Source: Actinocorallia sp. API 0066
GTDB taxonomy: Bacteria > Actinomycetota > Actinomycetes > Streptosporangiales > Streptosporangiaceae
DNA: 64,000 nt
Assembly (NCBI RefSeq): GCF_020991275.1
Contig: NZ_JAJLQY010000004.1
Location: forward strand, 62,001 to 126,000
Direction of reading: 5' to 3'
Each line of letters opens with the position of its first letter. The stretch's first letter is position 1. Positions 1 to 64,000 of the stretch are shown one piece after another. A program made the translations under genes and the position numbers. A model generated the notes under the pieces. That model did no database searches. It was not told the DNA's origin and was given only the letters and a program-made list of their open reading frames with translations.

Positions 1-149
1 CCGCCCTCGACCCCGAGGCCGTCCTCGCCGCGCTGCGCGGCCGCCTGGCCACCTTCAAGATCCCGCGCTCGGCCGTCGTCGTCACCGACCTGCCGCACAC
101 CCGCACCGGCAAGGTCCACCGCCGCGCCGTCAAGGACCGGCACGGCTGA
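1..149 (+). CDS. Acyl-CoA synthetase / AMP-binding enzyme, C-terminal end (partial)
   Basis: The window opens inside this gene, in the third reading frame, and reads to TGA at 147-149. About 48 residues remain. They match the end of the AMP-binding C-terminal subdomain of acyl-CoA synthetases: a LATFKIPRS stretch followed by TRTGKVHRR, where the TGK lysine is the A10 residue that drives adenylate formation. These enzymes activate carboxylic acids as acyl-AMP and then acyl-CoA in the cytosol. The substrate cannot be told from this fragment, and the start lies upstream of the window. Confidence 0.8.
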   Translation, partial: ALDPEAVLAALRGRLATFKIPRSAVVVTDLPHTRTGKVHRRAVKDRHG

Positions 150-218
150 CCCGTCCGGCCCCGCCGGGGTCGTGGCGGATCGCCCCGGTTCGGGGGCGTC
201 GGGCTCTAGGATCCGGGG

Positions 219-743
219 ATGGCGAGGATGGGTGTGCCGCGCGTCACGAGCGGGGTGGCGGCGCTGGCCGGGGTCGGGGTGCTGTACTCCGTGACGACCG
301 TGGCGGGCGCCGGGCTGCTGCCGGTGCTGGTCGCCGTGCTGTGCGTGGCGGTGGTCGTCGTCGTCATCGTCAAGGCGTGCGACCGGGCGACCAGGACGGT
401 CGGGCTCGCCGTGCCGCTGCTCGTCCTCGCGCTGGCAGGCGGGCTCGCGGCGACCTCACTGCCCGAGCGGGCGATGCTGCTGCTCCTGCGCGGCGACCTG
501 GAGCGGATCGCCGGACAGGACAGGCCCGGACGGGCCGGGCCGTACCGGATCGAGGCGCCGCTCCGGCAGGGGAGCGCCGTGCTCCTTGAAGTCTCCGGCT
601 CGGGCTGGATCTTCGCGCACGGCGGCTACATCCACGCGCCCGACGGGGCCGGGACCGTGCCCGCGTTCGGCGAGTACGCGGAGTCCTTCAGATACCGGCA
701 CCTGACGGGCCCCTGGTACACGTACTACATGATCGAGAGCTGA
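219..743 (+). CDS. Small membrane protein of unknown function
   Basis: This 174-residue protein has two or three hydrophobic segments in its first 85 residues (about 10-30, 33-52 and 60-80). A polar C-terminal half follows, rich in Gly, Tyr and Trp and ending near WYTYYMIES, which probably lies outside or at the membrane face. I do not recognise the family. The ATG has no Shine-Dalgarno sequence but sits 6 bases after TAGGAT (207-212), a good actinobacterial -10 box, so the mRNA is probably leaderless. It lies 70 bases after the acyl-CoA synthetase and appears to have its own promoter. Confidence 0.7.
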   Translation: MARMGVPRVTSGVAALAGVGVLYSVTTVAGAGLLPVLVAVLCVAVVVVVIVKACDRATRTVGLAVPLLVLALAGGLAATSLPERAMLLLLRGDLERIAGQDRPGRAGPYRIEAPLRQGSAVLLEVSGSGWIFAHGGYIHAPDGAGTVPAFGEYAESFRYRHLTGPWYTYYMIES

Positions 744-839
744 GCGGCCGGCGCGCCCGGAGAACACGAGCGGGCCCGCGGGCGCGCCACGCCCCCGGGC
801 CCCGTTCCGCGGCCTGCCGGTGCGGGAGGCTTCGGGGCG

Positions 840-935
840 TCACAGCTTCTTCTTGAGGAGCTTCAGCAGGGCGCCGTCCTTGCGGAGGATGTCGAAGTGG
901 TCCTTGCCCGCCTGCCTGAGGAAATCCGGGTGCAT
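840..935 (-). CDS. Putative 31-residue peptide gene
   Basis: A 31-codon ORF starts with ATG at 935 and is preceded by AGGAG five bases upstream, a good ribosome binding site. The peptide begins MHPDFLRQAGKDHF and ends in a lysine- and leucine-rich stretch (LLKLLKKKL), so it could form an amphipathic cationic helix. Small actinobacterial peptides starting MHP-D/E are common and mostly uncharacterised, so a function is not proposed. It lies downstream of the large LuxR-type gene in the same direction, with a hairpin between them, so it is probably transcribed separately. Confidence 0.5.
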   Translation of the reverse strand: MHPDFLRQAGKDHFDILRKDGALLKLLKKKL

Positions 936-1038
936 CGCGTCTCCTGGTGTCTCGTCGTTCCGACACCACCGAATCTCGCGCTAAGCCGCCCCGCCCCACA
1001 TCGGGCATCCGCCGTATCCCCCGGGCTCAGGAAGACGA

Positions 1039-1069
1039 GCCCGTCCCTAAGAAGGTCTCAGGGACGGGC
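1039..1069 (-). terminator. Stem-loop after the LuxR-type regulator
   Basis: A 10-bp perfect stem (1039-1048 with 1060-1069, GCCCGTCCCT) and an 11-base loop lie 45 bases beyond the stop of the minus-strand regulator. No clear T-run follows, so this is a plausible but not certain terminator. Confidence 0.5.
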
Positions 1070-1113
1070 CCGCACGGCTAAGACCCCGCCGCCCGCCGCC
1101 CAGGCGGGGCGGG

Positions 1114-4011
1114 TCAGGGGACGGGCACGCCCAGGCGGCGGGCCGTCGCGGCGGCCTCGGTGCGGGTGGCCGCGCCGAGCTTGGCGAGGATGTGGGAGAC
1201 GTGCACGCTGGCCGTCTTGGCCGAGATGAACAGCCGCTCGGCGATCTCGCGGTTGGAGCGGCCCAGGCTCAGATGGTGCAGGACCTCCAGCTCACGGGCG
1301 GTCAGGCCGTGCGCCGGGGAGGCGGAGCCGCCGACCCGGCGGGCCAGCTCGGTCGCCTCCCGGTGCAGGGCGCGCGCCCCCAGAGACTCGGCGAGCTCGG
1401 CGGCCCGGCCCAGGTGGGCGAGGGCGGCGGCGCGGTCGCCCGCCGACGCGGCGGCCGACGCCGCCGACACCAGCACGCGGGCCAGGGTGAGCGGCTGGCC
1501 GATCCGCTCCCAGCCGGCGAGCACCGGCGCCCAGTCCGCCGATCGGGGTTCGGACGCGTCCGACGTGCTCGGGCCCGGCCGGGCGCCCGGCCCCCCGGCC
1601 CCGGCGCGGAAACGCGCCGCCTCCGCCTGGAACGTGGCGTGCTGGAGTTCCTGGAGCGGGCCGAAGACGTCGGTGCGCGCGGCCCGCTCGGCGAACGGGG
1701 CGAACTCCTCGGGGGTGGCCGCGAGCCGGGCGGCGAGCAGCAGCACCGGCCAGGTGTAGCGGGAGTCGTCAGGGCGGCCGGTGAAGGCGAGCAGCGGCCG
1801 CACATGGTCGAGCGCCCGCGTCCGGCCGCCCAGCGCGACGGCCAGCTCGGCCTCGGACCTGACCAGCGGCCGGTACTCCTGGAGCCGCTGGTCGGTCTCC
1901 CAGGCGCGGCTCTCCCGGCAGCGCTCCAGCAGCGCCGCCGCGGCCCCGACCTCACCGCGGCACAGCATGATCTCGGCCTCCAGCTGCATCAGGCACAACT
2001 GGTGCGAAGGCGGCGGATCGGCGGCCAGGCCCTGCTCGACGGCGGCGAGCGCCGCGTCGAGACGGCCCAGCGACAGCAGCGACTCCGCCCTGTTGATCGC
2101 CAGGAACGAGCCCTGGGTGCGGAACAGACCCCACTCGCGGGCCTGCTCCATGCCGCGCAACGCCACCTCGGCGCCCTCGGCGTGGCGGCCCGAACCCTCC
2201 AGCAGGTGCGACCTGTTGACGGCGGCGCGCAGCACGAGCTGCGTCAGATCATGCTCGTGCGCGATCCGCTCCGCCTCCTCCATCAGCGCCGACTCGCGCG
2301 CGCCGTACTCGATCCCGCTGCCCAGGCAGGCGAGGGTGAGCAGGGCGCTGCACTCGGCGTACGGGTCGCCGACCCGGCGCGCCGTCTCCAGGGCGCGGCC
2401 CGCCGCCTCCAGCGCCTCGTCGCTGGCCCTGCCCATAAAGACGTACTGGGCGAACGCGGCGAGGATGCGGGTGCTGCGCACCGACGGTTCGAGCGGCTCG
2501 ACCAGCCGGACGGACTCGCGCATGTCGTCGAGCCAGCGCTCCCGGCCCGCCCGGTGCAGCAGCCTGCCGCGCCGCTCCAGCAGCGTCGCGCGGCGCAGCG
2601 GGTCGGCGCCGACGGTGCGCAGCATCGCGGTGGCGAGCTTGATGCCGCGCTCGCTGTCGCCCGCGAGGTCGGCGGCGCAGATGGCCTCCTCCATCACGTC
2701 CTCGTGGCCGACGCCGATCCGCCCGGCCGCCTCCGGCACCCTGTCCCACAGCTCCAGGACGCGTTCCAGGAACCTCAGCTCCTCGGCGTAGGCCGCCGAC
2801 TTGTCGGCCTGGGCGGCGGCCCGCCACGCGCTGATCAGCGCCCCTTCGAGGTTGTGCGCGGCGTGCCAGTGGAACGCCAGCTCGGCGGCGGCGCGGCCCG
2901 GCGGCACCAGCGAGGCGTCCGCCTCCAGGGCCTCGGCGTAGCGGGCGTGCAGCCGGGTGTGCTCGCCGGGGAGCAGGTCGTCGTGCAGCGCCTCCCGGAT
3001 GAGGGCGTGCCGGAACGCGTAGCCCTCGCCGTCCACCGCCAGCACGTTGCCCTCGACGGCGGGCCGCAGCCCGCGCGCCAGGCCCAGCTCGTCAAGACCG
3101 CTGACGGCGGCCAGCAGCCGGTGCTCGATCCGGGCGCCGCCCGCGCTGGCCACCCTCAGCAGCTCCTGGGTGTCGTCGGGGAGCCGCTGCACCCCGGCCA
3201 GCAGCAGGTCGCGCAGCGACTCGGGCAGCTCGCAGGCGATCCCGCCGTCGGCCTCCATCAGCGCCTCGACGAACAGGGGGTTGCCCTCGCTGCGCGCGAA
3301 GAACTGCCGGACCCGGTGCGGCTCCGGCTCGACCCCGCGCAGGTTCGCCATGAGCTGGGCGACCTCCTGGCGGCTCAGTCTGCCGACGTCCTGCCGGACC
3401 ACCCTGTCGATCCGGCCCAGCTCGGCCAGCAGCGGGCGCAGCGGATGCGCCCGGTGCAGCTCGTCGGCCCGGAACGTGACGACGATCAGCAGCGCGCCCG
3501 CCGCCCCGAGGTTGCGGACGAGGAACGTCAGCAGATCCCGGGACGACCTGTCGGCCCAGTGCGCGTCCTCGATCACCAGGACGAGCGGGCCTCGCGCGGT
3601 GAGCCGGTCGAGCAGGGTGAGGACCAGCTCGAACAGCCTGACCTGGCTGAACCGCTCGTCCCCCGCGGTGTCCTCGAACTCCGGGAGCAGCCGGGCCAGG
3701 CCCGCCGTCCGCCCGCCGAGCAGCGCGCCGACGCCGTCCGCGCCGATCTCGCGGACCAGCAGCCGCACCACGGCGGTGAACGGCGCGAACGGGAACCCGT
3801 CGACGCCCAGCTCCATGCACCCGCCGACGAGGACCCGCGCGCCGCGCTCGCGCGCCCGCTCGCCGAACTCCCGGATCAGCCGGGTCTTGCCGACGCCCGC
3901 CTCGCCGCCGACGAGCACCGCGCGCGCCCCGCCCTCGCATACCGCGCCGAACGCGGTGTCGAGCACGCCCAGCTCGGCGGCCCGCCCCACCAGCACCGAC
4001 CGCTCCCCCAC
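1114..4011 (-). CDS. Large ATP-binding LuxR-family transcriptional regulator (LAL/MalT-like)
   Basis: About 965 residues, the usual length for LAL regulators. The N-terminal AAA-type ATPase has a Walker A GGEAGVGKTRL near residues 35-45 and a Walker B-like LVLVIEDAHWAD near 144-154. A long helical, TPR-like middle follows. The last 65 residues are a LuxR helix-turn-helix (LTARELEVLHHLSLGRSNREI). Such proteins sense a ligand through the ATPase/TPR part and activate transcription. The GTG at 4011 is preferred because GGGGGAGA lies six bases upstream. An in-frame ATG at 4209 would add 66 low-complexity Gly/Pro residues. No co-transcribed target is evident, so its regulon is unknown. Confidence 0.85.
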   Translation of the reverse strand: MGERSVLVGRAAELGVLDTAFGAVCEGGARAVLVGGEAGVGKTRLIREFGERARERGARVLVGGCMELGVDGFPFAPFTAVVRLLVREIGADGVGALLGGRTAGLARLLPEFEDTAGDERFSQVRLFELVLTLLDRLTARGPLVLVIEDAHWADRSSRDLLTFLVRNLGAAGALLIVVTFRADELHRAHPLRPLLAELGRIDRVVRQDVGRLSRQEVAQLMANLRGVEPEPHRVRQFFARSEGNPLFVEALMEADGGIACELPESLRDLLLAGVQRLPDDTQELLRVASAGGARIEHRLLAAVSGLDELGLARGLRPAVEGNVLAVDGEGYAFRHALIREALHDDLLPGEHTRLHARYAEALEADASLVPPGRAAAELAFHWHAAHNLEGALISAWRAAAQADKSAAYAEELRFLERVLELWDRVPEAAGRIGVGHEDVMEEAICAADLAGDSERGIKLATAMLRTVGADPLRRATLLERRGRLLHRAGRERWLDDMRESVRLVEPLEPSVRSTRILAAFAQYVFMGRASDEALEAAGRALETARRVGDPYAECSALLTLACLGSGIEYGARESALMEEAERIAHEHDLTQLVLRAAVNRSHLLEGSGRHAEGAEVALRGMEQAREWGLFRTQGSFLAINRAESLLSLGRLDAALAAVEQGLAADPPPSHQLCLMQLEAEIMLCRGEVGAAAALLERCRESRAWETDQRLQEYRPLVRSEAELAVALGGRTRALDHVRPLLAFTGRPDDSRYTWPVLLLAARLAATPEEFAPFAERAARTDVFGPLQELQHATFQAEAARFRAGAGGPGARPGPSTSDASEPRSADWAPVLAGWERIGQPLTLARVLVSAASAAASAGDRAAALAHLGRAAELAESLGARALHREATELARRVGGSASPAHGLTARELEVLHHLSLGRSNREIAERLFISAKTASVHVSHILAKLGAATRTEAAATARRLGVPVP

Positions 4012-4329
4012 GCCGTCTCCCCCGCCCTCGGCGCAGCCCGCACGCCCGAACTCCCCGCTGTCGCCCACGCCACCGCCCCCGCCGTACTTCCCGCAGGGTG
4101 ACCCCTGCGGCCGATCGTTTCCTTCACTATGCCATCCCGGTACGACAGAACCTTCGGCCGTCAAAACCGGGCACCCGGACGCTCTTGGAGGCGTCCGGGC
4201 TGGGGGCACTCACGGGGCGTCGCGAGGCGCGAGAACGTCCCCCGGGACCGTCCGGGCCGGGTGCTTCCAGGGCCTCGCGAGGCGCGGGTGAACCCGGCCC
4301 GGCGCCTTTACGCAGTAAGGTTGCGCAGG
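4012..4329. other. Intergenic region, 318 bases, with hairpins
   Basis: This is the upstream region of the LuxR-type gene and the downstream region of the rhodanese gene. It contains a 9-bp hairpin with arms CCCGGACGC (4174-4182 and 4191-4199), two copies of TCGCGAGGCGCG about 56 bases apart, and a CCTTTACGCAGTAAGG element (4305-4320) that recurs at 46208-46223. No coding potential was recognised. Confidence 0.5.
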
Positions 4330-4797
4330 TCAGCAGGCGCAGGTCGGGGAGGCGAGCGGGGCCGTCAGCGGGTCGGCGGGCCGGGCGACGGTACCGGTCG
4401 CGGTCGCGACGGGGAAGCCCTCGCGGATCCAGTACTCGATCCCGCCGATCATCTCCTTGACCCGGTAGCCGAGCAGGGCGAAGGCCAGCGCGGCGCGGGT
4501 GGCGCCGTCGCAGCCGGGCCCCCAGCAGTAGGTGACGACGGGCACCGACGGGTCGAGCAGCTCCGGGGCCCGTACCGGGATGTCGGCGGTCGGCAGGTGG
4601 AGGGCGCCGGGCACATGGCCCTGCTCCCAGGCCGGGAGCGCGCGGGAGTCCACGAGGACGAAGCCCGCAGCGCCGGACTCCAGGGAGGCGCGGACGTCGG
4701 AGACGTCGGTCTGGAAGGCGAGCCGGGCGGCGAAGAAGGCGGCGGCGTCGGAGGGGGCGGCGGGCGGGGTGCGCAGCGCGGGCGAGATCAGGTCCAT
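4330..4797 (-). CDS. Rhodanese-like domain protein
   Basis: This 155-residue single-domain rhodanese carries the CH2A-like motif LVDSRALPAWEQGHVPGA near residues 48-65 and an active-site loop TYCWGPGCDGATR with the candidate catalytic cysteine near 91. Rhodaneses carry persulfide sulfur; the loop differs from the classic CRxGxR, so the substrate is uncertain. The C-terminus ends in CAC, which could hold further reactive cysteines. It is divergent from an Lrp/AsnC regulator, a pairing that suggests regulation by that neighbour. TAGTTT (4805-4810) lies 7 bases upstream of the ATG with no Shine-Dalgarno site, so the transcript is probably leaderless. Confidence 0.85.
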   Translation of the reverse strand: MDLISPALRTPPAAPSDAAAFFAARLAFQTDVSDVRASLESGAAGFVLVDSRALPAWEQGHVPGALHLPTADIPVRAPELLDPSVPVVTYCWGPGCDGATRAALAFALLGYRVKEMIGGIEYWIREGFPVATATGTVARPADPLTAPLASPTCAC

Positions 4798-4890
4798 GCG
4801 GGAGAAACTACCGAGGGTGACGGCCGTGTGGAACAGACGATCCCCGGCATCAACGACGCCCCGCCGGGATTCCCGTGGTACAAACTGCGC

Positions 4891-5343
4891 ATGACCGCGT
4901 TTTCCCTGGACGACACCGATCTGCGCCTGCTGGAGGTGCTCCAGGAGCACGGGCGGGCGAGCTACGCCGATCTCGCCCGCCGGGTCTCGATGTCCGCGAG
5001 CGCCGTCACCGAGCGCGTCCGCCGCCTGGAGGAGGCCGGGGTGATCAGCCGGTACGCCGCCGTGGTCGATCCCGAGCGGCTCGGCCTGTCGATCCTCGCC
5101 TTCGTGCGGCTGCGGTACCCGACGGGCAACTACAAGCCCTTCCACGACCTGCTGGCCACCACGCCGGAGATCGTCGAGGCCCACCACGTCACGGGCGAGG
5201 ACTGCTTCATGCTCAAGGTCGTCGCGCACTCGATGCGGCACCTGGAGCGCACCACGGGCCGGATCGCGGGGCTGGGCGCGATCACCACGAGCGTCGTCTA
5301 CTCCAGCCCGCTGCCGTCGCGGACGATCACCGCGCTGTCCTGA
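4891..5343 (+). CDS. Lrp/AsnC-family transcriptional regulator
   Basis: At 150 residues this is the standard length. The N-terminal winged helix (about 5-60) has the recognition region SYADLARRVSMSASAVTERVRRLEEAG, and a RAM/AsnC ligand-binding domain follows (about 70-145). Family members bind DNA as dimers to octamers and respond to amino acids or related metabolites. The start at 4891 begins MTAFSLDDTDLRLLE, exactly at the family N-terminus. It is divergent from the rhodanese gene with 93 bases between starts, which suggests it controls that gene and itself, perhaps in response to cysteine or another sulfur compound (inference). Confidence 0.9.
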   Translation: MTAFSLDDTDLRLLEVLQEHGRASYADLARRVSMSASAVTERVRRLEEAGVISRYAAVVDPERLGLSILAFVRLRYPTGNYKPFHDLLATTPEIVEAHHVTGEDCFMLKVVAHSMRHLERTTGRIAGLGAITTSVVYSSPLPSRTITALS

Positions 5344-5351
5344 GCGCGCGA

Positions 5352-5381
5352 GGAAGGGCCCCTCTCGCGAGGGGCCCTTCC
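5352..5381 (+). terminator. Rho-independent-type terminator after the Lrp gene
   Basis: A perfect 13-bp stem (5352-5364 with 5369-5381, GGAAGGGCCCCTC) with a 4-base TCGC loop begins 9 bases after the Lrp stop codon. It can also serve the convergent His-rich gene. Confidence 0.85.
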
Positions 5382-5438
5382 CGTGGCGTCCACCAGCCCG
5401 GCGGTCAGGAGCGTCCCGGCCACCCGGCGGGCGTGCGG

Positions 5439-5786
5439 TTACCGGTTCCAGCCGCCGTGCCAGCCACCGTGGTGACCGCCGCCGTGGCGGTTCCAGCCAC
5501 CGTGGTGCTTGCCGCCGTGGTGGCCGTGGCGGTTCCAGCCACCGTGGTGCTTGCCGCCGTGGTGGCCGTGCCGGTGCCAGCCACCGTGGTGCTTGCCACC
5601 CTGGTGCCAGCCACCGTGGTGGCCGCCGTGGTGACCGTGCCAGCCACCGCCGTGGTGGCCGTGGTGGTGGCCGTGCCCCCCACCCGTCGGAACAGCCGCC
5701 GAAGCACCGGGTGCGGCACCCAGCAGGGCCGCGCCGACGATGGCTCCCGCCACGGCCATGCGACGCACGATCGTGGAAGCCTTCAT
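5439..5786 (-). CDS. Secreted His/Gly-rich repeat protein
   Basis: This 115-residue protein starts at ATG 5786, after GAGGAGGG about eight bases upstream. Residues 1-30 are a Sec signal peptide (MKASTIVRRMAVAGAI..., ending GASA-AV). The mature part is almost only His, Gly, Trp, Lys and Asn, built of near-identical units such as GGKHHGGWNRHGHH, also visible as DNA repeats. Histidine-rich extracellular proteins often bind Zn, Ni or Cu; a metal buffer or wall-associated role is inference. There is no adjacent transporter. In-frame codons extend to 5852, but the signal peptide and ribosome site fix the start. Confidence 0.75.
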   Translation of the reverse strand: MKASTIVRRMAVAGAIVGAALLGAAPGASAAVPTGGGHGHHHGHHGGGWHGHHGGHHGGWHQGGKHHGGWHRHGHHGGKHHGGWNRHGHHGGKHHGGWNRHGGGHHGGWHGGWNR

Positions 5787-5989
5787 GATGATCCCTCCTC
5801 GACACAGAGCGTTACTCCTTGCACTCACTTTCTCACACTCCGTGAGGAACATCGGGCGATCGCCGCCTTTTCCGCCAAACGATGATCAAGCCAGTAGAAC
5901 GGGCATCACCGGACAGGGCGCGGCCCGGCAAAGGCCGCGCCACGCCCCGCCCCGCCACCGGACGGGGCAAAGGGCCCGGGGCCACGGGT

Positions 5990-6817
5990 TCACCCGGTAC
6001 CGGTAGATCTCCGGAATGTTCCAGCGGCCTCGGGAACCGCGCTCACGCTTCCCTCATGTTCGCGGGCCCGCGACGCCCCGCGTGGACCGCCGCCCGGCCC
6101 GCGCAACAGCAGGAGGATCGCGGCGAGGAGCAGGGTGACGATGATGCCGTCGAGCCAGTAGTGGTTCGCGGTGACCACCACGACGAACCCGGTGAGCGCG
6201 GGGTGCGCGAGCCACAGCCACCGCCGCCGCCCCCGGCCCACCGCGATCAGCCCGACCGCGACGACCAGGGCCCACCCGACGTGCAGGGACGGCATCGCGG
6301 CGAACTGGTTGGCCAGGCCGCCGGTGTCCACGTCGCCGTAGGGCGACGGACCGAAGACCTTCCCGGTGTCCACGAGCCCGAAGGACGGCACCATGCGCGG
6401 CGGCGCCAGCGGGAACGCCAGGTGCAGGAGCATCCCCGCCCCCGTGAGCAGCGTCAGCGTCCTGCGCACCCAGACGTAGTGTCCGGGATGCCGCCGGAAC
6501 ATCCAGATGAGGAACGCGATCGTGGCGGGGAAGTGCACTGCCGTGTAGAAGACGTTCACGGCTTTCATCCAGGCGATGTCCTGCAGGATGAGCGCCTGGA
6601 GGGCCGCCTCGTCCGGCAGCCGGAGCGAACGCTCCCAGTCCCACACGCGGGTCGCGTTGGCGAACGCCTCGGCGACGTTCCCGTTGGCCAGGAGGCGGCC
6701 GAACCGGTACAGGCCGTACAGGACGGTGATGAGAGCGAGTTCGCGCAGGATGTGGGGGCGCTGTGCGGAGGTGGGGCGCGGCGGGAGCAAGCCCGCCTCC
6801 TTTCGGGGGCACACCAC
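5990..6817 (-). CDS. PAP2-superfamily (Aur1/Ipt1-like) membrane phosphatase
   Basis: This 275-residue polytopic membrane protein has several hydrophobic helices. The PAP2/Aur1-type active-site pattern is present: APPRMVPSFG near 140, PSLHVGWA near 177 and HYWLDGI near 220, providing the catalytic histidines and aspartate. Relatives hydrolyse or transfer phospho-head groups on lipids such as phosphatidate, polyprenyl phosphates or inositol lipids; the substrate here is not evident. Two adjacent GTG codons are possible starts; the second (6814) has better spacing from GGAG. It lies downstream of a TetR gene in the same direction and may be co-transcribed with it. Confidence 0.8.
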   Translation of the reverse strand: MVCPRKEAGLLPPRPTSAQRPHILRELALITVLYGLYRFGRLLANGNVAEAFANATRVWDWERSLRLPDEAALQALILQDIAWMKAVNVFYTAVHFPATIAFLIWMFRRHPGHYVWVRRTLTLLTGAGMLLHLAFPLAPPRMVPSFGLVDTGKVFGPSPYGDVDTGGLANQFAAMPSLHVGWALVVAVGLIAVGRGRRRWLWLAHPALTGFVVVVTANHYWLDGIIVTLLLAAILLLLRGPGGGPRGASRAREHEGSVSAVPEAAGTFRRSTGTG

Positions 6818-6875
6818 CGGCTCCGGGGGACGGGCCCGGCGGCGTGACGGGTGGAACGAGGGGTCGCGGGAGGGG

Positions 6876-7463
6876 TCAGAGCCCGAGGGCGGGCGCCAGG
6901 ACGTGGTCCACGTAGCCGTCGCCGAAGCGGCCGTCGTCGGGCTCGCAGCGCAGCTCCCTGCCCATGAGCGCGCCGAGCAGGGCGCTCCCGACGTACGGGA
7001 TCGCGGGACGGGCCGGGTCCAGCTCGCCGCGCGCGACCGCCCGCGCCAGCAGCCCGTCGACGACGAGGGAGGCGGGCTCCAGCACGTGCGCGCGGAACGC
7101 GTCGAGGAGGGCGGGATCGCGGTGCACGGCCTGGGCCATGGCCCGGTTGAGCTCGGGGTCGCGGCGCTCCTCCAGGTGGGCGAGGTAGCGCTTGAGGTCG
7201 CCGGTGAGGGTGCCGGTGTCGATGTCCTCGGCGCACGGCGCGCCGCGCGACCGCACCGCCATGATCACCAGTTCCGGCTTGCCGCCCCACAGGCGGTAGA
7301 TCGTCGCCTTGCTCATCCGGGCCGCGGCCGCCACGTCGCCGACGCTGAGCAGCTCGTAGCCGACCGAGCGGAGCTGGTCCAGGACGAGGGCGAAGACCTC
7401 GCTTTCGCGCGCGGGCGAGACCCGGCTCCTGCGCGTCCTCGGCGGATCGGGAGGATCGGACAT
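6876..7463 (-). CDS. TetR-family transcriptional regulator
   Basis: This 195-residue protein has a TetR helix-turn-helix at about residues 20-65 (LLSVGDVAAAARMSKATIYRLWGGKPEL). The C-terminal domain resembles that of regulators that bind small lipophilic ligands. ATG 7463 is chosen, with AAGGGGG upstream; the longer frame to 7535 would run through the promoter. A 13-base direct repeat lies just upstream (7472-7484 and 7511-7523) and is a candidate operator. The same-strand PAP2-type gene starts 59 bases downstream and is a likely target. Confidence 0.85.
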   Translation of the reverse strand: MSDPPDPPRTRRSRVSPARESEVFALVLDQLRSVGYELLSVGDVAAAARMSKATIYRLWGGKPELVIMAVRSRGAPCAEDIDTGTLTGDLKRYLAHLEERRDPELNRAMAQAVHRDPALLDAFRAHVLEPASLVVDGLLARAVARGELDPARPAIPYVGSALLGALMGRELRCEPDDGRFGDGYVDHVLAPALGL

Positions 7464-7471
7464 CTCCACCC

Positions 7472-7523
7472 CCTTAAGTGAACGACCGCGTTCTCCCAAC
7501 TTAGGGCGAACCTTAAGTGAACG
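7472..7523. promoter_or_regulatory. Direct repeat, candidate TetR operator
   Basis: CCTTAAGTGAACG occurs at 7472-7484 and again at 7511-7523, 39 bases apart, immediately upstream of the TetR start. The region between holds GCGTTCTCCCAACTT, a partial inverted match. The placement fits autoregulation and possibly control of the neighbouring nitroreductase side. Confidence 0.5.
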
Positions 7524-7567
7524 GAGTCGTATCACCGGAGATGTCGGTCACAGCCGGGTTCAGGGCT

Positions 7568-8569
7568 TCAGGACTCCTGCACGACCATCTCGGCGACGTC
7601 CCGGCGCACCGAGGTGAACAGCGGCCCGGGACGGCCGAGCCGGAAGATCATCTGCGGGTGGCGGCCGCCGCAGATCCGCTCCCTGATCATCGTGCGGAAC
7701 TCGGGCATCTCCAGCGCCTGGGTGTGCAGCGCCGCCGCGTAGTGGTCGGCCGCCGCGTGCAGCAGGACGCGCTGGAGCGCCTGCCCCGCCGCGAGCCAGG
7801 CGAGCTTGTCGTCGTCGGCGGTCTCCATGACGCAGACGGTGCCCGTCTCCCCCGACACCTCGACGCCGACGTCCATGCCCTGGGCCCGGCCCCTGCCGAA
7901 CTCGCGGCCGGGGAAGTAGGGGTCGGTGACCTGCTGGTCGATCGGGTACGCCGTGTCGGGCACCCCGTCGCGCCGTCCGCTGCCCGCGCCGGGCGACCAG
8001 CGCGTGAACTCCACGGTGTAGCGGTCGTCGAGCTTCTCGAACTCCTCGGCCGCCTCGGTGAGCGCGCCCAGCGCCTTGGCCTTGCGCGGGTCCGAGACGA
8101 TCCGCAGGCCGACGTCCTCCAACTGCGCCTCCTCCACGAGGGAGGACATGAGGTACTCGGGCGGGCCCTTCTCCGAGAACGCGCCCCGGTGCGTCCTGCG
8201 GTGCCGTACCTCCGCGAGCAGCCTTCCGGCCTCCTCGGGCGGTTCGGCCCGCTCCCGGACGCGCAGGGTTGCCAGCAGGCCGGGACGCTCCGGGTCAGGC
8301 AGGACGTCCACCTCCGGCACGAACCCTCCGGCGAGCACCCCGAGCCGCAGGTTGGCGAGCGCGGCACCGCAGCTGATCACCATCTCGCGCCCGTCGGGGT
8401 CGGCGACGTCGAGCCGCCGCTCGGGGTCGGCGTGCAGGCTGACCCGCATCCCGCCGTCGATCTCGGCCGTCCCGAACCACCACGGCTGCGTGTTGTGGAT
8501 CGACGGCGCCCACACCGCGGCCTGGATCGCGCCCTTCACCACCTCAGCGACGTCCCGCGCTTCGGCCAT
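7568..8569 (-). CDS. Acg-family nitroreductase-like protein
   Basis: This 333-residue protein has the Acg-type N-terminus (AAVWAPSIHNTQPWWF) and a C-terminal half resembling nitroreductases. Acg (Rv2032) proteins look like internally duplicated nitroreductases that may sequester FMN and are often induced in hypoxia through DosR in mycobacteria. ATG 8569 follows GGAGGGGG; the upstream in-frame codons are discarded. No DosR-type box was recognised upstream. It stands alone between a TetR gene and a divergent beta-glucosidase gene. Confidence 0.8.
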   Translation of the reverse strand: MAEARDVAEVVKGAIQAAVWAPSIHNTQPWWFGTAEIDGGMRVSLHADPERRLDVADPDGREMVISCGAALANLRLGVLAGGFVPEVDVLPDPERPGLLATLRVRERAEPPEEAGRLLAEVRHRRTHRGAFSEKGPPEYLMSSLVEEAQLEDVGLRIVSDPRKAKALGALTEAAEEFEKLDDRYTVEFTRWSPGAGSGRRDGVPDTAYPIDQQVTDPYFPGREFGRGRAQGMDVGVEVSGETGTVCVMETADDDKLAWLAAGQALQRVLLHAAADHYAAALHTQALEMPEFRTMIRERICGGRHPQMIFRLGRPGPLFTSVRRDVAEMVVQES

Positions 8570-8790
8570 CGCGCCCCCTCCCGTGGTCCGGCACCCCCAG
8601 TAGACCATCCGCGACCGACCGTCGTCAGGGAGAAAAGTCCACCTTTAACCGGCCCTGACGGACTCGAAACGGGCGACCTCCGTCGCGCGGCGGAGGCCGG
8701 GGCCGCCGGAATCGGCCGCACGGGGGAAGATCACCGGCGGCCGTACGCTGTACTGTCGGCCTCGAACACCCAGCGCAGGAAGGCCCCGAG

Positions 8791-10179
8791 ATGACGCCAC
8801 CCGACCCCCGTGACCTCCCCCGTCTCCCCGCGGGCTTCGAGTTCGGCACCAGCACCGCCGCCTACCAGATCGAGGGCGCGGCGGCCGAGGACGGCCGGGG
8901 CCCGAGCATCTGGGACACGTTCTGCGCCCGGCCGGGCGCGATCGCCGACGGGTCGTCCGGCGCCGTCGCCACCGACCACTACCACCGGTACACCGAGGAC
9001 GTCGCCCTGCTGCGCGGCCTGGGCGCCGACGGCTACCGGCTGTCGGTCGCGTGGCCGCGCGTCCAGCCGGACGGCGCGGGCCAGGCCAACCCGGCGGGCC
9101 TGGACTTCTACGACCGGCTCATCGACGCGCTGCTCGCCGCCGACGTCAAGCCGATGGTCACCCTCTACCACTGGGACCTCCCCCAGGCCCTGGAGGACGC
9201 GGGCGGCTGGCTGAACCGGGACACCGCCGAGCGGTTCGGCGCGTACACGGCGCTCGTCGCGGCCCGGCTGGGCGACCGGGTGCGGCACTGGGTGCCGGTG
9301 AACGAGCCGAACGTGACGGCGATGCTGGGCTACGCGCTCACCGCGATGGCCCCCGGACGCGGCCTGTCCTTCGACGCGCTGCCCGCCGTCCACCACCAGC
9401 TCCTCGGGCACGGCCTCGCCGTCGCCGCCCTGCGCGACGCGGGCGCCGCCTCGGTCGGCACCGCCACCAACCACACGCCGGTGTGGGCCGCCTCCGACGA
9501 CCCCGCCGACGTCGAGGCGGCCGCCTTCTACGACCTGCTGTGGAACCGGCTCGTCGCCGATCCGATCCTGCTCGGCGCCTACCCCGAGGGCTTCGCCGAA
9601 CTGATGCCGGGCCCCGTCGCCGACGACCTCAAGACCATCGCCGCGCCTCTCGACTTCTACGGCATCAACTACTACAACCCCACGGCCATCCAGGCGCCCG
9701 GCAAGACCTCCGGCCCGGCCACCGCGACGGCGGCGGGCCACGTCGAGGTGCCCGCCGAGCTGCCGTTCCAGTTCGCGCCGATGACCGGCCACCCCAGGAC
9801 GGACTTCGGCTGGCCGATCGTCCCCGAGGGCCTGCACGAGCTGATCACCCAACTGCGCGAGCGCTACCCGGACCTGCCGCCCCTGTACGTCACCGAGCAG
9901 GGCTGCTCGTTCGCCACCGGGCCCGACGCCGACGGCGTGGTGGACGACGTGGAGCGCGTCCGGTACTACGACGCGCACCTACGCCAGGTCGCCCGCGCCA
10001 TCGAGGACGGCGCCGACGTGCGCGGGTACTACGCCTGGTCGCTCCTGGACAACTTCGAATGGGCCGAGGGGTTCACCCAGCGGTTCGGGCTCGTCTGGGT
10101 CGACTACACGACGCTGGAGCGCACCCCGAAGGCGTCCTACCGGTGGTTCGCCGAGATGGTCGCCGCGCAGCGCGCCTAG
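8791..10179 (+). CDS. Beta-glucosidase, glycoside hydrolase family 1
   Basis: At 462 residues this is the typical GH1 length. The N-terminal signature FEFGTSTAAYQIEGA is present, with the acid/base glutamate in VNEPN (about 171) and the nucleophile in YVTEQGCS (about 371). The usual motif is TENG, so Gln replaces the Asn after the nucleophile. It has no signal peptide and therefore acts on imported or intracellular beta-glucosides such as cellobiose. No sugar transporter or LacI regulator is adjacent. It is convergent with the amidase gene, with only four bases between stop codons. Confidence 0.92.
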   Translation: MTPPDPRDLPRLPAGFEFGTSTAAYQIEGAAAEDGRGPSIWDTFCARPGAIADGSSGAVATDHYHRYTEDVALLRGLGADGYRLSVAWPRVQPDGAGQANPAGLDFYDRLIDALLAADVKPMVTLYHWDLPQALEDAGGWLNRDTAERFGAYTALVAARLGDRVRHWVPVNEPNVTAMLGYALTAMAPGRGLSFDALPAVHHQLLGHGLAVAALRDAGAASVGTATNHTPVWAASDDPADVEAAAFYDLLWNRLVADPILLGAYPEGFAELMPGPVADDLKTIAAPLDFYGINYYNPTAIQAPGKTSGPATATAAGHVEVPAELPFQFAPMTGHPRTDFGWPIVPEGLHELITQLRERYPDLPPLYVTEQGCSFATGPDADGVVDDVERVRYYDAHLRQVARAIEDGADVRGYYAWSLLDNFEWAEGFTQRFGLVWVDYTTLERTPKASYRWFAEMVAAQRA

Positions 10180-10183
10180 GCCG

Positions 10184-11671
10184 TCACAGGGGCGGTTCGG
10201 CGTCGGCCCAGGGCCGGGCCGCCTCCAACTGCGCGGCCAGCGCCAGCAGGGTGGGTTCACCGCCGAGCCCGGCGACGAACTGGACGCCCAGCGGCAGCCC
10301 GGACGTGGTCGTGTGCAGCGGCACGCTCATCGCGGGCCGTCCGGTGATGTTCGCGAGCTGGGTGAACGGCACCGGCGCGAGGTTCGCGATGAGCTGTTTC
10401 TGCCACATCGGGGTCTTCGCGGCGTGTCCGGCCAGGCCCAGGCGGAGCGTGATCTCGCCGACCAGGCGCAGCGGCAGCGGGGTGTCCAGGGCGCCGACCG
10501 GCAGCGGCGGGCCGGAGAGCACCGGCGTCAGCAGCAGGTCGTAGCGGGCGTGGAAGGCGGCGAGGGCGCGGGTGTAGCCGTTCCAGCGCTCCAGCGCGGT
10601 CAGGTACGCCTCCGCCCTGACCGACCTCGCCGCGCCCGCCAGCAGCCGGGTGTCCAGCTCGAAGTCGCGCGGGCGGGCGCCGCCCTCACGGCGGATCCTC
10701 GCGACGGTCGCGGCGGCCTCCGCGCCCCACATCATGAGGAAGTCCTGGGCCATCCGGACGCCGTCGATCTCCGGCTCGGCGGGCTCCACGTCGTGCCCGA
10801 GTTCGGTCAGGAGCGCGGCGGCCGACTCGACCGCCGTGACGGCCTCGGCGTCCACGGGCGTGCCGAGCGGCGAGCGTGAGGTGAACCCGATCCGGAGCCG
10901 TCCGGGCTCGCGCCGCGCGAGTTCCGCGTACGGGGTGTCGGGCTTCGCCGTCCGGTAGGGGCCGCCCGGGTCGTCGATCGCGGTCATCACGTCGAGCAGC
11001 GCGGCGCTGTCGCGGACCGTCCTGGTGATGACGCCCTCGGTGGCCGCGCCGTGGAAGTACTCGGCGTAGCCGGGGCCGCACGACAGCAGGCCACGGCCCG
11101 GCTTCAGGCCGAACAGGCCGCAGCAGGCGGCGGGGATGCGGATCGAGCCGCCGCCGTCGCTCGCGCCCGCCGCCGGGACGACGCCCGCCGCCACCGCCGC
11201 CGCCGAACCGCCCGACGAGCCGCCGGGGGTGTGCGCGAGGTTCCACGGGTTGCGGGTCGGCCCGTGCGCCTCCGGCTCCGTCACGGACTTCGTGCCGAAC
11301 TCGGGCGTGTTCGTCTTGCCGAAGACCAGCAGCCCGGCGTCCAGCCAGCTCCGCACCACCACGCTGTGCTCGGCCGCGACGTGCCCGCGCAGCGCGCGGG
11401 AACCGCCCGTGGTGGGGGTGCCCGCGTAGTCCTGGGTGAGGTCCTTGATGAGGAACGGGACACCGGCGAGCGGCCCCGACACCCCGGCCCGCGCCCGCTC
11501 GCGGGCGAGGTCGTGCATCGGGTGGACGATCGCGTTCAGCCGTCCGTTGACCTCCTCCGCGCGGGCGATCGCCGCGTTGAGCGGCTCGTCAGGGGCGAGC
11601 TCGCCCTTGGCGACCAGCTCGGCGATGCCCACGGCGTCCAGGCTCCGGTATTCCGCGTACTCCACGCCCAC
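10184..11671 (-). CDS. Amidase (amidase signature family)
   Basis: This 495-residue protein has the amidase signature core: [14 protein letters not shown] followed by [23 protein letters not shown]. It supplies the Ser-cisSer-Lys triad, with the lysine upstream in PFLIKD. Family members hydrolyse amides including indoleacetamide, nylon oligomers and fatty amides; the substrate is not predictable here. The start is GTG at 11671, with AAGGGAC upstream; a second GTG two codons on is possible. No glutamyl-tRNA amidotransferase partners are present, so a catabolic role is more likely than GatA. Confidence 0.88.
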
Positions 11672-11883
11672 CCGTCCCTTACGGTGTCCGATTCGCGAGC
11701 ACTATAGGCCCGGAGCCCGGCGCGCCGACACCCCCGGCGGCGCGGATCAGGAAACACTCTTTGCCCTGACATGACGGGGCATGACCCGAGATCTCCGGGT
11801 TATCTCCCCCGGCGGCGCGACACTGTTGAGAAGAGGCTGACGTGCTACAGAGGCCCAGCCCGTCCGAACCCGAGGGAGCACCC

Positions 11884-12072
11884 ATGAAAGCCGCAGTGGG
11901 AGACCGCCTCGTCCTCCTGGGCCCCGACGACCACACGCACGACCGCGACGGCGAGATCGTCGAGATCCCCGACCCGGGAGGCGCGCCGCCCTACTACGTC
12001 CGCTGGGAGGACACCGGCCGCCGCACCCTCATCTACCCGGGCCCCGACGCCCGCGTCCTGGCCCGCCACTGA
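11884..12072 (+). CDS. DUF1918 family protein
   Basis: This 62-residue protein has the DUF1918 pattern: GDRLVL, then a DGEIVEI strand, PPYYVRWEDTGRRTLIYPGPDA and a short tail. It forms a small SH3-like barrel in known homologues, with no assigned function; the family is widespread in actinobacteria. ATG 11884 follows GAGGGAG. It stands alone, and directly after its stop codon the dispersed structured repeat begins. Confidence 0.85.
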   Translation: MKAAVGDRLVLLGPDDHTHDRDGEIVEIPDPGGAPPYYVRWEDTGRRTLIYPGPDARVLARH

Positions 12073-12078
12073 GCCCCC

Positions 12079-12232
12079 GGGCCCGTCAAACACAGCCTGG
12101 GAGCGGCCGCTCCCGACGAAGTCGGGGTCGCGAAGCGGCCACCGCCGGGCCCAATCGAACACGGCCCGGGGGTGGCCGCTCCCGACGAAGTCGGGGTCGC
12201 GAAGCGGCCACCTCCGGGCCCATCGAACACAG
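12079..12232. repeat. Structured dispersed repeat, locus 1 (two full units)
   Basis: Two tandem units 69 bases apart share an exact 36-base core (12105-12140 and 12174-12209). Each core folds as an outer stem GGCCGCT/AGCGGCC around an inner CCCGAC-gaa-GTCGGG hairpin. Each unit is followed by a terminal motif, and one more copy precedes the first core: GGGCCCGTCAAACACAG at 12079, GGGCCCAATCGAACACG at 12147 and GGGCCCATCGAACACAG at 12216. The same core recurs inverted near 19.7 kb. It is not coding and lies in the 360-base gap between the DUF1918 and HtaA-domain genes. Confidence 0.85.
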
Positions 12233-12432
12233 ACCGGGACCGCTCGGCACGGCGCGGCCAGCACCGGCACCGAGCGGTCCGCCAACCCCCGGTGTTCCTC
12301 CTGTGCCCGTCTCCGGACGGGCCTTTCGCGTGCGCGCCGGATCGGTGGACCGCGTGATCTCCCCGGGGTTAGGGTCGGCGGGCGGGGGCGGCACGGCACC
12401 CGCGCTACCGGTCTCTGCCGAAGGAGGACGCG

Positions 12433-12885
12433 ATGACCGAACAGGCTGCCGCAGGGGCGCTGGTCTGGGGGGTGAAGGCGAGTTTCCGCGACTATGTGCG
12501 GCGCGCCGAGGGGGAAGTCAAGATCACTGCCGGGGCGGAGGCGGCGGGCGACGCGTTCGCCTTCACGCCGACCGACGAGAAGCTGAAGTTCGCGGGCGAG
12601 GTCGACTTCGACGCGCACGGCGGTATGCTCAAGGTGACGGTCGCCGACCCCTGGATCGAGCTGGCCGACGACGGCTCGGCGTCGCTCAGCGTCGTCAACC
12701 CGGCGCGGCTCACCACCGACCGGAGCCAGCGCCTCACCATCGCCACCCTCGGCGACTTCACCCCCGCCGGCGACGGCACCGCCAAGGCACCCGCCTACCT
12801 GACGATGAACGGCGTCTGGCTCCTCGGCAACGTCTACGGCCCCGGCGACGAACTCGACACCGTCACCTTCCCCTGGGACGCCTGA
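12433..12885 (+). CDS. HtaA-domain protein
   Basis: This 150-residue protein is essentially one HtaA domain: LVWGVKASFRDYVRRAEGEVKI at the N-terminus, a central FAGEVDFDAHGGMLKVTVADPWIEL, and a C-terminal TMNGVWLLGNVYGPGDELD. HtaA domains bind haem in corynebacterial haem-uptake proteins, where they are secreted or membrane-anchored. This copy has no signal peptide or anchor, so a cytosolic or non-haem role is possible. AGGAGG lies upstream of ATG 12433. No hmu-type transporter is nearby. Confidence 0.75.
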   Translation: MTEQAAAGALVWGVKASFRDYVRRAEGEVKITAGAEAAGDAFAFTPTDEKLKFAGEVDFDAHGGMLKVTVADPWIELADDGSASLSVVNPARLTTDRSQRLTIATLGDFTPAGDGTAKAPAYLTMNGVWLLGNVYGPGDELDTVTFPWDA

Positions 12886-12946
12886 CGCTTTCCGGCTTTT
12901 CCGGCCCGGGGCGAGCGCGCCCGCCCCACCGGCCGTCTCCCTCCGC

Positions 12947-13876
12947 TCAGGAAGCCGGGTCGGCTTCGGTCGTGGGGAGGGGGAGTGTGGTTTTGAGGGT
13001 GGTGAGGGAGGTTCTGAGGGCGGTGTGGAACGCGGTGATGGCGGGGTGGTCGTGGGCGCCTTCGCGGACGGCCATGAAGAGGGTGCGGGCCGGGGAGCCG
13101 GGCAGGGTGAGGAGCCGTCCCGGGATGGGCGTGGCGGCCCAGACGAGGTCGGGCAGGAGCGAGGCGGCGTGGCCGGTGGCGACGAGGCTCGCGTGAAACA
13201 CCATGTCGGTGGACTCGAACCGGATGTCGGGTTCGAAGCCCGCGGTCCGGCAGACGGTCTGGGCCCAGCGGCGCGGTGACGTCCCAGAGGGCTCCATCGC
13301 CCAGGGCGCGGAAGCCAGGTCGGCGAGGTCCGCGGCGTCGAACGAGTCCGGGACGGCGAGGCGTAGCGGATCGCGTCCGAGCCGGTGCAAGGAGACGCCG
13401 GGGACGCGCGGCTGCGGCTGGCCCGGGTACTCCTCCCCCAGGACGACGTCGTAGTCACGGGCCGTCAGGGTGGGGATCGCCTGCTCGGGGTCGATCTGCC
13501 GGATGCGCAGCCGCAGGCCGGGATGGGAGCGGGCCAGGGCCGTCACCGCGTTCGGCACGAGGGTGAGCGCCGCCGTCTGGAACGCCGCGACGCGCAGCAG
13601 CCCCGTGACCTCCCGCAGCGAGGCGGCGAGGTCGGCTTCGGCGCGCTCCAGCTGGCCCAGAACGGTCTCGGTGTGCCGGACGAGGATCTCGGCCTGCTCG
13701 GTGAGCCGCACCCGGCGTCCGGCCTTCTCCAGCAGCGGCACGCCCGTCTCGTGCTCCAGCTGGGCGAGCTGCTGGGAGATCGCGGACGGGCTGTAGGACA
13801 GCGCCTCGGCGACGGCCGCGAGGGTGCCCCGGTGGCTCAGCTCGCGGAGCAGGCGCAGCCGGTGCAGGTCGAGCAC
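12947..13876 (-). CDS. LysR-family transcriptional regulator
   Basis: This 309-residue regulator has a winged helix at residues 1-60 (LHRLRLLRELSHRGTLAAVAEALSYSPSAISQQLAQLE) and a periplasmic-binding-like effector domain after about 90. GTG 13876 begins the canonical LDLHRLRLL N-terminus and follows GGAGG by four bases; the longer frame to 13903 is not needed. It is divergent from a DMT-family exporter, a common arrangement in which the LysR protein activates the exporter when its substrate builds up. Confidence 0.9.
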   Translation of the reverse strand: MLDLHRLRLLRELSHRGTLAAVAEALSYSPSAISQQLAQLEHETGVPLLEKAGRRVRLTEQAEILVRHTETVLGQLERAEADLAASLREVTGLLRVAAFQTAALTLVPNAVTALARSHPGLRLRIRQIDPEQAIPTLTARDYDVVLGEEYPGQPQPRVPGVSLHRLGRDPLRLAVPDSFDAADLADLASAPWAMEPSGTSPRRWAQTVCRTAGFEPDIRFESTDMVFHASLVATGHAASLLPDLVWAATPIPGRLLTLPGSPARTLFMAVREGAHDHPAITAFHTALRTSLTTLKTTLPLPTTEADPAS

Positions 13877-14009
13877 GGCGCCTCCCTGACGCGGACGTCC
13901 CAATTCATCAGTTCAGCTTAAGGGTACCGCGCAGAAACCTTCGCTGGACCTGAACGATGTGCCCGGCCGATCATGGAGGCACCGCCTCTCCTTCTCCAGG
14001 AAGCCTCCC

Positions 14010-14948
14010 GTGAACCCCACCGCGCCCGCGCCTGCCCGGATCGCCGTCGGCACCGCACTCGTCCTCGTCTCCGTCACGTCGCTCCAGCTCGGCGCGGTCG
14101 TCTCGGCGTCGCTGTTCCCCACGGTCGGTCCGGCCGGGACCACGGTCCTGCGGCTCAGCCTCGCGGCGCTGCTGCTGCTCGCGCTGGTCCGGCCACCCGT
14201 CCGGAGCTGGGACGGGCACCGTCTGCGCTCCGCGCTCCTGCTCGGCGCCGCCATGGCGGGCATGAACGGCCTCTTCTACGAGGCGCTGGCGCGCATCCCC
14301 CTGGGGACGGCGGTCACGATCCAGTTCGCGGGACCGCTCCTCCTGGCCGCCGTCCTCGCCCGCAGGGCGCGCGACCTGCCCTGGGTCGTGCTCGCCGTCG
14401 CCGGGGTGGCGCTGCCGGGGCTGGGCCACGACGGCGCGGGCGGGCCCCTCGACGTCGTCGGAGTCCTGTTCGCGTTGGGCGCGGGCGCCTTCTGGGCCGC
14501 GTACATCGTCGCCGGCTCACGGCTGGCCGCCTCCGGCACGGGCGCGGGCGGCGTGGGCGTCGCGATGGCCGTCGCCGCCGTGCTGACCCTGCCGTTCGGC
14601 GTCGCCGGGGCGGGCACCACGCTGCTGCGCCCTGAGGTGCTCGCCTCCGGTGTGCTCATCGCCGTCCTGGGCTCGGCCCTGCCTTACGCGGCGGAGATCG
14701 CGGCGCTCTCCCGGGTCCCGAAGCGGACGTTCAGCGTCCTGCTGGCGTTGGAGCCCGTCATGGCGGCCCTGTTCGGGGCGCTCCTCCTGGACCAGCCGCT
14801 GACGCCCGTCACGGCGGCCGCCGCGCTCCTCGTCCTCACCGCCGCCACCGGCACCGCGCTCACCGCGCCCACCGAACGCAAGGCGCCCGTCACCCCCCTC
14901 CCCACCCCCGAAGAGCGTGCCCCGGCCCACGCCGGACGGGCCGCCTGA
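14010..14948 (+). CDS. EamA/DMT-family transporter (RhtA-like)
   Basis: This 312-residue protein has about ten hydrophobic segments arranged as two EamA repeats. The features LARIPLGTAVTIQFAGPLLLA and LALEPVMAALFGALLLDQPL are typical of RhtA-type threonine/homoserine exporters. GTG 14010 follows AGGAAG; the ATG-like start at 13959 lies in the promoter. The last 25 residues are a Pro-rich cytosolic tail. It is divergent from the LysR gene, which probably controls it. The substrate (amino acid or purine) is inferred from family only. Confidence 0.88.
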   Translation: MNPTAPAPARIAVGTALVLVSVTSLQLGAVVSASLFPTVGPAGTTVLRLSLAALLLLALVRPPVRSWDGHRLRSALLLGAAMAGMNGLFYEALARIPLGTAVTIQFAGPLLLAAVLARRARDLPWVVLAVAGVALPGLGHDGAGGPLDVVGVLFALGAGAFWAAYIVAGSRLAASGTGAGGVGVAMAVAAVLTLPFGVAGAGTTLLRPEVLASGVLIAVLGSALPYAAEIAALSRVPKRTFSVLLALEPVMAALFGALLLDQPLTPVTAAAALLVLTAATGTALTAPTERKAPVTPLPTPEERAPAHAGRAA

Positions 14949-14962
14949 CGACGAGCGGCCCG

Positions 14963-15394
14963 TCAGGAGGGGGTGTAGGCGGTGGGGGCGGGGCGGTGGG
15001 CTCGGGTGGCGGTGAGGGCGGCGAGGAGGAGGGTGGGCGGCTCGGACGTGGTGAGGGTGAGGGTGGAGGAGAGGACGGGGTGAGTGGCGGTCGCCACGAG
15101 GGCGTCGTCGGGGGTGGTGACGCGGTAGCGGGTGGCGAACGCGTTGGCGGTGACGGTCCAGGCCGTCGAGCCGAGGCGGGCGGTGAAGGTACGTGTCGTG
15201 AAGGTCGGGTCCTCAGGGGTGACGGTGCCCAGGAGCTCGTCGGCCCGGTGCACGAGGATGGGGGCGCCGGGCGACGGCTGGCGGATCGTCAGCGGCGGGC
15301 CCTGCTCCGGGACGAGCGTGAGCGTCCCGTCAGGGTGCCGGTGCAGGTGGGCGAGGAGGGCGCCGTCCGGGGCGACGCAGCGGAGGTCACGCAT
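14963..15394 (-). CDS. Conserved hypothetical protein, coupled to the upstream gene
   Basis: This 143-residue protein has a beta-rich pattern with repeated Thr/Ala/Leu strands and no signal peptide or membrane segment. It looks like a LURP-one/tubby-like small barrel in strand spacing, but I cannot assign it. Its ATG lies inside the stop region of the preceding gene (8-base overlap, ATGCGTGA), with no separate ribosome site, so translation is coupled and the two products probably act together. It is convergent with the EamA transporter gene. Confidence 0.65.
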   Translation of the reverse strand: MRDLRCVAPDGALLAHLHRHPDGTLTLVPEQGPPLTIRQPSPGAPILVHRADELLGTVTPEDPTFTTRTFTARLGSTAWTVTANAFATRYRVTTPDDALVATATHPVLSSTLTLTTSEPPTLLLAALTATRAHRPAPTAYTPS

Positions 15395-15842
15395 CGGGAC
15401 GCAGGGTCAGCTCGCGGAGGGCGGTGAGGCTGCGCGCGCCGCAGCGGTCCCCCGGAACGGCCAGGGTGGGCCCCTCGACGTCGAGCGGGCGGCCGTCGCG
15501 GGAGAGCGCGACGAGGACGGGCACGGCCCCGAACTCCGGGTCGATCTCGCCCCACGACAGGACGGCGCGGTGGCCGTCGTCGGCCCGCAGCGACAGCAGG
15601 AACCGCAGCCGCGCCTTGCGGTCGCCGCCCGCGAACACGGGGTCGGCCTCGCCCACGACGTCCAGGAGCAGCGGGCCCGCGAACCGGTGGTGGCGCGCGC
15701 CCGCCCTGCGGCAGGAGAACACCACGTCGCAGGCGTGCTGCGGCAGCGCGCGCAGCTCGGCCATGGCGAGCGCGCGCGGCGCCCGCACCGCCCCGCCGAT
15801 CCGCAGGCACGGCGTGCCGTGCGGCGCTGACGTCGGGCCCAC
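15387..15842 (-). CDS. Molybdopterin-dependent oxidoreductase-like domain protein (truncated sulfite-oxidase fold)
   Basis: This 151-residue protein resembles the molybdopterin-binding fold of sulfite oxidases: CLRIGGAVRAPRALAMAELRALP, then DVVFSCRRAGARHHRFAGPLL, where the cysteine would be the Mo ligand, then ADDGHRAVLSWGEIDP and a VPGDRCGARSLTALREL end. Full enzymes are 200-400 residues, so this is a minimal form that may or may not bind cofactor. GTG 15842 is used. It is translationally coupled to the downstream gene at 14963-15394. Small actinobacterial homologues are known but uncharacterised. Confidence 0.65.
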   Translation of the reverse strand: MGPTSAPHGTPCLRIGGAVRAPRALAMAELRALPQHACDVVFSCRRAGARHHRFAGPLLLDVVGEADPVFAGGDRKARLRFLLSLRADDGHRAVLSWGEIDPEFGAVPVLVALSRDGRPLDVEGPTLAVPGDRCGARSLTALRELTLRPDA

Positions 15843-15948
15843 CCGACCACCCCCAGGAAGCTCGCAGGTTCAAGGGCCAGCCACCCTTTCACCTAGCATT
15901 ATCCATGGAATCAAGGGGGCTTTCCTAGAGCCTGCCAGCGCGGGGCGG

Positions 15949-16962
15949 TCAGCCCGAGGCGGCCTGGAGGTCGAGCGCGATGTCGATGATCATGTCCTCC
16001 TGGCCGCCGACGAGGTTCCGGCGGCCGACCTCGACGAGGATCGTCCGGACGTCCACGCCGTACCGGGCGGACGCGGCCTCGGCGTGCCGCAGGAAGCTGG
16101 AGTAGACGCCCGCGTAGCCGAGCGTGAGGGTCTCGCGGTCCACCTGGACGGGCCGGTCCTGGAGCGGCCGGACGAGGTCGTCGGCGGCGTCCTGGAGCGC
16201 GAACAGGTCGCAGCCGTGGTCCCAGCCCTGGAGGTCGGCGACGGCGACGAACGGCTCGATCGGGCAGTTGCCCGCGCCCGCCCCGTGCCCGGCCAGCGAC
16301 GCGTCCACCCGGGTCACGCCCTCCTCGACCGCGACGACGCTGTTCGCGACGGCCAGGGACAGGTTCTGGTGGGCGTGGATCCCGAGCTGCGTCTCCGGCT
16401 CCAGCACGTCACGGTAGGCCCGGACGCGTTCGCGCACCCCGTCCATGGTGAGCCGCCCGCCGGAGTCCGTGACGTAGACGCAGTGCGCCCCGTAGGACTC
16501 CATCAGCTTCGCCTGCCGGGCCAGCTCGGCGGGCGGGGCGAGGTGGCTCATCATGAGGAATCCGGACACGTCCATGCCGAGGTCGCGGGCCGCGCCGATG
16601 TGCTGGGCCGCGATGTCCGCCTCGGTGCAGTGCGTCGCGATCCGGATCGAGCGGACGCCGAGCGAGTAGGCGTGCTTCAGCTCCTCGATCGTGCCGATGC
16701 CCGGGAGCAGCAGCGTCGTCAGGGTGGCCCGCGTGACGTTGGCGGCGGCCGCCTCGATCCACGCCCAGTCGGTGTGCGAGCCGGGGCCGTAGGTGACGCT
16801 GCCGCCCGCGAGCCCGTCGCCGTGCGCGACCTCGATGGCGGCGACGCCCGCGGCGTCCAGCGCGGCGACGATCCGGGCGACGTCGGCGGGCTCGATCCGG
16901 TGCCGGACGGCGTGCATGCCGTCCCGCAGGGTGACGTCCTGGATATAGAGGTTCGGGCTCAT
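15949..16962 (-). CDS. mhpE: 4-hydroxy-2-oxovalerate aldolase
   Basis: This 337-residue protein starts [21 protein letters not shown]; the RDGMH segment holds the active-site Arg-Asp and metal region, and [15 protein letters not shown] supplies the metal-binding HxH. It cleaves 4-hydroxy-2-oxovalerate to pyruvate and acetaldehyde in the lower meta-cleavage pathway, in complex with the acetaldehyde dehydrogenase so that acetaldehyde is channelled. Its ATG overlaps the dehydrogenase stop by four bases (ATGA). It is the last gene of the three-gene operon. Homologues are also called DmpG, BphI and HsaF. Confidence 0.93.
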
Positions 16963-17915
16963 CGGTTTCCTTCCACGGCCCGTCGGGCCTGCGCGGCGAT
17001 CCGCTCGGCGGCGCGCAGCGCGGCGGACGTCATGATGTCGAGGTTCCCGGCGTAAGCGGGCAGGTAGTGGGCGGCCCCCTCCACTTCGAGGAAGACCGAC
17101 ACCTGGGTGGTGACCGGCCCCGCGCCGTCGCCGAGGAGGGTGTGGAAGGGCTCGTCCGGGGCTATCGGGGTGAACTGCACCTCCTGCTTGAGCCGGTAGC
17201 CGGGGACGTACTCCGCGACCTCCGCCACGGTCCTCGCGACGGACGCGCGGATCTCCTCCGGGTCGGCGTCCCCGACGAGCGCGAACACCGTGTCCCGCAT
17301 GATCATCGGGGGTTCGGCGGGGTTGAGGACGATGATGGCCTTGCCGCGTCCCGCGCCGCCTACCTGCTCGATCGCCTTGGACGTCGTCTCGGTGAACTCG
17401 TCTATGTTCGCGCGGGTGCCGGGGCCCGCCGAGCGCGAGGAGATCGACGCGACGATCTCGGCGTAGGCGACGGGCGTCACCCGGGAGATCGCGTGCACGA
17501 CAGGGATGGTGGCCTGGCCTCCGCACGTCACCATGTTGACGTTGTCGGCGGCGGCCTCCAGGTGCGCGTCGAGGTTGACGGCGGGCACGACGTACGGGCC
17601 GAGCGCGGCGGGCGTCAGGTCGACGATCTTCTTGCCGTACGGGGCGAGCGCGGCGGCGTTCGCGACGTGCGCCTTGGCGGACGTCGCGTCGAAGACGATG
17701 TCGATGTCGGCGAACCCGTCCATCTTGATGAGCCCGGCGACGCCCTCGTGCGTCGTGGGGACCTTCATCCGGCGGGCGCGGGCGAGGCCGTCGGAGTCGG
17801 GGTCGATGCCGACCATCGCGCCCATCTCCAGGGTCTCCGACAGCCGGATCACCTTGATCATGAGATCGGTGCCGATGTTGCCGGAGCCGATCACCGCCAC
17901 TTTGGTCTTCTTCAT
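16959..17915 (-). CDS. mhpF: Acetaldehyde dehydrogenase (acylating)
   Basis: This 318-residue protein has an N-terminal Rossmann motif [14 protein letters not shown] and the catalytic cysteine in [12 protein letters not shown] (about residue 130). It oxidises acetaldehyde to acetyl-CoA with NAD and CoA. It overlaps both neighbours by four bases (ATGA), so the hydratase, dehydrogenase and aldolase are translated as a tight unit. The length and C-terminus match the DmpF/BphJ/HsaG family rather than larger aldehyde dehydrogenases. Confidence 0.94.
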
Positions 17916-18721
17916 CGGTTCTCCTTGGCGAAAGCGGCGGTCACGGAACCGAGCGCGGACAGCTCGGCGCGCAGGACGGCGCCGGGGGTGACGGGCACCA
18001 TCGGGCCGAGCGCCCCCGACAGCACCACCTGGCCCGCGCGCAGGGGCTCACCCAGCGCGCGCGCTGTACGGGCGAGCCAGACGAGCGCCTCCAGGGGGTC
18101 GCCGAGGCAGGCCGCCCCGGTGCCCTCGGAGACGAGCACGTCGTCGGCGTACAGCTCCATGACGACGTCCACCGGCGCGAACTCCTCAAGCGTCAGCCTC
18201 TTGTCGCCGAGGGCGTAGAGGGCGCTCGACCCGTTGTCGGCGACCGTGTCGGTGATCGTGATGTCCCAGTCGGCGATCCGGCTGTCCACGATCTCCAGCG
18301 CGGCGACCGCGTACGCGACGGCGTCCCGCACGTCGGCGACGCCGGTGACCTCGTGGTCGAGGTCAGCGCCCAGGACAAAGGCCACCTCCGCCTCCGCCTT
18401 CGGCTGGAGGAGCCGCCCGGTCGGGACCTCGCGGCCGGAGACGTCCATGTCGGCGAAGAGCACGCCGAAGTCCGGCTGGTCCACGCCGAGCTGCTTCTGC
18501 ACGGCGGGCGAGGTCAGGCCGATCTTGCGGCCGGTGACCACCGCGCCCGCCGCGCGCCGCCGCTCGGCGAGGCGGCGCTGGACGGCGTAGGCGAGCGCCA
18601 CGTCCGTCGTCCCCAGGAGATCGCGCACGGGGGCGCAGGGGGTGCGGGTCTCCTGGGCCGTCGTCAGGCGGTCCACGGCGGCGGTGACCAGGGCCACGTC
18701 CGGTGTGTCGGGGAGCGTCAT
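17912..18721 (-). CDS. mhpD: 2-hydroxypenta-2,4-dienoate hydratase (2-keto-4-pentenoate hydratase)
   Basis: This 269-residue protein belongs to the fumarylacetoacetase/hydratase fold family. Recognisable parts are [37 protein letters not shown] with the metal-binding acidic residues, and [12 protein letters not shown]. It hydrates 2-hydroxypenta-2,4-dienoate to 4-hydroxy-2-oxovalerate, feeding the two downstream enzymes. ATG 18721 follows GAGGAA. It is the first gene of the operon, and a perfect palindrome lies 68-84 bases upstream. No ring-cleavage dioxygenase is in the window, so the upper pathway must be encoded elsewhere. Confidence 0.92.
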
Positions 18722-18788
18722 GGGGTTCCTCGGGGTCGGTGGGATGGGTCCACCTTCGCCAAGCCGACCCGGCCGCGACCACAGACGC

Positions 18789-18805
18789 GTTCCACTGAGT
18801 GGAAC
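18789..18805. promoter_or_regulatory. Perfect 17-bp palindrome, candidate IclR operator
   Basis: GTTCCACTGAGTGGAAC has 8-base arms around one central base. It lies in the 101-base gap between the IclR stop and the hydratase start. IclR-family sites are often short palindromes of this kind, so it is the obvious control site of the meta-cleavage operon. Confidence 0.7.
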
Positions 18806-18822
18806 CTTTTCTTCGCCGTTGC

Positions 18823-19608
18823 TCAGTCCGCGCGCAGCGCGGCCCGCCGCGCGAGCGTCCCGGCGATCCCGGCGGCCGCCGCCTTCACCGACGTCCGGTG
18901 CGCCTCGGGACGGAACCGGGTCGCCGGCCCGGTGACGCTCACCGCCGCGACGGGCCGGTCGAACGGGTCCAGCACGGGCGCGGCCACGCACACGATGCCG
19001 GGCGCGGACTCCTCGTACTCGAAGGCGACGCCCGTCTCGGCGATCCGCGCGACCTGGCGGCGCAGCAGCCCCGGCGCGGTGATCGTGCGGGTGGTGCGCC
19101 GGGTCAGCCCGCCCTCGACGACCACGCCGAACAGCTCGGGCGGCCCGAACGCCAGCAGCGCCTTGCCGATCGCGGTGCAGTACAGCGGCATCCGCCCGCC
19201 GATCCGGGACGGCGCGGCGGCCTGCCGGTGCCCGCCGATCTTGGCGACGTAGACGACCTCCGTGCCCTCCAGGACGCCCAGGTGGACCGTCTCGTGGGTG
19301 CGCTCGTAGAGGTCCTCCATAAAGGGCGTCGCGACCTCCAGCAGCCCGCGTTCGACCGACGCCCGCATCCCGAGCTGGAACACCTGCCCGCTCAGCCGGT
19401 ACCCGCGCCCGGCCCGCTCCAGCAGCCGCACCTCGACCATCTCGCCCGCGAGCCGGTGCAGCGTGCCCTTGGCGATGCCGGTGCGCCGCGCCAACTCGGC
19501 GAGGCTCACCCCGGTGTCGTCGGCGGTGAACGCGTACAGCACCGCCGCGACCTTGCCCAGCACCGACTTCGGCCCGGCTCCGCCGCGCCCCGCCTCCGCG
19601 GCGTCCAT
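18823..19608 (-). CDS. IclR-family transcriptional regulator of the meta-cleavage operon
   Basis: This 261-residue protein has an N-terminal winged helix (about 15-75; VSLAELARRTGIAKGTLHRLAGEMV) and a GAF-like IclR effector domain (about 90-255; LYCTAIGKALLAF). Members control aromatic catabolism by sensing pathway intermediates. It is encoded on the same strand just upstream of the hydratase, with the palindrome at 18789-18805 between them. ATG 19608 follows GGAGGGGGAG. The structured dispersed repeat lies just upstream of its promoter region. Confidence 0.9.
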   Translation of the reverse strand: MDAAEAGRGGAGPKSVLGKVAAVLYAFTADDTGVSLAELARRTGIAKGTLHRLAGEMVEVRLLERAGRGYRLSGQVFQLGMRASVERGLLEVATPFMEDLYERTHETVHLGVLEGTEVVYVAKIGGHRQAAAPSRIGGRMPLYCTAIGKALLAFGPPELFGVVVEGGLTRRTTRTITAPGLLRRQVARIAETGVAFEYEESAPGIVCVAAPVLDPFDRPVAAVSVTGPATRFRPEAHRTSVKAAAAGIAGTLARRAALRAD

Positions 19609-19671
19609 GGCTCCCCCTCCGACCCGGCAGCGCCCCTCCCCCAGCCGAGTCTACGAACCGCCACGGACGAG

Positions 19672-19800
19672 CTGTGTTCAATGGGCCCGGAGGACGGCCG
19701 CTTCGCGACCCCGACTTCGTCGGGAGCGGCCACCCCCGGGCCGTGCTCGATGGGCCCGGAGGGCGGCCGCTTCGCGACCCCGACTTTGTCGGGAGCGTCC
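19672..19800. repeat. Structured dispersed repeat, locus 2 (inverted orientation)
   Basis: Two units lie in the opposite orientation to locus 1. The first core (19696-19731) is identical over 36 bases to the 12.1-kb cores read on the other strand. The second (19765-19797) is shortened and has one mismatch. Terminal motifs CTGTGTTCAATGGGCCC (19672) and CGTGCTCGATGGGCCC (19742) accompany them. The locus fills part of the 362-base gap between the IclR and BlaI-type starts. Confidence 0.85.
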
Positions 19801-19970
19801 CGGTCCGTCACCGTCGCCCGTTTCTGTGACGCTCGGTGACACGTGCCACCCCCTCAGCACACAAACCTAAACAAATGGGATAAAGGGCCCCTAAGCGGTG
19901 ACGGTTATGGTCGAAACAATCGGAAGGGCGTGGAAAACTGCTGCGATCGGTTCGGTGCGGGAGGGTGACG
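19801..19970. other. Upstream region of the BlaI-type gene
   Basis: This noncoding stretch contains an A/T-richer part (ACAAACCTAAACAAATGGG near 19860). Nothing resembling the TACTACA-type BlaI box was found here, so the regulator may not control its own promoter. No other element was recognised. Confidence 0.4.
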
Positions 19971-20354
19971 ATGGGCGGCGGACGACGGGCCCCCGGCGAT
20001 CTGGAGCGCGAGATCATGGCGGCGCTCCAGGCGGCGGAGCGCGCCCTGACCCCGCGCGAGGTCCGCGCGGCGCTCGGCGAGAGCCTCGCCTACACCACGG
20101 TCCTCACGATCCTCGTCCGTCTGGAGGGCAAGGGCGTGCTGGAGCGCGGGCGCCGGGGGCGGGCCTTCGCCTACCGGCCGGTGGCCGACGACACGGGCCT
20201 GGCGGTGCGCCGCATGCACCAGCTCCTGGACGCGCAGCCGGACCGCGAGGTGGTGCTGACCCGGTTCCTCGACTCGCTGTCGGCGGGCGACGAGGACCTG
20301 TTGCGCCGGATGCTGCACGACCTCGACACCCGCGACGACGACCAGGACCCCTGA
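19971..20354 (+). CDS. BlaI/MecI/CopY-family transcriptional repressor
   Basis: This 127-residue protein has the BlaI winged helix: EREIMAALQAAERALTPREVRAALGESLAYTTVLTILVRLEGKGVL (about 10-60). A short dimerisation tail is Asp-rich at the end. BlaI repressors leave DNA when cleaved after a BlaR1/M56 sensor is activated. ATG 19971 follows GGGAGGG; GTG 19965 would overlap that site. Its probable partner M56 peptidase is convergent instead of in the same operon. Candidate binding sites are seen at 20389-20404 and 21463-21482. Confidence 0.88.
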   Translation: MGGGRRAPGDLEREIMAALQAAERALTPREVRAALGESLAYTTVLTILVRLEGKGVLERGRRGRAFAYRPVADDTGLAVRRMHQLLDAQPDREVVLTRFLDSLSAGDEDLLRRMLHDLDTRDDDQDP

Positions 20355-20388
20355 CGGTCCCCGCCGCGCCTTTTCCGACAAGCCCGCT

Positions 20389-20404
20389 ACTACAGGGTTG
20401 TAGT
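20389..20404. promoter_or_regulatory. BlaI-type box in the convergent gap
   Basis: ACTACAGGGTTGTAGT has 6-base inverted arms with 4 bases between. It lies between two convergent genes, where an operator is unexpected. Next to it is GTGGGTTAGCCTGACCTCA (20403-20421), a weak match to an IdeR/DtxR iron box. Then come GAGGAGGGGAGG and a GTG at 20461, whose frame runs antisense through the M56 gene. Confidence 0.5.
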
Positions 20405-20481
20405 GGGTTAGCCTGACCTCACCTCAAGCGGCACCGTGCCGCGCGAGGAGGGGAGGCTCCGTGGCCGACGGCCCCCGGCGT

Positions 20482-21405
20482 TCAGACCGAGGCGTGGATG
20501 AGCAGCTCGAACAGGTCGTAGACGCACTCGCCCGTCCAGATCACCGTGCTCACCGCGATGAGGACGGGCGCGGCGAGCAGCCAGCGGCGGGCGACGGCGG
20601 GCCCCATCATCGCCGCCATCCGGCGCGGCACCGCGCCCGACGGCGCGCTCATCGCGAGCATGCCCGCGGTGTTGGCGGTGCCCATGTCCTTGCGCGCGAG
20701 CGCGGCGCGGGCGATGGCCTTGGCGACGTCGCCGCGGTCGCCCGTCACGCGGGCCGCCTCCTCGTCGGCGGCGCGCTCGACCATGTAGCCGACGCGGCGG
20801 ATGAGCGGCCACAGCGCGGGCTGCGCGTAGGCGGACAGCCGGGTCATCCACACGAGGCGGTGGTGGTCGCCGGACAGGTGGGCCCGCTCGTGCGCGAGCA
20901 CCGCGGCGTACTCCCGGTCGCTGAGCGCGCCGCGCAGCCCCTCGGTGACGACGACGCGGCCGTCCTCGCCGGGGCGCCCCGGCAGCGCGAACGCCTCGAT
21001 TCGGGCGTCGGGCAGCACGACGACCTCGCCGGTGTCGCCCAGGTCGTCCACCTGGGCCCAGGCGTTGCGCAGCGAGGCGCGGTAGCGGCGGTAGCCGAAC
21101 GCGATGGCGATGCCGCTCAGCACCGCCCAGATGACGGAGGCGAGCGACACCCACGGCACGTGCGCGGTGTCGGCCTTGACGATCTCGTGCGACCAACCCC
21201 CGAAGGCCGCGACGGACGGCAGTTCGGTGACCGCCTTGAGCATGAAGACAAAGACGTTCACCGCGCTGGACGCGCCGGCGGTCACCGCCGACCAGGCGAA
21301 GATCCGGGCCGCGACGACGGGTTGGAGCCGGTCGGTCAGCACCCAGGTGCCGCACAGGACGAGGACCGGGACGGCCAGGACGGAGTAGGCGAAGTGGTCG
21401 AACAT
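20482..21405 (-). CDS. M56-family (BlaR1-like) membrane metallopeptidase
   Basis: This 307-residue protein has membrane helices at the N-terminus (about 5-25 and 35-55), in the middle (about 85-110) and at the C-terminus (about 275-295). The zinc-protease motif AHERAHLSGDHH (HExxH) is near residue 175. ATG 21405 follows GAGGTGCGC. M56 proteins sense beta-lactams or other signals and inactivate the BlaI repressor; this one lacks an obvious penicillin-binding sensor domain. A BlaI-type palindrome (21463-21482) lies about 60 bases upstream, which fits a BlaI/M56 pair despite the convergent layout. Confidence 0.87.
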   Translation of the reverse strand: MFDHFAYSVLAVPVLVLCGTWVLTDRLQPVVAARIFAWSAVTAGASSAVNVFVFMLKAVTELPSVAAFGGWSHEIVKADTAHVPWVSLASVIWAVLSGIAIAFGYRRYRASLRNAWAQVDDLGDTGEVVVLPDARIEAFALPGRPGEDGRVVVTEGLRGALSDREYAAVLAHERAHLSGDHHRLVWMTRLSAYAQPALWPLIRRVGYMVERAADEEAARVTGDRGDVAKAIARAALARKDMGTANTAGMLAMSAPSGAVPRRMAAMMGPAVARRWLLAAPVLIAVSTVIWTGECVYDLFELLIHASV

Positions 21406-21462
21406 GCGCACCTCATCGGACGGGGGGAGCGGCCAGTTTCGCATAGTTGCGCGATGCCTGAT

Positions 21463-21482
21463 CTACTACATACTCGTAGTAG
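21463..21482. promoter_or_regulatory. BlaI-type operator upstream of the M56 gene
   Basis: CTACTACATACTCGTAGTAG has perfect 7-base arms separated by six bases, matching the TACTAC/GTAGTA pattern of actinobacterial BlaI sites. It lies between the divergent starts of the M56 gene and the hypothetical gene at 21547. Confidence 0.75.
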
Positions 21483-21546
21483 TAGGGTCGCCTTACTTCC
21501 CCGTTCCCGGGGACGGGGAGGCGCGCCGGTCCGAGAGCGGGGTGAG

Positions 21547-21915
21547 GTGTTGGCTCCTCCTGTTGTGCCGCCCGCGCGGCGCACCGCCGGGCGGGCCCTG
21601 CCGCGCCCCGAGCTGCTGCCGTTCACGGGCACGCTGCCGCAGGTCGCGGCGGGCGATCCGGTGTGGTGCCGGGACGCGCTCGGCCGGGGCTGGACGCGCC
21701 GGGTCGCGCTGGACGGCCCGCGCTACGACCAGGCGCGGGCGCTGCGCACGTGCCGGCTGACCGTCCCCACCGCGACGCCCGACGACTACCACCGGCACGG
21801 GCTCGACGCGCCGTCGCTGAACTGGCCTGCGGAGGACGTGGCGCGGGCCGACCTGCCCGTCCCCGGCGCGATCATGGCGCCCGGACGGGCCTCGGCGGCC
21901 AGAACCGGGCGCTGA
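21547..21915 (+). CDS. Hypothetical protein, divergent from the M56 gene
   Basis: A 122-residue frame from GTG 21547 (GGGGTGAG upstream) continues to TGA 21915. It contains AAGDPVWCRDALGRGWTRRVALDGPRYDQARALRTCRL, which reads like a real, folded domain, with Pro-rich ends. I do not recognise the family. The same open frame extends far upstream, but that part is antisense to the M56 gene and is not credible. Being divergent across a BlaI-type box, it may belong to the same regulon. Confidence 0.5.
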   Translation: MLAPPVVPPARRTAGRALPRPELLPFTGTLPQVAAGDPVWCRDALGRGWTRRVALDGPRYDQARALRTCRLTVPTATPDDYHRHGLDAPSLNWPAEDVARADLPVPGAIMAPGRASAARTGR

Positions 21916-21940
21916 CCCGGGTCGGCCGCGCCCGGCGGCG

Positions 21941-22366
21941 CTACCGGGGCTCGGGGAGCCGCAGGTCGGCGCTGAGCGCCTGGAAGAACTGGGCGGCGCG
22001 CGGGATCTTGTGCGGCTTGTAGCCGAACGCGGCGAAGCTCGCCTCCAGCGCCGGGGCGTCCGCGCCGTCGGCGACGAGCCGGAGCTGCTCGGCGTAGACC
22101 TCCCGCGCCCACCGGCGCAGGAACGCCCGGCGCGCCGCCTCGCCCCTGACGACCTCGGCCATCCGCGCGGGCACCACGGCGCCGTCGGCGTCCACGAGGC
22201 CCATCTGGGTGAGCAGGGCGAGCAGTTGCGGCCCGACGGACGGCGGGTATGCCTCGACGACGCTGAGGTCGACGCGCGGCGGCACCGGGCCGCCGCCCGC
22301 GAACTCCGCGAAGAACGCGACGAACGTCCGGTAGGAGAAGGAGGGCGGCATCCATGCCTCGGTCAT
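21941..22366 (-). CDS. Hypothetical protein, possibly DUF5343-like
   Basis: This 141-residue protein has the order FSYRTFVAFFAEFAGG, PPRVDLSVVEAYPPSVGPQLLALLTQMGLVDADG and a helical C-terminal part with YAEQLRLVADGAD. That order resembles DUF5343 proteins, small helical proteins with a winged-helix-like N-terminus. The assignment is from pattern only. ATG 22366 has AAGGAG about ten bases upstream. It is convergent with the hypothetical gene at 21547. Confidence 0.6.
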   Translation of the reverse strand: MTEAWMPPSFSYRTFVAFFAEFAGGGPVPPRVDLSVVEAYPPSVGPQLLALLTQMGLVDADGAVVPARMAEVVRGEAARRAFLRRWAREVYAEQLRLVADGADAPALEASFAAFGYKPHKIPRAAQFFQALSADLRLPEPR

Positions 22367-22474
22367 CCGCTCAGCTCCTTCGGGTCGTGCGTGATCTCCG
22401 CACCATTGTGCACGCTTCCGGAGCCGCCGGAGAATTCACCCAGAGTTCACCGGCGCGGGCCGGGAGAGGCACGG

Positions 22475-23758
22475 TCAGATGAAGGCGTCGGTCAGGTAGC
22501 GGCCGTGGTGGAACCGCATGCGGGTGAGCCACTCCTCGGCCTCGGCCGGGGACGCGCCCGTCGCCTCGCGGTAGATCCGGGCGCAGGTGGCGTGCACGGC
22601 GGGGGCCATCCGGCGGCCGTCCCCGCAGACGTAGAAGACGGCGCCCGCGCGGAACAGCTCGACGACGTCGGCCCTGTCCCGCCAGAGGCGGTCCTGGACG
22701 TACCGGACGCCGTCGCGCGGCGCGGCGGAGAAGGCCGTCCTGACGTCCACGACGCCCGCCTCGGACCAGGCGGCGAGTTCGTCACGGTAGAGGTAGTCCA
22801 CCTCGGGGTGGTCGCAGCCGAAGAACAGCAGGGCGGGGGCGGGCCGTACGCCCTCCTCCCGCGCGCGCAGGGCGCGGTCCTGGAGGAAGGCGCGGAAGGG
22901 GGCGATGCCGGTGCCCGCGCAGGCCATCACCATCGGCGTCGCCAGGGAGGGCGGTGGGCGGAAGGCGCCGGCCGACGGCAGCACGGTGACGGCGATGGGT
23001 GTGCCGGGCGCCGCGCGGCCCAGGTAGGCCGACGCCGCGCCTTCGGGGCCGCCGCCCGCCCGGCCGCCGACGAGGGCGACGGTGAGCGTCGCGCGGCCCG
23101 CGTGCCAGCGTGGCGAGGAGGAGATCGAGTAGCGGCGCGGCGCGAGCGGCGCGTGCATCTCCAGGAAGGCGGCGAAGGCCAGCGCGCACTCCGGGTGCCG
23201 CTCCAGCAGGTCCAGGACGGTGACGTGCCTTTCCAGCACCTCGGCGGTGTGGAGGGCGTCGTCGTCCGCGAGGGCGCTGAGCGCGTGCCTGGCCTTCGGG
23301 TGCGCGGCGGCCCGCGCGAGCCGCCCGATCTGGCCGCGCGTGGCGGGCCGGGACAGCTCGACGTACCCCGCGAGCAGTTCCCCCGCCGTCACGGGCGAGC
23401 CGACCGGCAGCGGTGAGTCCCCGCCCTCGGGGACGCGCAGGACCAGGCCCGCGTCCGGCGCGAGGCCGAACCGCGCCAGCGCGCGCTCCACCACGGCCTC
23501 CGGGTTGAGCGGCAGGACGGCGAGGTAGTCTCCGGGCCGGTAGGAGGCGCCCTCAGGGAGCGCGATCTCAAGATGCCGCTTGGAGCGTGCGCCCGGCGCC
23601 GCCATGTCCACCAGTTCACGGTTGGCCACGACGGTGCCCAGGCCCGCGCCGTCGCCGCGCGCGACAGGACCGCGCGCCCCGGCCACGAACTCGACCTCAA
23701 GCCGCGGCGCGGCGCGCGCGCCGAGCCCGGCGCGCCTGTCCCCCAGCACCTCCGCCAC
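22475..23758 (-). CDS. Orphan FAD/NADPH reductase, CYP102-like C-terminal half
   Basis: This 427-residue protein matches the FAD- and NADPH-binding half of diflavin reductases fused to P450 in CYP102 (BM3-like) enzymes: VANRELVDMAAPGARSKRHL, a YSISSSP FAD motif, CAGTGIAPFRAFLQ, LLFFGCDHPEVDYLYRDEL, and FYVCGDGRRMAPAV near the C-terminus. The haem domain and FMN/flavodoxin domain are absent, and no remnant of them is visible upstream. GTG 23758, after GGGGGAGG, is the likely start. It may pass electrons from NADPH to a separate flavodoxin or ferredoxin, or be a relic of a larger gene. Confidence 0.8.
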   Translation of the reverse strand: MAEVLGDRRAGLGARAAPRLEVEFVAGARGPVARGDGAGLGTVVANRELVDMAAPGARSKRHLEIALPEGASYRPGDYLAVLPLNPEAVVERALARFGLAPDAGLVLRVPEGGDSPLPVGSPVTAGELLAGYVELSRPATRGQIGRLARAAAHPKARHALSALADDDALHTAEVLERHVTVLDLLERHPECALAFAAFLEMHAPLAPRRYSISSSPRWHAGRATLTVALVGGRAGGGPEGAASAYLGRAAPGTPIAVTVLPSAGAFRPPPSLATPMVMACAGTGIAPFRAFLQDRALRAREEGVRPAPALLFFGCDHPEVDYLYRDELAAWSEAGVVDVRTAFSAAPRDGVRYVQDRLWRDRADVVELFRAGAVFYVCGDGRRMAPAVHATCARIYREATGASPAEAEEWLTRMRFHHGRYLTDAFI

Positions 23759-23982
23759 GTCGCCTCCCCCCGTGCGAGACCCGCCCGGAACCCCACGAGC
23801 CCCTCCCAACCGTCCATCCCCCGACGATCTCCCCCGAAACAGCGCCACGCGCTCCGCCCCAGCTCAGCCCACCCGCCGATTGGCGGGGAGAACCCGCCGC
23901 GCGGCGGGCACACCCACCCCGCCCCACGACGCATGATGGTGATCACAGTCACACCACCCCCTCAGATACGGGAGAGCCGTAG

Positions 23983-24978
23983 ATGCCGCATGTCGAGACG
24001 TCACCGGTCGGGCCGCCTCCGCCGTTCGACCCCGAACTCGTGCCCGTGCTCAAGGTGATCAACGAGGTGGTGCCGCCTGACGCGTTCGCCGACCTGGCGA
24101 AGGCGCGGGAGACGGCGGCGGCCAAGGCGGCGGCCGGGCCCGGCCTGGCGGAGTTCGCCAGGGACGGCGCGTTCACCGTCGAGGAGCGCCGGGTGCCGGG
24201 CCCCGAGGGCGCGCCCGACGTCGCGCTGCTGCTCTGCCTGCCGACCGGCGCGGTCGAGCCGTTCCCGCTGCTCTACCACGCGCACGGCGGCGGCATGATC
24301 CTCGGCGACTACACCGTCGGCCTGCCGGACGCGCTGGACCTCGCGCAGGAGGTCGGCGGCGGCGTCGTCTCGGTGGAGTACCGGCTGGCGCCCGAGACGC
24401 CGCACCCCGGCCCCGTCGAGGACTGCTACGCGGGCCTGGTGTGGACGGCCGAGCACGCCGAGGAGTTGGGCGCCGACCCGTCCCGGATCGTCGTCGGCGG
24501 CGGCAGCGCGGGCGGCGGGCTCGCGGCGGCGCTGGCGCTGCTGGCCCGCGACCGGGGCGGCCCCTCCCTGGCGGGCCAACTGCTCCTGTGTCCGATGCTG
24601 GACGACCGCAACGACACGCCTTCGGCGGTGCAGATGGCCGGGCTCGGCGTGTGGGACCGCACGTCCAACCACGCGGGCTGGACGGCGCTGCTGGGCGACG
24701 CGCGCGGCACCGAAGACGTCTCGCCCTACGCGGCGCCCGCCCGCGCGACGGACCTGGCGAACCTGCCCCCCGCGTTCGTCGACGTGGGCTCGGCCGAGAC
24801 GTTCCGGGACGAGGACGTCGCGTACGCTACCGGTATCTGGCGGGCCGGCGGCCAGGCCGAGCTGCACGTGTGGCCCGGCGGCTTCCACGGGTTCGACCTG
24901 ATGGCGCCGCACACCGCGCTGGCCCGCGAGGCCAGGGCGGCGCGGGCCCGGTGGCTGCGCAGGCTCCTGGGCGGCTGA
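23983..24978 (+). CDS. Alpha/beta hydrolase (hormone-sensitive lipase family)
   Basis: This 331-residue protein has the oxyanion motif YHAHGGGMILGD (about 100), the nucleophile elbow GGGSAGGGLAAALAL (Ser about 172), an Asp near 265 in the VDVGSAETFRDED region, and the catalytic His in GGFHGFD (about 305). Such enzymes hydrolyse short-chain esters. It has no signal peptide and is probably cytosolic. It starts with ATG 23983 after GGGAGAG. The PucR-type regulator follows 55 bases downstream on the same strand and may regulate it. Confidence 0.88.
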   Translation: MPHVETSPVGPPPPFDPELVPVLKVINEVVPPDAFADLAKARETAAAKAAAGPGLAEFARDGAFTVEERRVPGPEGAPDVALLLCLPTGAVEPFPLLYHAHGGGMILGDYTVGLPDALDLAQEVGGGVVSVEYRLAPETPHPGPVEDCYAGLVWTAEHAEELGADPSRIVVGGGSAGGGLAAALALLARDRGGPSLAGQLLLCPMLDDRNDTPSAVQMAGLGVWDRTSNHAGWTALLGDARGTEDVSPYAAPARATDLANLPPAFVDVGSAETFRDEDVAYATGIWRAGGQAELHVWPGGFHGFDLMAPHTALAREARAARARWLRRLLGG

Positions 24979-25033
24979 TCCGCCGGTGCGGGGCCGCGCG
25001 GCCTCGCGCCGTCCGGAGAAGGGGGCTGCCTCG

Positions 25034-26014
25034 GTGAAGGATCTGACCGTCCGGCTCGACGCGCTCGACCCGCAGGCGGGCGCGGCCCTGCGCGTCATCG
25101 CCTACTTCGACGAGCTCGTCGCGCACGGCGCGGGCCTCCAGGCGATCGTCAGGGCGGCGGCCGTGCTGGGCGCCGCGCCCGCCGGGCTGGTGGACGAGGC
25201 GCGGCGGGTCCGCGTCAGGGTCGGCCCCGACGGTGTGCCCGGCGAGCCGCTGGCCTCCCCCGATCCGGCGTGGCCGCGCGCGTCCGTCGGGTCGGGCGGC
25301 GGGGTGCTGTGGCTGGAGCGGGCGGGCCAGGCCCGGCCGGTGGACGCGATGATCCTGGAGCGGGCGGGCGCTGCCGTCACGGCCGTCCTGGACCGCACCC
25401 GGGGCCGGGCGTCCGCCGACGCCGCGTCGGTGGAGACCCTGCTCGACCCGGCCGCCGCGCCGCAGGCCAGGGCCGTCGCCGCGCGGCGGCTGCGGCTGCC
25501 CGAGCGCGGGCGGCTGCGCGCGGTGGCGTTCCACGGGGGACGTCCCGGCGTGCTCAAGGAGGGCGAGGCGGTTCCCGAGGGCATGCGCGCGGGCATCGGG
25601 ACAGCCGGGCCGCTGGCGGAGCTGCCCGCGTCGTGGGAGTCGGCGCGGCTGGCGCTGCGGCTGACGGCGGGCGGCGGCCCGGACGACCCGGGGCCGCGGG
25701 TCGTCGCCGCCGACGAGGCGGGCGGGCTGCTCGTGCTGGCCCGCGCCGTCACGGCCGAGACGCCGCGGGTGCCGGACGTCGGCGCGCTGGACCGGGCGGC
25801 GCTCGCCGCGCCCTGGATGCTGGCCACGCTGGACGCCGTCGCCGCCGCGTCCAGCCACCGCGCGGCCGCGACCGCGCTGCTCATCCACCACTCGACCCTC
25901 CAGGAACGCGTCACGCAGGCCGAGAAGCTCCTGGGCTGGCCGCTGGGCACCGCGGCCGGTCGGCTGCGGCTCAGCCTCGCCCTCGCGCTGCGCAGGCTGC
26001 ACCAGACGCCCTGA
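25034..26014 (+). CDS. PucR-type helix-turn-helix regulator
   Basis: This 326-residue protein starts at GTG 25034 (VKDLTVRLDALDP), with AAGGGGG upstream. The C-terminal part, RAAATALLIHHSTLQERVTQAEKLLGWPLGTAAGRLRLSLAL, is a PucR/CdaR-type HTH_30 region. The N-terminal 250 residues are Ala-rich and probably bind ligand. Family members act as activators of purine, sugar-acid or lipid catabolism. Its position behind the ester hydrolase suggests a shared function. Confidence 0.7.
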   Translation: MKDLTVRLDALDPQAGAALRVIAYFDELVAHGAGLQAIVRAAAVLGAAPAGLVDEARRVRVRVGPDGVPGEPLASPDPAWPRASVGSGGGVLWLERAGQARPVDAMILERAGAAVTAVLDRTRGRASADAASVETLLDPAAAPQARAVAARRLRLPERGRLRAVAFHGGRPGVLKEGEAVPEGMRAGIGTAGPLAELPASWESARLALRLTAGGGPDDPGPRVVAADEAGGLLVLARAVTAETPRVPDVGALDRAALAAPWMLATLDAVAAASSHRAAATALLIHHSTLQERVTQAEKLLGWPLGTAAGRLRLSLALALRRLHQTP

Positions 26015-26338
26015 GCCCCGGCGGAGGCCAGAGCGACCCGCCGTGCCGTCAGCTCCGCGGGCTCCACCAGACCTCCGGGGCCCCGCCGACGTCGTGGAAG
26101 GGCGGCGTCAGCAGACCCGGGCCACTGGTGGCCAGATGGGACATGTCCGGCATGGGCGGTCGATGTGGGGCGTGTGTGCCCGCGCCGTCTCGGAAATTGC
26201 GTCTTTCCGCCTGGTGCCCCTACAGCCGCGTCGGCTCGCCCCGTACGCTGGTGGGGTGCGTAGGGCGGCGGGTGCCCGTGTCGTGTGCGGGTGTCCGGGG
26301 TTCGAGGCGGCTTGAGCGGCAGACGAGGAGACGCGGCG
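26015..26338. other. Noncoding stretch with a short palindrome
   Basis: These 324 bases lie between the PucR-type gene and the zinc-ribbon gene. GGCCACTGGTGGCC (26120-26133) is a near-perfect inverted repeat that could be an operator. A 31-codon minus-strand frame crosses it but has no ribosome site. Nothing else was recognised. Confidence 0.4.
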
Positions 26339-26662
26339 ATGAGCGGGATCCACTCCACCACGCCTTATCGTCCGGCGGGCGACACCGGCGCGCCGGTCGC
26401 GCCCAGCGGCGCGGGCTGGTGGCAGGCGCCGCCCGGCGGCCGGGCCGCCGAGCCCCCGTCGATCAGGGACGCCTTCGACGCGCTGGAGCGGCACGCGCCC
26501 CGGCGTCCGGCGGCGGCGCCCAAGCCGACGTCCTCCTCGGCGTCCACCGCGCAAATCCTGACCGCCGCGTGCGGCCAGTGCGGCGGCCGCAAGGGCGCCT
26601 GGATCGGCTCGTCCTGGCACCGCTGCAACGTGTGCGACGGCAAGGGCGTCGTCATCCAGTAG
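26339..26662 (+). CDS. Small protein with a DnaJ-like zinc ribbon at its C-terminus
   Basis: This 107-residue protein starts at ATG 26339 after GAGGAG. The first 75 residues are Pro/Ala/Ser-rich and probably disordered. The last 30 hold two CxxCxG knuckles, CGQCGGRKG and CNVCDGKG, spaced like one DnaJ central zinc-binding module. The aromatic WIGSSWHRC lies between them. No function is assigned; a single zinc ribbon on a disordered tail suggests protein binding. It is convergent with zwf. Confidence 0.7.
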   Translation: MSGIHSTTPYRPAGDTGAPVAPSGAGWWQAPPGGRAAEPPSIRDAFDALERHAPRRPAAAPKPTSSSASTAQILTAACGQCGGRKGAWIGSSWHRCNVCDGKGVVIQ

Positions 26663-26680
26663 CCGCAGCCGTGGGCCGGG

Positions 26681-28084
26681 TCAGACGGCGCGGTGCGGCT
26701 CGTACCAGTGGCCGTCGGGCGTGAGGCGGGCCGCCTCGGCGGGGCCCCAGGTGCCCGGCCGGTAGGGGATCGGCTTGTCCGGCGGGTCGAGGATGTCGCC
26801 CACGATCCGCCAGCACTCGGTGACGGACTCCATGCTGGAGAAGCGGCGCGGGTCGCCGCTGATCGCGTCGGAGAGAATGCGCTCGTAGGCGCGGGTGTTG
26901 CTTCCGGACAGGTGCGGGAAGTCGGCGTCGGCGAACACCTCGTCCACCACCGTCTCGTCGGCGCCCCGGCGCGCGAGCAGGTGGAAGGTGACGCCCGCGT
27001 CCGGCTCGAAGCGGAACCGCAGGAGGTTCGGCGCGGCCGTACGCGCGCACTCGGTGTGGTGGTAGCCGGGCACGGGCTTGCGCAGCTCGGCGATGACCTC
27101 GGTGGACGTCGCCTTCAGCGCCTTGCCCGCCTGGATCGTGAACGGGACGCCCGCCCACCGCTCGGTGTCCACGTGCAGGCGCAGCGCCGCGTACGTCTCG
27201 GTGGTGGAGCCCGCCCGGACGCCCGGCGTGTCCTGGTAGCCCTCGTACTGGCCGCGCACGTACTCGTCCGGCTGGACCGTCCGCACGGACCGCAGCGCGC
27301 GGGTCCGCTCCAGGACGACGTCTTCGGCCGACCCTGAGCGGGGCGTCTCCATGACGAAGTAGGCGAGCAGTTGAAGCAGGTGGTTCTGGACGACGTCGCG
27401 TAGGCAGCCCGTCTCGTCGTAGAAGCCGCCACGGTCGGCGACGTCGAAGTCCTCCACCGCGCTGATCTGGACGGTGTGGATCGCGTCGCGGTGCAGGGCG
27501 CGGTCGATGAGGGTGTTGGCGGCGCGGAAGGTGAGGAGGTTCTCGATCGCGTCCTTGCCCAGGTAGTGGTCCACCCGGCGGAGCCGGTCCGGTGGGAAGT
27601 AGCGGGTGAGCTCGGTCTCCAGGTCGCGCGCGGAGGCCAGGTCGTGCCCGAACGGCTTCTCCACGACGAGCCGGGCCCGCTCGTTCAGGCCGCGCGACGC
27701 CAGGCAGCGCGCGGCGACGGCGTACAGGTCGGGCGGGATCGCCAGGTAGTGGGTGAGGAACCCGCGGCCTTCGGTCTTCTCGACGATGCTCTGGAAGCTC
27801 TCGGGGTCGCCGTAGTCCACCTCGGCCAGGTGCAGCAGGTCGGCGAACCTCGCGAACACCTTGTCGTCCACGGTGTCGTGCGCGGCGACCGCCTCCCTGG
27901 CGTGCCGTCTCAGCTCGTCCAGGGTCTTCCCGCCCCGGCTGACGCCGACGACCTCGCACAGCGGATAGCCGTCCCGGACAAGCCGGTAGAGGGCGGGGAG
28001 CACCATCTTGGCGGCGAGGTCGCCGGTGATCCCGAACAGCACGAGCGCGTCGGCACGGGGGCCGTCGGTCTGGGTGTCGGCCAT
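26681..28084 (-). CDS. zwf: Glucose-6-phosphate dehydrogenase
   Basis: This 467-residue protein has FGITGDLAAKMVLPALYRL as the NADP-binding start, VVEKPFGHD, and the substrate/active-site motif RVDHYLGKD near 170. It oxidises glucose 6-phosphate to 6-phosphogluconolactone, the entry to the pentose phosphate pathway. ATG 28084 gives the normal N-terminus; the longer frame to 28546 is antisense to the regulator gene. It stands outside the usual tal-zwf-opcA cluster, so it may be a second copy. It is divergent from a FadR-type regulator across a palindrome, which suggests specific control. Confidence 0.93.
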   Translation of the reverse strand: MADTQTDGPRADALVLFGITGDLAAKMVLPALYRLVRDGYPLCEVVGVSRGGKTLDELRRHAREAVAAHDTVDDKVFARFADLLHLAEVDYGDPESFQSIVEKTEGRGFLTHYLAIPPDLYAVAARCLASRGLNERARLVVEKPFGHDLASARDLETELTRYFPPDRLRRVDHYLGKDAIENLLTFRAANTLIDRALHRDAIHTVQISAVEDFDVADRGGFYDETGCLRDVVQNHLLQLLAYFVMETPRSGSAEDVVLERTRALRSVRTVQPDEYVRGQYEGYQDTPGVRAGSTTETYAALRLHVDTERWAGVPFTIQAGKALKATSTEVIAELRKPVPGYHHTECARTAAPNLLRFRFEPDAGVTFHLLARRGADETVVDEVFADADFPHLSGSNTRAYERILSDAISGDPRRFSSMESVTECWRIVGDILDPPDKPIPYRPGTWGPAEAARLTPDGHWYEPHRAV

Positions 28085-28122
28085 GGGGACGTCCTTCCCA
28101 GACCTGCCCGTACCGGAAACCT

Positions 28123-28141
28123 CAACTGGTCCAACCAGTTG
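28123..28141. promoter_or_regulatory. FadR/GntR-type operator between zwf and its divergent regulator
   Basis: CAACTGGTCCAACCAGTTG has perfect 8-base arms around three bases and contains TGGT-N3-ACCA, the FadR-subfamily site pattern. It sits 39 bases from the zwf start and 35 bases from the regulator start. A TTGACA -35-like hexamer overlaps its right end (28139-28144). Confidence 0.8.
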
Positions 28142-28175
28142 ACACGTTGACCTGTCGGTGGCCACCATGGGCGCC

Positions 28176-28880
28176 ATGGAGATCGTGCCGATCGAACGTG
28201 CCTCGCTGTCCGACGGAGTGTTCGCCGCCCTGGTGGAGCAGATCCTCGACGGGAGGGTCGCGGCGGGCGCCGCGCTGCCGTCCGAGCGGGAACTCGCCGT
28301 CGCCTTCGGGGTGAACCGGCACGCCGTGCGGGAGGCGCTGAAACGGCTCCAGCAGGCCGGGCTCGTCCGGATCGCGCAGGGCGGGCGCACCCGGGTGCGG
28401 AACTGGCGCGAGCACGCCGAACTCGACCTGCTCGCCGCGCTCGCCGCCACCGGCGCGGTGCCCGCCGCCGACCTGCTGCACGACATCTCCGTGATGCGCC
28501 GCGCGGTCGGCGCCGACGCGGCGGGCTGGTGCGCGCGCAGGGCCACCGAGGCCGAGCTGCGCGCCGTCGTGGAGGCGGCCGCCGCCTACCCCGAGCGGCC
28601 CATCCCCCTGCCGGAGCTGATCGAGATCGACCTGCGCTTCTGGACGGCCGTCGTGGACGGCTCCCACAACATCGCCTACCGGCTGGGCCTCAACACCCTC
28701 GTGGCCGCCCTCGCCGCCATCGGCATGGAACACGTCACGAGCCTGGTCGCCGAGATGGGCGCCGCCGCCGCCCACCGGGAGCTGGCCGGGCTCATCGCGG
28801 CACGCGAGGGCGACGCCGCCCGCGCGCTCGCCGAACGGCTCATGGATCCCACCCCCGGAGGACCCCCGTGTTCGACCTGA
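28176..28880 (+). CDS. FadR-subfamily GntR regulator
   Basis: This 234-residue protein has a GntR winged helix at about 10-70 (FAALVEQILDGRVAAGAALPSERELAVAFGVNRHAVREALKRLQ) and a helical FCD-type effector domain. It is divergent from zwf with a FadR-type palindrome between them, so it probably represses or activates zwf and itself. Alternative upstream starts exist (GTG 28158, ATG 28167); ATG 28176 best fits the domain boundary, but no clear Shine-Dalgarno sequence is seen. Its 3' end overlaps the next gene by 13 bases. Confidence 0.88.
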   Translation: MEIVPIERASLSDGVFAALVEQILDGRVAAGAALPSERELAVAFGVNRHAVREALKRLQQAGLVRIAQGGRTRVRNWREHAELDLLAALAATGAVPAADLLHDISVMRRAVGADAAGWCARRATEAELRAVVEAAAAYPERPIPLPELIEIDLRFWTAVVDGSHNIAYRLGLNTLVAALAAIGMEHVTSLVAEMGAAAAHRELAGLIAAREGDAARALAERLMDPTPGGPPCST

Positions 28881-29695
28881 TCCTCTACGCGATCCCCTTC
28901 TTTGTCCTCTTCCTCGTGCTGGAGATCGCCTCCTTCCGCTACCTGCCAGACGACGACGAACGCGGCTACGACCTCCGCGACACCCGGACGAGCCTGCTCA
29001 TGGGCCTCGGGAACGTCGTGCTGAACCTCGGATGGAAGGCCGTCGTGCTCGCCGTCTACGCGGCGGCGTACACCCTGACGCCGCTGCGGATGGACCCGTC
29101 CCACTGGTGGACGTGGGCGCTGCTCTTCCTCGCCGAGGACCTCGTCTACTACTGGTACCACCGCACGCACCACACCGTGCGCGTGCTGTGGGCCAGCCAC
29201 GTCGTGCACCATTCGAGCCGGTACTACAACCTGTCCACCGCGCTCCGCCAGACGTGGACGCCCTTCACCGGGCTGCCCTACTGGCTCGTCCTGGCGTTCC
29301 TCGGCTTCGAGCCCTGGATGATCCTGCTCGCGCAGTCCTGGAGCCTGCTGTACCAGTTCTTCCTGCACACCGAGCGGGTGGGCGTGCTGTGGCGGCCGGT
29401 CGAGCTCGTCCTGAACACGCCGTCCCACCACCGGGTCCACCACGCGTCCGACCGTGAGTACCTGGACCGCAACTACGGCGGCATCCTCATCATCTGGGAC
29501 AGGCTGTTCCGCACCTTCGCACCGGAGCGGGCGAGGCCCACCTACGGGCTGACCAAGAACATCACCACCCACAACCCGGCGAAGGTCGCCACCCACGAGT
29601 ACGCCGACATCTGGCGCGACCTGCGGCGGGCCCGGAGCTGGGCGCAGCGGGCCGGGCACCTTCTGGGCCGTCCGGGCTGGTCGCCCGCGCGCTAG
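28868..29695 (+). CDS. Fatty acid hydroxylase / sterol desaturase family membrane protein
   Basis: This 275-residue protein has several membrane helices and the histidine clusters of the family: HRTHHT near 100, HVVHHSSRYYN near 112 and HHRVHHASD near 190. These bind a di-iron centre. Family members hydroxylate or desaturate lipids, sterols or carotenoids; the substrate is open. GTG 28868 follows GGAGG by seven bases and overlaps the regulator gene, so the two are probably co-transcribed and may be under the same FadR-type control. Confidence 0.88.
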   Translation: MFDLILYAIPFFVLFLVLEIASFRYLPDDDERGYDLRDTRTSLLMGLGNVVLNLGWKAVVLAVYAAAYTLTPLRMDPSHWWTWALLFLAEDLVYYWYHRTHHTVRVLWASHVVHHSSRYYNLSTALRQTWTPFTGLPYWLVLAFLGFEPWMILLAQSWSLLYQFFLHTERVGVLWRPVELVLNTPSHHRVHHASDREYLDRNYGGILIIWDRLFRTFAPERARPTYGLTKNITTHNPAKVATHEYADIWRDLRRARSWAQRAGHLLGRPGWSPAR

Positions 29696-29706
29696 GGTCG
29701 GCCGGT

Positions 29707-30114
29707 GTGAGTGGTGAGACAGATCTCGGCAAGCTGCTGCGCGGTATGCGCCCGACCCTGAACCCGGGCCGCTACGTCTTCGTCTCCGTGCCGTCCGGCG
29801 GGGCGCTGCCCGGGGTGGCGCCCGTCGTCACCGTGGCGGAGGAGGAGGGCCTCACCCTCGTGCTGCGCCGCGAGGAGGCCGACGCCGCAGGGCTCGCCTA
29901 CGGCTACACGGCCGCGTGGCTCACCCTGAGGGTGTTCTCCGCGCTGGAGGCCGTCGGGCTGACCGCCGCCGTCGCGCGCGCCCTCGCCGACGCGGGGCTG
30001 AGCTGCAACGTCGTCGCGGGCTTCCACCACGACCACCTCTTTGTGCCCTACGACGACGCCGACCGGGCCGTCGCCGTCCTGGAGGGCCTCGCGCGGGACT
30101 CCGGCGGCGGCTGA
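29707..30114 (+). CDS. ACT-domain-like protein
   Basis: This 135-residue protein has two ACT-like halves: YVFVSVP...VAPVVTVAEEEGLTLVLRREEAD, then LTLRVFSALEAVGLTAAVARALADAGLSCNVVAGFHHDHLFVPYDDADRAVAVL. The second half closely follows the CASTOR-type ACT pattern that binds amino acids. TAGGGT (29693-29698) lies 8 bases upstream of GTG 29707, so the transcript is probably leaderless. It follows the sterol desaturase-like gene by 11 bases but seems to have its own promoter. Confidence 0.75.
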   Translation: MSGETDLGKLLRGMRPTLNPGRYVFVSVPSGGALPGVAPVVTVAEEEGLTLVLRREEADAAGLAYGYTAAWLTLRVFSALEAVGLTAAVARALADAGLSCNVVAGFHHDHLFVPYDDADRAVAVLEGLARDSGGG

Positions 30115-30135
30115 GCCGCGTCCGCGCCGCCGACC

Positions 30136-30654
30136 TCAAGGCGGCGGCAGCGTCCCGTCCGGCTCGGCCTTGCGCACCGCCGCCTCCACCGCGTGCGCGA
30201 AGCCCTGCGCGACGAGGTCATGGTCGAGCGCGTCCATCGCGGCCCGCGTGGTGCCGCCCGGCGTCGCGACCTTCGCGAGCAACTCCCCCGGCTCGGGAGC
30301 CGACAGCACGGTCATGCCGACGCCGAGCGCGACCGGCAGGTTCGTCATCGCCCTGACCGCGGGCACGTCGCCGATCTGGTCGGCGACCTCGGCGAGCGGC
30401 ACCTCGGCCGCGAGCGACACCACAACGGCGTCGGACCGCAGGCCCGGCGCGATCTTCCCGGCCACCTCGCCGACGAACGACGGCGGCACCGCGAGCAGCA
30501 CGCTGGCCGCCCCGCGCGCCGCCTCCCCCGGATCCTGTCCGACCGGCACCCCGAGGTCCTTCGTGAGCCGCTCGGCGCGTTCCGGGGAGCCCGTCGATCC
30601 GGTGATCCGCCCGGCGGGCACCCCCTGACCCGCGCCCACGCCGACCGAGAGGAC
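30136..30654 (-). pseudogene. proC: Truncated pyrroline-5-carboxylate reductase (proC remnant)
   Basis: The frame encodes recognisable ProC pieces: GRITGSTGSPERAERLTKDLGV, ASVLLAVPPSFVGEVAGKIAP, VVSLAAEVPLAEV and VRAMTNLPVALGVGMTVL. It then jumps directly to KVATPGGTTRAAMDALD, which in intact ProC follows some 80-100 residues later. The N-terminal GxGxMG nucleotide loop is also missing. No start with a ribosome site is found; the first GTG is at 30639. The protein would lack part of the Rossmann fold and most of the dimerisation domain, so this is probably a decayed copy. A functional proC is expected elsewhere. Confidence 0.75.
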
Positions 30655-30701
30655 GGCGCGCGCGCTCAGGGGCGTAGGCGCGGGAGCGGGGTGTCGTGTC
30701 T

Positions 30702-31313
30702 TCAGGCGGGCAGAGGGGTGGCGCCGAGGGCGGCGAGGAGGCCGGTCATCGTGGTGAGTTCGCGGGTCTGGGCGGTGGCCATGCGGGCGGCCTGGGAACG
30801 GACGTGCGGGACGCGAGCGAGGTGGGCGGCCTCGGCGGCCATCGCTCGGCCGCCCTCGTGGTGGCGGATCATCAGCTGGAGGAAGCGCTTTTCCAGCGCG
30901 GCGCCCTCCAGCTCGCCCAACTCGGCGATCTCGTCCAGGGTGGCGAGGCCGGGCATCGCGCCGTCCGGCGTGTGCCGGTGGGCGCCGGACGTCCACGCCA
31001 TGGGCGGGTCCGCGCCGATGAGCGGCGCGCCCCACAGGCCGAGCCAACCCTCCATCTGGCCGATCTCGCGGAGCTGGTTGAGCTGGACGCCCGCGGCCAC
31101 CTGCGCCACCGACGGGCTCACGTCCCGTCCCAGCACGGCCTGCGCCATCGTGACGGCCTGCTCGTGGTGGACGATCATGTCGCGGGCGAAGCCGATCTCG
31201 GCCCGGCCGCCCGCGTCGTCGTCGCCGACCGGGAGCGCGCCGCCGAGCAGCAGCGCCGCCACCGCGCCCAGGACGGCGAAGGCGACGGCGCGCGGCACAC
31301 CACCGACCGTCAC
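30702..31313 (-). CDS. DUF305 family protein, copy 1
   Basis: This 203-residue protein has an N-terminal membrane segment or signal anchor (VAFAVLGAVAALLLGGALP) and the two DUF305 histidine motifs: FARDMIVHHEQAVTMAQ and LQLMIRHHEGGRAMAAE. DUF305 is a ferritin-like helical domain with paired His/Met, linked to metal, especially copper, in several bacteria. GTG 31313 overlaps the TGA of the upstream LVIVD gene (GTGA), so translation is coupled. It is exported or membrane-anchored and facing outward (inference). Confidence 0.85.
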   Translation of the reverse strand: MTVGGVPRAVAFAVLGAVAALLLGGALPVGDDDAGGRAEIGFARDMIVHHEQAVTMAQAVLGRDVSPSVAQVAAGVQLNQLREIGQMEGWLGLWGAPLIGADPPMAWTSGAHRHTPDGAMPGLATLDEIAELGELEGAALEKRFLQLMIRHHEGGRAMAAEAAHLARVPHVRSQAARMATAQTRELTTMTGLLAALGATPLPA

Positions 31314-32812
31314 AGCGGGTAGACGCCGTTGCTGAAGCGGAGCAGGAGCGCGCCGTTGTCGTCGCAGGAGACCCACAGCCTGCCCTTGTCGAAGCGCGGC
31401 GGCGACATGCACCAGTCGGCCGTCATGTCGGTCTCGCCCAGGTACGGCGGGATGTCCGCCGAAGTGGTCTGCATCAGGTCGGAGAAGTAGCCGCCGAACG
31501 GCACAAAGGCGTGCGCGGAGTTCGTGAGCTTCGTGCGCTTCCCGACCTGGCCCGGCGGGTTGAAGTAGGCGATCTCGCGGGGCCGCCGCAGGTCGCGGAT
31601 GTCGAAGACGCGGATGCCGGACTGGGTCCAGCCGCAGGCGAGGGCTGTCGGATCGACGGGCCGGTCGAGCGCGCAGTAGTGCGAGTCGTACCCGAAGATG
31701 CCGTTCCGGGCGAGATCGGCCTTGCGCGCGTTCAGGTGCTCGGGCCTGTTGATCTCCAGCTTGATCTTTCTTACGAGCTTCGGTTTCCGTTCGTTGGAGA
31801 GGTCGAAGAACCTGACGCCGCCCGAGCCCAGCTCGTCAACGGCGATCATGTAGGTGCGGCCCCCTTGGGTGAACGGGTGCGCGTACTGGCTGACGATGCC
31901 GTCCTTCCACGTGACCGTGGCGATCGGACGCAGGCGCGGGCGCGGTTCGCGCTTCTGGATGTCGCTGGAGTCGTAGACGTTGATGCCCGCCGGGACACCG
32001 GAGTTCGCGACGTACACGCGGTTGCCGTCCGGGCTGACGTGGACGCCGTGCGACAGCGTGTCGGTGAGCCCGTTGAAGATCACCTTGGGCTTGCGCGGGT
32101 TCCGCATGTCGAGGGCGGCGATGGAGCCGCCGACGATGCCCGTGGTCCAGTAGGTCATGCCGTCCGGGGACCAGGCCGCCTCGTGGCCGGGGAAGGCGCC
32201 CGGCATGGTGAGGTTCGTGCCCTTGATGCCGTTCAGCAGCTTCGGGTGCGCGCAGTCGGACTTCACGTCGTAGACCGAGACGAAGAACCCGCCCACGGCG
32301 GCGCCGACCGACACCGCGGCGAGCAGCCCGCGCCCCTGGTGGACCCGCAGCGTCTCCCAGGTGCCGCCGAGCGTCGCCGGGCTGACGAGCGAGTCGGTGA
32401 GCCGGGGCTTGCGCGGGTTCGCGAAGTCGATGACGTTGACACCGGGCCGCTTGGCGGTGACGGCGCTCGGCAGGATCGTCCCGAGGTACTGGCACGTTCC
32501 GTAGGACGCGCCCACGGTCGCCTGCCCCTGGCCCTGGTAGCGGGAGACGAGTTCGAGGTTGCACTCGTACCCGCGCTGGCTGCGTCCGCTCCTACGGTCG
32601 CGCAGCGGGACCTGCCCCTGCAGGCCCGTCTCCGGCCGCGAGCCCGGCCCGCACTCGGCGCGCGGCACCCGCGCGTCCGGGGAGGGCCGCGCCGCCGCGG
32701 GGGCCGCCTCCGACAGCGCCAACACCGCCACGACGGCCGCGAGCGCGGCCCCGGCCCGGAGCCGTCCCCGGCGCGTCGCCCAGCGTTCCGCTCGTCGCAC
32801 AGCCTCACCCAT
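31310..32812 (-). CDS. Secreted LVIVD-repeat beta-propeller protein
   Basis: This 500-residue protein has an N-terminal Arg-rich region and a hydrophobic stretch (AGAALAAVVAVLALSEAAPAAA) that acts as a signal peptide. The mature part consists of repeats such as GVNVIDFANPRKPRL, SIAALDMRNPRKPKV, GVRFFDLSNERKPKL and GIRVFDIRDLRRPRE, the LVIVD pattern of a beta-propeller. ATG 32812 follows GAGGGGA. It is coupled to the DUF305 gene downstream. Function is unknown; association with DUF305 suggests an extracytoplasmic metal-related complex. Confidence 0.85.
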   Translation of the reverse strand: MGEAVRRAERWATRRGRLRAGAALAAVVAVLALSEAAPAAARPSPDARVPRAECGPGSRPETGLQGQVPLRDRRSGRSQRGYECNLELVSRYQGQGQATVGASYGTCQYLGTILPSAVTAKRPGVNVIDFANPRKPRLTDSLVSPATLGGTWETLRVHQGRGLLAAVSVGAAVGGFFVSVYDVKSDCAHPKLLNGIKGTNLTMPGAFPGHEAAWSPDGMTYWTTGIVGGSIAALDMRNPRKPKVIFNGLTDTLSHGVHVSPDGNRVYVANSGVPAGINVYDSSDIQKREPRPRLRPIATVTWKDGIVSQYAHPFTQGGRTYMIAVDELGSGGVRFFDLSNERKPKLVRKIKLEINRPEHLNARKADLARNGIFGYDSHYCALDRPVDPTALACGWTQSGIRVFDIRDLRRPREIAYFNPPGQVGKRTKLTNSAHAFVPFGGYFSDLMQTTSADIPPYLGETDMTADWCMSPPRFDKGRLWVSCDDNGALLLRFSNGVYPL

Positions 32813-32956
32813 GTCCCCTCGACGGCAGGTATCCCGCCCGAAACATAAGTGAACGATTACCCGCTGACAAGACCCTAATTTCACCGTCGCGAGAACGGCG
32901 TTTCCGCCGAGGACCGGCACCGGCGGGGGTCGGTCCTCGGGATCGGGCGTCCGGAG

Positions 32957-33580
32957 TCAGGAGGGCAGGAGCGCCTTCATCTCCTTGATCTCGGCCTGCT
33001 GGGCGGTGATGATCTGGCCCGCGAGGTCTTTCGCCGGGCCGTACGCGCCGCCCGCCCGCTCACTCCGCGCCATCTCGACGGCGCCCTCGTGGTGGACGAT
33101 CATCAGGCGCAGGAACAGGGTGTCGAACTCGGGCCCGGAGGCGGCCTCCAGGCTGGACATGTCGGCGTCGCTCAACATGCCGGGCATGGCGTGCCCGGCG
33201 TGCGCGCCGTGGTCCATCGGGGCGTCCTCGGCCGGGACGGGCGCGCCCCAGGCCGTCAGCCAGCCCGTCATCGTGGCGATCTCGGGGGCCTGCGCCGCCT
33301 TGATACGGGCGGCGAGCGCCCTGACCTTCGCGCCCGCGCGGGTCTCGGCGAGGTCGGCCATCGTCACGGCCTGGCGGTGGTGCGGGATCATGCCCTGCGC
33401 GAACGTGACGTCCACGGTGTTGTGGTCTTCGGCCGACGATCCCGCCGACGGGGCGGCGGGCGACGGGGACGCGGGCGACATGGCGTGGTGTTCCTCGGTC
33501 GAGAAACAGCCGGTGAGGCCGAACGTGAGGGCTGCGGTGAGCGCGGCGACGGCGGCGCGGCGCTGGACGGACACGGACAA
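32957..33580 (-). CDS. DUF305 lipoprotein, copy 2
   Basis: About 207 residues from TTG 33580, which follows AAGGAG by five bases; GTG 33574 is an alternative. The lipobox FGLTGC places the acylated cysteine near residue 25. The Ser/Pro-rich linker contains HHAM. The DUF305 domain has FAQGMIPHHRQAVTMADLAET and LRLMIVHHEGAVEMARSE, with a His/Met-rich insert (MDHGAHAGHAMPGM) that looks metal-binding. It is anchored in the membrane outside the cell. It is the second DUF305 protein in 3 kb and lies next to a DUF6153 gene, its usual neighbour. Confidence 0.87.
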   Translation of the reverse strand: MSVSVQRRAAVAALTAALTFGLTGCFSTEEHHAMSPASPSPAAPSAGSSAEDHNTVDVTFAQGMIPHHRQAVTMADLAETRAGAKVRALAARIKAAQAPEIATMTGWLTAWGAPVPAEDAPMDHGAHAGHAMPGMLSDADMSSLEAASGPEFDTLFLRLMIVHHEGAVEMARSERAGGAYGPAKDLAGQIITAQQAEIKEMKALLPS

Positions 33581-33676
33581 GACGACTCCTTGCGACAAGA
33601 CGGACGACGGCCGGGCGCGCCGGGAGGCACGCCGGATCACGCCCCGGACGGCTCCGGGGCGGCGGGGCGCCGTCGT

Positions 33677-34225
33677 CTAGATCCGCAACAGTTGCAGGAG
33701 CGCCAGATCGGGCGGGGCACGCCCCTCGGCGGTGTCGGCCCACGCGGGCACCCGCGCGCCGGACGGCTCCTCGGGGCTCACCGGACGGCGCGCCGCAGGC
33801 AGGCTCAGCACGGGCCCCGCCCCCGTCGCCTGACACGGCGCGGCCTCATGCCCGACATGCCCGCCCACATGGTGACACGGCGCCTCAGCCGTCACCGCGA
33901 CAACCCGCGCCACGGCCGCTCCCTGACGCGCCGACCCGCCCGTCACCGAACCGTGCCCACCCGGCGCAGGGCGCTGCCCAAGCCCGACTTCGTGGGAATC
34001 ACCCGACCCGAGGGTGTGCCCCTTCGGGGCGGGCTTCGCGAGCCCGTCGTCGGAAGCGGCCGACCCGCTGTGTTCCTTCGGGGCAGGCTGCGCGAAGACG
34101 TCTCCGGGGGTGCCCGGGGCTAGGGCGTGCATGGCGAGCAGGCCCAGGAGGAGGGTGGCGACCAGCGTCAGGAGGGCCCGGCGCGGGCCGGACCTCCTCG
34201 TCGCGGTGCGCACCAAGCCGGTCAC
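33677..34225 (-). CDS. DUF6153 family membrane protein, with a repeat-derived insert
   Basis: This 182-residue protein has one N-terminal membrane helix (ALLTLVATLLLGLLAMHALA), a low-complexity Pro/Gly/His middle, a HHVGGHVGHEAAPCQA motif, and the typical DUF6153 ending GRAPPDLALLQLLRI. It is adjacent to DUF305 genes, as elsewhere in actinobacteria. Residues of the middle part (about 55-70) are encoded by DNA that matches a degenerate copy of the dispersed repeat (34031-34061), so the element seems to have entered the coding region in frame. The GTG start lacks a clear ribosome site. Confidence 0.75.
   Translation of the reverse strand: MTGLVRTATRRSGPRRALLTLVATLLLGLLAMHALAPGTPGDVFAQPAPKEHSGSAASDDGLAKPAPKGHTLGSGDSHEVGLGQRPAPGGHGSVTGGSARQGAAVARVVAVTAEAPCHHVGGHVGHEAAPCQATGAGPVLSLPAARRPVSPEEPSGARVPAWADTAEGRAPPDLALLQLLRI
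34031..34086. repeat. Degenerate copy of the dispersed repeat inside a coding region
   Basis: The 31 bases at 34031-34061 (GGGCTTCGCGAGCCCG then TCGTCGGAAGCGGCC) align to the 36-base repeat core with a short deletion. GCTGTGTTCCTTCGGGGC follows, a decayed terminal motif in the same order as at 19.7 kb. It lies within the DUF6153 gene. Confidence 0.55.
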
Positions 34226-34280
34226 GCACGCAGCCTAGCAACCCGGCACGACAGAACCCGCCCGGCCGTCGCGTGGGGCG

Positions 34281-35051
34281 TCAGCGGGCGACGAGGCCGC
34301 CGTCGACGTGGAGGACCTGGCCCGTCATGAAGCTCGCCGCGTCGGAGGCGAGGAACAGGGCGGGCCCGACCATCTCGTCCGGGTCGGCCATCCGCTTCTG
34401 CAGGGCGGCCTGTTCCATCGCCGTCTGGAACTCGGGCGGGTTGGCCCGCACCATGTGGGTGTCCACGGTGCCGGGCGCGAGCGCGTTCACCCGGATGCCA
34501 CGGGGGGCGAACTCGGCGGCCATCGCGCGGGTGTAGGACACCATCGCCGCCTTCGCCGCCGCGTACATGGAGATGTAAGGCGAGAACAGGAAGGCGCCCG
34601 CCGAAACCACGTTGACGACGGACGCGTGCGGGCTCGCCGTCAGATGCGGAAGGGCGCTCTGCACGAGGAAGACGGGCCCGCGCACGTTGACGTCCTGGGA
34701 CTTCGCGAACGCGTCGGCGGTGAGCGAGCCCAGGGGCTGCGCCAGCGGGTTGGCCGCGTTGTTCACCAGGATGTCGAGGCCGCCGAACGTCTCCACCGTC
34801 CTGGCGACGAGGGCGTCGAGCGCGTCCAGGTCGCCCAGGTGGGTGGGGACGCCCAACGCGCTACCGCCGCTTGCCTTGAGGTGCGCCTCGGTCTCCGCGC
34901 ACGCCTCGGCCTTACGGCTCGCCACGACGACGTTGGCGCCCGCCGCTACGAAGCCTTCGGCTATCGCCCGTCCAATACCTCGGGTGCCTCCGGTGACGAG
35001 GGCGGTGCGGCCGGTCAGGTCGAACAGCGACCTCAGCCTGTCGGCGTCCAC
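34281..35051 (-). CDS. Short-chain dehydrogenase/reductase
   Basis: This 256-residue classical SDR has the cofactor motif VTGGTRGIGRAIA (about 20-32), NNAA near 95, catalytic Ser in NVVSAGAF and YISMYAAAKAAM (YxxxK about 163-167), and a C-terminal FMTGQVLHVDGG. It oxidises or reduces a hydroxyl/keto group with NAD(P); the Arg after the glycine motif suggests NADP. The CoA-transferase family III gene lies upstream on the same strand with a 110-base gap, so the two may act on one CoA-linked substrate. Confidence 0.9.
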   Translation of the reverse strand: MDADRLRSLFDLTGRTALVTGGTRGIGRAIAEGFVAAGANVVVASRKAEACAETEAHLKASGGSALGVPTHLGDLDALDALVARTVETFGGLDILVNNAANPLAQPLGSLTADAFAKSQDVNVRGPVFLVQSALPHLTASPHASVVNVVSAGAFLFSPYISMYAAAKAAMVSYTRAMAAEFAPRGIRVNALAPGTVDTHMVRANPPEFQTAMEQAALQKRMADPDEMVGPALFLASDAASFMTGQVLHVDGGLVAR

Positions 35052-35161
35052 GGCGGTCCTCCACGCGGCGGGTGTGCGCGGCGGCGGGGTGGTGCCGCCG
35101 CGTACCCGCTGACTCTTCCCGCCCTGGCACGCGGTGTCAATAAACCTTCGGTGGCGGGCCG

Positions 35162-36367
35162 TCAGCGCAGCGTGCCCTCCGCGGCGAGCGCGGCGATCTC
35201 CTCGTCGGTGTAGCCGAGCCCGGCCAGAACGGCGCGGGTGTCGGCGCCGCGCGGCCGGGGCGCGCTCGGCGGACGGGTCCCGGAGCGGCCGAACGCCAGC
35301 GGGACGCCCACGCCCCGGTACCCGTCCGCCTCCACGAACAGGCCCCGGTGCCGCACCTGCGGGTCGTTGAGGGCCGTCCCGACGTCGTTGACCGGCCCGG
35401 CGGGGACGCCCGCCGCGATGAGCCGACGGGTGAGCTCAGCGCCGTCCCAGGCGTCGATCAGCTCGGTGAGGATCGTGACGAGTGCGTCGATATGGGCGAC
35501 CCGCGCGGGGTTGTCGCGGAATCGGGGGTCGTCGGCGAGGTCGGGTCTGCCGAGCACCCCGGCCAGCGACCGGAACTGCCTGTCGTTCGCCGCGCTGACG
35601 AAGAAGTCGCCCGAACGGGTCGAGAAGACCTGGTAGGGGGCGAGCATCGGGTGGGCGCCGCCCGTCCGGCGCGGGGTGCGGCCGTCGGCGACCCAGGCGG
35701 CCGCGTGCGGGTGCAGCACCGACATGACGGCGTCCAGGAGCGTCGCGTCCACCAGTTGGCCCCTGCCGCTCGCCGTGCGCTCGTGCAGGGCGAGGAGGAT
35801 GCCACTGAAGGCGAGCTGTGCCGTCATGAGGTCCACGATGGGGACGCCGACGCGCAGCGGCTCCCGGTCGGGGTACCCGTTGACGCTCATGAGGCCGCCG
35901 TACGCCTGGAGCACCGCGTCGTAGCCGGGCAGGCCGCCCATCGGGCCGTCCGTGCCGAACCCGCTGATCCGGCAGTAGACGAGCCGTGGGTGCCGTTCCG
36001 CGAGCACCTCCTCGTAGCCGAGGCCCCAGCGCGCCATCGTGCCCGCCTTGAAGTTCTCCACGACGACGTCGGCCTCGCCGATCAGCCGCGCCAGGACCGC
36101 GCGCCCGCCCTCGGTGGCCAGGTCGAGCCCGAGGTTCCGCTTGCTGCGGTTCAGCCCGTGGAAATAGGCGCTCGTCCCGTCCTCGTGGAAGGGCGGGCCC
36201 CAGGTGCGCGTCTCGTCGCCGCCCGGCCCCTCCACCTTGACCACGCTCGCCCCGTGGTCGGCGAGCATCTGCGCGCAGTACGGCCCGGCCAGCACCCGGC
36301 TGAGGTCGAGCACCCGCAGCCCGCGCAGGATCCCCTCCTCGGGCTCCTCCCCCCAAGCGCCCCGCAC
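35162..36367 (-). CDS. CoA-transferase family III (CaiB/BaiF-like)
   Basis: This 401-residue protein begins, after GTG 36367 (GGGGAGG upstream), with GLRVLDLSRVLAGPYCAQMLADHGASVVKVEGPGGDETRTWGPPF, the family N-terminus. The catalytic Asp is in PGYDAVLQAYGG near 150. It ends with a GLGYTDEEIAALAAEG family tail. Such enzymes transfer CoA between carboxylic acids, for example carnitine, bile acids or succinate to aromatic acids. The substrate is not evident. Confidence 0.9.
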   Translation of the reverse strand: MRGAWGEEPEEGILRGLRVLDLSRVLAGPYCAQMLADHGASVVKVEGPGGDETRTWGPPFHEDGTSAYFHGLNRSKRNLGLDLATEGGRAVLARLIGEADVVVENFKAGTMARWGLGYEEVLAERHPRLVYCRISGFGTDGPMGGLPGYDAVLQAYGGLMSVNGYPDREPLRVGVPIVDLMTAQLAFSGILLALHERTASGRGQLVDATLLDAVMSVLHPHAAAWVADGRTPRRTGGAHPMLAPYQVFSTRSGDFFVSAANDRQFRSLAGVLGRPDLADDPRFRDNPARVAHIDALVTILTELIDAWDGAELTRRLIAAGVPAGPVNDVGTALNDPQVRHRGLFVEADGYRGVGVPLAFGRSGTRPPSAPRPRGADTRAVLAGLGYTDEEIAALAAEGTLR

Positions 36368-36560
36368 CGGCCTCCCCTTCCGTCGCCACCGAACCGCCAG
36401 GAACCTACCAGCCGTCCAGCGGGTGGGCGTGGGCCCAGTGGGACGGGGCCGGGGTGGGAGGCCGCAGCCGGTCCGGTAAGTACCCATTGTCGTGACCGGC
36501 GGGACATGCGAAGATCGCCGCGCGTCCGGGGCGGGCGTGTGCGCGACGGGAGGGACCACG

Positions 36561-37589
36561 ATGCGGGCGACCTTGCTTTACGGTGCCGGTGACGTGCGGG
36601 TGGAGGAGGTGCCGGACCCGGTCATCCGGCAGCCGTCCGACGCGCTGGTGCGGGTGCTGCGCTCCTGTATCTGCGGAAGCGACCTGTGGCCCTACGAGGC
36701 GCACAACGGACGGCCCGTGCGGATCGGCCACGAGTTCCTCGGCGTCGTCGAGGAAGTGGGCGCCGACGTGGCCGGGCTGAGGCGCGGCGACGTTGTGGTC
36801 GCGCCGTTCATGTACGCCGACAACACCTGCGAGTTCTGCGCCGAGGGCCTGCACACCTCGTGCCGGGGCGGCGGCATGTGGGGCGCGGGCGACGTCGACG
36901 GCGGGCAGGGCGAGGCGGTGCGCGTCCCGCAGGCCCAGGGCACCCTCGTGAGGCTCCCGGTCGGCGAGGACGCGGCGCTGCTGCCGTCCCTGCTGACCCT
37001 CGCGGACGTGTTCCCCACCGGCCACCACGCGGCCGTCACGGCGGGCGTCGGGCCGCGCACGACGGTCGTGGTGGTCGGGGACGGCGCGGTCGGCCTGTCG
37101 GCGGTGCTGGCGGCGCGCAGGCTCGGCGCGGAGCGGATCGTCCTCCTGGGACGGCACAAGGACCGCACCGACCTCGGTGTGGAGTTCGGCGCGACGGACG
37201 TGGTGGCCGAGCGCGGCGCGGAGGCCGTCGCCCGGGTGAAGGAGCTGACCGGGGGACGCGGGGCCCACGCCGTCCTGGAGTGCGTCGGCTTGGGTGAGGC
37301 GATGGACACGGCGCTCAGGGTGACGCGCGCCGGAGGCACCATCAGCCGGGTCGGCGCGCCGCAGTACCAGCAGGTCTCCTTCGGCGGGCCCGCCTTCATG
37401 AAGAACCTGACGCTCACCGGGGGCGTCGCGCCTGTGCGGGCCTATATCGAGGACCTTCTCCCTGATGTCCTTGAAGGGCGCGTCAATCCGGGCCGTGTCT
37501 TCGACCTCACCCTTCCGCTGGCCGAGGCGCCCGCGGGCTACGCGGCCATGGCGTCCCGCACCGCTTTGAAGGTCCTCCTTCACCCCTGA
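36561..37589 (+). CDS. Zinc-dependent alcohol dehydrogenase
   Basis: This 342-residue medium-chain dehydrogenase has the catalytic zinc Cys in SCICGSDLWPYE and GHEFLGVVEEVG. A reduced structural-zinc lobe is present (CEFCAEGLHTSC). The NAD(P) motif is VVVGDGAVGLSAVLAARRLGAE near 180. ATG 36561 follows GGGAGGG. The preference for zinc-dependent alcohol or formaldehyde-type substrates is not resolved. It stands alone and ends before a strong hairpin at 37637-37672. Confidence 0.88.
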   Translation: MRATLLYGAGDVRVEEVPDPVIRQPSDALVRVLRSCICGSDLWPYEAHNGRPVRIGHEFLGVVEEVGADVAGLRRGDVVVAPFMYADNTCEFCAEGLHTSCRGGGMWGAGDVDGGQGEAVRVPQAQGTLVRLPVGEDAALLPSLLTLADVFPTGHHAAVTAGVGPRTTVVVVGDGAVGLSAVLAARRLGAERIVLLGRHKDRTDLGVEFGATDVVAERGAEAVARVKELTGGRGAHAVLECVGLGEAMDTALRVTRAGGTISRVGAPQYQQVSFGGPAFMKNLTLTGGVAPVRAYIEDLLPDVLEGRVNPGRVFDLTLPLAEAPAGYAAMASRTALKVLLHP

Positions 37590-37636
37590 GCCCTGAGTCG
37601 GCCCGCGCGGGGTCGGCTTCCGGGTTCTCCCAGGCC

Positions 37637-37672
37637 GCGGGCCACCGTCCCCAGCGCTCGACGGTGGCCCGC
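37637..37672 (+). terminator. Terminator after the alcohol dehydrogenase gene
   Basis: A 13-bp perfect stem (37637-37649 with 37660-37672, GCGGGCCACCGTC) with a 10-base loop is followed by GCTCCCTT. Confidence 0.75.
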
Positions 37673-37706
37673 GCTCCCTTCGTGCGCGCTTGTCGTGTGA
37701 TATCGC

Positions 37707-37811
37707 ACGGTCGTTCATCTTTTTTGGGTCATGTCCTCGTCAGGCCCTTGACGTGGCACGTATGCGTAAGTAATCGTACGAACGTTCGTTTCTTTTAGCA
37801 CGATCGTTCGT
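37707..37811. promoter_or_regulatory. Three TetR-type boxes upstream of the SGNH hydrolase gene
   Basis: Three related 12-mers precede the gene: ACGGTCGTTCAT (37707-37718), the perfect palindrome ACGAACGTTCGT (37778-37789) and ACGATCGTTCGT (37800-37811). The last two are 22 bases apart, two helical turns. No TetR gene is adjacent, so the regulator acts in trans. Confidence 0.6.
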
Positions 37812-37829
37812 ATTCTGGAGGCGGGTCGC

Positions 37830-38435
37830 ATGAAGGTGTGGAAGAGGATGGCCGTCATCGGCGACAGCGTCGCGGAGGGCGTCAGGGAGCCGGTCGAGGG
37901 CTACGAGGACCTGTCGTGGATCGACCTCATCAACCGGTCACTCGGCACCGTCACCCTGAACCTGGGCAAACGCGACCTGCGCGCGCACGAGGTACGCGAG
38001 ACCCAACTGGACGCCGCGCTGGCGTTCGACCCCGACCTCGCGGTGGTCACCTGCGGCGCGAACGACGCGTTCCGCCGCTCGTTCGACCCGGAGGCCGTCC
38101 AGGCCGAACTCGACACGATGATCGGGGCGTTCCGGAAGACCGGCGCCGACGTCATCACGCTCGGCCTGTTCGACATCGTCAACTCGGGCCTCGTCACCGA
38201 CCCCGGCTACCTCGCGGAGATCCGGCCGCGCTTCCTCCGCCTGAACGAGCTGACCGCCGAGGTCGCGCACGCCCAGGACGCCCTGTTCGTCAACTTCCGC
38301 AACCATCCGGCGGGCGCCGACAAGGCCATCTACGCCTCCGACCTCGTCCACCTCAACGCCCGGGGCCACGCCATCGTCGCCGCCGAGACCCTGGCCCACC
38401 TCAAGGCCCGAGCCGCCGACTCCCGCCCCGCCTAG
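37830..38435 (+). CDS. SGNH/GDSL hydrolase family protein
   Basis: This 201-residue protein has block I MAVIGDSVAEGV (GDS with the nucleophile serine about residue 12), block III VVTCGANDAFRR (GxND about 75) and block V DLVHLNARGHAIVA with the catalytic His near 178. It is therefore a complete SGNH esterase/lipase without a signal peptide. ATG 37830 follows GGAGG. Three TetR-type operator boxes upstream suggest induction by a small molecule. The natural ester substrate is unknown. Confidence 0.88.
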   Translation: MKVWKRMAVIGDSVAEGVREPVEGYEDLSWIDLINRSLGTVTLNLGKRDLRAHEVRETQLDAALAFDPDLAVVTCGANDAFRRSFDPEAVQAELDTMIGAFRKTGADVITLGLFDIVNSGLVTDPGYLAEIRPRFLRLNELTAEVAHAQDALFVNFRNHPAGADKAIYASDLVHLNARGHAIVAAETLAHLKARAADSRPA

Positions 38436-38546
38436 GCCGCCCTGACACGGCCCGGCGGCACGGCCGACGCCGGGCCGCCGGGCGACGGCGGGCGGCCCGG
38501 CCCCCTTCGCCCGGCGCCGCCCTGGCCGACGGCCACCCGCGCCAAG

Positions 38547-38569
38547 AGTTAGGCAAGGCATACCTAACT
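38547..38569. promoter_or_regulatory. IdeR/DmdR iron box upstream of the siderophore-interacting protein
   Basis: TTAGGCAAGGCATACCTAA (38549-38567) matches the 19-bp DtxR/IdeR consensus TTAGGTTAGGCTAACCTAA at most positions, with perfect AGTTAGG/CCTAACT outer arms. It lies 43 bases before the start codon, so expression should be repressed by iron. Confidence 0.85.
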
Positions 38570-38611
38570 CTCGCTATGCTTGCGGTCCCCCTTGTGGAAA
38601 GGACACCGCGG

Positions 38612-39427
38612 ATGGCCCGGCAGAACATGCACAAGACCGCCGTCAAACCGGAGGCACCCGAACTCCTCACCGCCGAAGTGCTGCGCCGCGAGCGGATCTC
38701 GCCGCACTTCGCCCGGGTGACGCTCGGCGGCGAGGCCCTGCGGAAGTTCACCCCGATGGGCTTCGACCAGTGGTTCCGCCTGTTCATCCCGACCAGCGAC
38801 GAGTCCCTCAGCCGCGTCCCGCCGAAACTCACCACGCTGGCCTACCTGAAGTTCCTCACCGTCTCCAAGGCCCACCGCGCGATCCTGCGCAACTACTCGG
38901 TACGCGACTTCCGCGCCGACTCCCTGGAACTGGACATCGACTTCGTCCTCCACGGCTCCGCCGACGACGGCACCGCCGGCCCCGCCTCCGCCTGGGCCCA
39001 AACCTGCTCCCCCGGCGACAACGTAGCCTTCCTGGACGAAGGCATCGGCTTCAACCCCGACGAGTCCCTCCGCGACTTCCGCCTAGTGACGGACGAAAGC
39101 GGCCTCCCCGCCGCCGCCGGAATCCTTCGCTCCCTCCCCTCCGACGCCAAGGGCCAAGCCCTCATAGAAATCCCCTCAGACGCCGACCGCCAAGACCTCA
39201 AAACCCCCAAGGCCGTCACCGTCGAATGGCTCCCCCGCTCCCCCAACACCCGCCCCGGCACCCTGGCCCTGGAAGCCGCCACCGCCCTCCCCACCCCCGC
39301 CACCCCCTTCTACGCCTGGACAGTCGGCGAATCCACCCTCCCCACCACCCTCCGCCGCCACTGGCTCACCACCGGCGTCCCCAAACAGAACATCATGTTC
39401 TGCGGCTACTGGAAAAACACCCACTGA
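38612..39427 (+). CDS. Siderophore-interacting FAD-binding protein (ferric-siderophore reductase)
   Basis: This 271-residue protein belongs to the SIP family: an N-terminal FAD-binding barrel (RISPHFARVTLGGEAL, then ILRNYSVRDFRADSLELDIDFVLHG) and a C-terminal NAD(P)H-like domain ending WLTTGVPKQNIMFCGYWKNTH. It reduces Fe(III)-siderophores in the cytosol to release iron. ATG 38612 follows AAAGGA. An IdeR-type box in the promoter supports iron control. No siderophore biosynthesis or transport genes are near. Confidence 0.93.
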   Translation: MARQNMHKTAVKPEAPELLTAEVLRRERISPHFARVTLGGEALRKFTPMGFDQWFRLFIPTSDESLSRVPPKLTTLAYLKFLTVSKAHRAILRNYSVRDFRADSLELDIDFVLHGSADDGTAGPASAWAQTCSPGDNVAFLDEGIGFNPDESLRDFRLVTDESGLPAAAGILRSLPSDAKGQALIEIPSDADRQDLKTPKAVTVEWLPRSPNTRPGTLALEAATALPTPATPFYAWTVGESTLPTTLRRHWLTTGVPKQNIMFCGYWKNTH

Positions 39428-39433
39428 CAAAAA

Positions 39434-39460
39434 TGGCCCCCGCCATTCAAGCGGGGGCCA
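39434..39460 (+). terminator. Terminator after the siderophore-interacting protein gene
   Basis: A 10-bp perfect stem TGGCCCCCGC (39434-39443 with 39451-39460) and a 7-base loop begin 7 bases after the stop codon. It also lies at the end of the convergent small-protein cassette. Confidence 0.8.
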
Positions 39461-39471
39461 GAAATCGCCGG

Positions 39472-39777
39472 TTATCGTGCCTCTCCGGCAAGAATCCGGG
39501 CCCACCCTTCCCGAGCCTGCGTACGACGCGAAACCAGCCCAGCGGGGTAAACGGCCATACCACCACGCCCATGCTTCCGAACCCGGTAGGCCCCACCCGC
39601 CATAACCCATTCGTACATCACGGACACACCGGACCCATTCGGACAGCGAGAACAGGTGGACTCCAACACCCGCACCGGCCCCCCGACCCAAGGCACCCAC
39701 TCCAGGTCCTCCGCGTCGGCATGCACAACAACATGCAGCCCGGTGCAACGCCGACGGGCCCGCAGCGACTCGTTCAC
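39472..39777 (-). CDS. Cassette A small protein 4 (hypothetical)
   Basis: This 101-residue protein begins MNESLRARRRCTGLHVVVH and contains VLESTCSRCPNGSG, a single CxxC, followed by a basic tail with VRKHGRGGMAVYPAG. GTG 39777 overlaps the TGA of the upstream 30-residue peptide gene (GTGA). It is therefore the last member of a coupled cassette. I do not recognise the family. One CxxC may bind metal with a partner, or be redox-active. Confidence 0.65.
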   Translation of the reverse strand: MNESLRARRRCTGLHVVVHADAEDLEWVPWVGGPVRVLESTCSRCPNGSGVSVMYEWVMAGGAYRVRKHGRGGMAVYPAGLVSRRTQAREGWARILAGEAR

Positions 39778-39866
39778 CGCCCCGCCCTCACGTACACGAT
39801 CAGGGCAACGACCAGGACGACCCACAACAGCAGCCCGATGATCACGGCGACGATCAGCTCCGTCAT
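39774..39866 (-). CDS. Cassette A 30-residue single-helix membrane peptide
   Basis: Thirty residues: it starts MTELIVAVIIGLLLWVV and ends VYVRAGR, a single transmembrane helix with a short cationic tail. Its ATG overlaps the previous stop codon (ATGA) and its TGA overlaps the next GTG (GTGA). A close paralogue with the same ending and the same GTGA junction lies at 60627-60719. The position is conserved, always after a small tryptophan-motif protein, which supports real translation. Its role could be a membrane anchor, regulator or toxin-like peptide; nothing in the sequence decides. Confidence 0.7.
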   Translation of the reverse strand: MTELIVAVIIGLLLWVVLVVALIVYVRAGR

Positions 39867-40072
39867 CGCCCGGCCTCCCGTCCGGCCTGGTCGGCGAGCG
39901 CGGCGGCGAGCGTCTCAAGGTCGTCCTCGATCAACGTCTCGGCCAACCCGGCCGCGAGTTCCTCGGTGGTCAGGCGGCGGCCTGTCCTTGTCGCCTTCGC
40001 CCATCCGGTTCGGCGGATGTTCCAGCCGGGGTGCTCCGCCCTCAGCTGCTCGACCGTGATCGCGCCCGCCAT
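39863..40072 (-). CDS. Cassette A small tryptophan-motif protein
   Basis: This 69-residue protein has the start VEQLRAEHPGWNIRRTGWAKATR, then LTTEELAAGLAETLIEDDLETLAAALADQ. The pattern (LR-x-x-x-P-x-W-x-I-x-R ... A-T-R, then a helical acidic tail) recurs in proteins at 48194, 48523 and 60295. ATG 40072 follows GGGAGG. It lies downstream of the HTH/DUF5753 gene and has a tandem TTGCGCA motif in its promoter, so it is probably a direct target of that regulator. Function unknown. Confidence 0.7.
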   Translation of the reverse strand: MAGAITVEQLRAEHPGWNIRRTGWAKATRTGRRLTTEELAAGLAETLIEDDLETLAAALADQAGREAGR

Positions 40073-40143
40073 GTGACCTCCCTCGTCGCGGAGTGTGCTG
40101 TTTCCAGCACGGTAGAGAAGGGGCCTGGGCTGGATCCACTGGC

Positions 40144-40160
40144 TTGCGCATGCTTGCGCG
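40144..40160. promoter_or_regulatory. Tandem TTGCGCA/TTGCGCG repeat upstream of the cassette A small genes
   Basis: TTGCGCA (40144-40150) and TTGCGCG (40154-40160) are in exact 10-base phase, embedded in CTTGCGCATG units. The same phased motif is found at 41768-41784 before the first cassette gene, pointing to one regulator binding one face of the helix. Confidence 0.6.
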
Positions 40161-41012
40161 CTAATCGAGGGCGGTGATCGCGGCGGTGATAAGCGCTCGG
40201 GCGCCGGGACCGTAGACGGCGTGTGCGGCCAGCTGCTCGTAGGCGCGGACGTAGAGCTCGATCTCGCCCGGCGCCGTGGTGGTGACCTGGGCGGACAGCA
40301 GTTCGACGGACACCTGGGCGTCGTCGAACACGGTGAAGGTCTCCAGCGGCCACACAGGGCGGTTCTCGGCGGCGTGGGGGATGACGCCGACAGAGACCGC
40401 GGGCAGGGACACGGCCGACAGCAGGTGCCCGAGCTGGCCCGCCATGGTCTCCCCGTCGCCGATGCGGTGCCGCAGGACCGATTCCTCAACGAGGAGGGCG
40501 AACCGGTGTCCCGGTTCGTGCAGGACCCGGTTGCGGGCCATCCGCGCCGCCACGGCGTCCTCGACGTCGTCGGGCGTGCCCTGGAACGCGGTGATGGCGG
40601 CCATAAGAGCCCCGGCGTAGGCGGGCGTCTGGAGCAGCCCGGGGACGACGGTCGAGGTGTACACCCGCATGAGCCGCGTCCGCTCGTACAGGGGGACGCG
40701 CGACTGCTGGGCGTGCCGCAATCCGGTGGCGTGGGCACGCCTCCACCGCACGAACATCGACTCGACGTTTCGGGACGCCGCGACGAGGTCGGGCGCCTGG
40801 TCCTGCGCGCCGCACACCCGGCACCAGACGCGGATGTCGGCATCGGTGACGGCCTGCTTGGCCCCCTCGATGCGCGACGTCTTGGCCTCATGCCAGCCCG
40901 CGGCGGCCGACAGCGCCCGGCCGGTGAGCCCCGCGTCGAGGCGGATCTCACGCAGCCGGGCGGCGAGCTCCTGACGCGCGCGCTGGACGCTGGACGACGG
41001 ATGGACGGCCAC
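40161..41012 (-). CDS. HTH/DUF5753 transcriptional regulator of cassette A
   Basis: This 283-residue protein has an XRE-type helix-turn-helix at about 15-70 (LAARLREIRLDAGLTGRALSAAAGWHEAKTSRIEGAKQ). A DUF5753 domain follows (about 110-280; YERTRLMRVYTSTVVPGLLQTPAYAGALM, and a VSVGVIPHAAENRPV strand). Relatives include WhiJ-like developmental regulators of Streptomyces. Three bases separate it from the DUF6879 gene upstream, so the cassette is probably one operon with an internal promoter. It starts at GTG 41012. Confidence 0.87.
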   Translation of the reverse strand: MAVHPSSSVQRARQELAARLREIRLDAGLTGRALSAAAGWHEAKTSRIEGAKQAVTDADIRVWCRVCGAQDQAPDLVAASRNVESMFVRWRRAHATGLRHAQQSRVPLYERTRLMRVYTSTVVPGLLQTPAYAGALMAAITAFQGTPDDVEDAVAARMARNRVLHEPGHRFALLVEESVLRHRIGDGETMAGQLGHLLSAVSLPAVSVGVIPHAAENRPVWPLETFTVFDDAQVSVELLSAQVTTTAPGEIELYVRAYEQLAAHAVYGPGARALITAAITALD

Positions 41013-41015
41013 AGT

Positions 41016-41525
41016 TCAGAGACGATAGTCCCGGTGATCGACGGCACGTGCCCAAACCGCCTCGAACGCCGACCGGCACAGCGTGACCAGGCCCGCGTCC
41101 CGTGACAGCTCGTCCTCGACGATCTCGCCGTCGCCGCTGAAGTGGTGGACGCGCACGAGCCCGTCGTCGAACAGCCAGAAGTCGTTGCCGGGCAGCGCCA
41201 GGTCCGACGCGCGCCGACGAGGCAGCCACCGGACCTCCTCGCCCGCCGCCACGTTGGTCGCCGCGGTGATGGCGTACTCGAACCGGATGTAGTCGCTCAC
41301 CGGCTCCGACACGATCCGGGCCCGCCGAATCCGCACGCCGCGCGCCACCTGCGCGGCGATGAGCGCCGACCAGTCCGGATAGCACGAGACGCCGACGTCG
41401 ATCTCACCGTCCCGCCACGCGGCGAAGTCCGGATCACCCGGCGTGTAGGAGTCGCGCATCTCCAGATGCACGGCCTCCCGCGTCGTGGACCGGATCAGCT
41501 CACTGAACGGCGGAATCGCCGACAT
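41016..41525 (-). CDS. DUF6879 family protein
   Basis: This 169-residue protein matches the DUF6879 pattern: SELIRSTTREAVHLEMRDSYTPGDPDFAAWRDG, RGVRIRRARIVSEPVSDYIRFEY, EEVRWLPRRRASDLALPGNDFWLFDDGLVRVHHFSGDG. The family is a constant companion of HTH/DUF5753 genes in actinomycetes and has no known function. ATG 41525 lies inside the preceding gene (26-base overlap), indicating coupled translation. A role as regulator partner, as DUF397 proteins may be, is inference. Confidence 0.85.
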   Translation of the reverse strand: MSAIPPFSELIRSTTREAVHLEMRDSYTPGDPDFAAWRDGEIDVGVSCYPDWSALIAAQVARGVRIRRARIVSEPVSDYIRFEYAITAATNVAAGEEVRWLPRRRASDLALPGNDFWLFDDGLVRVHHFSGDGEIVEDELSRDAGLVTLCRSAFEAVWARAVDHRDYRL

Positions 41526-41766
41526 CGCGCAGGGCCTCCAGAACCAGGGTTCGCATACGGGCGGGCAGACGCACGACCGACTCGTCGTCGGCGATGTGGC
41601 TGCGCGCCTCGACCTGCGCCAGGTCCCGCGCGTCGGTCACCGTCCACCCCTGGAACACCAGGTCACCGGTCCCCTCATCGACGAACACCGCGGGGCAGTG
41701 ATCTGCGCCCGCCTCCGGGTCGATCACCAGAAACGGTAGCCGCATCACAGCCTTCTGCGCGCCCAT
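41500..41766 (-). CDS. Cassette A first gene, small conserved protein
   Basis: This 88-residue protein starts MGAQKAVMRLPFLVIDPEAGADHCPAVFVDEGTGDLVFQGW and ends in a helical region with VVRLPARMRTLVLEALRDV. It reads like the small acidic proteins found with WhiJ-type regulator clusters in Streptomyces. It overlaps DUF6879 by 26 bases. The ATG is preceded by a phased TTGCGCA repeat (41768-41784), likely the operator of the cassette, with no strong ribosome site. Confidence 0.7.
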   Translation of the reverse strand: MGAQKAVMRLPFLVIDPEAGADHCPAVFVDEGTGDLVFQGWTVTDARDLAQVEARSHIADDESVVRLPARMRTLVLEALRDVGDSAVQ

Positions 41767-41767
41767 G

Positions 41768-41784
41768 TTGCGCAACCTTGCGCA
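41768..41784. promoter_or_regulatory. Tandem TTGCGCA repeat upstream of cassette A
   Basis: TTGCGCAACCTTGCGCA places two TTGCGCA copies ten bases apart directly upstream of the first cassette gene; the first also forms the palindrome TTGCGCAA. Confidence 0.6.
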
Positions 41785-41897
41785 CCCTTCGCTCTGCCCG
41801 CGCCTCCCAGCCACCCGGCGCCCATGGCAGACCCCGGCCAGAGCACCGCCAGGGTCGGGGGCTCTGGCCGGGGTGGCCGGGCTCTTGGAGAGGTGGG

Positions 41898-45536
<3,639 letters not shown>

Positions 45537-45538
45537 GC

Positions 45539-45640
45539 GCGCCCTCCCTTGGTGTCGGGAGGCGCCCTTGATCCATCGACCAGGTCGAGCGTGGCGGGCG
45601 GGTGCCGCCCGTTGCAGCGCCTCTCGGCCTGTCCGCCCGA
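45539..45640 (-). promoter_or_regulatory. Probable S-adenosylhomocysteine riboswitch in the metH leader
   Basis: Read on the minus strand, the leader contains CCGAGAGGCGCTGCAACG, a GGGCGG/CCGCCC hairpin, then GCCACGCTCGACC. The order and the conserved GCGCTGCAAC match the SAH riboswitch (RF01057), with CGAG/CTCG as closing pairs. Downstream, GCGCCTCCC (45557-45565) can pair with GGGAGGGCGC (45539-45548), which holds the metH ribosome site. Translational control, on when SAH accumulates, is therefore likely. Confidence 0.72.
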
Positions 45641-45676
45641 TCTTACCGCGTCCCGGGGGGCGTGCCGCGTCCGCTG

Positions 45677-46090
45677 TCAGGCTTCGGCCGGGGGCGGGTC
45701 GTACTCGGAGTCGGTGACGTGGCCCGCCCATTCGGTGTCCGGTTCGCCGTCCGGCGCACCGCCTTCCAGCAGGCCGAGATGCACCATGAAGTGGGTGGGA
45801 GCGGCGCCGTGCCAGTGCCACTCCCCCGGCCCGGTCCGGACGGTGTCGCCGGGCCGTAGCACGTTGATCTCCTCGCCGCGCGTCTGGACGAGCCCGATTC
45901 CGGCCAGGACGTGGAGGGTCTGGCCGCGTGTGTGCCGGTGCCAGGCGGTCCGCGCGCCGGGCGCGAACCGGACGAGGTTGGCCCGGACGAACGGCGGCCG
46001 CGCGCCCGGCGAGATCACGTCGATCCAGGCGTCGCCGGTGAACCGTTCGGCGGGCGCCTTGACGGTAGGCCCGTGCGTCAGCCGTTCCAC
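45677..46090 (-). CDS. Cupin-domain protein
   Basis: This 137-residue single cupin has motif 1 [21 protein letters not shown], where HRH and the following residues bind metal, and motif 2 [27 protein letters not shown]. This pattern is shared with small metal cupins such as mandelonitrile-lyase-like and carboxymuconolactone-associated proteins. GTG 46090 follows GGAGGGAG. It lies upstream of metH on the same strand but is separated by the riboswitch leader. The substrate is unknown. Confidence 0.85.
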
Positions 46091-46207
46091 GATGCTCCCT
46101 CCGCCGCTCCGGTCTCCTCGTTGTACCCGGCGGCCCGGCGAACCCGTGTGAAACCCGCGCATGTTCTCGGCAAACCCTGGCATACCAGGCGCGTCACCAA
46201 CCGGGGG

Positions 46208-46223
46208 CCTTTACCCGGTAAGG
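46208..46223. repeat. CCTTTAC...GTAAGG element (second copy)
   Basis: CCTTTACCCGGTAAGG matches the element at 4305-4320 (CCTTTACGCAGTAAGG) at 14 of 16 positions. Both copies lie downstream of minus-strand genes and can form a short hairpin. Confidence 0.4.
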
Positions 46224-46234
46224 CTGGAGACGCG

Positions 46235-46268
46235 GCGAGGCGGCACGGAACCGTCCGTGCCGCCTCGC
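46235..46268 (-). terminator. Strong terminator after lsr2
   Basis: A perfect 15-bp stem (46235-46249 with 46254-46268, GCGAGGCGGCACGGA) and a 4-base loop lie 17 bases beyond the lsr2 stop codon. Confidence 0.85.
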
Positions 46269-46284
46269 GGGGGTCGTCCCGGTG

Positions 46285-46653
46285 TCAGGCCGGTTCGGGG
46301 CGGGCGTCGGGGTGCGCGACGACAAAGGCGTCGTAGACCTCGTCGGCGATCTTGCCGCGCGCGCTCACCTCGACGCCCTGGGCGACCGCCCACGCGCGGA
46401 CGTCGGTGTTGGTGTAGCCCTGCAGGCGCGGGGCGGTGTCGGCCGACGACCGGCGGGAGCGGCCCGCCTGCTTGACCTCCGCGGCCCGCTCGACGAACGG
46501 GGCGAGGGAGGCGAGCAGGTCGGTCAGGTGCTTGTAGTTGGCGTCGCCCAGATCGATCGCGTACTTCGAGCCGCCCAGCTCGAACTCTCTCCGGGTGACG
46601 TCCTCACCGTCGTACCCGTCGATGTCGTCCACCACGATGGTCTTGGTTGCCAC
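46285..46653 (-). CDS. lsr2: Lsr2 nucleoid-associated protein
   Basis: This 122-residue protein has the Lsr2 dimerisation N-terminus (MATKTIVVDDIDGYDGEDVTRREFELGGSKYAIDL) and the C-terminal DNA-binding domain (LQGYTNTDVRAWAVAQGVEVSARGKIADEVYDAF) with the RGK-type AT-hook-like loop. Lsr2 binds AT-rich DNA, bridges it and silences acquired genes. It is monocistronic with its own terminator. An unusually AT-rich promoter region lies 1.4 kb away (48090-48150) at the accessory operon and is a plausible local target (inference). Confidence 0.96.
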   Translation of the reverse strand: MATKTIVVDDIDGYDGEDVTRREFELGGSKYAIDLGDANYKHLTDLLASLAPFVERAAEVKQAGRSRRSSADTAPRLQGYTNTDVRAWAVAQGVEVSARGKIADEVYDAFVVAHPDARPEPA

Positions 46654-46892
46654 TGTGAAGATTCACCCTTTCGCTCGTTTGTTCGCAAGCGAGCCTAGTG
46701 GCCCCCGGCCCCCGCTCGCGCCCTGACGCGCACACGGGCCACCCGGCCGCGCCCGCCGATCAACGCTGACCTTGTCGTCGAGATGCCGTCCGAGCGGGGC
46801 GGACATCGCCCGAGCAGGGTGCGCGGGTAGCGTCATGTGGCGTGGGAGTGAGGTCGGGGAACGGCTATTCTGGCCGCGGAACTAGGTACGAA

Positions 46893-46926
46893 CGAGGGCC
46901 CCGGCGGGTGATCGCCGGGGCCCTCG
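46893..46926. terminator. Bidirectional-looking terminator downstream of the DUF397 gene
   Basis: A perfect 14-bp stem CGAGGGCCCCGGCG (46893-46906 with 46913-46926) and a 6-base loop. On the plus strand it is followed by TCTTGTTT, and on the minus strand it lies 13 bases after the DUF397 stop codon. No plus-strand gene was found in 46654-46892 to use it. Confidence 0.8.
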
Positions 46927-46938
46927 TCTTGTTTGCGC

Positions 46939-47136
46939 TTACAGGTGCTTGCCCGCCTTGATGCCGCGGGCGAGGCGCGCAGCCGCTGACGGCGTGAAGA
47001 CGAGGGCGGGGTGGGCGGGGTTCTTGCTGTCGCGGACGGCGACGATACCCGGCACGCTGCCGAGCTCGACGCAGGCGCCGTTGGCCTGGGAGTGGCGGGA
47101 CTTCCGCCAGGTAACGGTGGAGAGATCGGGGGACAT
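46939..47136 (-). CDS. DUF397 family protein
   Basis: This 65-residue protein has the DUF397 signature WRKSRHSQANGACVELGSVPGIVAVRDSKNPAHPALVFTPSAAARL. It is the standard small partner of HTH/DUF5753 regulators, as in BldB/WhiJ-like gene sets, and is thought to act with or against the regulator. It lies 38 bases downstream of the HTH gene on the same strand, with its own GGCAGGTAAA-type ribosome site. Confidence 0.93.
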   Translation of the reverse strand: MSPDLSTVTWRKSRHSQANGACVELGSVPGIVAVRDSKNPAHPALVFTPSAAARLARGIKAGKHL

Positions 47137-47174
47137 GGGTTTACCTGCCTTCGGAACTAGGCTGACACAGGTGC

Positions 47175-48029
47175 TTAGCCCGCCGCCTCTGCGAGGAGCG
47201 CGCGGCTCTGGGCCGGGCGCAGCGCGTTGGCGGCGAGCAAGCGGTGTGTTCGCCGGTAGACCTCCACCTGCGCGGCGGCCTCGACGAACAGTTCACTTCC
47301 CAGTATCTCCACGTACGCGCATGGATCGTCCTCGGCGGAAGGAAAAGCTAGCACGGTGAAGCTGCTCAGCGTGCCTGGGTGAGCACCGACGCTCTGCGGG
47401 ATCACCTGGAAGACGACGTTCGGCAGGTTTGTGATCTCCAGCAGGTGCCGTAGTTGCTCACGGTGCACGCGTTCCCCGCCGACTGGTCGTCGTAGCGCCG
47501 CCTCGTCGATGATCGCCCACAGCTTGAGCGGGTCGTGCTGTCGGGTGAGGACTTCGGCCCGCGTGGCGCGCAGCTCGGCCTGGGAACGGGCACGTTCTTC
47601 GGTGAGGCCGTACGGACCGGCGACGTTGAGGGCGGTCGCGTAGTCGACGGTCTGGAACAGGCCCGGAACGACGGCGAGTTCGAACGTCTCGGCCTCCTGC
47701 GCTTCGGCTTCCAACCCGATGTACTCCGAGTACGCGTTGGGGATGACGTCGGCGTAGGGACGCCACCATCCGGCCTGTCGGCTCTGCTTGGCCAGGTCTA
47801 CGAGGTAGGCGCGTGTCTCGTCGTCCACCTCGTAGAGAGTGCACAGGTCCTCGATGTCACGCGGGCTGGGCCGCTTCCACTCGTTCCGCTCCATCCGGGC
47901 GATCTTGCCGACCGTCCAGCCCAGGCTTCTGTCGACCTGGACCGCGTGCAGCTTCCTGTCTTCGCGGATTTTGCGGAGGCGGGCGGACAGGCGACGACGC
48001 CTCAGCGTGGGGCTGAACTGTTCCGGCAC
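47175..48029 (-). CDS. HTH/DUF5753 transcriptional regulator of the accessory operon
   Basis: This 284-residue protein begins at GTG 48029 (GGGAGG six bases upstream) with VPEQFSPTLRRRRLSARLRKIREDRKLHAVQVDRSLGWTVGKIARMERNEWKRPS, an XRE helix-turn-helix. The DUF5753 domain follows (EAQEAETFELAVVPGLFQTVDYATAL, and a VVFQVIPQSVGAHPG strand). It is paired with DUF397. It is divergent from the five-gene operon starting at 48194 across an AT-rich promoter region, so it is the likely regulator of that operon. Confidence 0.9.
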   Translation of the reverse strand: MPEQFSPTLRRRRLSARLRKIREDRKLHAVQVDRSLGWTVGKIARMERNEWKRPSPRDIEDLCTLYEVDDETRAYLVDLAKQSRQAGWWRPYADVIPNAYSEYIGLEAEAQEAETFELAVVPGLFQTVDYATALNVAGPYGLTEERARSQAELRATRAEVLTRQHDPLKLWAIIDEAALRRPVGGERVHREQLRHLLEITNLPNVVFQVIPQSVGAHPGTLSSFTVLAFPSAEDDPCAYVEILGSELFVEAAAQVEVYRRTHRLLAANALRPAQSRALLAEAAG

Positions 48030-48089
48030 GCGTACCTCCCGTGTGTCCAGTGGTGCGGCGAGCCTACCGGGGTTCATGTAATCGGACAT

Positions 48090-48193
48090 CGCGAAGCAAA
48101 TATACCAAGTCGAATTTCACTATGGCTTTTTTGCTTTGGTTAGTCCATGCTGGGGCCACACCACCTGGTTCCGCGTCCGGCTGACCGGACGCC
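48090..48193. promoter_or_regulatory. AT-rich divergent promoter region with a start-proximal hairpin
   Basis: The 48095-48150 stretch is far richer in A/T than its surroundings (AAATATACCAAG, TGGCTTTTTTGCTTTGG). TATATT can serve as a -10 box toward the regulator. Immediately before the ATG at 48194, GCGTCCGG-CTGA-CCGGACGC (48173-48192) is a perfect hairpin that occupies the ribosome-binding position. Confidence 0.6.
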
Positions 48194-48523
48194 ATGACGG
48201 AAAGCGAAGACGTCATGACACCACCTGGGGAGATCGTCTTCCCTGTTGCACATGGGCCCGGAGACGGCGCAGCGGCGGTTGATCATGCGGTGATCGCTCG
48301 TCTCGACGCCGTCTACGGGATGCGCTGGCGGATCTGGTCGTCTGACGAGGGGCATCTGTACGCCTCGCTCCGTGAGGACCCGCCGAAGGTCGCGAAGGGC
48401 GCCGGGTATCACGGCCTCTACCGCACCGTGCACGCGGCGACCGCGCATGGCCTGGAAGCCGAGTTGGAGAAGCAGGCCGCCGCGATGCTCCGCGTCGAGG
48501 CGTTCGCGGCGGAGGGTCTGTGA
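48194..48523 (+). CDS. Accessory operon gene 1, small tryptophan-motif protein
   Basis: This 109-residue protein contains VYGMRWRIWSSDEGHLYASLREDPPK, the W-x-I-W ... Y-A-x-x-R pattern shared with proteins at 39863, 48523 and 60295. A helical region with HGLEAELEKQAAAML follows. No known family was recognised. The ATG at 48194 directly follows a hairpin; ATG 48215 is an alternative start. Its stop codon overlaps the next start (TGATG). It is divergent from the HTH/DUF5753 gene. Confidence 0.7.
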   Translation: MTESEDVMTPPGEIVFPVAHGPGDGAAAVDHAVIARLDAVYGMRWRIWSSDEGHLYASLREDPPKVAKGAGYHGLYRTVHAATAHGLEAELEKQAAAMLRVEAFAAEGL

Positions 48524-48858
48524 TGCCGCGGCGTGGCAGGGCGTTGCGTCAGGCGCTCGTCGATGAGCTGGAGGCCGATCGGCGGGGCCGCGCGACGGCT
48601 GCGCGGATGGATGCGGCGTTCGGCTGGTGGGTGGTGGTCTACAGCGGTCACCGCGGCACCTACACCGCTTTCCCGCGTCATGGCGTGCCGCCGTGGGGTG
48701 GTGAGCCTCCGGAGGTTGAGGAGGAGCGGGACCCGGCCGTGCTCGCCGCTCGGATGCGCGGCGTCGACGAGCGGTTGTGCCCCCGGGACCCCGTCGCGGC
48801 CTGGTCTGGCGACAGCCCGCATCTCGCACGGCAGGCGCCAGCGGCCGTGCGTCCGTGA
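48523..48858 (+). CDS. Accessory operon gene 2, small tryptophan-motif protein
   Basis: This 112-residue protein contains AAFGWWVVVYSGHRGTYTAFPRHGVPPWGGEPPE, a second version of the W-x-V ... Y-x-A-x-x-R motif, flanked by charged helices. ATG 48523 overlaps the upstream stop codon and follows GGAGGG. The C-terminus is Pro/Ala-rich. It has no signal peptide. It probably forms a pair with the product of the upstream gene. Function unknown. Confidence 0.68.
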   Translation: MPRRGRALRQALVDELEADRRGRATAARMDAAFGWWVVVYSGHRGTYTAFPRHGVPPWGGEPPEVEEERDPAVLAARMRGVDERLCPRDPVAAWSGDSPHLARQAPAAVRP

Positions 48859-48925
48859 TCGGGGTGCGGCGGCCGTGCGCGGACGGCCGTCGCGCCCGCA
48901 CTCAACGCGAGCAGGGAGGTAAGAC

Positions 48926-50044
48926 GTGATCGGTCTGGACGACTTGCGAGAACCGCTTGACCTGGCGATCCACAGCTCGGCGGGACGGCTGTGGCCGGGC
49001 GCGGGGGTGGAGATGGGCGAGCTGGCCCCGAGCGTGACGAGTTACGTGCGGCCCGTCCGGGTGACGGGGTTGGCGCCGATGTACGCGAAGGTGTCGGTGC
49101 TGGGTTCGTCCCTCGTGTCGGTGCTGCGGGGCGTGCATGGCGACGCGGTGCGGGTGGCGGCCGCTCTCCCGGTGTATCTGGCGGAAGCGGACTGTCTGGT
49201 GGCGCGGGAGGCGGCCCAGTTGCGGGCGCTGGCGCGTGTCGGCGTGCCGGTGTGCGAGGTCGCGGGCCAGGCGGGCGGCGTCCTGTTCACTCGCGCGGTC
49301 GACGGCCCTACCCTGGCCGACCTGGTCGAGGTGTCCCCGGACGCGGCGGGGGATCGCCTGCTGGCCGTGACGGCCGAGCTGTCCAGGCTTCCCCGCGTGG
49401 CCTCCGCGCTGGGGCCGGTGGCGATCCCGGAGCGGGACATCGTCGCGATCTTCGCGCGGAAGTTCGATCGGGGCGGGGCGCGGGAGTATCTGGCGGCGAC
49501 CGGGCACGGGGCGGTGCTGGAGCCGGTAGTGGCGCAACTCGTCGCCCTGCGCGGGGTCCTGTACGAGGAGCCTCGGGTGCTGCAGTACGGCGACCTCAAG
49601 CCGGAGCACGTGTTCTTCCCGCACGGTTTCGCCGCGCGGCCGGTGTTCGTCGACCCGGGAGTGATGGCGGCGCACCCGTGGAGCGACCTCGCGCGGCTGA
49701 CCTCGCGGATCGGTCTCCTGGCGATGGCCGGACGGGCGCCGGCCCGGGTGCGGGGTGTGATGGTGGACGAGCTCGTCGCGCACCTGCACAGCTTCGGGCC
49801 CAGCGACAGCGACGGGGTGCGGGACCTGGTGCTGCTGTGGCTGATGGACACGGTCAACATCCTCACCACCTACTGCACCGCCCCCGAGGGCCTGCCCGTC
49901 GGGCGGCACGCCGTCGAGGTGCGCGCGGCCGCGGAGGTGGTGTGCGGCTTCCTGGCCGAGGCGACCGCTGAGCTGCCGGTGCGGCAGCAGTCACGCGTCC
50001 TGTTCGCGCGGGTGGTCGCGGCGCTTGCCGGGGCGGCGCGGTGA
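48926..50044 (+). CDS. Accessory operon gene 3, kinase/phosphotransferase-fold protein
   Basis: This 372-residue protein has a kinase-like order. MYAKVSVLGSSLVSVLRG near 50 is a candidate ATP-binding strand with Lys. CLVAREAAQLRALARVGVPVCEV (about 90-112) resembles the alphaC region, LFTRAVDGPTLADL the hinge. The catalytic loop-like YGDLKPEHVFFPHGF is near 218, followed by VFVDPGVMAAHPWSDLARL in place of DFG/DFD. The HxD histidine is replaced by Gly, as in several APH-like proteins. The substrate is unknown. GTG 48926 follows GGGAGG. Its end overlaps the next gene (GTGA). Confidence 0.7.
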   Translation: MIGLDDLREPLDLAIHSSAGRLWPGAGVEMGELAPSVTSYVRPVRVTGLAPMYAKVSVLGSSLVSVLRGVHGDAVRVAAALPVYLAEADCLVAREAAQLRALARVGVPVCEVAGQAGGVLFTRAVDGPTLADLVEVSPDAAGDRLLAVTAELSRLPRVASALGPVAIPERDIVAIFARKFDRGGAREYLAATGHGAVLEPVVAQLVALRGVLYEEPRVLQYGDLKPEHVFFPHGFAARPVFVDPGVMAAHPWSDLARLTSRIGLLAMAGRAPARVRGVMVDELVAHLHSFGPSDSDGVRDLVLLWLMDTVNILTTYCTAPEGLPVGRHAVEVRAAAEVVCGFLAEATAELPVRQQSRVLFARVVAALAGAAR

Positions 50045-50937
50045 CCGGGGCGCGGGTGGGCATCATCGGCGCGGGCGCCGTCGGGCAAACGGTCGCGGCG
50101 CTGCTGGCTGCCGCCGACTGGTGCGAGCGGTTGCAGATCGCTTCGGGATCGGCGGCATCGGCGGGGGCGCTCGTCGCGGACGTGGAGGACATGCTGTTCC
50201 AGACGGGCAACCCCACCCTGGTCCAGGCCGTGCCGGTCGAGGAGATGCGGGCGGCCGACGCCGTCGTGGTCTGCCCGCGCGCGCCGTTCGCGAACGGCGC
50301 GACGGTCGACGTGCGGATGGCGGGCATCCACGCGAACGCGCCGGTGATCGTCGCGCTGGGCCGCGCCCTGGCCGACTACAGCGGTGTCGTCGTCGTCGTG
50401 ACGAATCCCGTCGATGTGATGGCGGCGCTGTTCGCGCGGGCGTCCGGCGCGCCGACCGTGTTCGGGGTCGGCGCGGCCACCGACACCGCGCGTTACCGTG
50501 GGGCGCTCGCGCGGCACCTGGGCGTGTCCGTGCCCGAGGTGAGCGGGCGTGTGATCGGTGAGCACGGGGACGGCGCCGTGGTCTGCGCCCACGCCACCCG
50601 CGTCCGCGGGCAGCCGGTGCAGGTGCCGGTCGAGGAGATCCGGGCCGAGTTGCGCGCGCGGCCGGGCCGGATCAGCGCCGGGATCGGCCGGACCCGCATC
50701 GGCCCCGCCGGAGCCGTCCTGCTGGCCCTGCGCGCCGCGCTCGGCCTCCACGACACCGTCATCGAGCTGTCGGTGCCCGCCGAAGGGGTCGGCGTGCCCG
50801 TCAAGTTCAGCGGCGGCGTCCCGACCGTCCTCCCGGTGGATCTCGCGCCGGAAGAAATACGCGCGCTCGCCATCTCGCGGGCGCGCCAGCGCCGCCTCGT
50901 CGGCGAACTGTCCCATCTCCTGGAAGGAACCCCATGA
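50041..50937 (+). CDS. Accessory operon gene 4, lactate/malate-dehydrogenase-like enzyme
   Basis: This 298-residue protein has the LDH/MDH fold: RVGIIGAGAVGQTVAALL (NAD loop, about 5-22), VVVVVTNPVDVM near 120, the Asp-Arg pair in TDTARYRGAL near 150, and the catalytic His in IGEHGDGAV near 175. The substrate-specificity loop (CPRAPFANGATVDVR) differs from both LDH and MDH, which have conserved Arg residues, so an unusual 2-hydroxy acid is likely. It overlaps both neighbours by four bases, so it is made in step with the kinase-fold and HprK-like proteins. Confidence 0.8.
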   Translation: MTGARVGIIGAGAVGQTVAALLAAADWCERLQIASGSAASAGALVADVEDMLFQTGNPTLVQAVPVEEMRAADAVVVCPRAPFANGATVDVRMAGIHANAPVIVALGRALADYSGVVVVVTNPVDVMAALFARASGAPTVFGVGAATDTARYRGALARHLGVSVPEVSGRVIGEHGDGAVVCAHATRVRGQPVQVPVEEIRAELRARPGRISAGIGRTRIGPAGAVLLALRAALGLHDTVIELSVPAEGVGVPVKFSGGVPTVLPVDLAPEEIRALAISRARQRRLVGELSHLLEGTP

Positions 50938-52031
50938 CCCACACCGCCCACATCAGCGCCGCCGGGTACAGCGTCACGGTCTCCGCCACGACCTCGGCCG
51001 TCACGCAGTGGTGCCTGCGGTACTTCGGCGACTGGTGGACGGCGACCTCCGGCGCCCACACCATCGAACGGCTGATCAACGCGAACGTGAACGCCTCCCT
51101 CGCCCAGGGCGCGGTCGACTACGTCCAGGCCATCGCGACGGACGAGGTGGAGTACGCCGCCGCGCCGATGGTCTACGCCCGCGACCCCGAAGGCGTGGTA
51201 CACGCGGCCCAGGGCGGCACCGCCTACCGGTACGTGCCGGCCAGCGGCGGCCTGCGACTCATCGGCGCGGACGCCGTCGAGGTCGCGACGGCCACCGCGC
51301 GGCTCGCGCGCGAGATGCTGCGCGGGCGACTCGTGGACGACGGGTGGCTGATCCTGCACGCCTCGGCCGCGGTCGGCCCCGGCGGGCAGACCGTGCTGGC
51401 GCTCGGCGACAAAGGCGCCGGGAAGACCACGACCGCGCTCCTGCTCGCCTCCCTGCCCGGATGGTCGCTCCTGGCGAACGACCGCGTGTTCGTCCGCCTC
51501 GACGGCGAAGGGGGGGTGGACGTGCTGCCGTGGCCGTCAGCGGCCGCGATCGGGTTCGGGCTCCTGGAGGCGTGCGGCTGGTACGAACCGGTCCGCGCGA
51601 GGCTGCGGGACGGCCTGGAGATGCACCCGACACAGAAGCGGCAGGTGACCGACGCGCTCCTGGCCGGGGACCGGACGCCCCTGCGCAAGCCCAACGGGCA
51701 CGAGCTCAAGCCGCAGTTCTGGCCCGACCAGCTCCGCGACTGGCTCGGCCTGCCACTGGCCCGCCACGGCACCGCCACCCACGTCCTGTTCCCCCAGATC
51801 CAGCCGGACGCCTCCCCCGGCGGGCTCAGCGCCCCCCGCGACATCACCGCGGCGGACATGTTCACACCCGCCCAGGACGACCGCTACCCCGACATCTTCG
51901 GGATCGCCCCGGTCACCCCCGATCCCACCGACGCCGTGCTGGCGCACCTCAAGAAACTGCCCCGCTTCGGAGTCCTACTCGAGCGCGAGGTGGACGCCAA
52001 CCGGGCGTTCCTGTCGCACCTGACCCTCTGA
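50934..52031 (+). CDS. Accessory operon gene 5, HprK-like P-loop protein
   Basis: This 365-residue protein has the HprK/HPr-kinase-like P-loop LALGDKGAGKTTTALLLASL near 155-175, preceded by GWLILHASAAVGPGGQ and followed by LLANDRVFVRLDG, the HprK-type Asp strand. The N-terminal 130 residues are unrecognised. It lacks the HprK signature for HPr-Ser phosphorylation, and no HPr is nearby. Relatives with this reduced domain modify serines in some RiPP peptides or act in other small-molecule pathways. It is the last gene, with ATGA coupling and GGAAGGA upstream. Confidence 0.75.
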   Translation: MTHTAHISAAGYSVTVSATTSAVTQWCLRYFGDWWTATSGAHTIERLINANVNASLAQGAVDYVQAIATDEVEYAAAPMVYARDPEGVVHAAQGGTAYRYVPASGGLRLIGADAVEVATATARLAREMLRGRLVDDGWLILHASAAVGPGGQTVLALGDKGAGKTTTALLLASLPGWSLLANDRVFVRLDGEGGVDVLPWPSAAAIGFGLLEACGWYEPVRARLRDGLEMHPTQKRQVTDALLAGDRTPLRKPNGHELKPQFWPDQLRDWLGLPLARHGTATHVLFPQIQPDASPGGLSAPRDITAADMFTPAQDDRYPDIFGIAPVTPDPTDAVLAHLKKLPRFGVLLEREVDANRAFLSHLTL

Positions 52032-52049
52032 CGGCACGCCCCTTCGACC

Positions 52050-52083
52050 GGCGCGGCGGCCCGCTCCATCGGGCCGCCGCGCC
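52050..52083 (+). terminator. Terminator of the five-gene accessory operon
   Basis: A perfect 14-bp stem GGCGCGGCGGCCCG (52050-52063 with 52070-52083) and a 6-base loop begin 18 bases after the HprK-like stop codon. Confidence 0.88.
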
Positions 52084-52110
52084 ACCCCGAAGATCAGGGC
52101 GGACCGTGCG

Positions 52111-52200
52111 GTGACGGTGCTGCGGGTGGTCACGGCGGGGGATCCGGTGTTCACCCGCCCGGTCGGGCCTGAGGCGGTGCAGGGCGTCCAGGTCGGCGCA
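52111..52200 (+). pseudogene. Possible peptide deformylase N-terminal fragment
   Basis: A GTG frame at 52111 reads TVLRVVTAGDPVFTRPV, very like the first residues of peptide deformylases (IVTAGDPVLRxPA). It then loses similarity and runs antisense into the acyl-CoA synthetase gene. No catalytic GxGxAAxQ or HExxH motif follows. It may be a truncated remnant at the junction of the accessory operon with the flanking gene; the match is short. Confidence 0.3.
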
Positions 52201-52215
52201 CCACGGCCCAGGTCG

Positions 52216-53781
52216 TCACGCGTCCCGGAGCCGGTCGAGGGCGGCGCGGCGGAGCGCGGGCCTGTCCACGCCGCCCGTCGCGGTGCGCGGCAGCTCGGCG
52301 ACCCGCCAGACGGTGCGCGGCGCCTGGAAGGCCGCCAGGCGGGCGGCGGCGCGGGCGACGAGCCGGTCCACCGGGCCGCCGCCGACGACGAACGCCGCCG
52401 GGACCGCGCCGAGCCGCTCGTGCGGGATGCCGACGACGGCCGCCTCAGCCGCGCCCGCGACGGCGGTGAGGACGTGCTCTACCTCCGCCGGGTAGACGTT
52501 GAGGCCGCCGACGACGATGACGTCCGCGAGCCGGTCCACAACGCGGAGCCTTCCGGCGGCGTCCAGTTCGCCGACGTCGCCGGTGCGCAGCCAGCCGCCG
52601 GTGAACGCGGCGGCCGTCGCTTCCGGATCGTCGAGGTAGCCCGCCATCACGCCGGGGCCGCGCAGCAGGACCTCACCGGGGCCGTCGGGCGCGTCCACCC
52701 TTACCGCGACGCCCGGCAGGGGCCGTCCCGACGTCTCGGCGGCGGCCGAGGGGGGATCGTCCGAGCGGGTCATCGTGCAGACGCCGCCCGCCTCCGTCAG
52801 GCCGTAGGCGGTGAGGACGTGGCGGACGCCGAGCCTGTCGCGCAGCGCCGTCACGAGGTCGCGCGGCACCACGGCCGCGCCGGTCACCGCGACCCGGACG
52901 GTGCCGCGCGGCATCGCGGGCTCGGCGAGCAGCGCCCGGAACAGCGCGGGCGGCCCGTGCAGCACGGTCGCGCTCCGGGCCGCGACGGCGGCGGCCAGCG
53001 CCGCCGGATCGGGCGACGGCACCGGCAGCACCGTCGCGCCCGCCACCGCGCTCGCGAGCAGGCCGCTCTTGTGCCCGCCCAGGTGCGCGAAGGGCGCGAC
53101 GACCGGGTACACGTCACCGGCGCGCAGTCCCGTGACGCGCACCCACGAGCGGGTCGTCGCGACCAGGCCGCCGTGCCGGAGCAGCGCCCCCTTGGGACGT
53201 CCGGTGGTGCCGGAGGTGAACTGGACGTGGCTGACGTCGTCGGGGCCGAGCGCCGCCAGCCTGCGTGTCACCTCGGTGTCGCCGCGCGCGCCCTCGGCCA
53301 GCTCCACGGGCGTGACGACCGTCGGGGCGCCTGCCCCGGCGGGGCGCTCGGGCCCCCGCGTCACCTCGGCGTGGCCGTCGGCGACGAGGGCGGCGGCCTC
53401 GGCCGCGCGGGCGGCGAGCGGGGCGCCGTCAGGGGCCGTGCCCCCGGCGACGAGGACGCGGGTGTGGGAGCGCAGGAGGAGGTCCGCGGCTTCGGTGGGA
53501 CGGTAGCCGGTGTGCAGGGGAACGATCCGCGCGCCCGCGCAGAGGGCGCCGTAGGCGGCGACGGCCCAGTCGGCGCCGTTCGGCAGCCAGACGCCGACGC
53601 TCTCGCCCGGCGCGACGCCCAGCGCGACGAGCCGCGCGGCCGCCGTCAGCGCCGCCTCCCACAGCTCCGGATAGGTGAGCCGCACGCCGTCGCCGCGCAG
53701 CGCCGGACGCGTCGGATGCTCCCGCGCCGTCCGCTCCAGAACACCGGGGAGCGTGTCGCTATGCGCGCGGGTACCTGTCAC
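52216..53781 (-). CDS. AMP-binding acyl-CoA synthetase lacking the A10 lysine
   Basis: This 521-residue protein has the AMP-binding P-loop FTSGTTGRPKGALLRH, TAYGLTEAGG, GWLRTGDVGELD and VVDRLADVIVVGGLNVYPAEVE. The C-terminal motif reads LPRTATGGVDRPALRR where family members have TGK. The lysine needed for adenylation is therefore replaced by glycine, and activity in the first half-reaction may be low or altered. GTG 53781 is used. It lies convergent to the accessory operon and upstream of a repeat locus. Confidence 0.87.
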   Translation of the reverse strand: MTGTRAHSDTLPGVLERTAREHPTRPALRGDGVRLTYPELWEAALTAAARLVALGVAPGESVGVWLPNGADWAVAAYGALCAGARIVPLHTGYRPTEAADLLLRSHTRVLVAGGTAPDGAPLAARAAEAAALVADGHAEVTRGPERPAGAGAPTVVTPVELAEGARGDTEVTRRLAALGPDDVSHVQFTSGTTGRPKGALLRHGGLVATTRSWVRVTGLRAGDVYPVVAPFAHLGGHKSGLLASAVAGATVLPVPSPDPAALAAAVAARSATVLHGPPALFRALLAEPAMPRGTVRVAVTGAAVVPRDLVTALRDRLGVRHVLTAYGLTEAGGVCTMTRSDDPPSAAAETSGRPLPGVAVRVDAPDGPGEVLLRGPGVMAGYLDDPEATAAAFTGGWLRTGDVGELDAAGRLRVVDRLADVIVVGGLNVYPAEVEHVLTAVAGAAEAAVVGIPHERLGAVPAAFVVGGGPVDRLVARAAARLAAFQAPRTVWRVAELPRTATGGVDRPALRRAALDRLRDA

Positions 53782-53840
53782 AGCCGCACCCTAACCCGCC
53801 CCCGCACCCCCACGCGGACACTTGATCGTGCTGTGCCAAG

Positions 53841-53975
53841 CGCCCGGCCCCCCGGGCCAAATCCAACACAGCCCGGGGGGTCGGGCGCTCCCGGGGTTGC
53901 CCCGTAGGCCCCCAAGGCCGGAGGGGCAGCGCCGGGCCCGCAAAGCGCCCGGCCCCCTGGGCCAATCAAACACAG
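53841..53975. repeat. Structured dispersed repeat, locus 3 (variant core)
   Basis: The terminal motif occurs twice: GGGCCAAATCCAACACAG (53854-53871) and GGGCCAATCAAACACAG (53959-53975). Between them the outer stem is GGGCGCT (53883-53889) with AGCGCCC (53944-53950), replacing GGCCGCT/AGCGGCC of locus 1 with pairing kept, and a longer GC-rich centre. A partial unit ends at 53871. The locus fills the gap between two divergent starts. Confidence 0.75.
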
Positions 53976-54053
53976 TGGCGTACGGTGGCGCGGGGAGGAC
54001 CGAGGGCGGTTCGGCGCGCCCCGTTGTGCCGTCGCAGGGAGGACGAGGACATC

Positions 54054-54794
54054 GTGAGCGAGCTGCTGGGTGTGGGCGATGACGGGGCCGTGAGGGTGTT
54101 GACCTTTCGGCGTCCCGAGGTGCGGAACGCGTTCAACGAGGAGTTGTACCGGGCGTTGGCGGCCGCGCTCGACGCGGCGGCGGCCGATCCGTCCGTCAGT
54201 GTTGTGGTGGTGACCGGTGAGGGCACCGTGTTCAGTGCGGGCACCGACCTGAACGAGATGGCCGAGATCGCGCGGGCGCACGCGGCGGGCGAGACGACCG
54301 AGGAGACCGGCAAGGGCTTCCCGCTCCTCATGGACGCGCTCGTCGCGTTCCCCAAGCCGCTGCTCGCCGCGGTGAACGGGAGCGGCGTCGGGCTCGGCCT
54401 GACCATGCTGGCGCACTGTGACCTCGTGCTCGTCGCCGAGGGCGCGAAGCTGCGCGCGCCGTTCACCACGATGGGCGTCGCGCCGGAGGCGGCGAGCAGC
54501 TACCTGCTGCCGCTGCGGCTCGGCCCGCAACTCGCCAACCTCGTGCTGCTCGCGGGTCATCCGCTGACCGCCGGGCAGGCCGTCGCGCACGGGCTCGCGC
54601 TGCGGGCCTGCCCGGCCGAGACGGTGCTCGCCGAGACGCTGGAGCTGGCGCGGGAGCTGGCCGCCAAGCCGCTCGCCTCGCTCGTCGCGACGAAACGGCT
54701 CGTCACCGAGCCGCACCGCGCGGCGGTGCTGCGGGCCCGCGCGGGCGAGGACGCCGCCTTCGCCGAACTCCTGTCCGGGTTCGGCGCCTCGTGA
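54054..54794 (+). CDS. Enoyl-CoA hydratase/isomerase family protein
   Basis: This 246-residue crotonase-fold protein has RRPEVRNAFNEELYRAL near 20, the first oxyanion region VFSAGTDLNEM near 60, and KPLLAAVNGSGVGLGLTMLAHCDLVLVAEGAKLRAPF near 100-135. The second catalytic Glu region is APEAASSYLLP. It hydrates or isomerises an enoyl-CoA; the exact reaction is open. GTG 54054 follows GAGGACGAGGA. It overlaps the acetyltransferase gene by four bases (GTGA). Confidence 0.88.
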   Translation: MSELLGVGDDGAVRVLTFRRPEVRNAFNEELYRALAAALDAAAADPSVSVVVVTGEGTVFSAGTDLNEMAEIARAHAAGETTEETGKGFPLLMDALVAFPKPLLAAVNGSGVGLGLTMLAHCDLVLVAEGAKLRAPFTTMGVAPEAASSYLLPLRLGPQLANLVLLAGHPLTAGQAVAHGLALRACPAETVLAETLELARELAAKPLASLVATKRLVTEPHRAAVLRARAGEDAAFAELLSGFGAS

Positions 54795-55333
54795 CCGGGC
54801 CCATCACCTTCCGGCGGGTCCGGGAGGACGACTTCCCGCTGCTCGGCACGTGGCTCGCGCACCACCACGTCGCGCGCTGGTGGAACCACGAGACGTCGCC
54901 GGAGGCCGTCGCGCGGGACTTCGGCCCGACCGCGCGCGGCGAGGAGCCCTCCGAGGACTTCCTCGCGCTGCGCGACGGGCTGCCGTTCGGGCTCGTCCAG
55001 CGGTGCCGGGTCGCGGACTACCCGGAGGAGCTCGCGCCGCTCGCCGAACTCGTGGACGTGCCGGACGGGGCGGCGCAGCTCGACTACTTCGTCGGCGCGC
55101 CCGACGACACCGGGCGCGGCCTGGGCACCGCGATGATCGCGGCGGCGGTGGCGCGGGTGTGGCGGGACCTGCCGGACGCGCCGTGCGTCATCGTCTCGGT
55201 GGTGGCGGCGAACCGGCCGTCGTGGCGGGCGCTGGAGCGCGCCGGGTTCCACCGGATCGGCGCCGGGGACCTGGAGCCCGACAACCCGGTGGACCAGCCG
55301 CTCCACTACGTCTACCGGCTCGACCGGCCCTGA
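54791..55333 (+). CDS. GNAT acetyltransferase (AAC(6')-like)
   Basis: This 180-residue protein has ITFRRVREDDFPLLGTWLAHHHVARWW near the start, QLDYFVGAPDDTGRGLGTAMI (acetyl-CoA loop R/QxxGxG/A about 110) and VAANRPSWRALERAGFHRIG near 150. The DYFVG segment and length are typical of AAC(6')-Ib-type or RimJ/RimL-like enzymes, so aminoglycoside or polyamine N-acetylation is possible but not shown. It is translationally coupled to the enoyl-CoA hydratase. Confidence 0.88.
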   Translation: MTGPITFRRVREDDFPLLGTWLAHHHVARWWNHETSPEAVARDFGPTARGEEPSEDFLALRDGLPFGLVQRCRVADYPEELAPLAELVDVPDGAAQLDYFVGAPDDTGRGLGTAMIAAAVARVWRDLPDAPCVIVSVVAANRPSWRALERAGFHRIGAGDLEPDNPVDQPLHYVYRLDRP

Positions 55334-55511
55334 CGGCGAGGGTTCCTCAGCCCGCGCCCGCGAGGCCGAACCCATACCGGGTGTCACCGGATGAACACGT
55401 TATGCCGGACAGCATCAAGATCGAGTGCTATATACATTATTAAGTTTTCAACGAACGATGCAGGCCCTTCCGCGCGGGGCCCGTCACCCCAACCCCCCGT
55501 GGAGACACAGC

Positions 55512-56981
55512 ATGACATCGGACACCTACCGAGCGTTGCCACTTCTCATCGACGGGTCACTGTCGTACGCCGCCGAGGGCGGCGTCTTCGAGAACATCGA
55601 CCCCGCGACCGAGGAGGTCCTCGGCACAACGGCCGACGCCGGGCCCCGCGACATGGACCGCGCGATCGCCGCCGCCCGCCGCGCCTTCGACGAGACGCCC
55701 TGGCCGACCGACCTCGCCTTCCGCGTGCACTGCCTGCGCCAGCTCCGCGCGGGCCTGGAGCGGCACGCCGACGAGCTGCGCCGCACCATCGTCGCCGAGG
55801 CGGGCAGCCCGGTGACGCTCACCCACGGCCCGCAGCTCGACGCGCCCGTCGCCGGGCTCGGCTGGTGCGCCGACCTCGCCGAGTCCTACGCCTGGGAGAC
55901 CGACCTGGGCGTCGCCGCCCCGCTCGGCGTCCCCACCCGGCGTGTCCTGCGGCGCGAGCCCTACGGGGTGGTCGGCGCGATCACCCCGTGGAACTTCCCC
56001 ATGCAGATCACCCTGGCCAAGGTCGGGCCCGCGCTCGCGGCGGGCAACACCGTGGTGCTCAAGCCCGCCCCCGACACCCCGTGGACGGCGGCGATCCTCG
56101 GCCGGATCGCGGCGGAGGAGACCGACCTGCCGCCCGGCGTCCTCAACGTCGTCGTCGGCTCCGCGCACGGGCTCGGCGCGCAGCTCGCCGCCGACCCGCG
56201 GGTGGACCTCGTGTCGTTCACCGGCTCGACCGCGACGGGCCGGGCCGTCATGCGGTCGGGCGCCGACACCCTCAAGAAGGTGTTCCTGGAGCTCGGCGGC
56301 AAGTCGGCGCTGCTCGCCCTGGACGACGCCGACCTGGCCACCGTCGTCGGGAACGCCGCCTTCCAGATCACCACGCACGCCGGGCAGGGCTGCTCGCTGC
56401 TCACCCGGCTCGTGCTGCCGCGCGCCCGCTACGACGAGGGCGTCGAGCTGCTCGTGGAGACGCTGCGGAACTGGCCGTACGGCGACCCGGCCGACCCCGG
56501 CACGCTCATGGGGCCGCTCATCAGCGAGCGGCAGCGGCGGCGCGTCCTCGGGTACGTCGCGCGGGGTCTCGCGGAGGGCGCGACGGTGGCGCTCGGCGGC
56601 GGGATCCCCGCGCACCTGCCGCGCGGCTACTTCGTCGAGCCGACCGTGCTCACCGGCGTCACGCCGGCGGCGACCGTGGCGCGGGAGGAGATCTTCGGGC
56701 CCGTCCTCACGGTGCTCGCGCACGACGGCGACGACGACGCCGTCCGGATCGCCAACGACTCCGTCTACGGGCTGTCCGGGATGGTGGTGAGCGCGTCGGA
56801 GGAGCGGGCGCGGGCCGTCGCCGAGCGGGTCAGGACCGGCACCATCTCCATCAACGGCGGCCTCTACTACGGCGCCGACGTGCCGTTCGGCGGGTACCGG
56901 CAGAGCGGCGTCGGCAGGGAGAGCGGCAGGGCCGGGTTCGAGGAGTACCTGGAGATCAAGGCGATGGCGTACGCGCACTGA
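55512..56981 (+). CDS. Aldehyde dehydrogenase (NAD-dependent family)
   Basis: This 489-residue protein has the pieces GVVGAITPWNFPMQITLAKVGPALAAGNTVVLKPA, FTGSTATGRAVM, LELGGKSALLALDDADL (general base Glu) and HAGQGCSLLTR with the catalytic Cys near 296, plus IFGPVLTVL. It oxidises an aldehyde to the acid. ATG 55512 follows GTGGAGA. Upstream, 55420-55460 is an AT-rich patch (TGCTATATACATTATTAAG) likely to be the promoter. The TetR gene follows on the same strand. Confidence 0.93.
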   Translation: MTSDTYRALPLLIDGSLSYAAEGGVFENIDPATEEVLGTTADAGPRDMDRAIAAARRAFDETPWPTDLAFRVHCLRQLRAGLERHADELRRTIVAEAGSPVTLTHGPQLDAPVAGLGWCADLAESYAWETDLGVAAPLGVPTRRVLRREPYGVVGAITPWNFPMQITLAKVGPALAAGNTVVLKPAPDTPWTAAILGRIAAEETDLPPGVLNVVVGSAHGLGAQLAADPRVDLVSFTGSTATGRAVMRSGADTLKKVFLELGGKSALLALDDADLATVVGNAAFQITTHAGQGCSLLTRLVLPRARYDEGVELLVETLRNWPYGDPADPGTLMGPLISERQRRRVLGYVARGLAEGATVALGGGIPAHLPRGYFVEPTVLTGVTPAATVAREEIFGPVLTVLAHDGDDDAVRIANDSVYGLSGMVVSASEERARAVAERVRTGTISINGGLYYGADVPFGGYRQSGVGRESGRAGFEEYLEIKAMAYAH

Positions 56982-57051
56982 CCCGTCCGGGGGCGGGTCC
57001 GCGCGCGGGCCCGCCCCCTCTCTGACGGTCGCCGCGCTTCAGTGCCGTGGT

Positions 57052-57066
57052 GAGAACACTGTTCTC
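57052..57066. promoter_or_regulatory. Perfect 15-bp palindrome upstream of the TetR gene
   Basis: GAGAACACTGTTCTC has 7-base arms around one base. It lies between the aldehyde dehydrogenase stop and the TetR start and is a typical TetR-family operator, probably for autoregulation. Confidence 0.7.
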
Positions 57067-57156
57067 TCCAGGCGAACGTGAGAGTCTTTCCATGAACCGT
57101 TGGGTGACACGTTTCACAGAAGCAGGCGTCTCATCTGAGTGCACTAGGGTTCTCGC

Positions 57157-57825
57157 ATGGCGCAGAAGACGGACCCGCCCGTGGACAACCCGAGCGAAGA
57201 GCCCGCCTGGAAGCGGCGCGCCGTCGAGCGCTCGACCAGGGCCGTCAAGCTGCGCGCCGAGCAGCGGGTGGAGGGCTTCCTCGACGCCGCACGGGCCATC
57301 ATCCTCGAGAAGGGCACGACGGACCTCACGGTGCAGGAGGTCGTGGACCGTTCCCGGCAGTCACTGCGCAGCTTCTACCAGCACTTCGACGGCAAGCACG
57401 AACTGCTGCTCGCCCTGTTCGAGGACGCGCTGCGCCGCACCGCCGAGCAGATCCGCGCCGCCGCGTCCGGCGAACCCGACCCGCTCGGCAGGCTGAAGGT
57501 CGCGGTGGTGCTGCTGTTCGAGCTGTGCCGCCCCGACCCGGCGGCACGCCGTCCCCTGTTCACCGACCTCGCGCCACAGTTGATCATCTCGCACCCCGCC
57601 GAGGTGAGGATCGCGCACGCGCCTCTGTTCGTCCTGTTCACCGAACTCCTGGCCGCGGCGGCCGAGCGCGGCGCGCTGCGCACCGCCACGACGCCCCGCC
57701 GCGCGGCGTCGCTGACCGTCCAGACCGTCATGTTCACCGCCCAGTCCTCCGGCCGCGACGAGGCACACCCCCTCACCGCCGAGGAGGTCTGGGACTTCTG
57801 CGCCGGGGGCCTCGTCGGGCGGTAA
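57157..57825 (+). CDS. TetR-family transcriptional regulator
   Basis: This 222-residue protein has a helix-turn-helix at about 40-85 (FLDAARAIILEKGTTDLTVQEVVDRSRQSLRSFYQHFDGKHELLLALF). TAGGGT (57145-57150) lies six bases before the ATG with no ribosome site, so the transcript is leaderless. The palindrome GAGAACACTGTTCTC lies 90 bases upstream. It follows the aldehyde dehydrogenase on the same strand and probably regulates it, although no clear copy of the palindrome was found in the dehydrogenase promoter. Confidence 0.9.
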   Translation: MAQKTDPPVDNPSEEPAWKRRAVERSTRAVKLRAEQRVEGFLDAARAIILEKGTTDLTVQEVVDRSRQSLRSFYQHFDGKHELLLALFEDALRRTAEQIRAAASGEPDPLGRLKVAVVLLFELCRPDPAARRPLFTDLAPQLIISHPAEVRIAHAPLFVLFTELLAAAAERGALRTATTPRRAASLTVQTVMFTAQSSGRDEAHPLTAEEVWDFCAGGLVGR

Positions 57826-57846
57826 GACCGGAAGGCCCCGGCCGCT

Positions 57847-58314
57847 TCACCCCCGCTCGGGCGTGAGGAGCTTGGCGAGGAGCCCGGTGAGCTGGGCGCG
57901 CTCGGCCGGGGTGAGGACGCCGAACGCGTCGTCGAGGAGGGCGGGCACCGCGGTCTCGGCGGTGGCGAGGCGGTGGCGTCCCGCGTCGGTGAGGGTGACG
58001 GCGTAGGAGCGGCGGTCGTGCGGGTTGCGGTCGCGGCGGACGAGGCCCGCGCGCTCCAGGTCGTCGCAGACGCCGACCATGACGCTGCGGTCGATGCGCA
58101 GTTCCGCGCTCAGCGTCTGCTGCGAGCAGGAGCCGACCGCGGCGAGCATCTTCAGCACGAGGTGCTGGCCGACGCCGAGCCCCTGCGCGGCGGCGCTCGC
58201 CTCGGCCGCGCGCGCGACGAGCGCCGACGCCCGGCACAGCGCGATATCAGGACGCTCCGCCACAAGCCGGGGGAAGTACGTCGGCTTGGCGGCGGCCCGG
58301 TCGGCGGTCGGCAT
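57847..58314 (-). CDS. MarR-family transcriptional regulator
   Basis: This 155-residue protein has a winged helix at about 50-115 (LKMLAAVGSCSQQTLSAELRIDRSVMVGVCDDLERAGLVRRDRNPHDRRSYAVTLT), the family-typical DRR-x(3)-V-x-L-T wing. It is divergent from a nitroreductase-like gene, with palindromic ACAGAT boxes between them (58379-58421), so it very probably represses that gene. Twenty-one bases separate its stop from that of the TetR gene. Confidence 0.9.
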   Translation of the reverse strand: MPTADRAAAKPTYFPRLVAERPDIALCRASALVARAAEASAAAQGLGVGQHLVLKMLAAVGSCSQQTLSAELRIDRSVMVGVCDDLERAGLVRRDRNPHDRRSYAVTLTDAGRHRLATAETAVPALLDDAFGVLTPAERAQLTGLLAKLLTPERG

Positions 58315-58378
58315 CGCTCTCCTCCGGATAGGTCGGCCCCCACCCTACCAACGCGATCTGCCCACCGATTGTTTGACG

Positions 58379-58421
58379 ACAGATGATTATCCAGTCTACG
58401 GTTGCCACACAGATCATCTGT
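58379..58421. promoter_or_regulatory. MarR-type operator region
   Basis: A perfect palindrome ACAGATCATCTGT (58409-58421) and a half-matching ACAGATGATTAT (58379-58390) lie 30 bases apart between the divergent MarR and nitroreductase starts. Confidence 0.65.
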
Positions 58422-58498
58422 TGAAAGATGAATCAGCGCCCCGAACCCCGCGACGCCACACCGCGCCGCCCTCGCCGCCATCCGCCCAGGAGACACCC

Positions 58499-59146
58499 GT
58501 GACCCTCGACCTCACCCCCGACGAGCTGCTCTCCACCACCCGCGCGGTGCGCAAGCGGCTCGACCTGACCAGGCCCGTCCCGCGTGAGCTGATCGCCGAG
58601 TGCGTGGACCTCGCCGCGCAGGCGCCGACCGGACGTAACCGGCAGCGCTGGCACTTCCTCGTCGTCACCGACGAGGCCCGGCGCCGCAAGGTCGCCGACC
58701 TCTTCCGGCGCGCCCTCACCTCGGGCGGCGGCGCACCCCTGAACGAACGCGACCTTCGGCGCATGTACACCCATCCCGGCTCGATGGAGCGCATCTCCGA
58801 GGGCGTCGAGCACCTGTACGCGAACATCCACCGGGTCCCGGCGTTCGTCATCCCCGCCGTCGAGGGGCGCACCGACGGCGCGTCCGTGCTCGACCAGTCG
58901 ATGACGTGGGGGTCGATCCTGCCCGCCGTGTGGAGCTTCATGCTCGCCGCCCGCGCCCGCGGCCTCGGCACCGTCTGGACGACCGCCCAGGCCCCCTACG
59001 AGCGGGAACTCGCGAAACTGCTGGGCGTCCCACACCGCGACGTGATGCTCGCCGCCTTCCTGCCCCTCGCGTACACGATCGGCACCGACTTCAAGCCCGC
59101 CCGCCGCATCCCCCGCGACCAGATCCTCCACTGGGACACCTGGTAA
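58499..59146 (+). CDS. Nitroreductase family protein
   Basis: This 215-residue FMN-dependent nitroreductase-like protein has STTRAVRKRLDLTRPVPRELIAECVDLAAQAPTGRNRQRWHFLVV (FMN-binding start), and WGSILPAVWSFMLAARARGLGTVWTT with a C-terminal substrate region. GTG 58499 follows AGGAGA. Members reduce nitro-, quinone- or enone-type compounds. The divergent MarR regulator and palindromic boxes suggest induction by such a compound. Confidence 0.9.
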   Translation: MTLDLTPDELLSTTRAVRKRLDLTRPVPRELIAECVDLAAQAPTGRNRQRWHFLVVTDEARRRKVADLFRRALTSGGGAPLNERDLRRMYTHPGSMERISEGVEHLYANIHRVPAFVIPAVEGRTDGASVLDQSMTWGSILPAVWSFMLAARARGLGTVWTTAQAPYERELAKLLGVPHRDVMLAAFLPLAYTIGTDFKPARRIPRDQILHWDTW

Positions 59147-59172
59147 CCCCACGGCTTGTGTTCGAAGTCGGC

Positions 59173-60168
59173 CTAGCGGCGCTCGACAGCGGCGGCTAGA
59201 GCGTCGCGGTACTCCTGCGTCCACTCGGCGGCCCGCTGGTCCGGCGGGAGTGTCTCCAGCCCACGCGACAGGTGCTCGTCCGCTGCGGCATGTTCGTCGA
59301 GCGCGAGCAGGGCGAGGCCGATGTTCAGGTTGTGGAAATCCGGGGTGAGCCAGTAAGCGGTGTCGGGCGGCAGCTCGCGGGTCGCCTCTCCGGTGAGAGC
59401 GATGCCCTCGTTGAGGAGGCGACGTGCGGCGGTGGCGTCGCCGAGTAGCGCGTATCCCTGCGCGGCCTGGACGGCGTCACCGAGCCTCTGCGCGGGATGG
59501 GCACCGGGGGTGTGGTAGGCAGTCAAGAAATGCCGCGTGACACCGCGCGGGTTGCCCTGCCGCCTGGCGAGGTAGCCCTTGAAGTTCGCGGCCTGCGCCG
59601 CGAGCACGCCACTACCGGCCTCGTCGGCCAGGCATTCGGCCTCAGTGAGCCGATGCGTCGCGCGGCGGGCGTCCCCCATCTCGGCGTGAAGCCACCCTTC
59701 GAACTGGACGTACTCAGCGACGACGGGGGCCAGCACTGCCCGGACAGTGCCGCGCGCTTCGCGTAGCAGCGTCTCGGCGGTGGCGGCCTGTACGCGTGCC
59801 GCGGGCAGGATGGCGGCGGGCCCCAAGGTGTCATCAAGGCGGCGTTGCGCGGCGAGTATCTGGGCGAAGGATTCCACGACGGCGGTGTCTACGCGTGCGG
59901 GCTTGGCGACCGCGAGGGTGAGGCGTTCGCGCTGGTCGCCGTCGAGTTCGACGGGTGGGTCGGCGAACGCGCGTCTGAGTAGCCCGGTGTAGAGGCGGCC
60001 GGGGACGTGGGTGCCCGTCTCCCACTGTTTGATCATCTGGACGAGGGATGTCATCTCGGGGAGGGCTTCGGTGGCGACGGCGCGCAGCCGTCGGGCGAGG
60101 TCGGGGCGGGACCAGTCCCGACCTTCACGTCGGGCACGGAGACGCGCGCCGAAGGGCTTTTCGGTCAT
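59173..60168 (-). CDS. HTH/TPR-type regulator of cassette B
   Basis: This 331-residue protein has an XRE-type N-terminus (FGARLRARREGRDWSRPDLARRLRAVATEALPEMTSLVQMIKQWETGTHVPGRL) and a long helical, TPR-like C-terminal region with repeated A-x(2)-LL patterns. It resembles tetratricopeptide regulators that bind short peptides. It is divergent from the small-protein genes at 60295 and 60627 across a perfect palindrome (60191-60210), which marks it as their regulator. Confidence 0.8.
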   Translation of the reverse strand: MTEKPFGARLRARREGRDWSRPDLARRLRAVATEALPEMTSLVQMIKQWETGTHVPGRLYTGLLRRAFADPPVELDGDQRERLTLAVAKPARVDTAVVESFAQILAAQRRLDDTLGPAAILPAARVQAATAETLLREARGTVRAVLAPVVAEYVQFEGWLHAEMGDARRATHRLTEAECLADEAGSGVLAAQAANFKGYLARRQGNPRGVTRHFLTAYHTPGAHPAQRLGDAVQAAQGYALLGDATAARRLLNEGIALTGEATRELPPDTAYWLTPDFHNLNIGLALLALDEHAAADEHLSRGLETLPPDQRAAEWTQEYRDALAAAVERR

Positions 60169-60190
60169 CGGCGCACACCCTTCGCCTGTC

Positions 60191-60210
60191 CGGGGTAGGG
60201 GCCTACCCCG
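60191..60210. promoter_or_regulatory. Perfect 20-bp inverted repeat, candidate cassette B operator
   Basis: CGGGGTAGG-GG-CCTACCCCG has perfect 9-base arms with two central bases. It lies 23 bases from the regulator start and 85 bases before the small-protein start. Confidence 0.7.
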
Positions 60211-60294
60211 CTCCTGCCCTCAGTCTCCCCTGCCCTGGGCGGTTCCGCTCGCGTTTCACTGGCAGCGACGAATCCGTTACCACAGGAGGGCGTG

Positions 60295-60630
60295 ATGGTG
60301 TACGCGCAGACGGAGCGGGAGGCCGCCGAGCTGGCGGAACTGCGGGAGGAGTACCCCGCGTGGAACGTGTGGCGGGCGTCGGGTGGGGCGTGGATGGCGT
60401 CCCGCCGCGCGGACCTGAACCTGCGTCAGACGCGGGCGGGGTGCTCGCCGACGTTGATGGAGGACACGCGCCGTCGGCTGCGCCGTCAGTTGGAGGCGGA
60501 GTCGACGGCGGATCGGCACACGGCGGACGGCTACCTGTGCAGCGTGGACGCGGCGTGGTGGCACCTGCTGGACGGGCGGGCGTGCTGCGCGGCGACCGGC
60601 GGGGCGGTGGAGGCGGTGGAGCGGCTGTGA
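60295..60630 (+). CDS. Cassette B small tryptophan-motif protein
   Basis: This 111-residue protein begins MVYAQTEREAAELAELREEYPAWNVWRASGGAWMASRRADL, the clearest version of the LR-x-x-Y-P-x-W-x-V-W-R ... W-x-A-x-R-R motif, and ends with a Trp/Cys-rich part (AAWWHLLDGRACCAATGG). ATG 60295 follows AGGAGG. Its TGA overlaps the GTG of the 30-residue peptide gene. It is divergent from the HTH/TPR-type regulator. No function is assigned. Confidence 0.72.
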   Translation: MVYAQTEREAAELAELREEYPAWNVWRASGGAWMASRRADLNLRQTRAGCSPTLMEDTRRRLRRQLEAESTADRHTADGYLCSVDAAWWHLLDGRACCAATGGAVEAVERL

Positions 60631-60719
60631 CGGACCTGATCGTGGCCGGGATCATCGGTGTGCTGCTGTGGGTGCTGGCCGTGGTCGCCCTGGTCGTGTG
60701 GGCTAGGGCGGGCCGGTGA
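60627..60719 (+). CDS. Cassette B 30-residue single-helix membrane peptide
   Basis: Thirty residues starting with GTG: it begins VTDLIVAGIIGVLLWVL and ends VVWARAGR. It is a single transmembrane helix with a basic end and a close paralogue of the peptide at 39774-39866 (same length, same LIVA-x-IIG-x-LLWV core and ARAGR-type end). It overlaps the upstream gene by GTGA. Two copies in the same relative position argue against chance. Confidence 0.72.
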   Translation: MTDLIVAGIIGVLLWVLAVVALVVWARAGR

Positions 60720-60781
60720 GGCGCGGCGTGGCTCGTGCGGAATCGTGTGTCTTTCGGGGGGTTCGCGGTTAGGGTCGGGGC

Positions 60782-61273
60782 GTGACGACGCGGAACTCGC
60801 ACTGCTCCTTCTGTGGATCGCGCTTTGGTGAGGGGGCGGCCTGGCCCCGGACGTGCGGCGCCTGCGGCAACACGAGCTACCTGAACCCGGTGCCCGTCGC
60901 GGTCCTGCTGGTGCCGGTGGACGGCGGTCTGCTGACCGTGCGCCGGGCGGTGCCGCCACGCGTCGGGGTGCTCGCGCTGCCCGGTGGTTTCATCGACCAC
61001 GGTGAGTCCTGGCAGGAGGCGGCTAGCCGGGAGCTGCTGGAGGAGGCGGGTGTCACCGTCGATCCCGCGACCATCGGCCTCTTCGCCGCGCACAGCGCTC
61101 CGGACGGCACCCTCCTGGTGTTCGGCGCCGCCCCCGACCTCGCCTCGTCCGACCTGCCGCCGTTCACGCCCACCGCCGAGGCCAGCGAACGCGTCGTGAT
61201 CACCGGCCCGCGCGACCTCGCCTTTCCCCTGCACACGCGGGCCGCCCAGCAGTTCTTCCTGCGCCGCCGCTGA
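60782..61273 (+). CDS. NUDIX hydrolase with an N-terminal zinc ribbon
   Basis: This 163-residue protein has an N-terminal zinc ribbon (CSFCGSRF and CGACGN) and the Nudix box GGFIDHGESWQEAASRELLEEAG (G-x5-E-x7-RE-x-x-EE). It hydrolyses a nucleoside-diphosphate-linked compound; the ribbon resembles NudC-type NADH pyrophosphatases but the protein is much shorter. TAGGGT (60770-60775) lies six bases before GTG 60782, so the transcript is leaderless. It is convergent with doxX. Confidence 0.92.
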   Translation: MTTRNSHCSFCGSRFGEGAAWPRTCGACGNTSYLNPVPVAVLLVPVDGGLLTVRRAVPPRVGVLALPGGFIDHGESWQEAASRELLEEAGVTVDPATIGLFAAHSAPDGTLLVFGAAPDLASSDLPPFTPTAEASERVVITGPRDLAFPLHTRAAQQFFLRRR

Positions 61274-61277
61274 CCCG

Positions 61278-61652
61278 TCAGAAGGCGTGCGGGCCGAAGC
61301 GGCCCCAGGCGACGAAGACGGAGGCGATGAGGAGAAGCGCGTTGACGGGGAGCGGCTGGGTCTCCTTGCGGCGGACGTGGATCACGAGGGCGCCGACCAT
61401 GGTGACGGCGAGCCCGGCGGCGGCCAGCGGGACGAGGATCGTCGCGACGTCCACGAGCGCGGGCAGGATCAGGCCGACCGCGCCGAGCACCTCGACGACG
61501 CCGATCGCGGTGACCGACCAGGCGGGCCAGTCCTCGACCCAGGCGAGGCCCGACGCGGCAAGCTTCTCCTTCGGCTGGACCGCCTTCATCAGGCCCGCCG
61601 CGGCGAACAGGGCGGCGAGGATCCCGGCGACGATCCACAGGGCGACGTTCAT
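61278..61652 (-). CDS. DoxX family membrane protein
   Basis: This 124-residue protein has four hydrophobic segments: ALWIVAGILAALFAAAGLMKAVQP, VTAIGVVEVLGAVGLILPALV, ILVPLAAAGLAVTMVGALVI, and NALLLIASVFVAWGRFG. This is the DoxX fold. In mycobacteria DoxX helps the redox response with SodA and SseA; here no partner is adjacent. Two TTGAAG/CTTCAA-type palindromes upstream (61678-61719) suggest a MarR- or HxlR-type regulator. Confidence 0.88.
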   Translation of the reverse strand: MNVALWIVAGILAALFAAAGLMKAVQPKEKLAASGLAWVEDWPAWSVTAIGVVEVLGAVGLILPALVDVATILVPLAAAGLAVTMVGALVIHVRRKETQPLPVNALLLIASVFVAWGRFGPHAF

Positions 61653-61677
61653 GGGGGTTCCGATCCGAGGGGGAAAG

Positions 61678-61719
61678 TTGAAGCTTCAAGCTATTCCCCC
61701 CGCGCTTGAAGCGTCAAGC
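61678..61719. promoter_or_regulatory. Two palindromic boxes upstream of the DoxX gene
   Basis: TTGAAGCTTCAA (61678-61689) is a perfect 12-bp palindrome; GCTTGAAGCGTCAAGC (61704-61719) is a second with four central bases. They lie 26 bases apart, and the second overlaps the end of the DMT transporter gene. Confidence 0.6.
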
Positions 61720-62649
61720 TTCCCGGTCGACCCCCGGCCGCTCCGCCGGACGGGCCTCGCGGCGGGCCGAGCGGCGGGAGACCCAGACGCCCGCCAGGCA
61801 CAGCGTGCCGCCGACGAGGGCGGCGGCCGTGGGCAGCTCGTCAAGGAGGACCCAGGACATGAGGACAACGAGGGCGGGCACCGCGTACGTCGTCGCGCCC
61901 ATCCGGCCCGCCGTCGTCCGGGCCAGCGCGTAGGCCCACGTGGTGAACGCCAACGCCGTGGGGAAGACACCCAGGTAGACCATGTTCAGGGTCGCCGACG
62001 TGGGCGCGTCAGCCGCCTCCCGGACCAGGACGCCCGCGAAGGGCAGGCAGAGGACGGCGCCCACGAGGCAGCCGAAGAACGTCACCTGAAGCGCCGTCGC
62101 GTGCTTCAGCGCGGGCTTCTGGATGACGACGCCCGCCGCGTAGGTGAGCGCCGCGACGAGGCAGAGCACCACGCCGAGCGGTGACGCGTCGCCGTCGCCC
62201 TGGACGGCGAGGCCGACGACCACGGCGCCCGCGAAGGAGACGCCGAGCCCGAGGAACAGCGAGCGCGGCAGCCCCTCGCCGAGGAAGCGCCCGCCGAGCA
62301 GCGCGATGAGGATCGGCCCGATGTTCACCAGCATCGCCGCCGTGCCCGCGTCCACCTCGCGCTCGCCCCAGTTCAGCGCGACGGTGTAGAGCCCGAACCA
62401 CAGCGCCCCCGACCACAGGATGCCCGGCCACGCGGCGCGGCCCGGCAGCTTCGCGCCGCTCGCCGCCCACAGCGCGCCGAGGACGAGCGCGCCCGTCGCC
62501 AGCCTGCCGAGCGCCAGCGCGCCCGGCGAGTAGTGCTCCCCCGCGCTCCTGATCGAGACGAAGGCCGAGGCCCAGAAGAAGACGGTGACCCCCGCCGCGG
62601 CCAACGCCGCCCGGTTCCCGCCGCGTACCATGTCCACCCGTTCGTTCAT
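61714..62649 (-). CDS. EamA/DMT-family transporter
   Basis: This 311-residue protein has ten membrane segments in two EamA repeats: VTVFFWASAFVSIRSAGEHYSPGALALGRL near the start, ALNWGEREVDAGTAAMLVNIGPILIALLGG in the middle and ATTYAVPALVVLMSWVLLDELPTAAALVGG near the end. It is probably an exporter of metabolites or drugs. It has no regulator next to it. Its C-terminal tail is highly charged and cytosolic. Confidence 0.9.
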   Translation of the reverse strand: MNERVDMVRGGNRAALAAAGVTVFFWASAFVSIRSAGEHYSPGALALGRLATGALVLGALWAASGAKLPGRAAWPGILWSGALWFGLYTVALNWGEREVDAGTAAMLVNIGPILIALLGGRFLGEGLPRSLFLGLGVSFAGAVVVGLAVQGDGDASPLGVVLCLVAALTYAAGVVIQKPALKHATALQVTFFGCLVGAVLCLPFAGVLVREAADAPTSATLNMVYLGVFPTALAFTTWAYALARTTAGRMGATTYAVPALVVLMSWVLLDELPTAAALVGGTLCLAGVWVSRRSARREARPAERPGVDREA

Positions 62650-62974
62650 GATCAGAGACCCTAGGTCCGGCTTATGACGGCGACCACCGAAATATCACGG
62701 CGCCCCCTCCGTCACAGCACGCCGAAACCCCGCCCGCCCACGCCCGTCCTGACACACCTTCGGAGCCCGGAACCTGCCGCACCGCCCTATCGGTACCGCC
62801 GCGCGGCTATTTTCCGCCCGCCGGATTTTGGCACCTCTCGAACCGTAATCCCCACCTAGGGTGCTCGGCGCATACAAAAGGTGATCGGGCACATACGGCA
62901 GGTGAGGAAAGGTGTTCCATCTGACGGGACGGGGAGGGGGCGGAGTGCGGCGGGAGGCGGGTAGGTTGCGGCTC
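62650..62974. other. Noncoding region between the DMT transporter and IclR genes
   Basis: These 325 bases contain an A/T-richer stretch (ATTTTGGCACCTCTCGAACC near 62820) and CATACAAAAGGTGATCGGG near 62871, probably promoter elements of the divergent genes. TAGGTT (62962-62967) is the likely -10 box of the IclR gene. No gene was recognised. Confidence 0.45.
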
Positions 62975-63709
62975 ATGCACGCCAGGACGCGGGGGGAGCT
63001 CGGCCAGGGGGCGCGGATCGCCGCGATCCTCACCGCGTTCGGGGACCGGGACGAGCTGATCGGCCCGTCGGAGCTGGCGCGGCGCACCGGCCTGGCCCGC
63101 TCGACCGCGCACCGGCTCGCGCACGACCTCGCCGACGCCGGGCTGCTGGAGCGGGTGAACGGACGGATGCGGCCCGGACCGCTGCTGCTCACCCTCGCCC
63201 GGCGTGTCGTGGTGCCGCAGGCGCTGCGCGACGCGGCGGCCCCGCTCATGGCCGACCTGCGCGAGGCGGTCGGGCTCGGTGTCGCCCTCGCCGTGCTGGA
63301 CGGCGCCGACGTCGTCTGTGTGGAGAGCCTCCAGGTCGCGGGCGCCCCGGCCACGCCGCGCCGGGGCGACCGGCGGCCCGCGCTCGACACCGCAGCGGGC
63401 CGCGCCATCCTCGCGTTCTCGCCGCGCGAGCGGGCCGCCGCCGCGCTCGCCGCCGGAGTCCCCGGCGGGCTGCCGCGCCCGATGCTCGCCCGCCACCTGG
63501 ACCGGGTCCGCAAGGACGGCGTCGCCTACGACGTGCGCGAGCCGGGGCGCGGCACCGTCCGGGTCGCCGCGCCCGTGCTCGGCCCCGACGGCCGTGCCGT
63601 CGCCGCCCTGTCCGTCCCGTGCCGGGGCGGCCGCGACCGCGCCGAACGCGCCGCCTCCGCCGTCCGCGCCACCTCCCTCACCCTCTCCCGGGTCCTCCGC
63701 CCCGCCTGA
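62975..63709 (+). CDS. IclR-family transcriptional regulator
   Basis: This 244-residue protein has a winged helix at about 10-70 (IAAILTAFGDRDELIGPSELARRTGLARSTAHRLAHDLADAGLLERV) and an IclR effector domain after about 85, with ALDTAAGRAILAFSPRER. The ATG at 62975 lies seven bases after TAGGTT with no ribosome site, hence a leaderless mRNA; GTG 62945 is possible. It precedes an acetyltransferase gene on the same strand. Confidence 0.88.
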   Translation: MHARTRGELGQGARIAAILTAFGDRDELIGPSELARRTGLARSTAHRLAHDLADAGLLERVNGRMRPGPLLLTLARRVVVPQALRDAAAPLMADLREAVGLGVALAVLDGADVVCVESLQVAGAPATPRRGDRRPALDTAAGRAILAFSPRERAAAALAAGVPGGLPRPMLARHLDRVRKDGVAYDVREPGRGTVRVAAPVLGPDGRAVAALSVPCRGGRDRAERAASAVRATSLTLSRVLRPA

Positions 63710-63750
63710 CCGGGCGGGGAGTACGGTTTGCGGGGAAAGGGGTGGGAAGC

Positions 63751-64000
63751 GTGCGGCAGGAGACGGTGGCGGGCGTGGTGTTCCGGGAGGCCGGGGCCAC
63801 GGACGTGACGGCGGTGGTGGCGCTGGTGGAGTCGGCCTACCGGGGCGAGAGCAGCCGGGCCGGGTGGACGACCGAGGCGGATCTCCTGGACGGGCGGCGC
63901 ACCGACGAGTCGGCCGTCGCGGAACTGGTCGGCGGCGGGCCGGACCACCGGGTGCTGCTCGCCGAGAGCGACGGTGACCTCGTCGCCTGCTGCCATCTGG
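63751..64000 (+). CDS. GNAT acetyltransferase, N-terminal part (cut by the window end)
   Basis: From GTG 63751 the frame reads VVFREAGATDVTAVVALVESAYRGESSRAGWTTEADLLDGRRTDESAVAELV and continues to the window edge near LLAESDGDLVACCHL. This is the typical first half of a GNAT N-acetyltransferase (RE-A-x-x-D-x-x-A-V ... AYRG). The acetyl-CoA loop is not in the window, so the substrate is unknown. It lies 41 bases after the IclR gene and may be in its operon. Confidence 0.85.
   Translation, partial: MRQETVAGVVFREAGATDVTAVVALVESAYRGESSRAGWTTEADLLDGRRTDESAVAELVGGGPDHRVLLAESDGDLVACCHL

Follow-up and report, generated by a model that had tools for sequence, protein, structure and literature searches.

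What might a bacterium make with a kinase-fold protein, a lactate/malate-dehydrogenase-like reductase and an HprK-like kinase that are encoded in one operon beside a regulator pair? The question arises from a window of 64,000 nucleotides of Actinocorallia sp. API 0066 DNA, in which five plus-strand genes (48194-52031, from open reading frames and sequence) overlap or are closely spaced. Two small genes, for small protein 1 (48194..48523) and small protein 2 (48520..48858), are followed by those of an APH-fold kinase (KIN, 48926..50044), a lactate/malate-dehydrogenase-family reductase (LDH, 50041..50937) and an HprK/PEPCK-superfamily kinase (HPRK, 50934..52031). The GTG start of the second small gene overlaps the stop of the first, with the ATG at 48523 as a possible alternative start; KIN starts 67 nt after the end of small gene 2, LDH overlaps KIN by 4 nt and HPRK overlaps LDH by 4 nt. 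On the minus strand, divergent from the operon, lie the gene of an HTH_31 and DUF5753 (WhiJ-type) regulator (47175..48089; PF19054, E 7.5e-51, and PF13560, E 5e-13) and that of its DUF397 (BldB-type) partner (46939..47136; PF04149, E 2.3e-19). All three domains score above their cut-offs, and by domain content the pair is a known WhiJ/BldB-type regulator. Coordinates, overlaps and Pfam matches thus agree with a first-pass annotation of the same DNA, which had described five joined genes divergent from such a pair and ending in a hairpin terminator. For the latter, the 14-bp perfect inverted repeat with a 6-nt loop is present 3' of the operon on the plus strand (arms 52050-52063 and 52070-52083), and we retain it as a terminator candidate, as the hairpin (52050..52083) lacks a T-run and is absent from the terminator scan output. 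The divergent intergenic region (48090..48193) contains or borders two pairs of 11-nt direct repeats (48158-48168/48218-48228 and 48188-48198/48209-48219), which are possible operator sites or chance occurrences.

The kinase, dehydrogenase and HprK-like folds proposed in the first pass were all recovered, and the features it had singled out (the GDLKPEH loop, the His and the Asp...Arg of LDH, and the P-loop of HPRK) are nearly invariant among aligned relatives, which were pre-selected to be near full length. The residue counts refer to 72 HPRK, 58 KIN and 51 LDH rows chosen for length and score; copies that were short, broken or fused were excluded, as were some near-duplicates. LDH matches PF00056 (E 1e-15) and 1hye (phmmer, E 7e-23) and, like the L-lactate/malate dehydrogenases of the 1hye family, has a Rossmann-type NAD domain match and equivalents of the catalytic residues: Arg92, Asp148, Arg151 and His175, which we take to correspond to Arg109, Asp168, Arg171 and His195 of the reference enzyme, are found in 51/51 of the selected rows. 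Unlike those dehydrogenases, it is only 29-35% identical to the ordinary homologues of its relatives, belongs to an operon, can be fused to a kinase and has invariant Arg80, Arg217 and Arg219 (51/51 selected rows), position 80 being Gly in 13/13 alignable ordinary LDH/MDH homologues (17 rows, of which 13 align there; two, L003 and L010, look out of frame). Its loop is three residues longer than in MDH-type rows, two other homologues having longer loops still, so the earlier description of an intact catalytic site with an altered specificity loop is borne out. NADP enzymes carry a basic residue at the position equivalent to LDH 36, which is Arg in 42/51 selected rows and Gly in the window. The best NCBIfam score was 118.9 bits against a cut-off of 283 (a malate dehydrogenase subfamily), with 100.1 against 303.55 for L-LDH; LDH is therefore a superfamily member, and assignment to LDH or MDH proper is not supported.

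The AF2 model of KIN (pLDDT 94.3) matches APH(3')-VIII in Foldseek (E 5.5e-6), with the RiPP kinase TvaE sixth and LxmK lower in the list. In common with APH-type kinases (APH(3')-VIII, methylthioribose kinase, TvaE, corramycin kinase), KIN combines this fold with the catalytic Lys55, Glu95, Asp223 (of GDLKPEH) and Asp243; Lys55 is kept in 58/58 and each Asp in 57/58 of the selected rows. In kinases of this type an Asn follows the catalytic Asp, whereas KIN has His228 in 58/58 selected rows, and DPG replaces DFG. The window KIN gave no Pfam match, and 21/41 relatives matched PF01636 at E up to 0.01. For HPRK (AF2 pLDDT 94.9), PEPCK is nearest in fold (Foldseek E 1.2e-7) and HPr kinases are nearest in sequence, with profile matches to HPr kinase and HprK_rel_A/B. 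Its P-loop (158-166), ANDR motif (181-184) and His142 align with the P-loop, ADD-type motif and preceding His of 1jb1 and 1ko7, and His142, Lys164 and Asp183 occur in 72/72 selected rows. HPRK therefore shares the P-loop, second acidic motif, preceding His and PEPCK-like fold of HPr kinase, HprK-related A and B, FomB and PEP carboxykinase, but it has its own N-terminal domain, carries ANDR for ADDR and scores far below the NCBIfam cut-offs (19.4 bits against 200 for HprK_rel_B; those for hpr-ser and HprK-related A/B are likewise not reached). Both kinase models have low TM-scores against solved structures (about 0.3-0.5, normalised to query length), so that the superfamily is fixed and nothing finer. 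HprK-related kinase B may, by its family descriptions, be linked to the GAK system and CofD-related proteins; a literature search for that link returned nothing.

Together, KIN, LDH and HPRK form a patchily distributed three-enzyme cassette, present on plasmids and chromosomes, mainly in Streptomyces, and usually preceded by XRE-type regulators, of either the WhiJ/BldB or the TPR type. The first pass had named a failure of the three genes to co-occur elsewhere as grounds for abandoning the grouping. Of 295 Streptomyces genomes searched at E 1e-40, 18 yielded the complete set of three genes; HPRK was present in 21/21 genomes with LDH, and both LDH and HPRK in 18/19 genomes with KIN. Fisher p values of 3e-23 (LDH/HPRK), 3e-18 (KIN/HPRK) and 9e-25 (KIN/LDH), calculated with shared ancestry ignored, put this co-occurrence far above chance. 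Since few candidates were scored per genome at this threshold, the counts are lower bounds, and partial HPRK copies are included. Gene order and direction were constant (KIN-LDH-HPRK) in 62/62 loci with three clear separate genes, and gaps were 10 nt or shorter for KIN-LDH in 50/62 and for LDH-HPRK in 51/62. In 8/101 loci, all in one clade, LDH and HPRK are a single in-frame protein that keeps both motif sets. The 80 loci found via HPRK are the best 80 of 109, a sample in which loci with a broken HPRK are under-represented, and one contig (L162 and L058) is counted twice in the 101 loci and in the PIMT and radical SAM counts below, and once in the tree, order/gap, next-gene and regulator counts. 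Literature searches found no description of the cassette and named no pathway for the gene set, in keeping with the first-pass view that none had been described.

HPRK also occurs without its partners. At E 1e-40 it was found without KIN and LDH in 14/35 HPRK-bearing Streptomyces genomes (some of the 14 being partial matches), HPRK with LDH only in 3 genomes, KIN alone in 1 and LDH alone in 0. In a quick HPRK tree with SH-aLRT support only, where "full" covers all non-solo, non-fused rows including those with broken KIN or LDH, 17 solo rows require 17 changes, compared with a mean of 15.7 after shuffling, and well-supported branches force at least 13 of them; a separate, stable subfamily of solo HPRKs was therefore rejected. 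Median dN/dS was 0.32 in 14 solo-containing pairs (a solo and a full relative, except for one solo-solo and one solo-fused pair) versus 0.24 in 14 pairs without solos; the difference (Mann-Whitney p 0.02) is a weak test, as the chosen pairs share ancestral history. This persistence under only mildly relaxed selection points to a possible independent role for HPRK.

Such a role would suit a switch at the protein level, in which HPRK and KIN act as kinases on proteins, LDH senses a metabolite or is itself a regulated target, and development or metabolism is controlled by protein phosphorylation. HPRK keeps the HPr-kinase core, including the aligned His, and can persist alone; WhiJ/BldB-type regulators act in development (PMC10294661). 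We nevertheless regard this switch as improbable: no small protein common to the loci was found among called genes of at least 45 aa, the best fold matches of KIN are small-molecule kinases, and the aligned rows show no variation in the catalytic residues of LDH, which would be superfluous in a pure sensor. The distribution of the genes could also point to a protective or addictive plasmid module, with KIN and LDH making a harmful product that HPRK neutralises, or with a function in antibiotic or phage resistance. KIN, LDH and HPRK matched 21, 25 and 29, respectively, of 72,556 plasmid records, loss appears polar in the genome counts above, and the solo HPRKs resemble separate losses. However, recombination at the regulator that replaces the 5' end accounts for the polarity as well, and PMC10364602 reports no toxin-antitoxin behaviour for XRE-DUF397 pairs. 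The core proteins of the window and of L085 gave no PADLOC match (E 0.01) and HPRK no match in 50,697 phage records, and an anti-phage system was rejected on these results; the module as a whole is also regarded as improbable. The label of phage cargo is also unwarranted, as the three genes occur together on only 2 IMG/VR contigs.

Among the 76 loci in which KIN, LDH and HPRK were each called, a TPR-type XRE regulator lies up to 6 genes upstream in 60 and a DUF5753-type regulator in 7, 2 of which are also among the 60. These calls came from a GC-frame caller that overlooks some genes, the L060 regulator among them, and neighbours were labelled from sequence clusters, inspected representatives and plasmid annotations, with some members profile-scanned. 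The closest known arrangement is that of the WhiJ-BldB-AbaA loci of Streptomyces (PMC10294661), with an HTH-XRE/DUF5753 gene and DUF397 partner divergent from small genes; AbaA-like HATPase genes occupy the same slot at 20/76 cassette loci. Unlike those loci, the window pair precedes a three-enzyme operon without a HATPase gene. The two small Trp-motif proteins, offered in the first pass as candidate precursors or partners, gained no support in either capacity, being found in no other cassette locus examined (tblastn, E 0.1). Among 60 genomes, small protein 1 has a homologue (65%) only on contig C16 of G001, and small protein 2 has one there (57%) and a weak partial match in G362. On that contig, the clear homologues of both form a pair whose neighbours are another regulator and enzymes unlike those of the cassette, and a role of the small proteins as RiPP precursors is therefore not supported. 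They probably go with the regulatory site, outside the conserved cassette. They resemble each other weakly (19/500 shuffles score equal or higher).

Downstream, the next called gene after HPRK is on the opposite strand in 33/76 loci and more than 300 nt away in 13 more, so that the operon often seems to include no enzyme beyond the three. At other loci, the neighbours bring in tailoring of a ribosomal peptide, close to the small-peptide modification that was the first of two functions suggested in the first pass: KIN and HPRK would phosphorylate, and LDH reduce, the peptide of neighbouring PIMT-containing clusters (FxLD lanthipeptides, graspetides or radical-SAM/methyltransferase pairs). By sequence clusters, and with cassette loci alone counted, a PIMT-like methyltransferase is co-directional at +1 to +3 in 15/101 loci versus 2 at -1 to -3 on either strand, and a radical SAM gene is directly downstream in 9/101. 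An FxLD set (TIGR04364, TIGR04363 and TIGR03891, all above cut-off) follows HPRK at L085, an FxLD methyltransferase accompanied by a precursor that scores below cut-off does so at L081, and graspetide genes occur at L108 and L123. TvaE and LxmK in the KIN fold list add to this, as does the phosphorylation of lasso precursors by HPr-kinase homologues reported in PMC8498205. On the other side, downstream genes of these kinds are missing at the majority of the 101 loci, the RiPP type varies by locus, no cluster of small called genes (at least 45 aa) spans more than 8/101 loci, precursors being present at some, and LDH retains the Arg used to bind a free carboxylate. Genes of the DUF397-DUF5753 type have been described near graspetides (PMC13097080), and a shared regulatory site could thus explain the proximity to RiPP genes. 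Peptide tailoring is the strongest rival, yet we consider it unlikely.

We favour the second of those functions, with a probability of roughly 40%: the two kinases and the reductase would together produce a phosphorylated 2-hydroxy acid from an anionic 2-oxo acid, in a short self-contained pathway. KIN would phosphorylate a central metabolite that bears a hydroxyl; LDH, in most relatives probably using NADPH, would reduce the 2-oxo group of this anionic acid to an L-2-hydroxy acid; and HPRK, aided by proximity as in the clade with the LDH fusion, would phosphorylate the new hydroxyl. The product, phosphorylated and perhaps doubly so, might be an internal signal or an antimetabolite whose formation the adjacent regulator would switch. 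We infer the substrate, step order, control and biological effect, and the number and order of phosphorylations are guessed from gene order. Sequence comparison offers, in favour of a phosphorylated hydroxy acid, the co-occurrence, gene order, fusion, kept catalytic residues, extra Arg residues, Arg36 of most LDH rows, the PEPCK-like fold and HPr-kinase-like sequence of HPRK and few further operon enzymes; Gly36 of the window LDH, His228 of KIN, solo HPRKs, the low TM-scores of the kinase models and the downstream RiPP-type methyltransferases tell against it. The more specific version, in which KIN supplies a phosphorylated 2-oxo acid and HPRK acts on the free 2-hydroxy acid fed by the fused or adjacent LDH to give a bisphosphorylated hydroxy acid serving as an intracellular signal or antimetabolite under developmental control, is quite unlikely. 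We know of no member of the HprK/PEP-carboxykinase superfamily with a free 2-hydroxy acid as substrate.

A phosphorylated 2-hydroxy acid, should this prove to be the product, would extend the substrate types of HprK/PEPCK kinases and link a small molecule to WhiJ/BldB-type switches. The cassette is present in 18/295 sampled Streptomyces genomes and some twenty plasmids despite sparse annotation, HPRK being a "hypothetical protein" or unannotated, and KIN a "phosphotransferase" or "hypothetical protein", in the plasmid rows listed. As only three enzymes, two of them fused in one clade, are apparently needed and the cassette moves between settings, simple expression and assays ought to give access to the product. 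The archaeal 2-phospho-L-lactate branch of F420 synthesis is similar as an analogy only, through its phosphorylation of a 2-hydroxy acid, a step that PMC8498797 proposes for CofB, a lactate kinase it describes as unidentified. As a separate observation on neighbouring genes, one annotated as coenzyme F420-0:L-glutamate ligase lies downstream of the cassette at L074.

In the window, the five-gene operon proposed by the first-pass annotation was confirmed. Small genes 1 (48194-48523, +) and 2 (48520-48858, +) overlap, the gene for an APH-fold kinase (KIN, 48926-50044, +) lies 67 nt further on, and KIN, a lactate/malate-dehydrogenase-family reductase gene (LDH, 50041-50937, +) and an HprK/PEPCK-superfamily kinase gene (HPRK, 50934-52031, +) are joined by overlaps of 4 nt each. 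Of the 14-bp hairpin terminator claimed at its end, a perfect hairpin was found (52050-52083, +), and the T-run was absent. The divergent regulator pair also stood, with the HTH_31/DUF5753 gene (47175-48089, -) and the DUF397 gene (46939-47136, -) each exceeding the Pfam cut-off; just past the 3' end of the latter, a plus-strand 16-bp G+C-rich hairpin is followed by a T-rich stretch (46892-46927). LDH matched Ldh_1_N in Pfam (E 1e-15), KIN and HPRK had zero Pfam matches, and the NCBIfam profile scan gave no match for KIN and only matches far below cut-off for HPRK.

The co-occurrence of the three enzyme genes, together called the cassette, was borne out when the profile of each protein was compared with the same 295 Streptomyces genomes (E 1e-40). 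HPRK was matched in 35 genomes, LDH in 21 and KIN in 19; HPRK was present in all 21 LDH genomes, and both LDH and HPRK in 18 of the 19 KIN genomes, G751 being the sole KIN-only genome. Fourteen genomes had HPRK only, partial matches among them, and three had LDH and HPRK without KIN. Fisher p values, uncorrected for ancestry, were 3e-23 (LDH/HPRK), 3e-18 (KIN/HPRK) and 9e-25 (KIN/LDH). On the S. violaceusniger plasmid pSTRVI02, KIN is present, and LDH and HPRK are absent. Scanning of genome contigs gave 109 relatives, and among the best 80 (78 Streptomyces, one Actinacidiphila and one Sinosporangium) the three genes were intact in 50, with ORF pieces read separately, HPRK lacked KIN in 17, seven of which had LDH remnants, and the remaining 13 were incomplete in other ways, in some cases where a contig ends. 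The order KIN, LDH, HPRK in one direction was kept in all 62 loci having three clear separate genes, with gaps of at most 10 nt between KIN and LDH in 50 and between LDH and HPRK in 51. In eight loci, LDH and HPRK form a single in-frame protein retaining the checked motifs of both enzymes, and in a ninth (L124) the fusion is split; all eight fall inside one well-supported 12-row group of the HPRK tree, whose other four rows are unfused, broken or solo (HPRK without its partners). At another locus (L132), KIN and LDH share one ORF. Because of the constant co-occurrence, the overlapping genes and the LDH-HPRK fusion, we argue for consecutive steps of the three enzymes on one substrate.

As for these steps, HPRK and KIN are kinases by predicted fold. 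The confident KIN structure model had APH(3')-VIII and methylthioribose kinase as best solved folds, and its match list also included TvaE, corramycin phosphotransferase and, lower, LxmK. For residue counts, rows were selected by length and score; in KIN, Lys55 and His228 were kept in 58/58 rows and Glu95, Asp223 and Asp243 in 57/58 each. The HPRK model, also confident, gave 109 Foldseek matches at E 0.001, and all 50 matches listed were PEP carboxykinases (best E 1.2e-7; TM-score only 0.41 by query length). By profile, the solved relatives at E 0.01 were HPr kinases only, and 57 of 58 HPRK members matched HprK-related kinase B (E up to 0.01). In LDH, Arg92, Asp148, Arg151 and His175, which we take to be the textbook Arg109, Asp168, Arg171 and His195, were kept in 51/51 rows, and the unaltered carboxylate-binding Arg among them favours a free acid over a peptide as the likely substrate. 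Arg80, Arg217 and Arg219 were also present in 51/51 rows, whereas among 17 rows of ordinary LDH/MDH homologues position 80 aligned in 13, all with Gly, and Arg occurred at 217 in three and at 219 in none. From these extra arginines, which may face the substrate, we infer that the substrate would be an anionic, perhaps phosphorylated, 2-oxo acid. NADP-type enzymes have a basic residue equivalent to position 36, which is Arg in 42/51 rows and Gly in the window. Compared with the MDH-type rows, the loop preceding Arg92 has three extra residues, and it is longer again in two other homologues (L014, L023). The simplest cassette product would be a phosphorylated 2-hydroxy acid. Of 76 loci, 33 have the next called gene after HPRK on the opposite strand, and 13 have it co-directional but more than 300 nt off. 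The operon stops at HPRK in many loci, which suggests a product that is active in its own right. In agreement with the earlier statement that no described pathway with this enzyme combination is known, our literature search found no description of one, most subscription journals and bioRxiv preprints being outside its coverage. For 2-phospho-L-lactate, PMC8498797 gives an unidentified lactate kinase as the proposed origin.

The small proteins had been put forward as candidate precursor peptides, which was not supported. Among 60 genomes, small protein 1 was matched in 2 and small protein 2 in 3, counting the window's genome in both, and neither was found in the other examined cassette loci (tblastn, E 0.1). 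Their clear homologues adjoin each other on contig C16 of genome G001, divergent from a TPR-XRE-like gene and with an aminotransferase-like gene next (functions read from translations). Because of this absence and this pairing elsewhere, they seem to belong with the regulatory site and not with the enzymes. XRE-type regulators lie within six genes upstream in 65 of 76 loci with all three genes called; by sequence clusters, reading and plasmid annotations, the 76 loci had the TPR-type in 60 and the DUF5753-type in seven, two loci being counted under both, and a HATPase gene in 20. According to PMC10294661, which describes WhiJ-BldB-AbaA loci, WhiJ9 recognises direct repeats lying upstream of iosA, and in a bldB mutant iosA activation depends on it, and PMC10364602 presents XRE-DUF397 pairs as pleiotropic regulators, not toxin-antitoxin systems.

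HPRK persists longer at loci than KIN and LDH. The 17 solo rows require 17 separate changes on the HPRK tree, and well-supported branches force at least 13 of these. Twelve of the solo rows belong to the 72-row HPRK alignment and keep all 42 of its invariant residues, the other five being outside it, and median dN/dS was mildly higher for solos (0.32 vs 0.24, p 0.02). Recombination may strip operons starting at the regulator end, or HPRK may be of use by itself. Streptomyces caatingaensis has three near-identical HPRK copies on three contigs of one genome, with the LDH-HPRK fusion intact in one, split in another (L124) and KIN and LDH in pieces in the third; the broken copies reflect real decay or assembly errors. 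In genome G006, a complete cassette is accompanied by another HPRK copy, whose matching region contains a stop, and by a short piece of HPRK; they lie on contigs C77, C39 and C55 (L058, L059, L064).

Within the window's own family, HPRK matched in 48 of 341 genomes at E 1e-3, strongly and at full length in the window, G330 and G006 only; across the class, matches at E 1e-20 came from 9 of 394 genomes, a count that includes the window's genome. A distant HPRK-like protein (L062, G269:C4) has about 28-31% identity, and neither KIN nor LDH was found in the stretch around it (tblastn, E 0.01). Among 72,556 plasmid records, LDH matched 25, KIN 21 and HPRK 29, all Streptomyces; none of 50,697 phage records matched HPRK, and two IMG/VR contigs matched, each carrying all three genes. 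Plasmid copies are intermixed in the HPRK tree with complete-chromosome (L088, L117) and large-contig copies, and one plasmid copy (L070) is almost identical to that on an unassigned 6-kb contig (L140). The two blocks flanking the window locus are conserved in the congener G002 yet widely separated there, at about 4.18 and 2.63 Mb; the left stops at 46722, the right begins at 52229, and nothing between matched the 20-kb G002 stretches fetched (blastn, E 1e-10), consistent with an inserted segment or with a rearrangement breakpoint. Close to the left block end, a small protein read from its sequence as Lsr2-like (46285-46653, -) is 82-88% conserved in both congeners and had no match in the NCBIfam scan.

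Downstream, a co-directional PIMT-like (RiPP-type) methyltransferase gene was found by cluster at +1 to +3 in 15 of 101 loci vs two at -1 to -3, the comparison being the loci's own upstream side and not matched XRE loci, and a radical SAM gene immediately downstream in nine of 101. An FxLD lanthipeptide set comes after the cassette at L085, an FxLD methyltransferase with a precursor scoring below cut-off lies downstream at L081, graspetide precursor and ATP-grasp genes follow at L108, and at L123 a graspetide set lies ahead of a solo HPRK. This proximity may be a property of integration sites. PMC13097080 reports DUF397-DUF5753 genes with some graspetides, and PMC8498205 reports lasso precursors phosphorylated by HPr-kinase homologues. 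A protein of about 760 aa after radical SAM and methyltransferase genes (L109, 13483-15768; L125, 13454-15733), without an NCBIfam match for the L109 copy, could be part of an unnamed cluster of the RiPP-like kind. Downstream of the cassette at L101 (14031-18605), a 1524-aa helicase-like protein resembles anti-phage ProA at a score below cut-off and matches PDC-S37. At L074 (NZ_CP109456.1), one of the genes shortly downstream of the cassette, a few genes on, is annotated as coenzyme F420-0:L-glutamate ligase.
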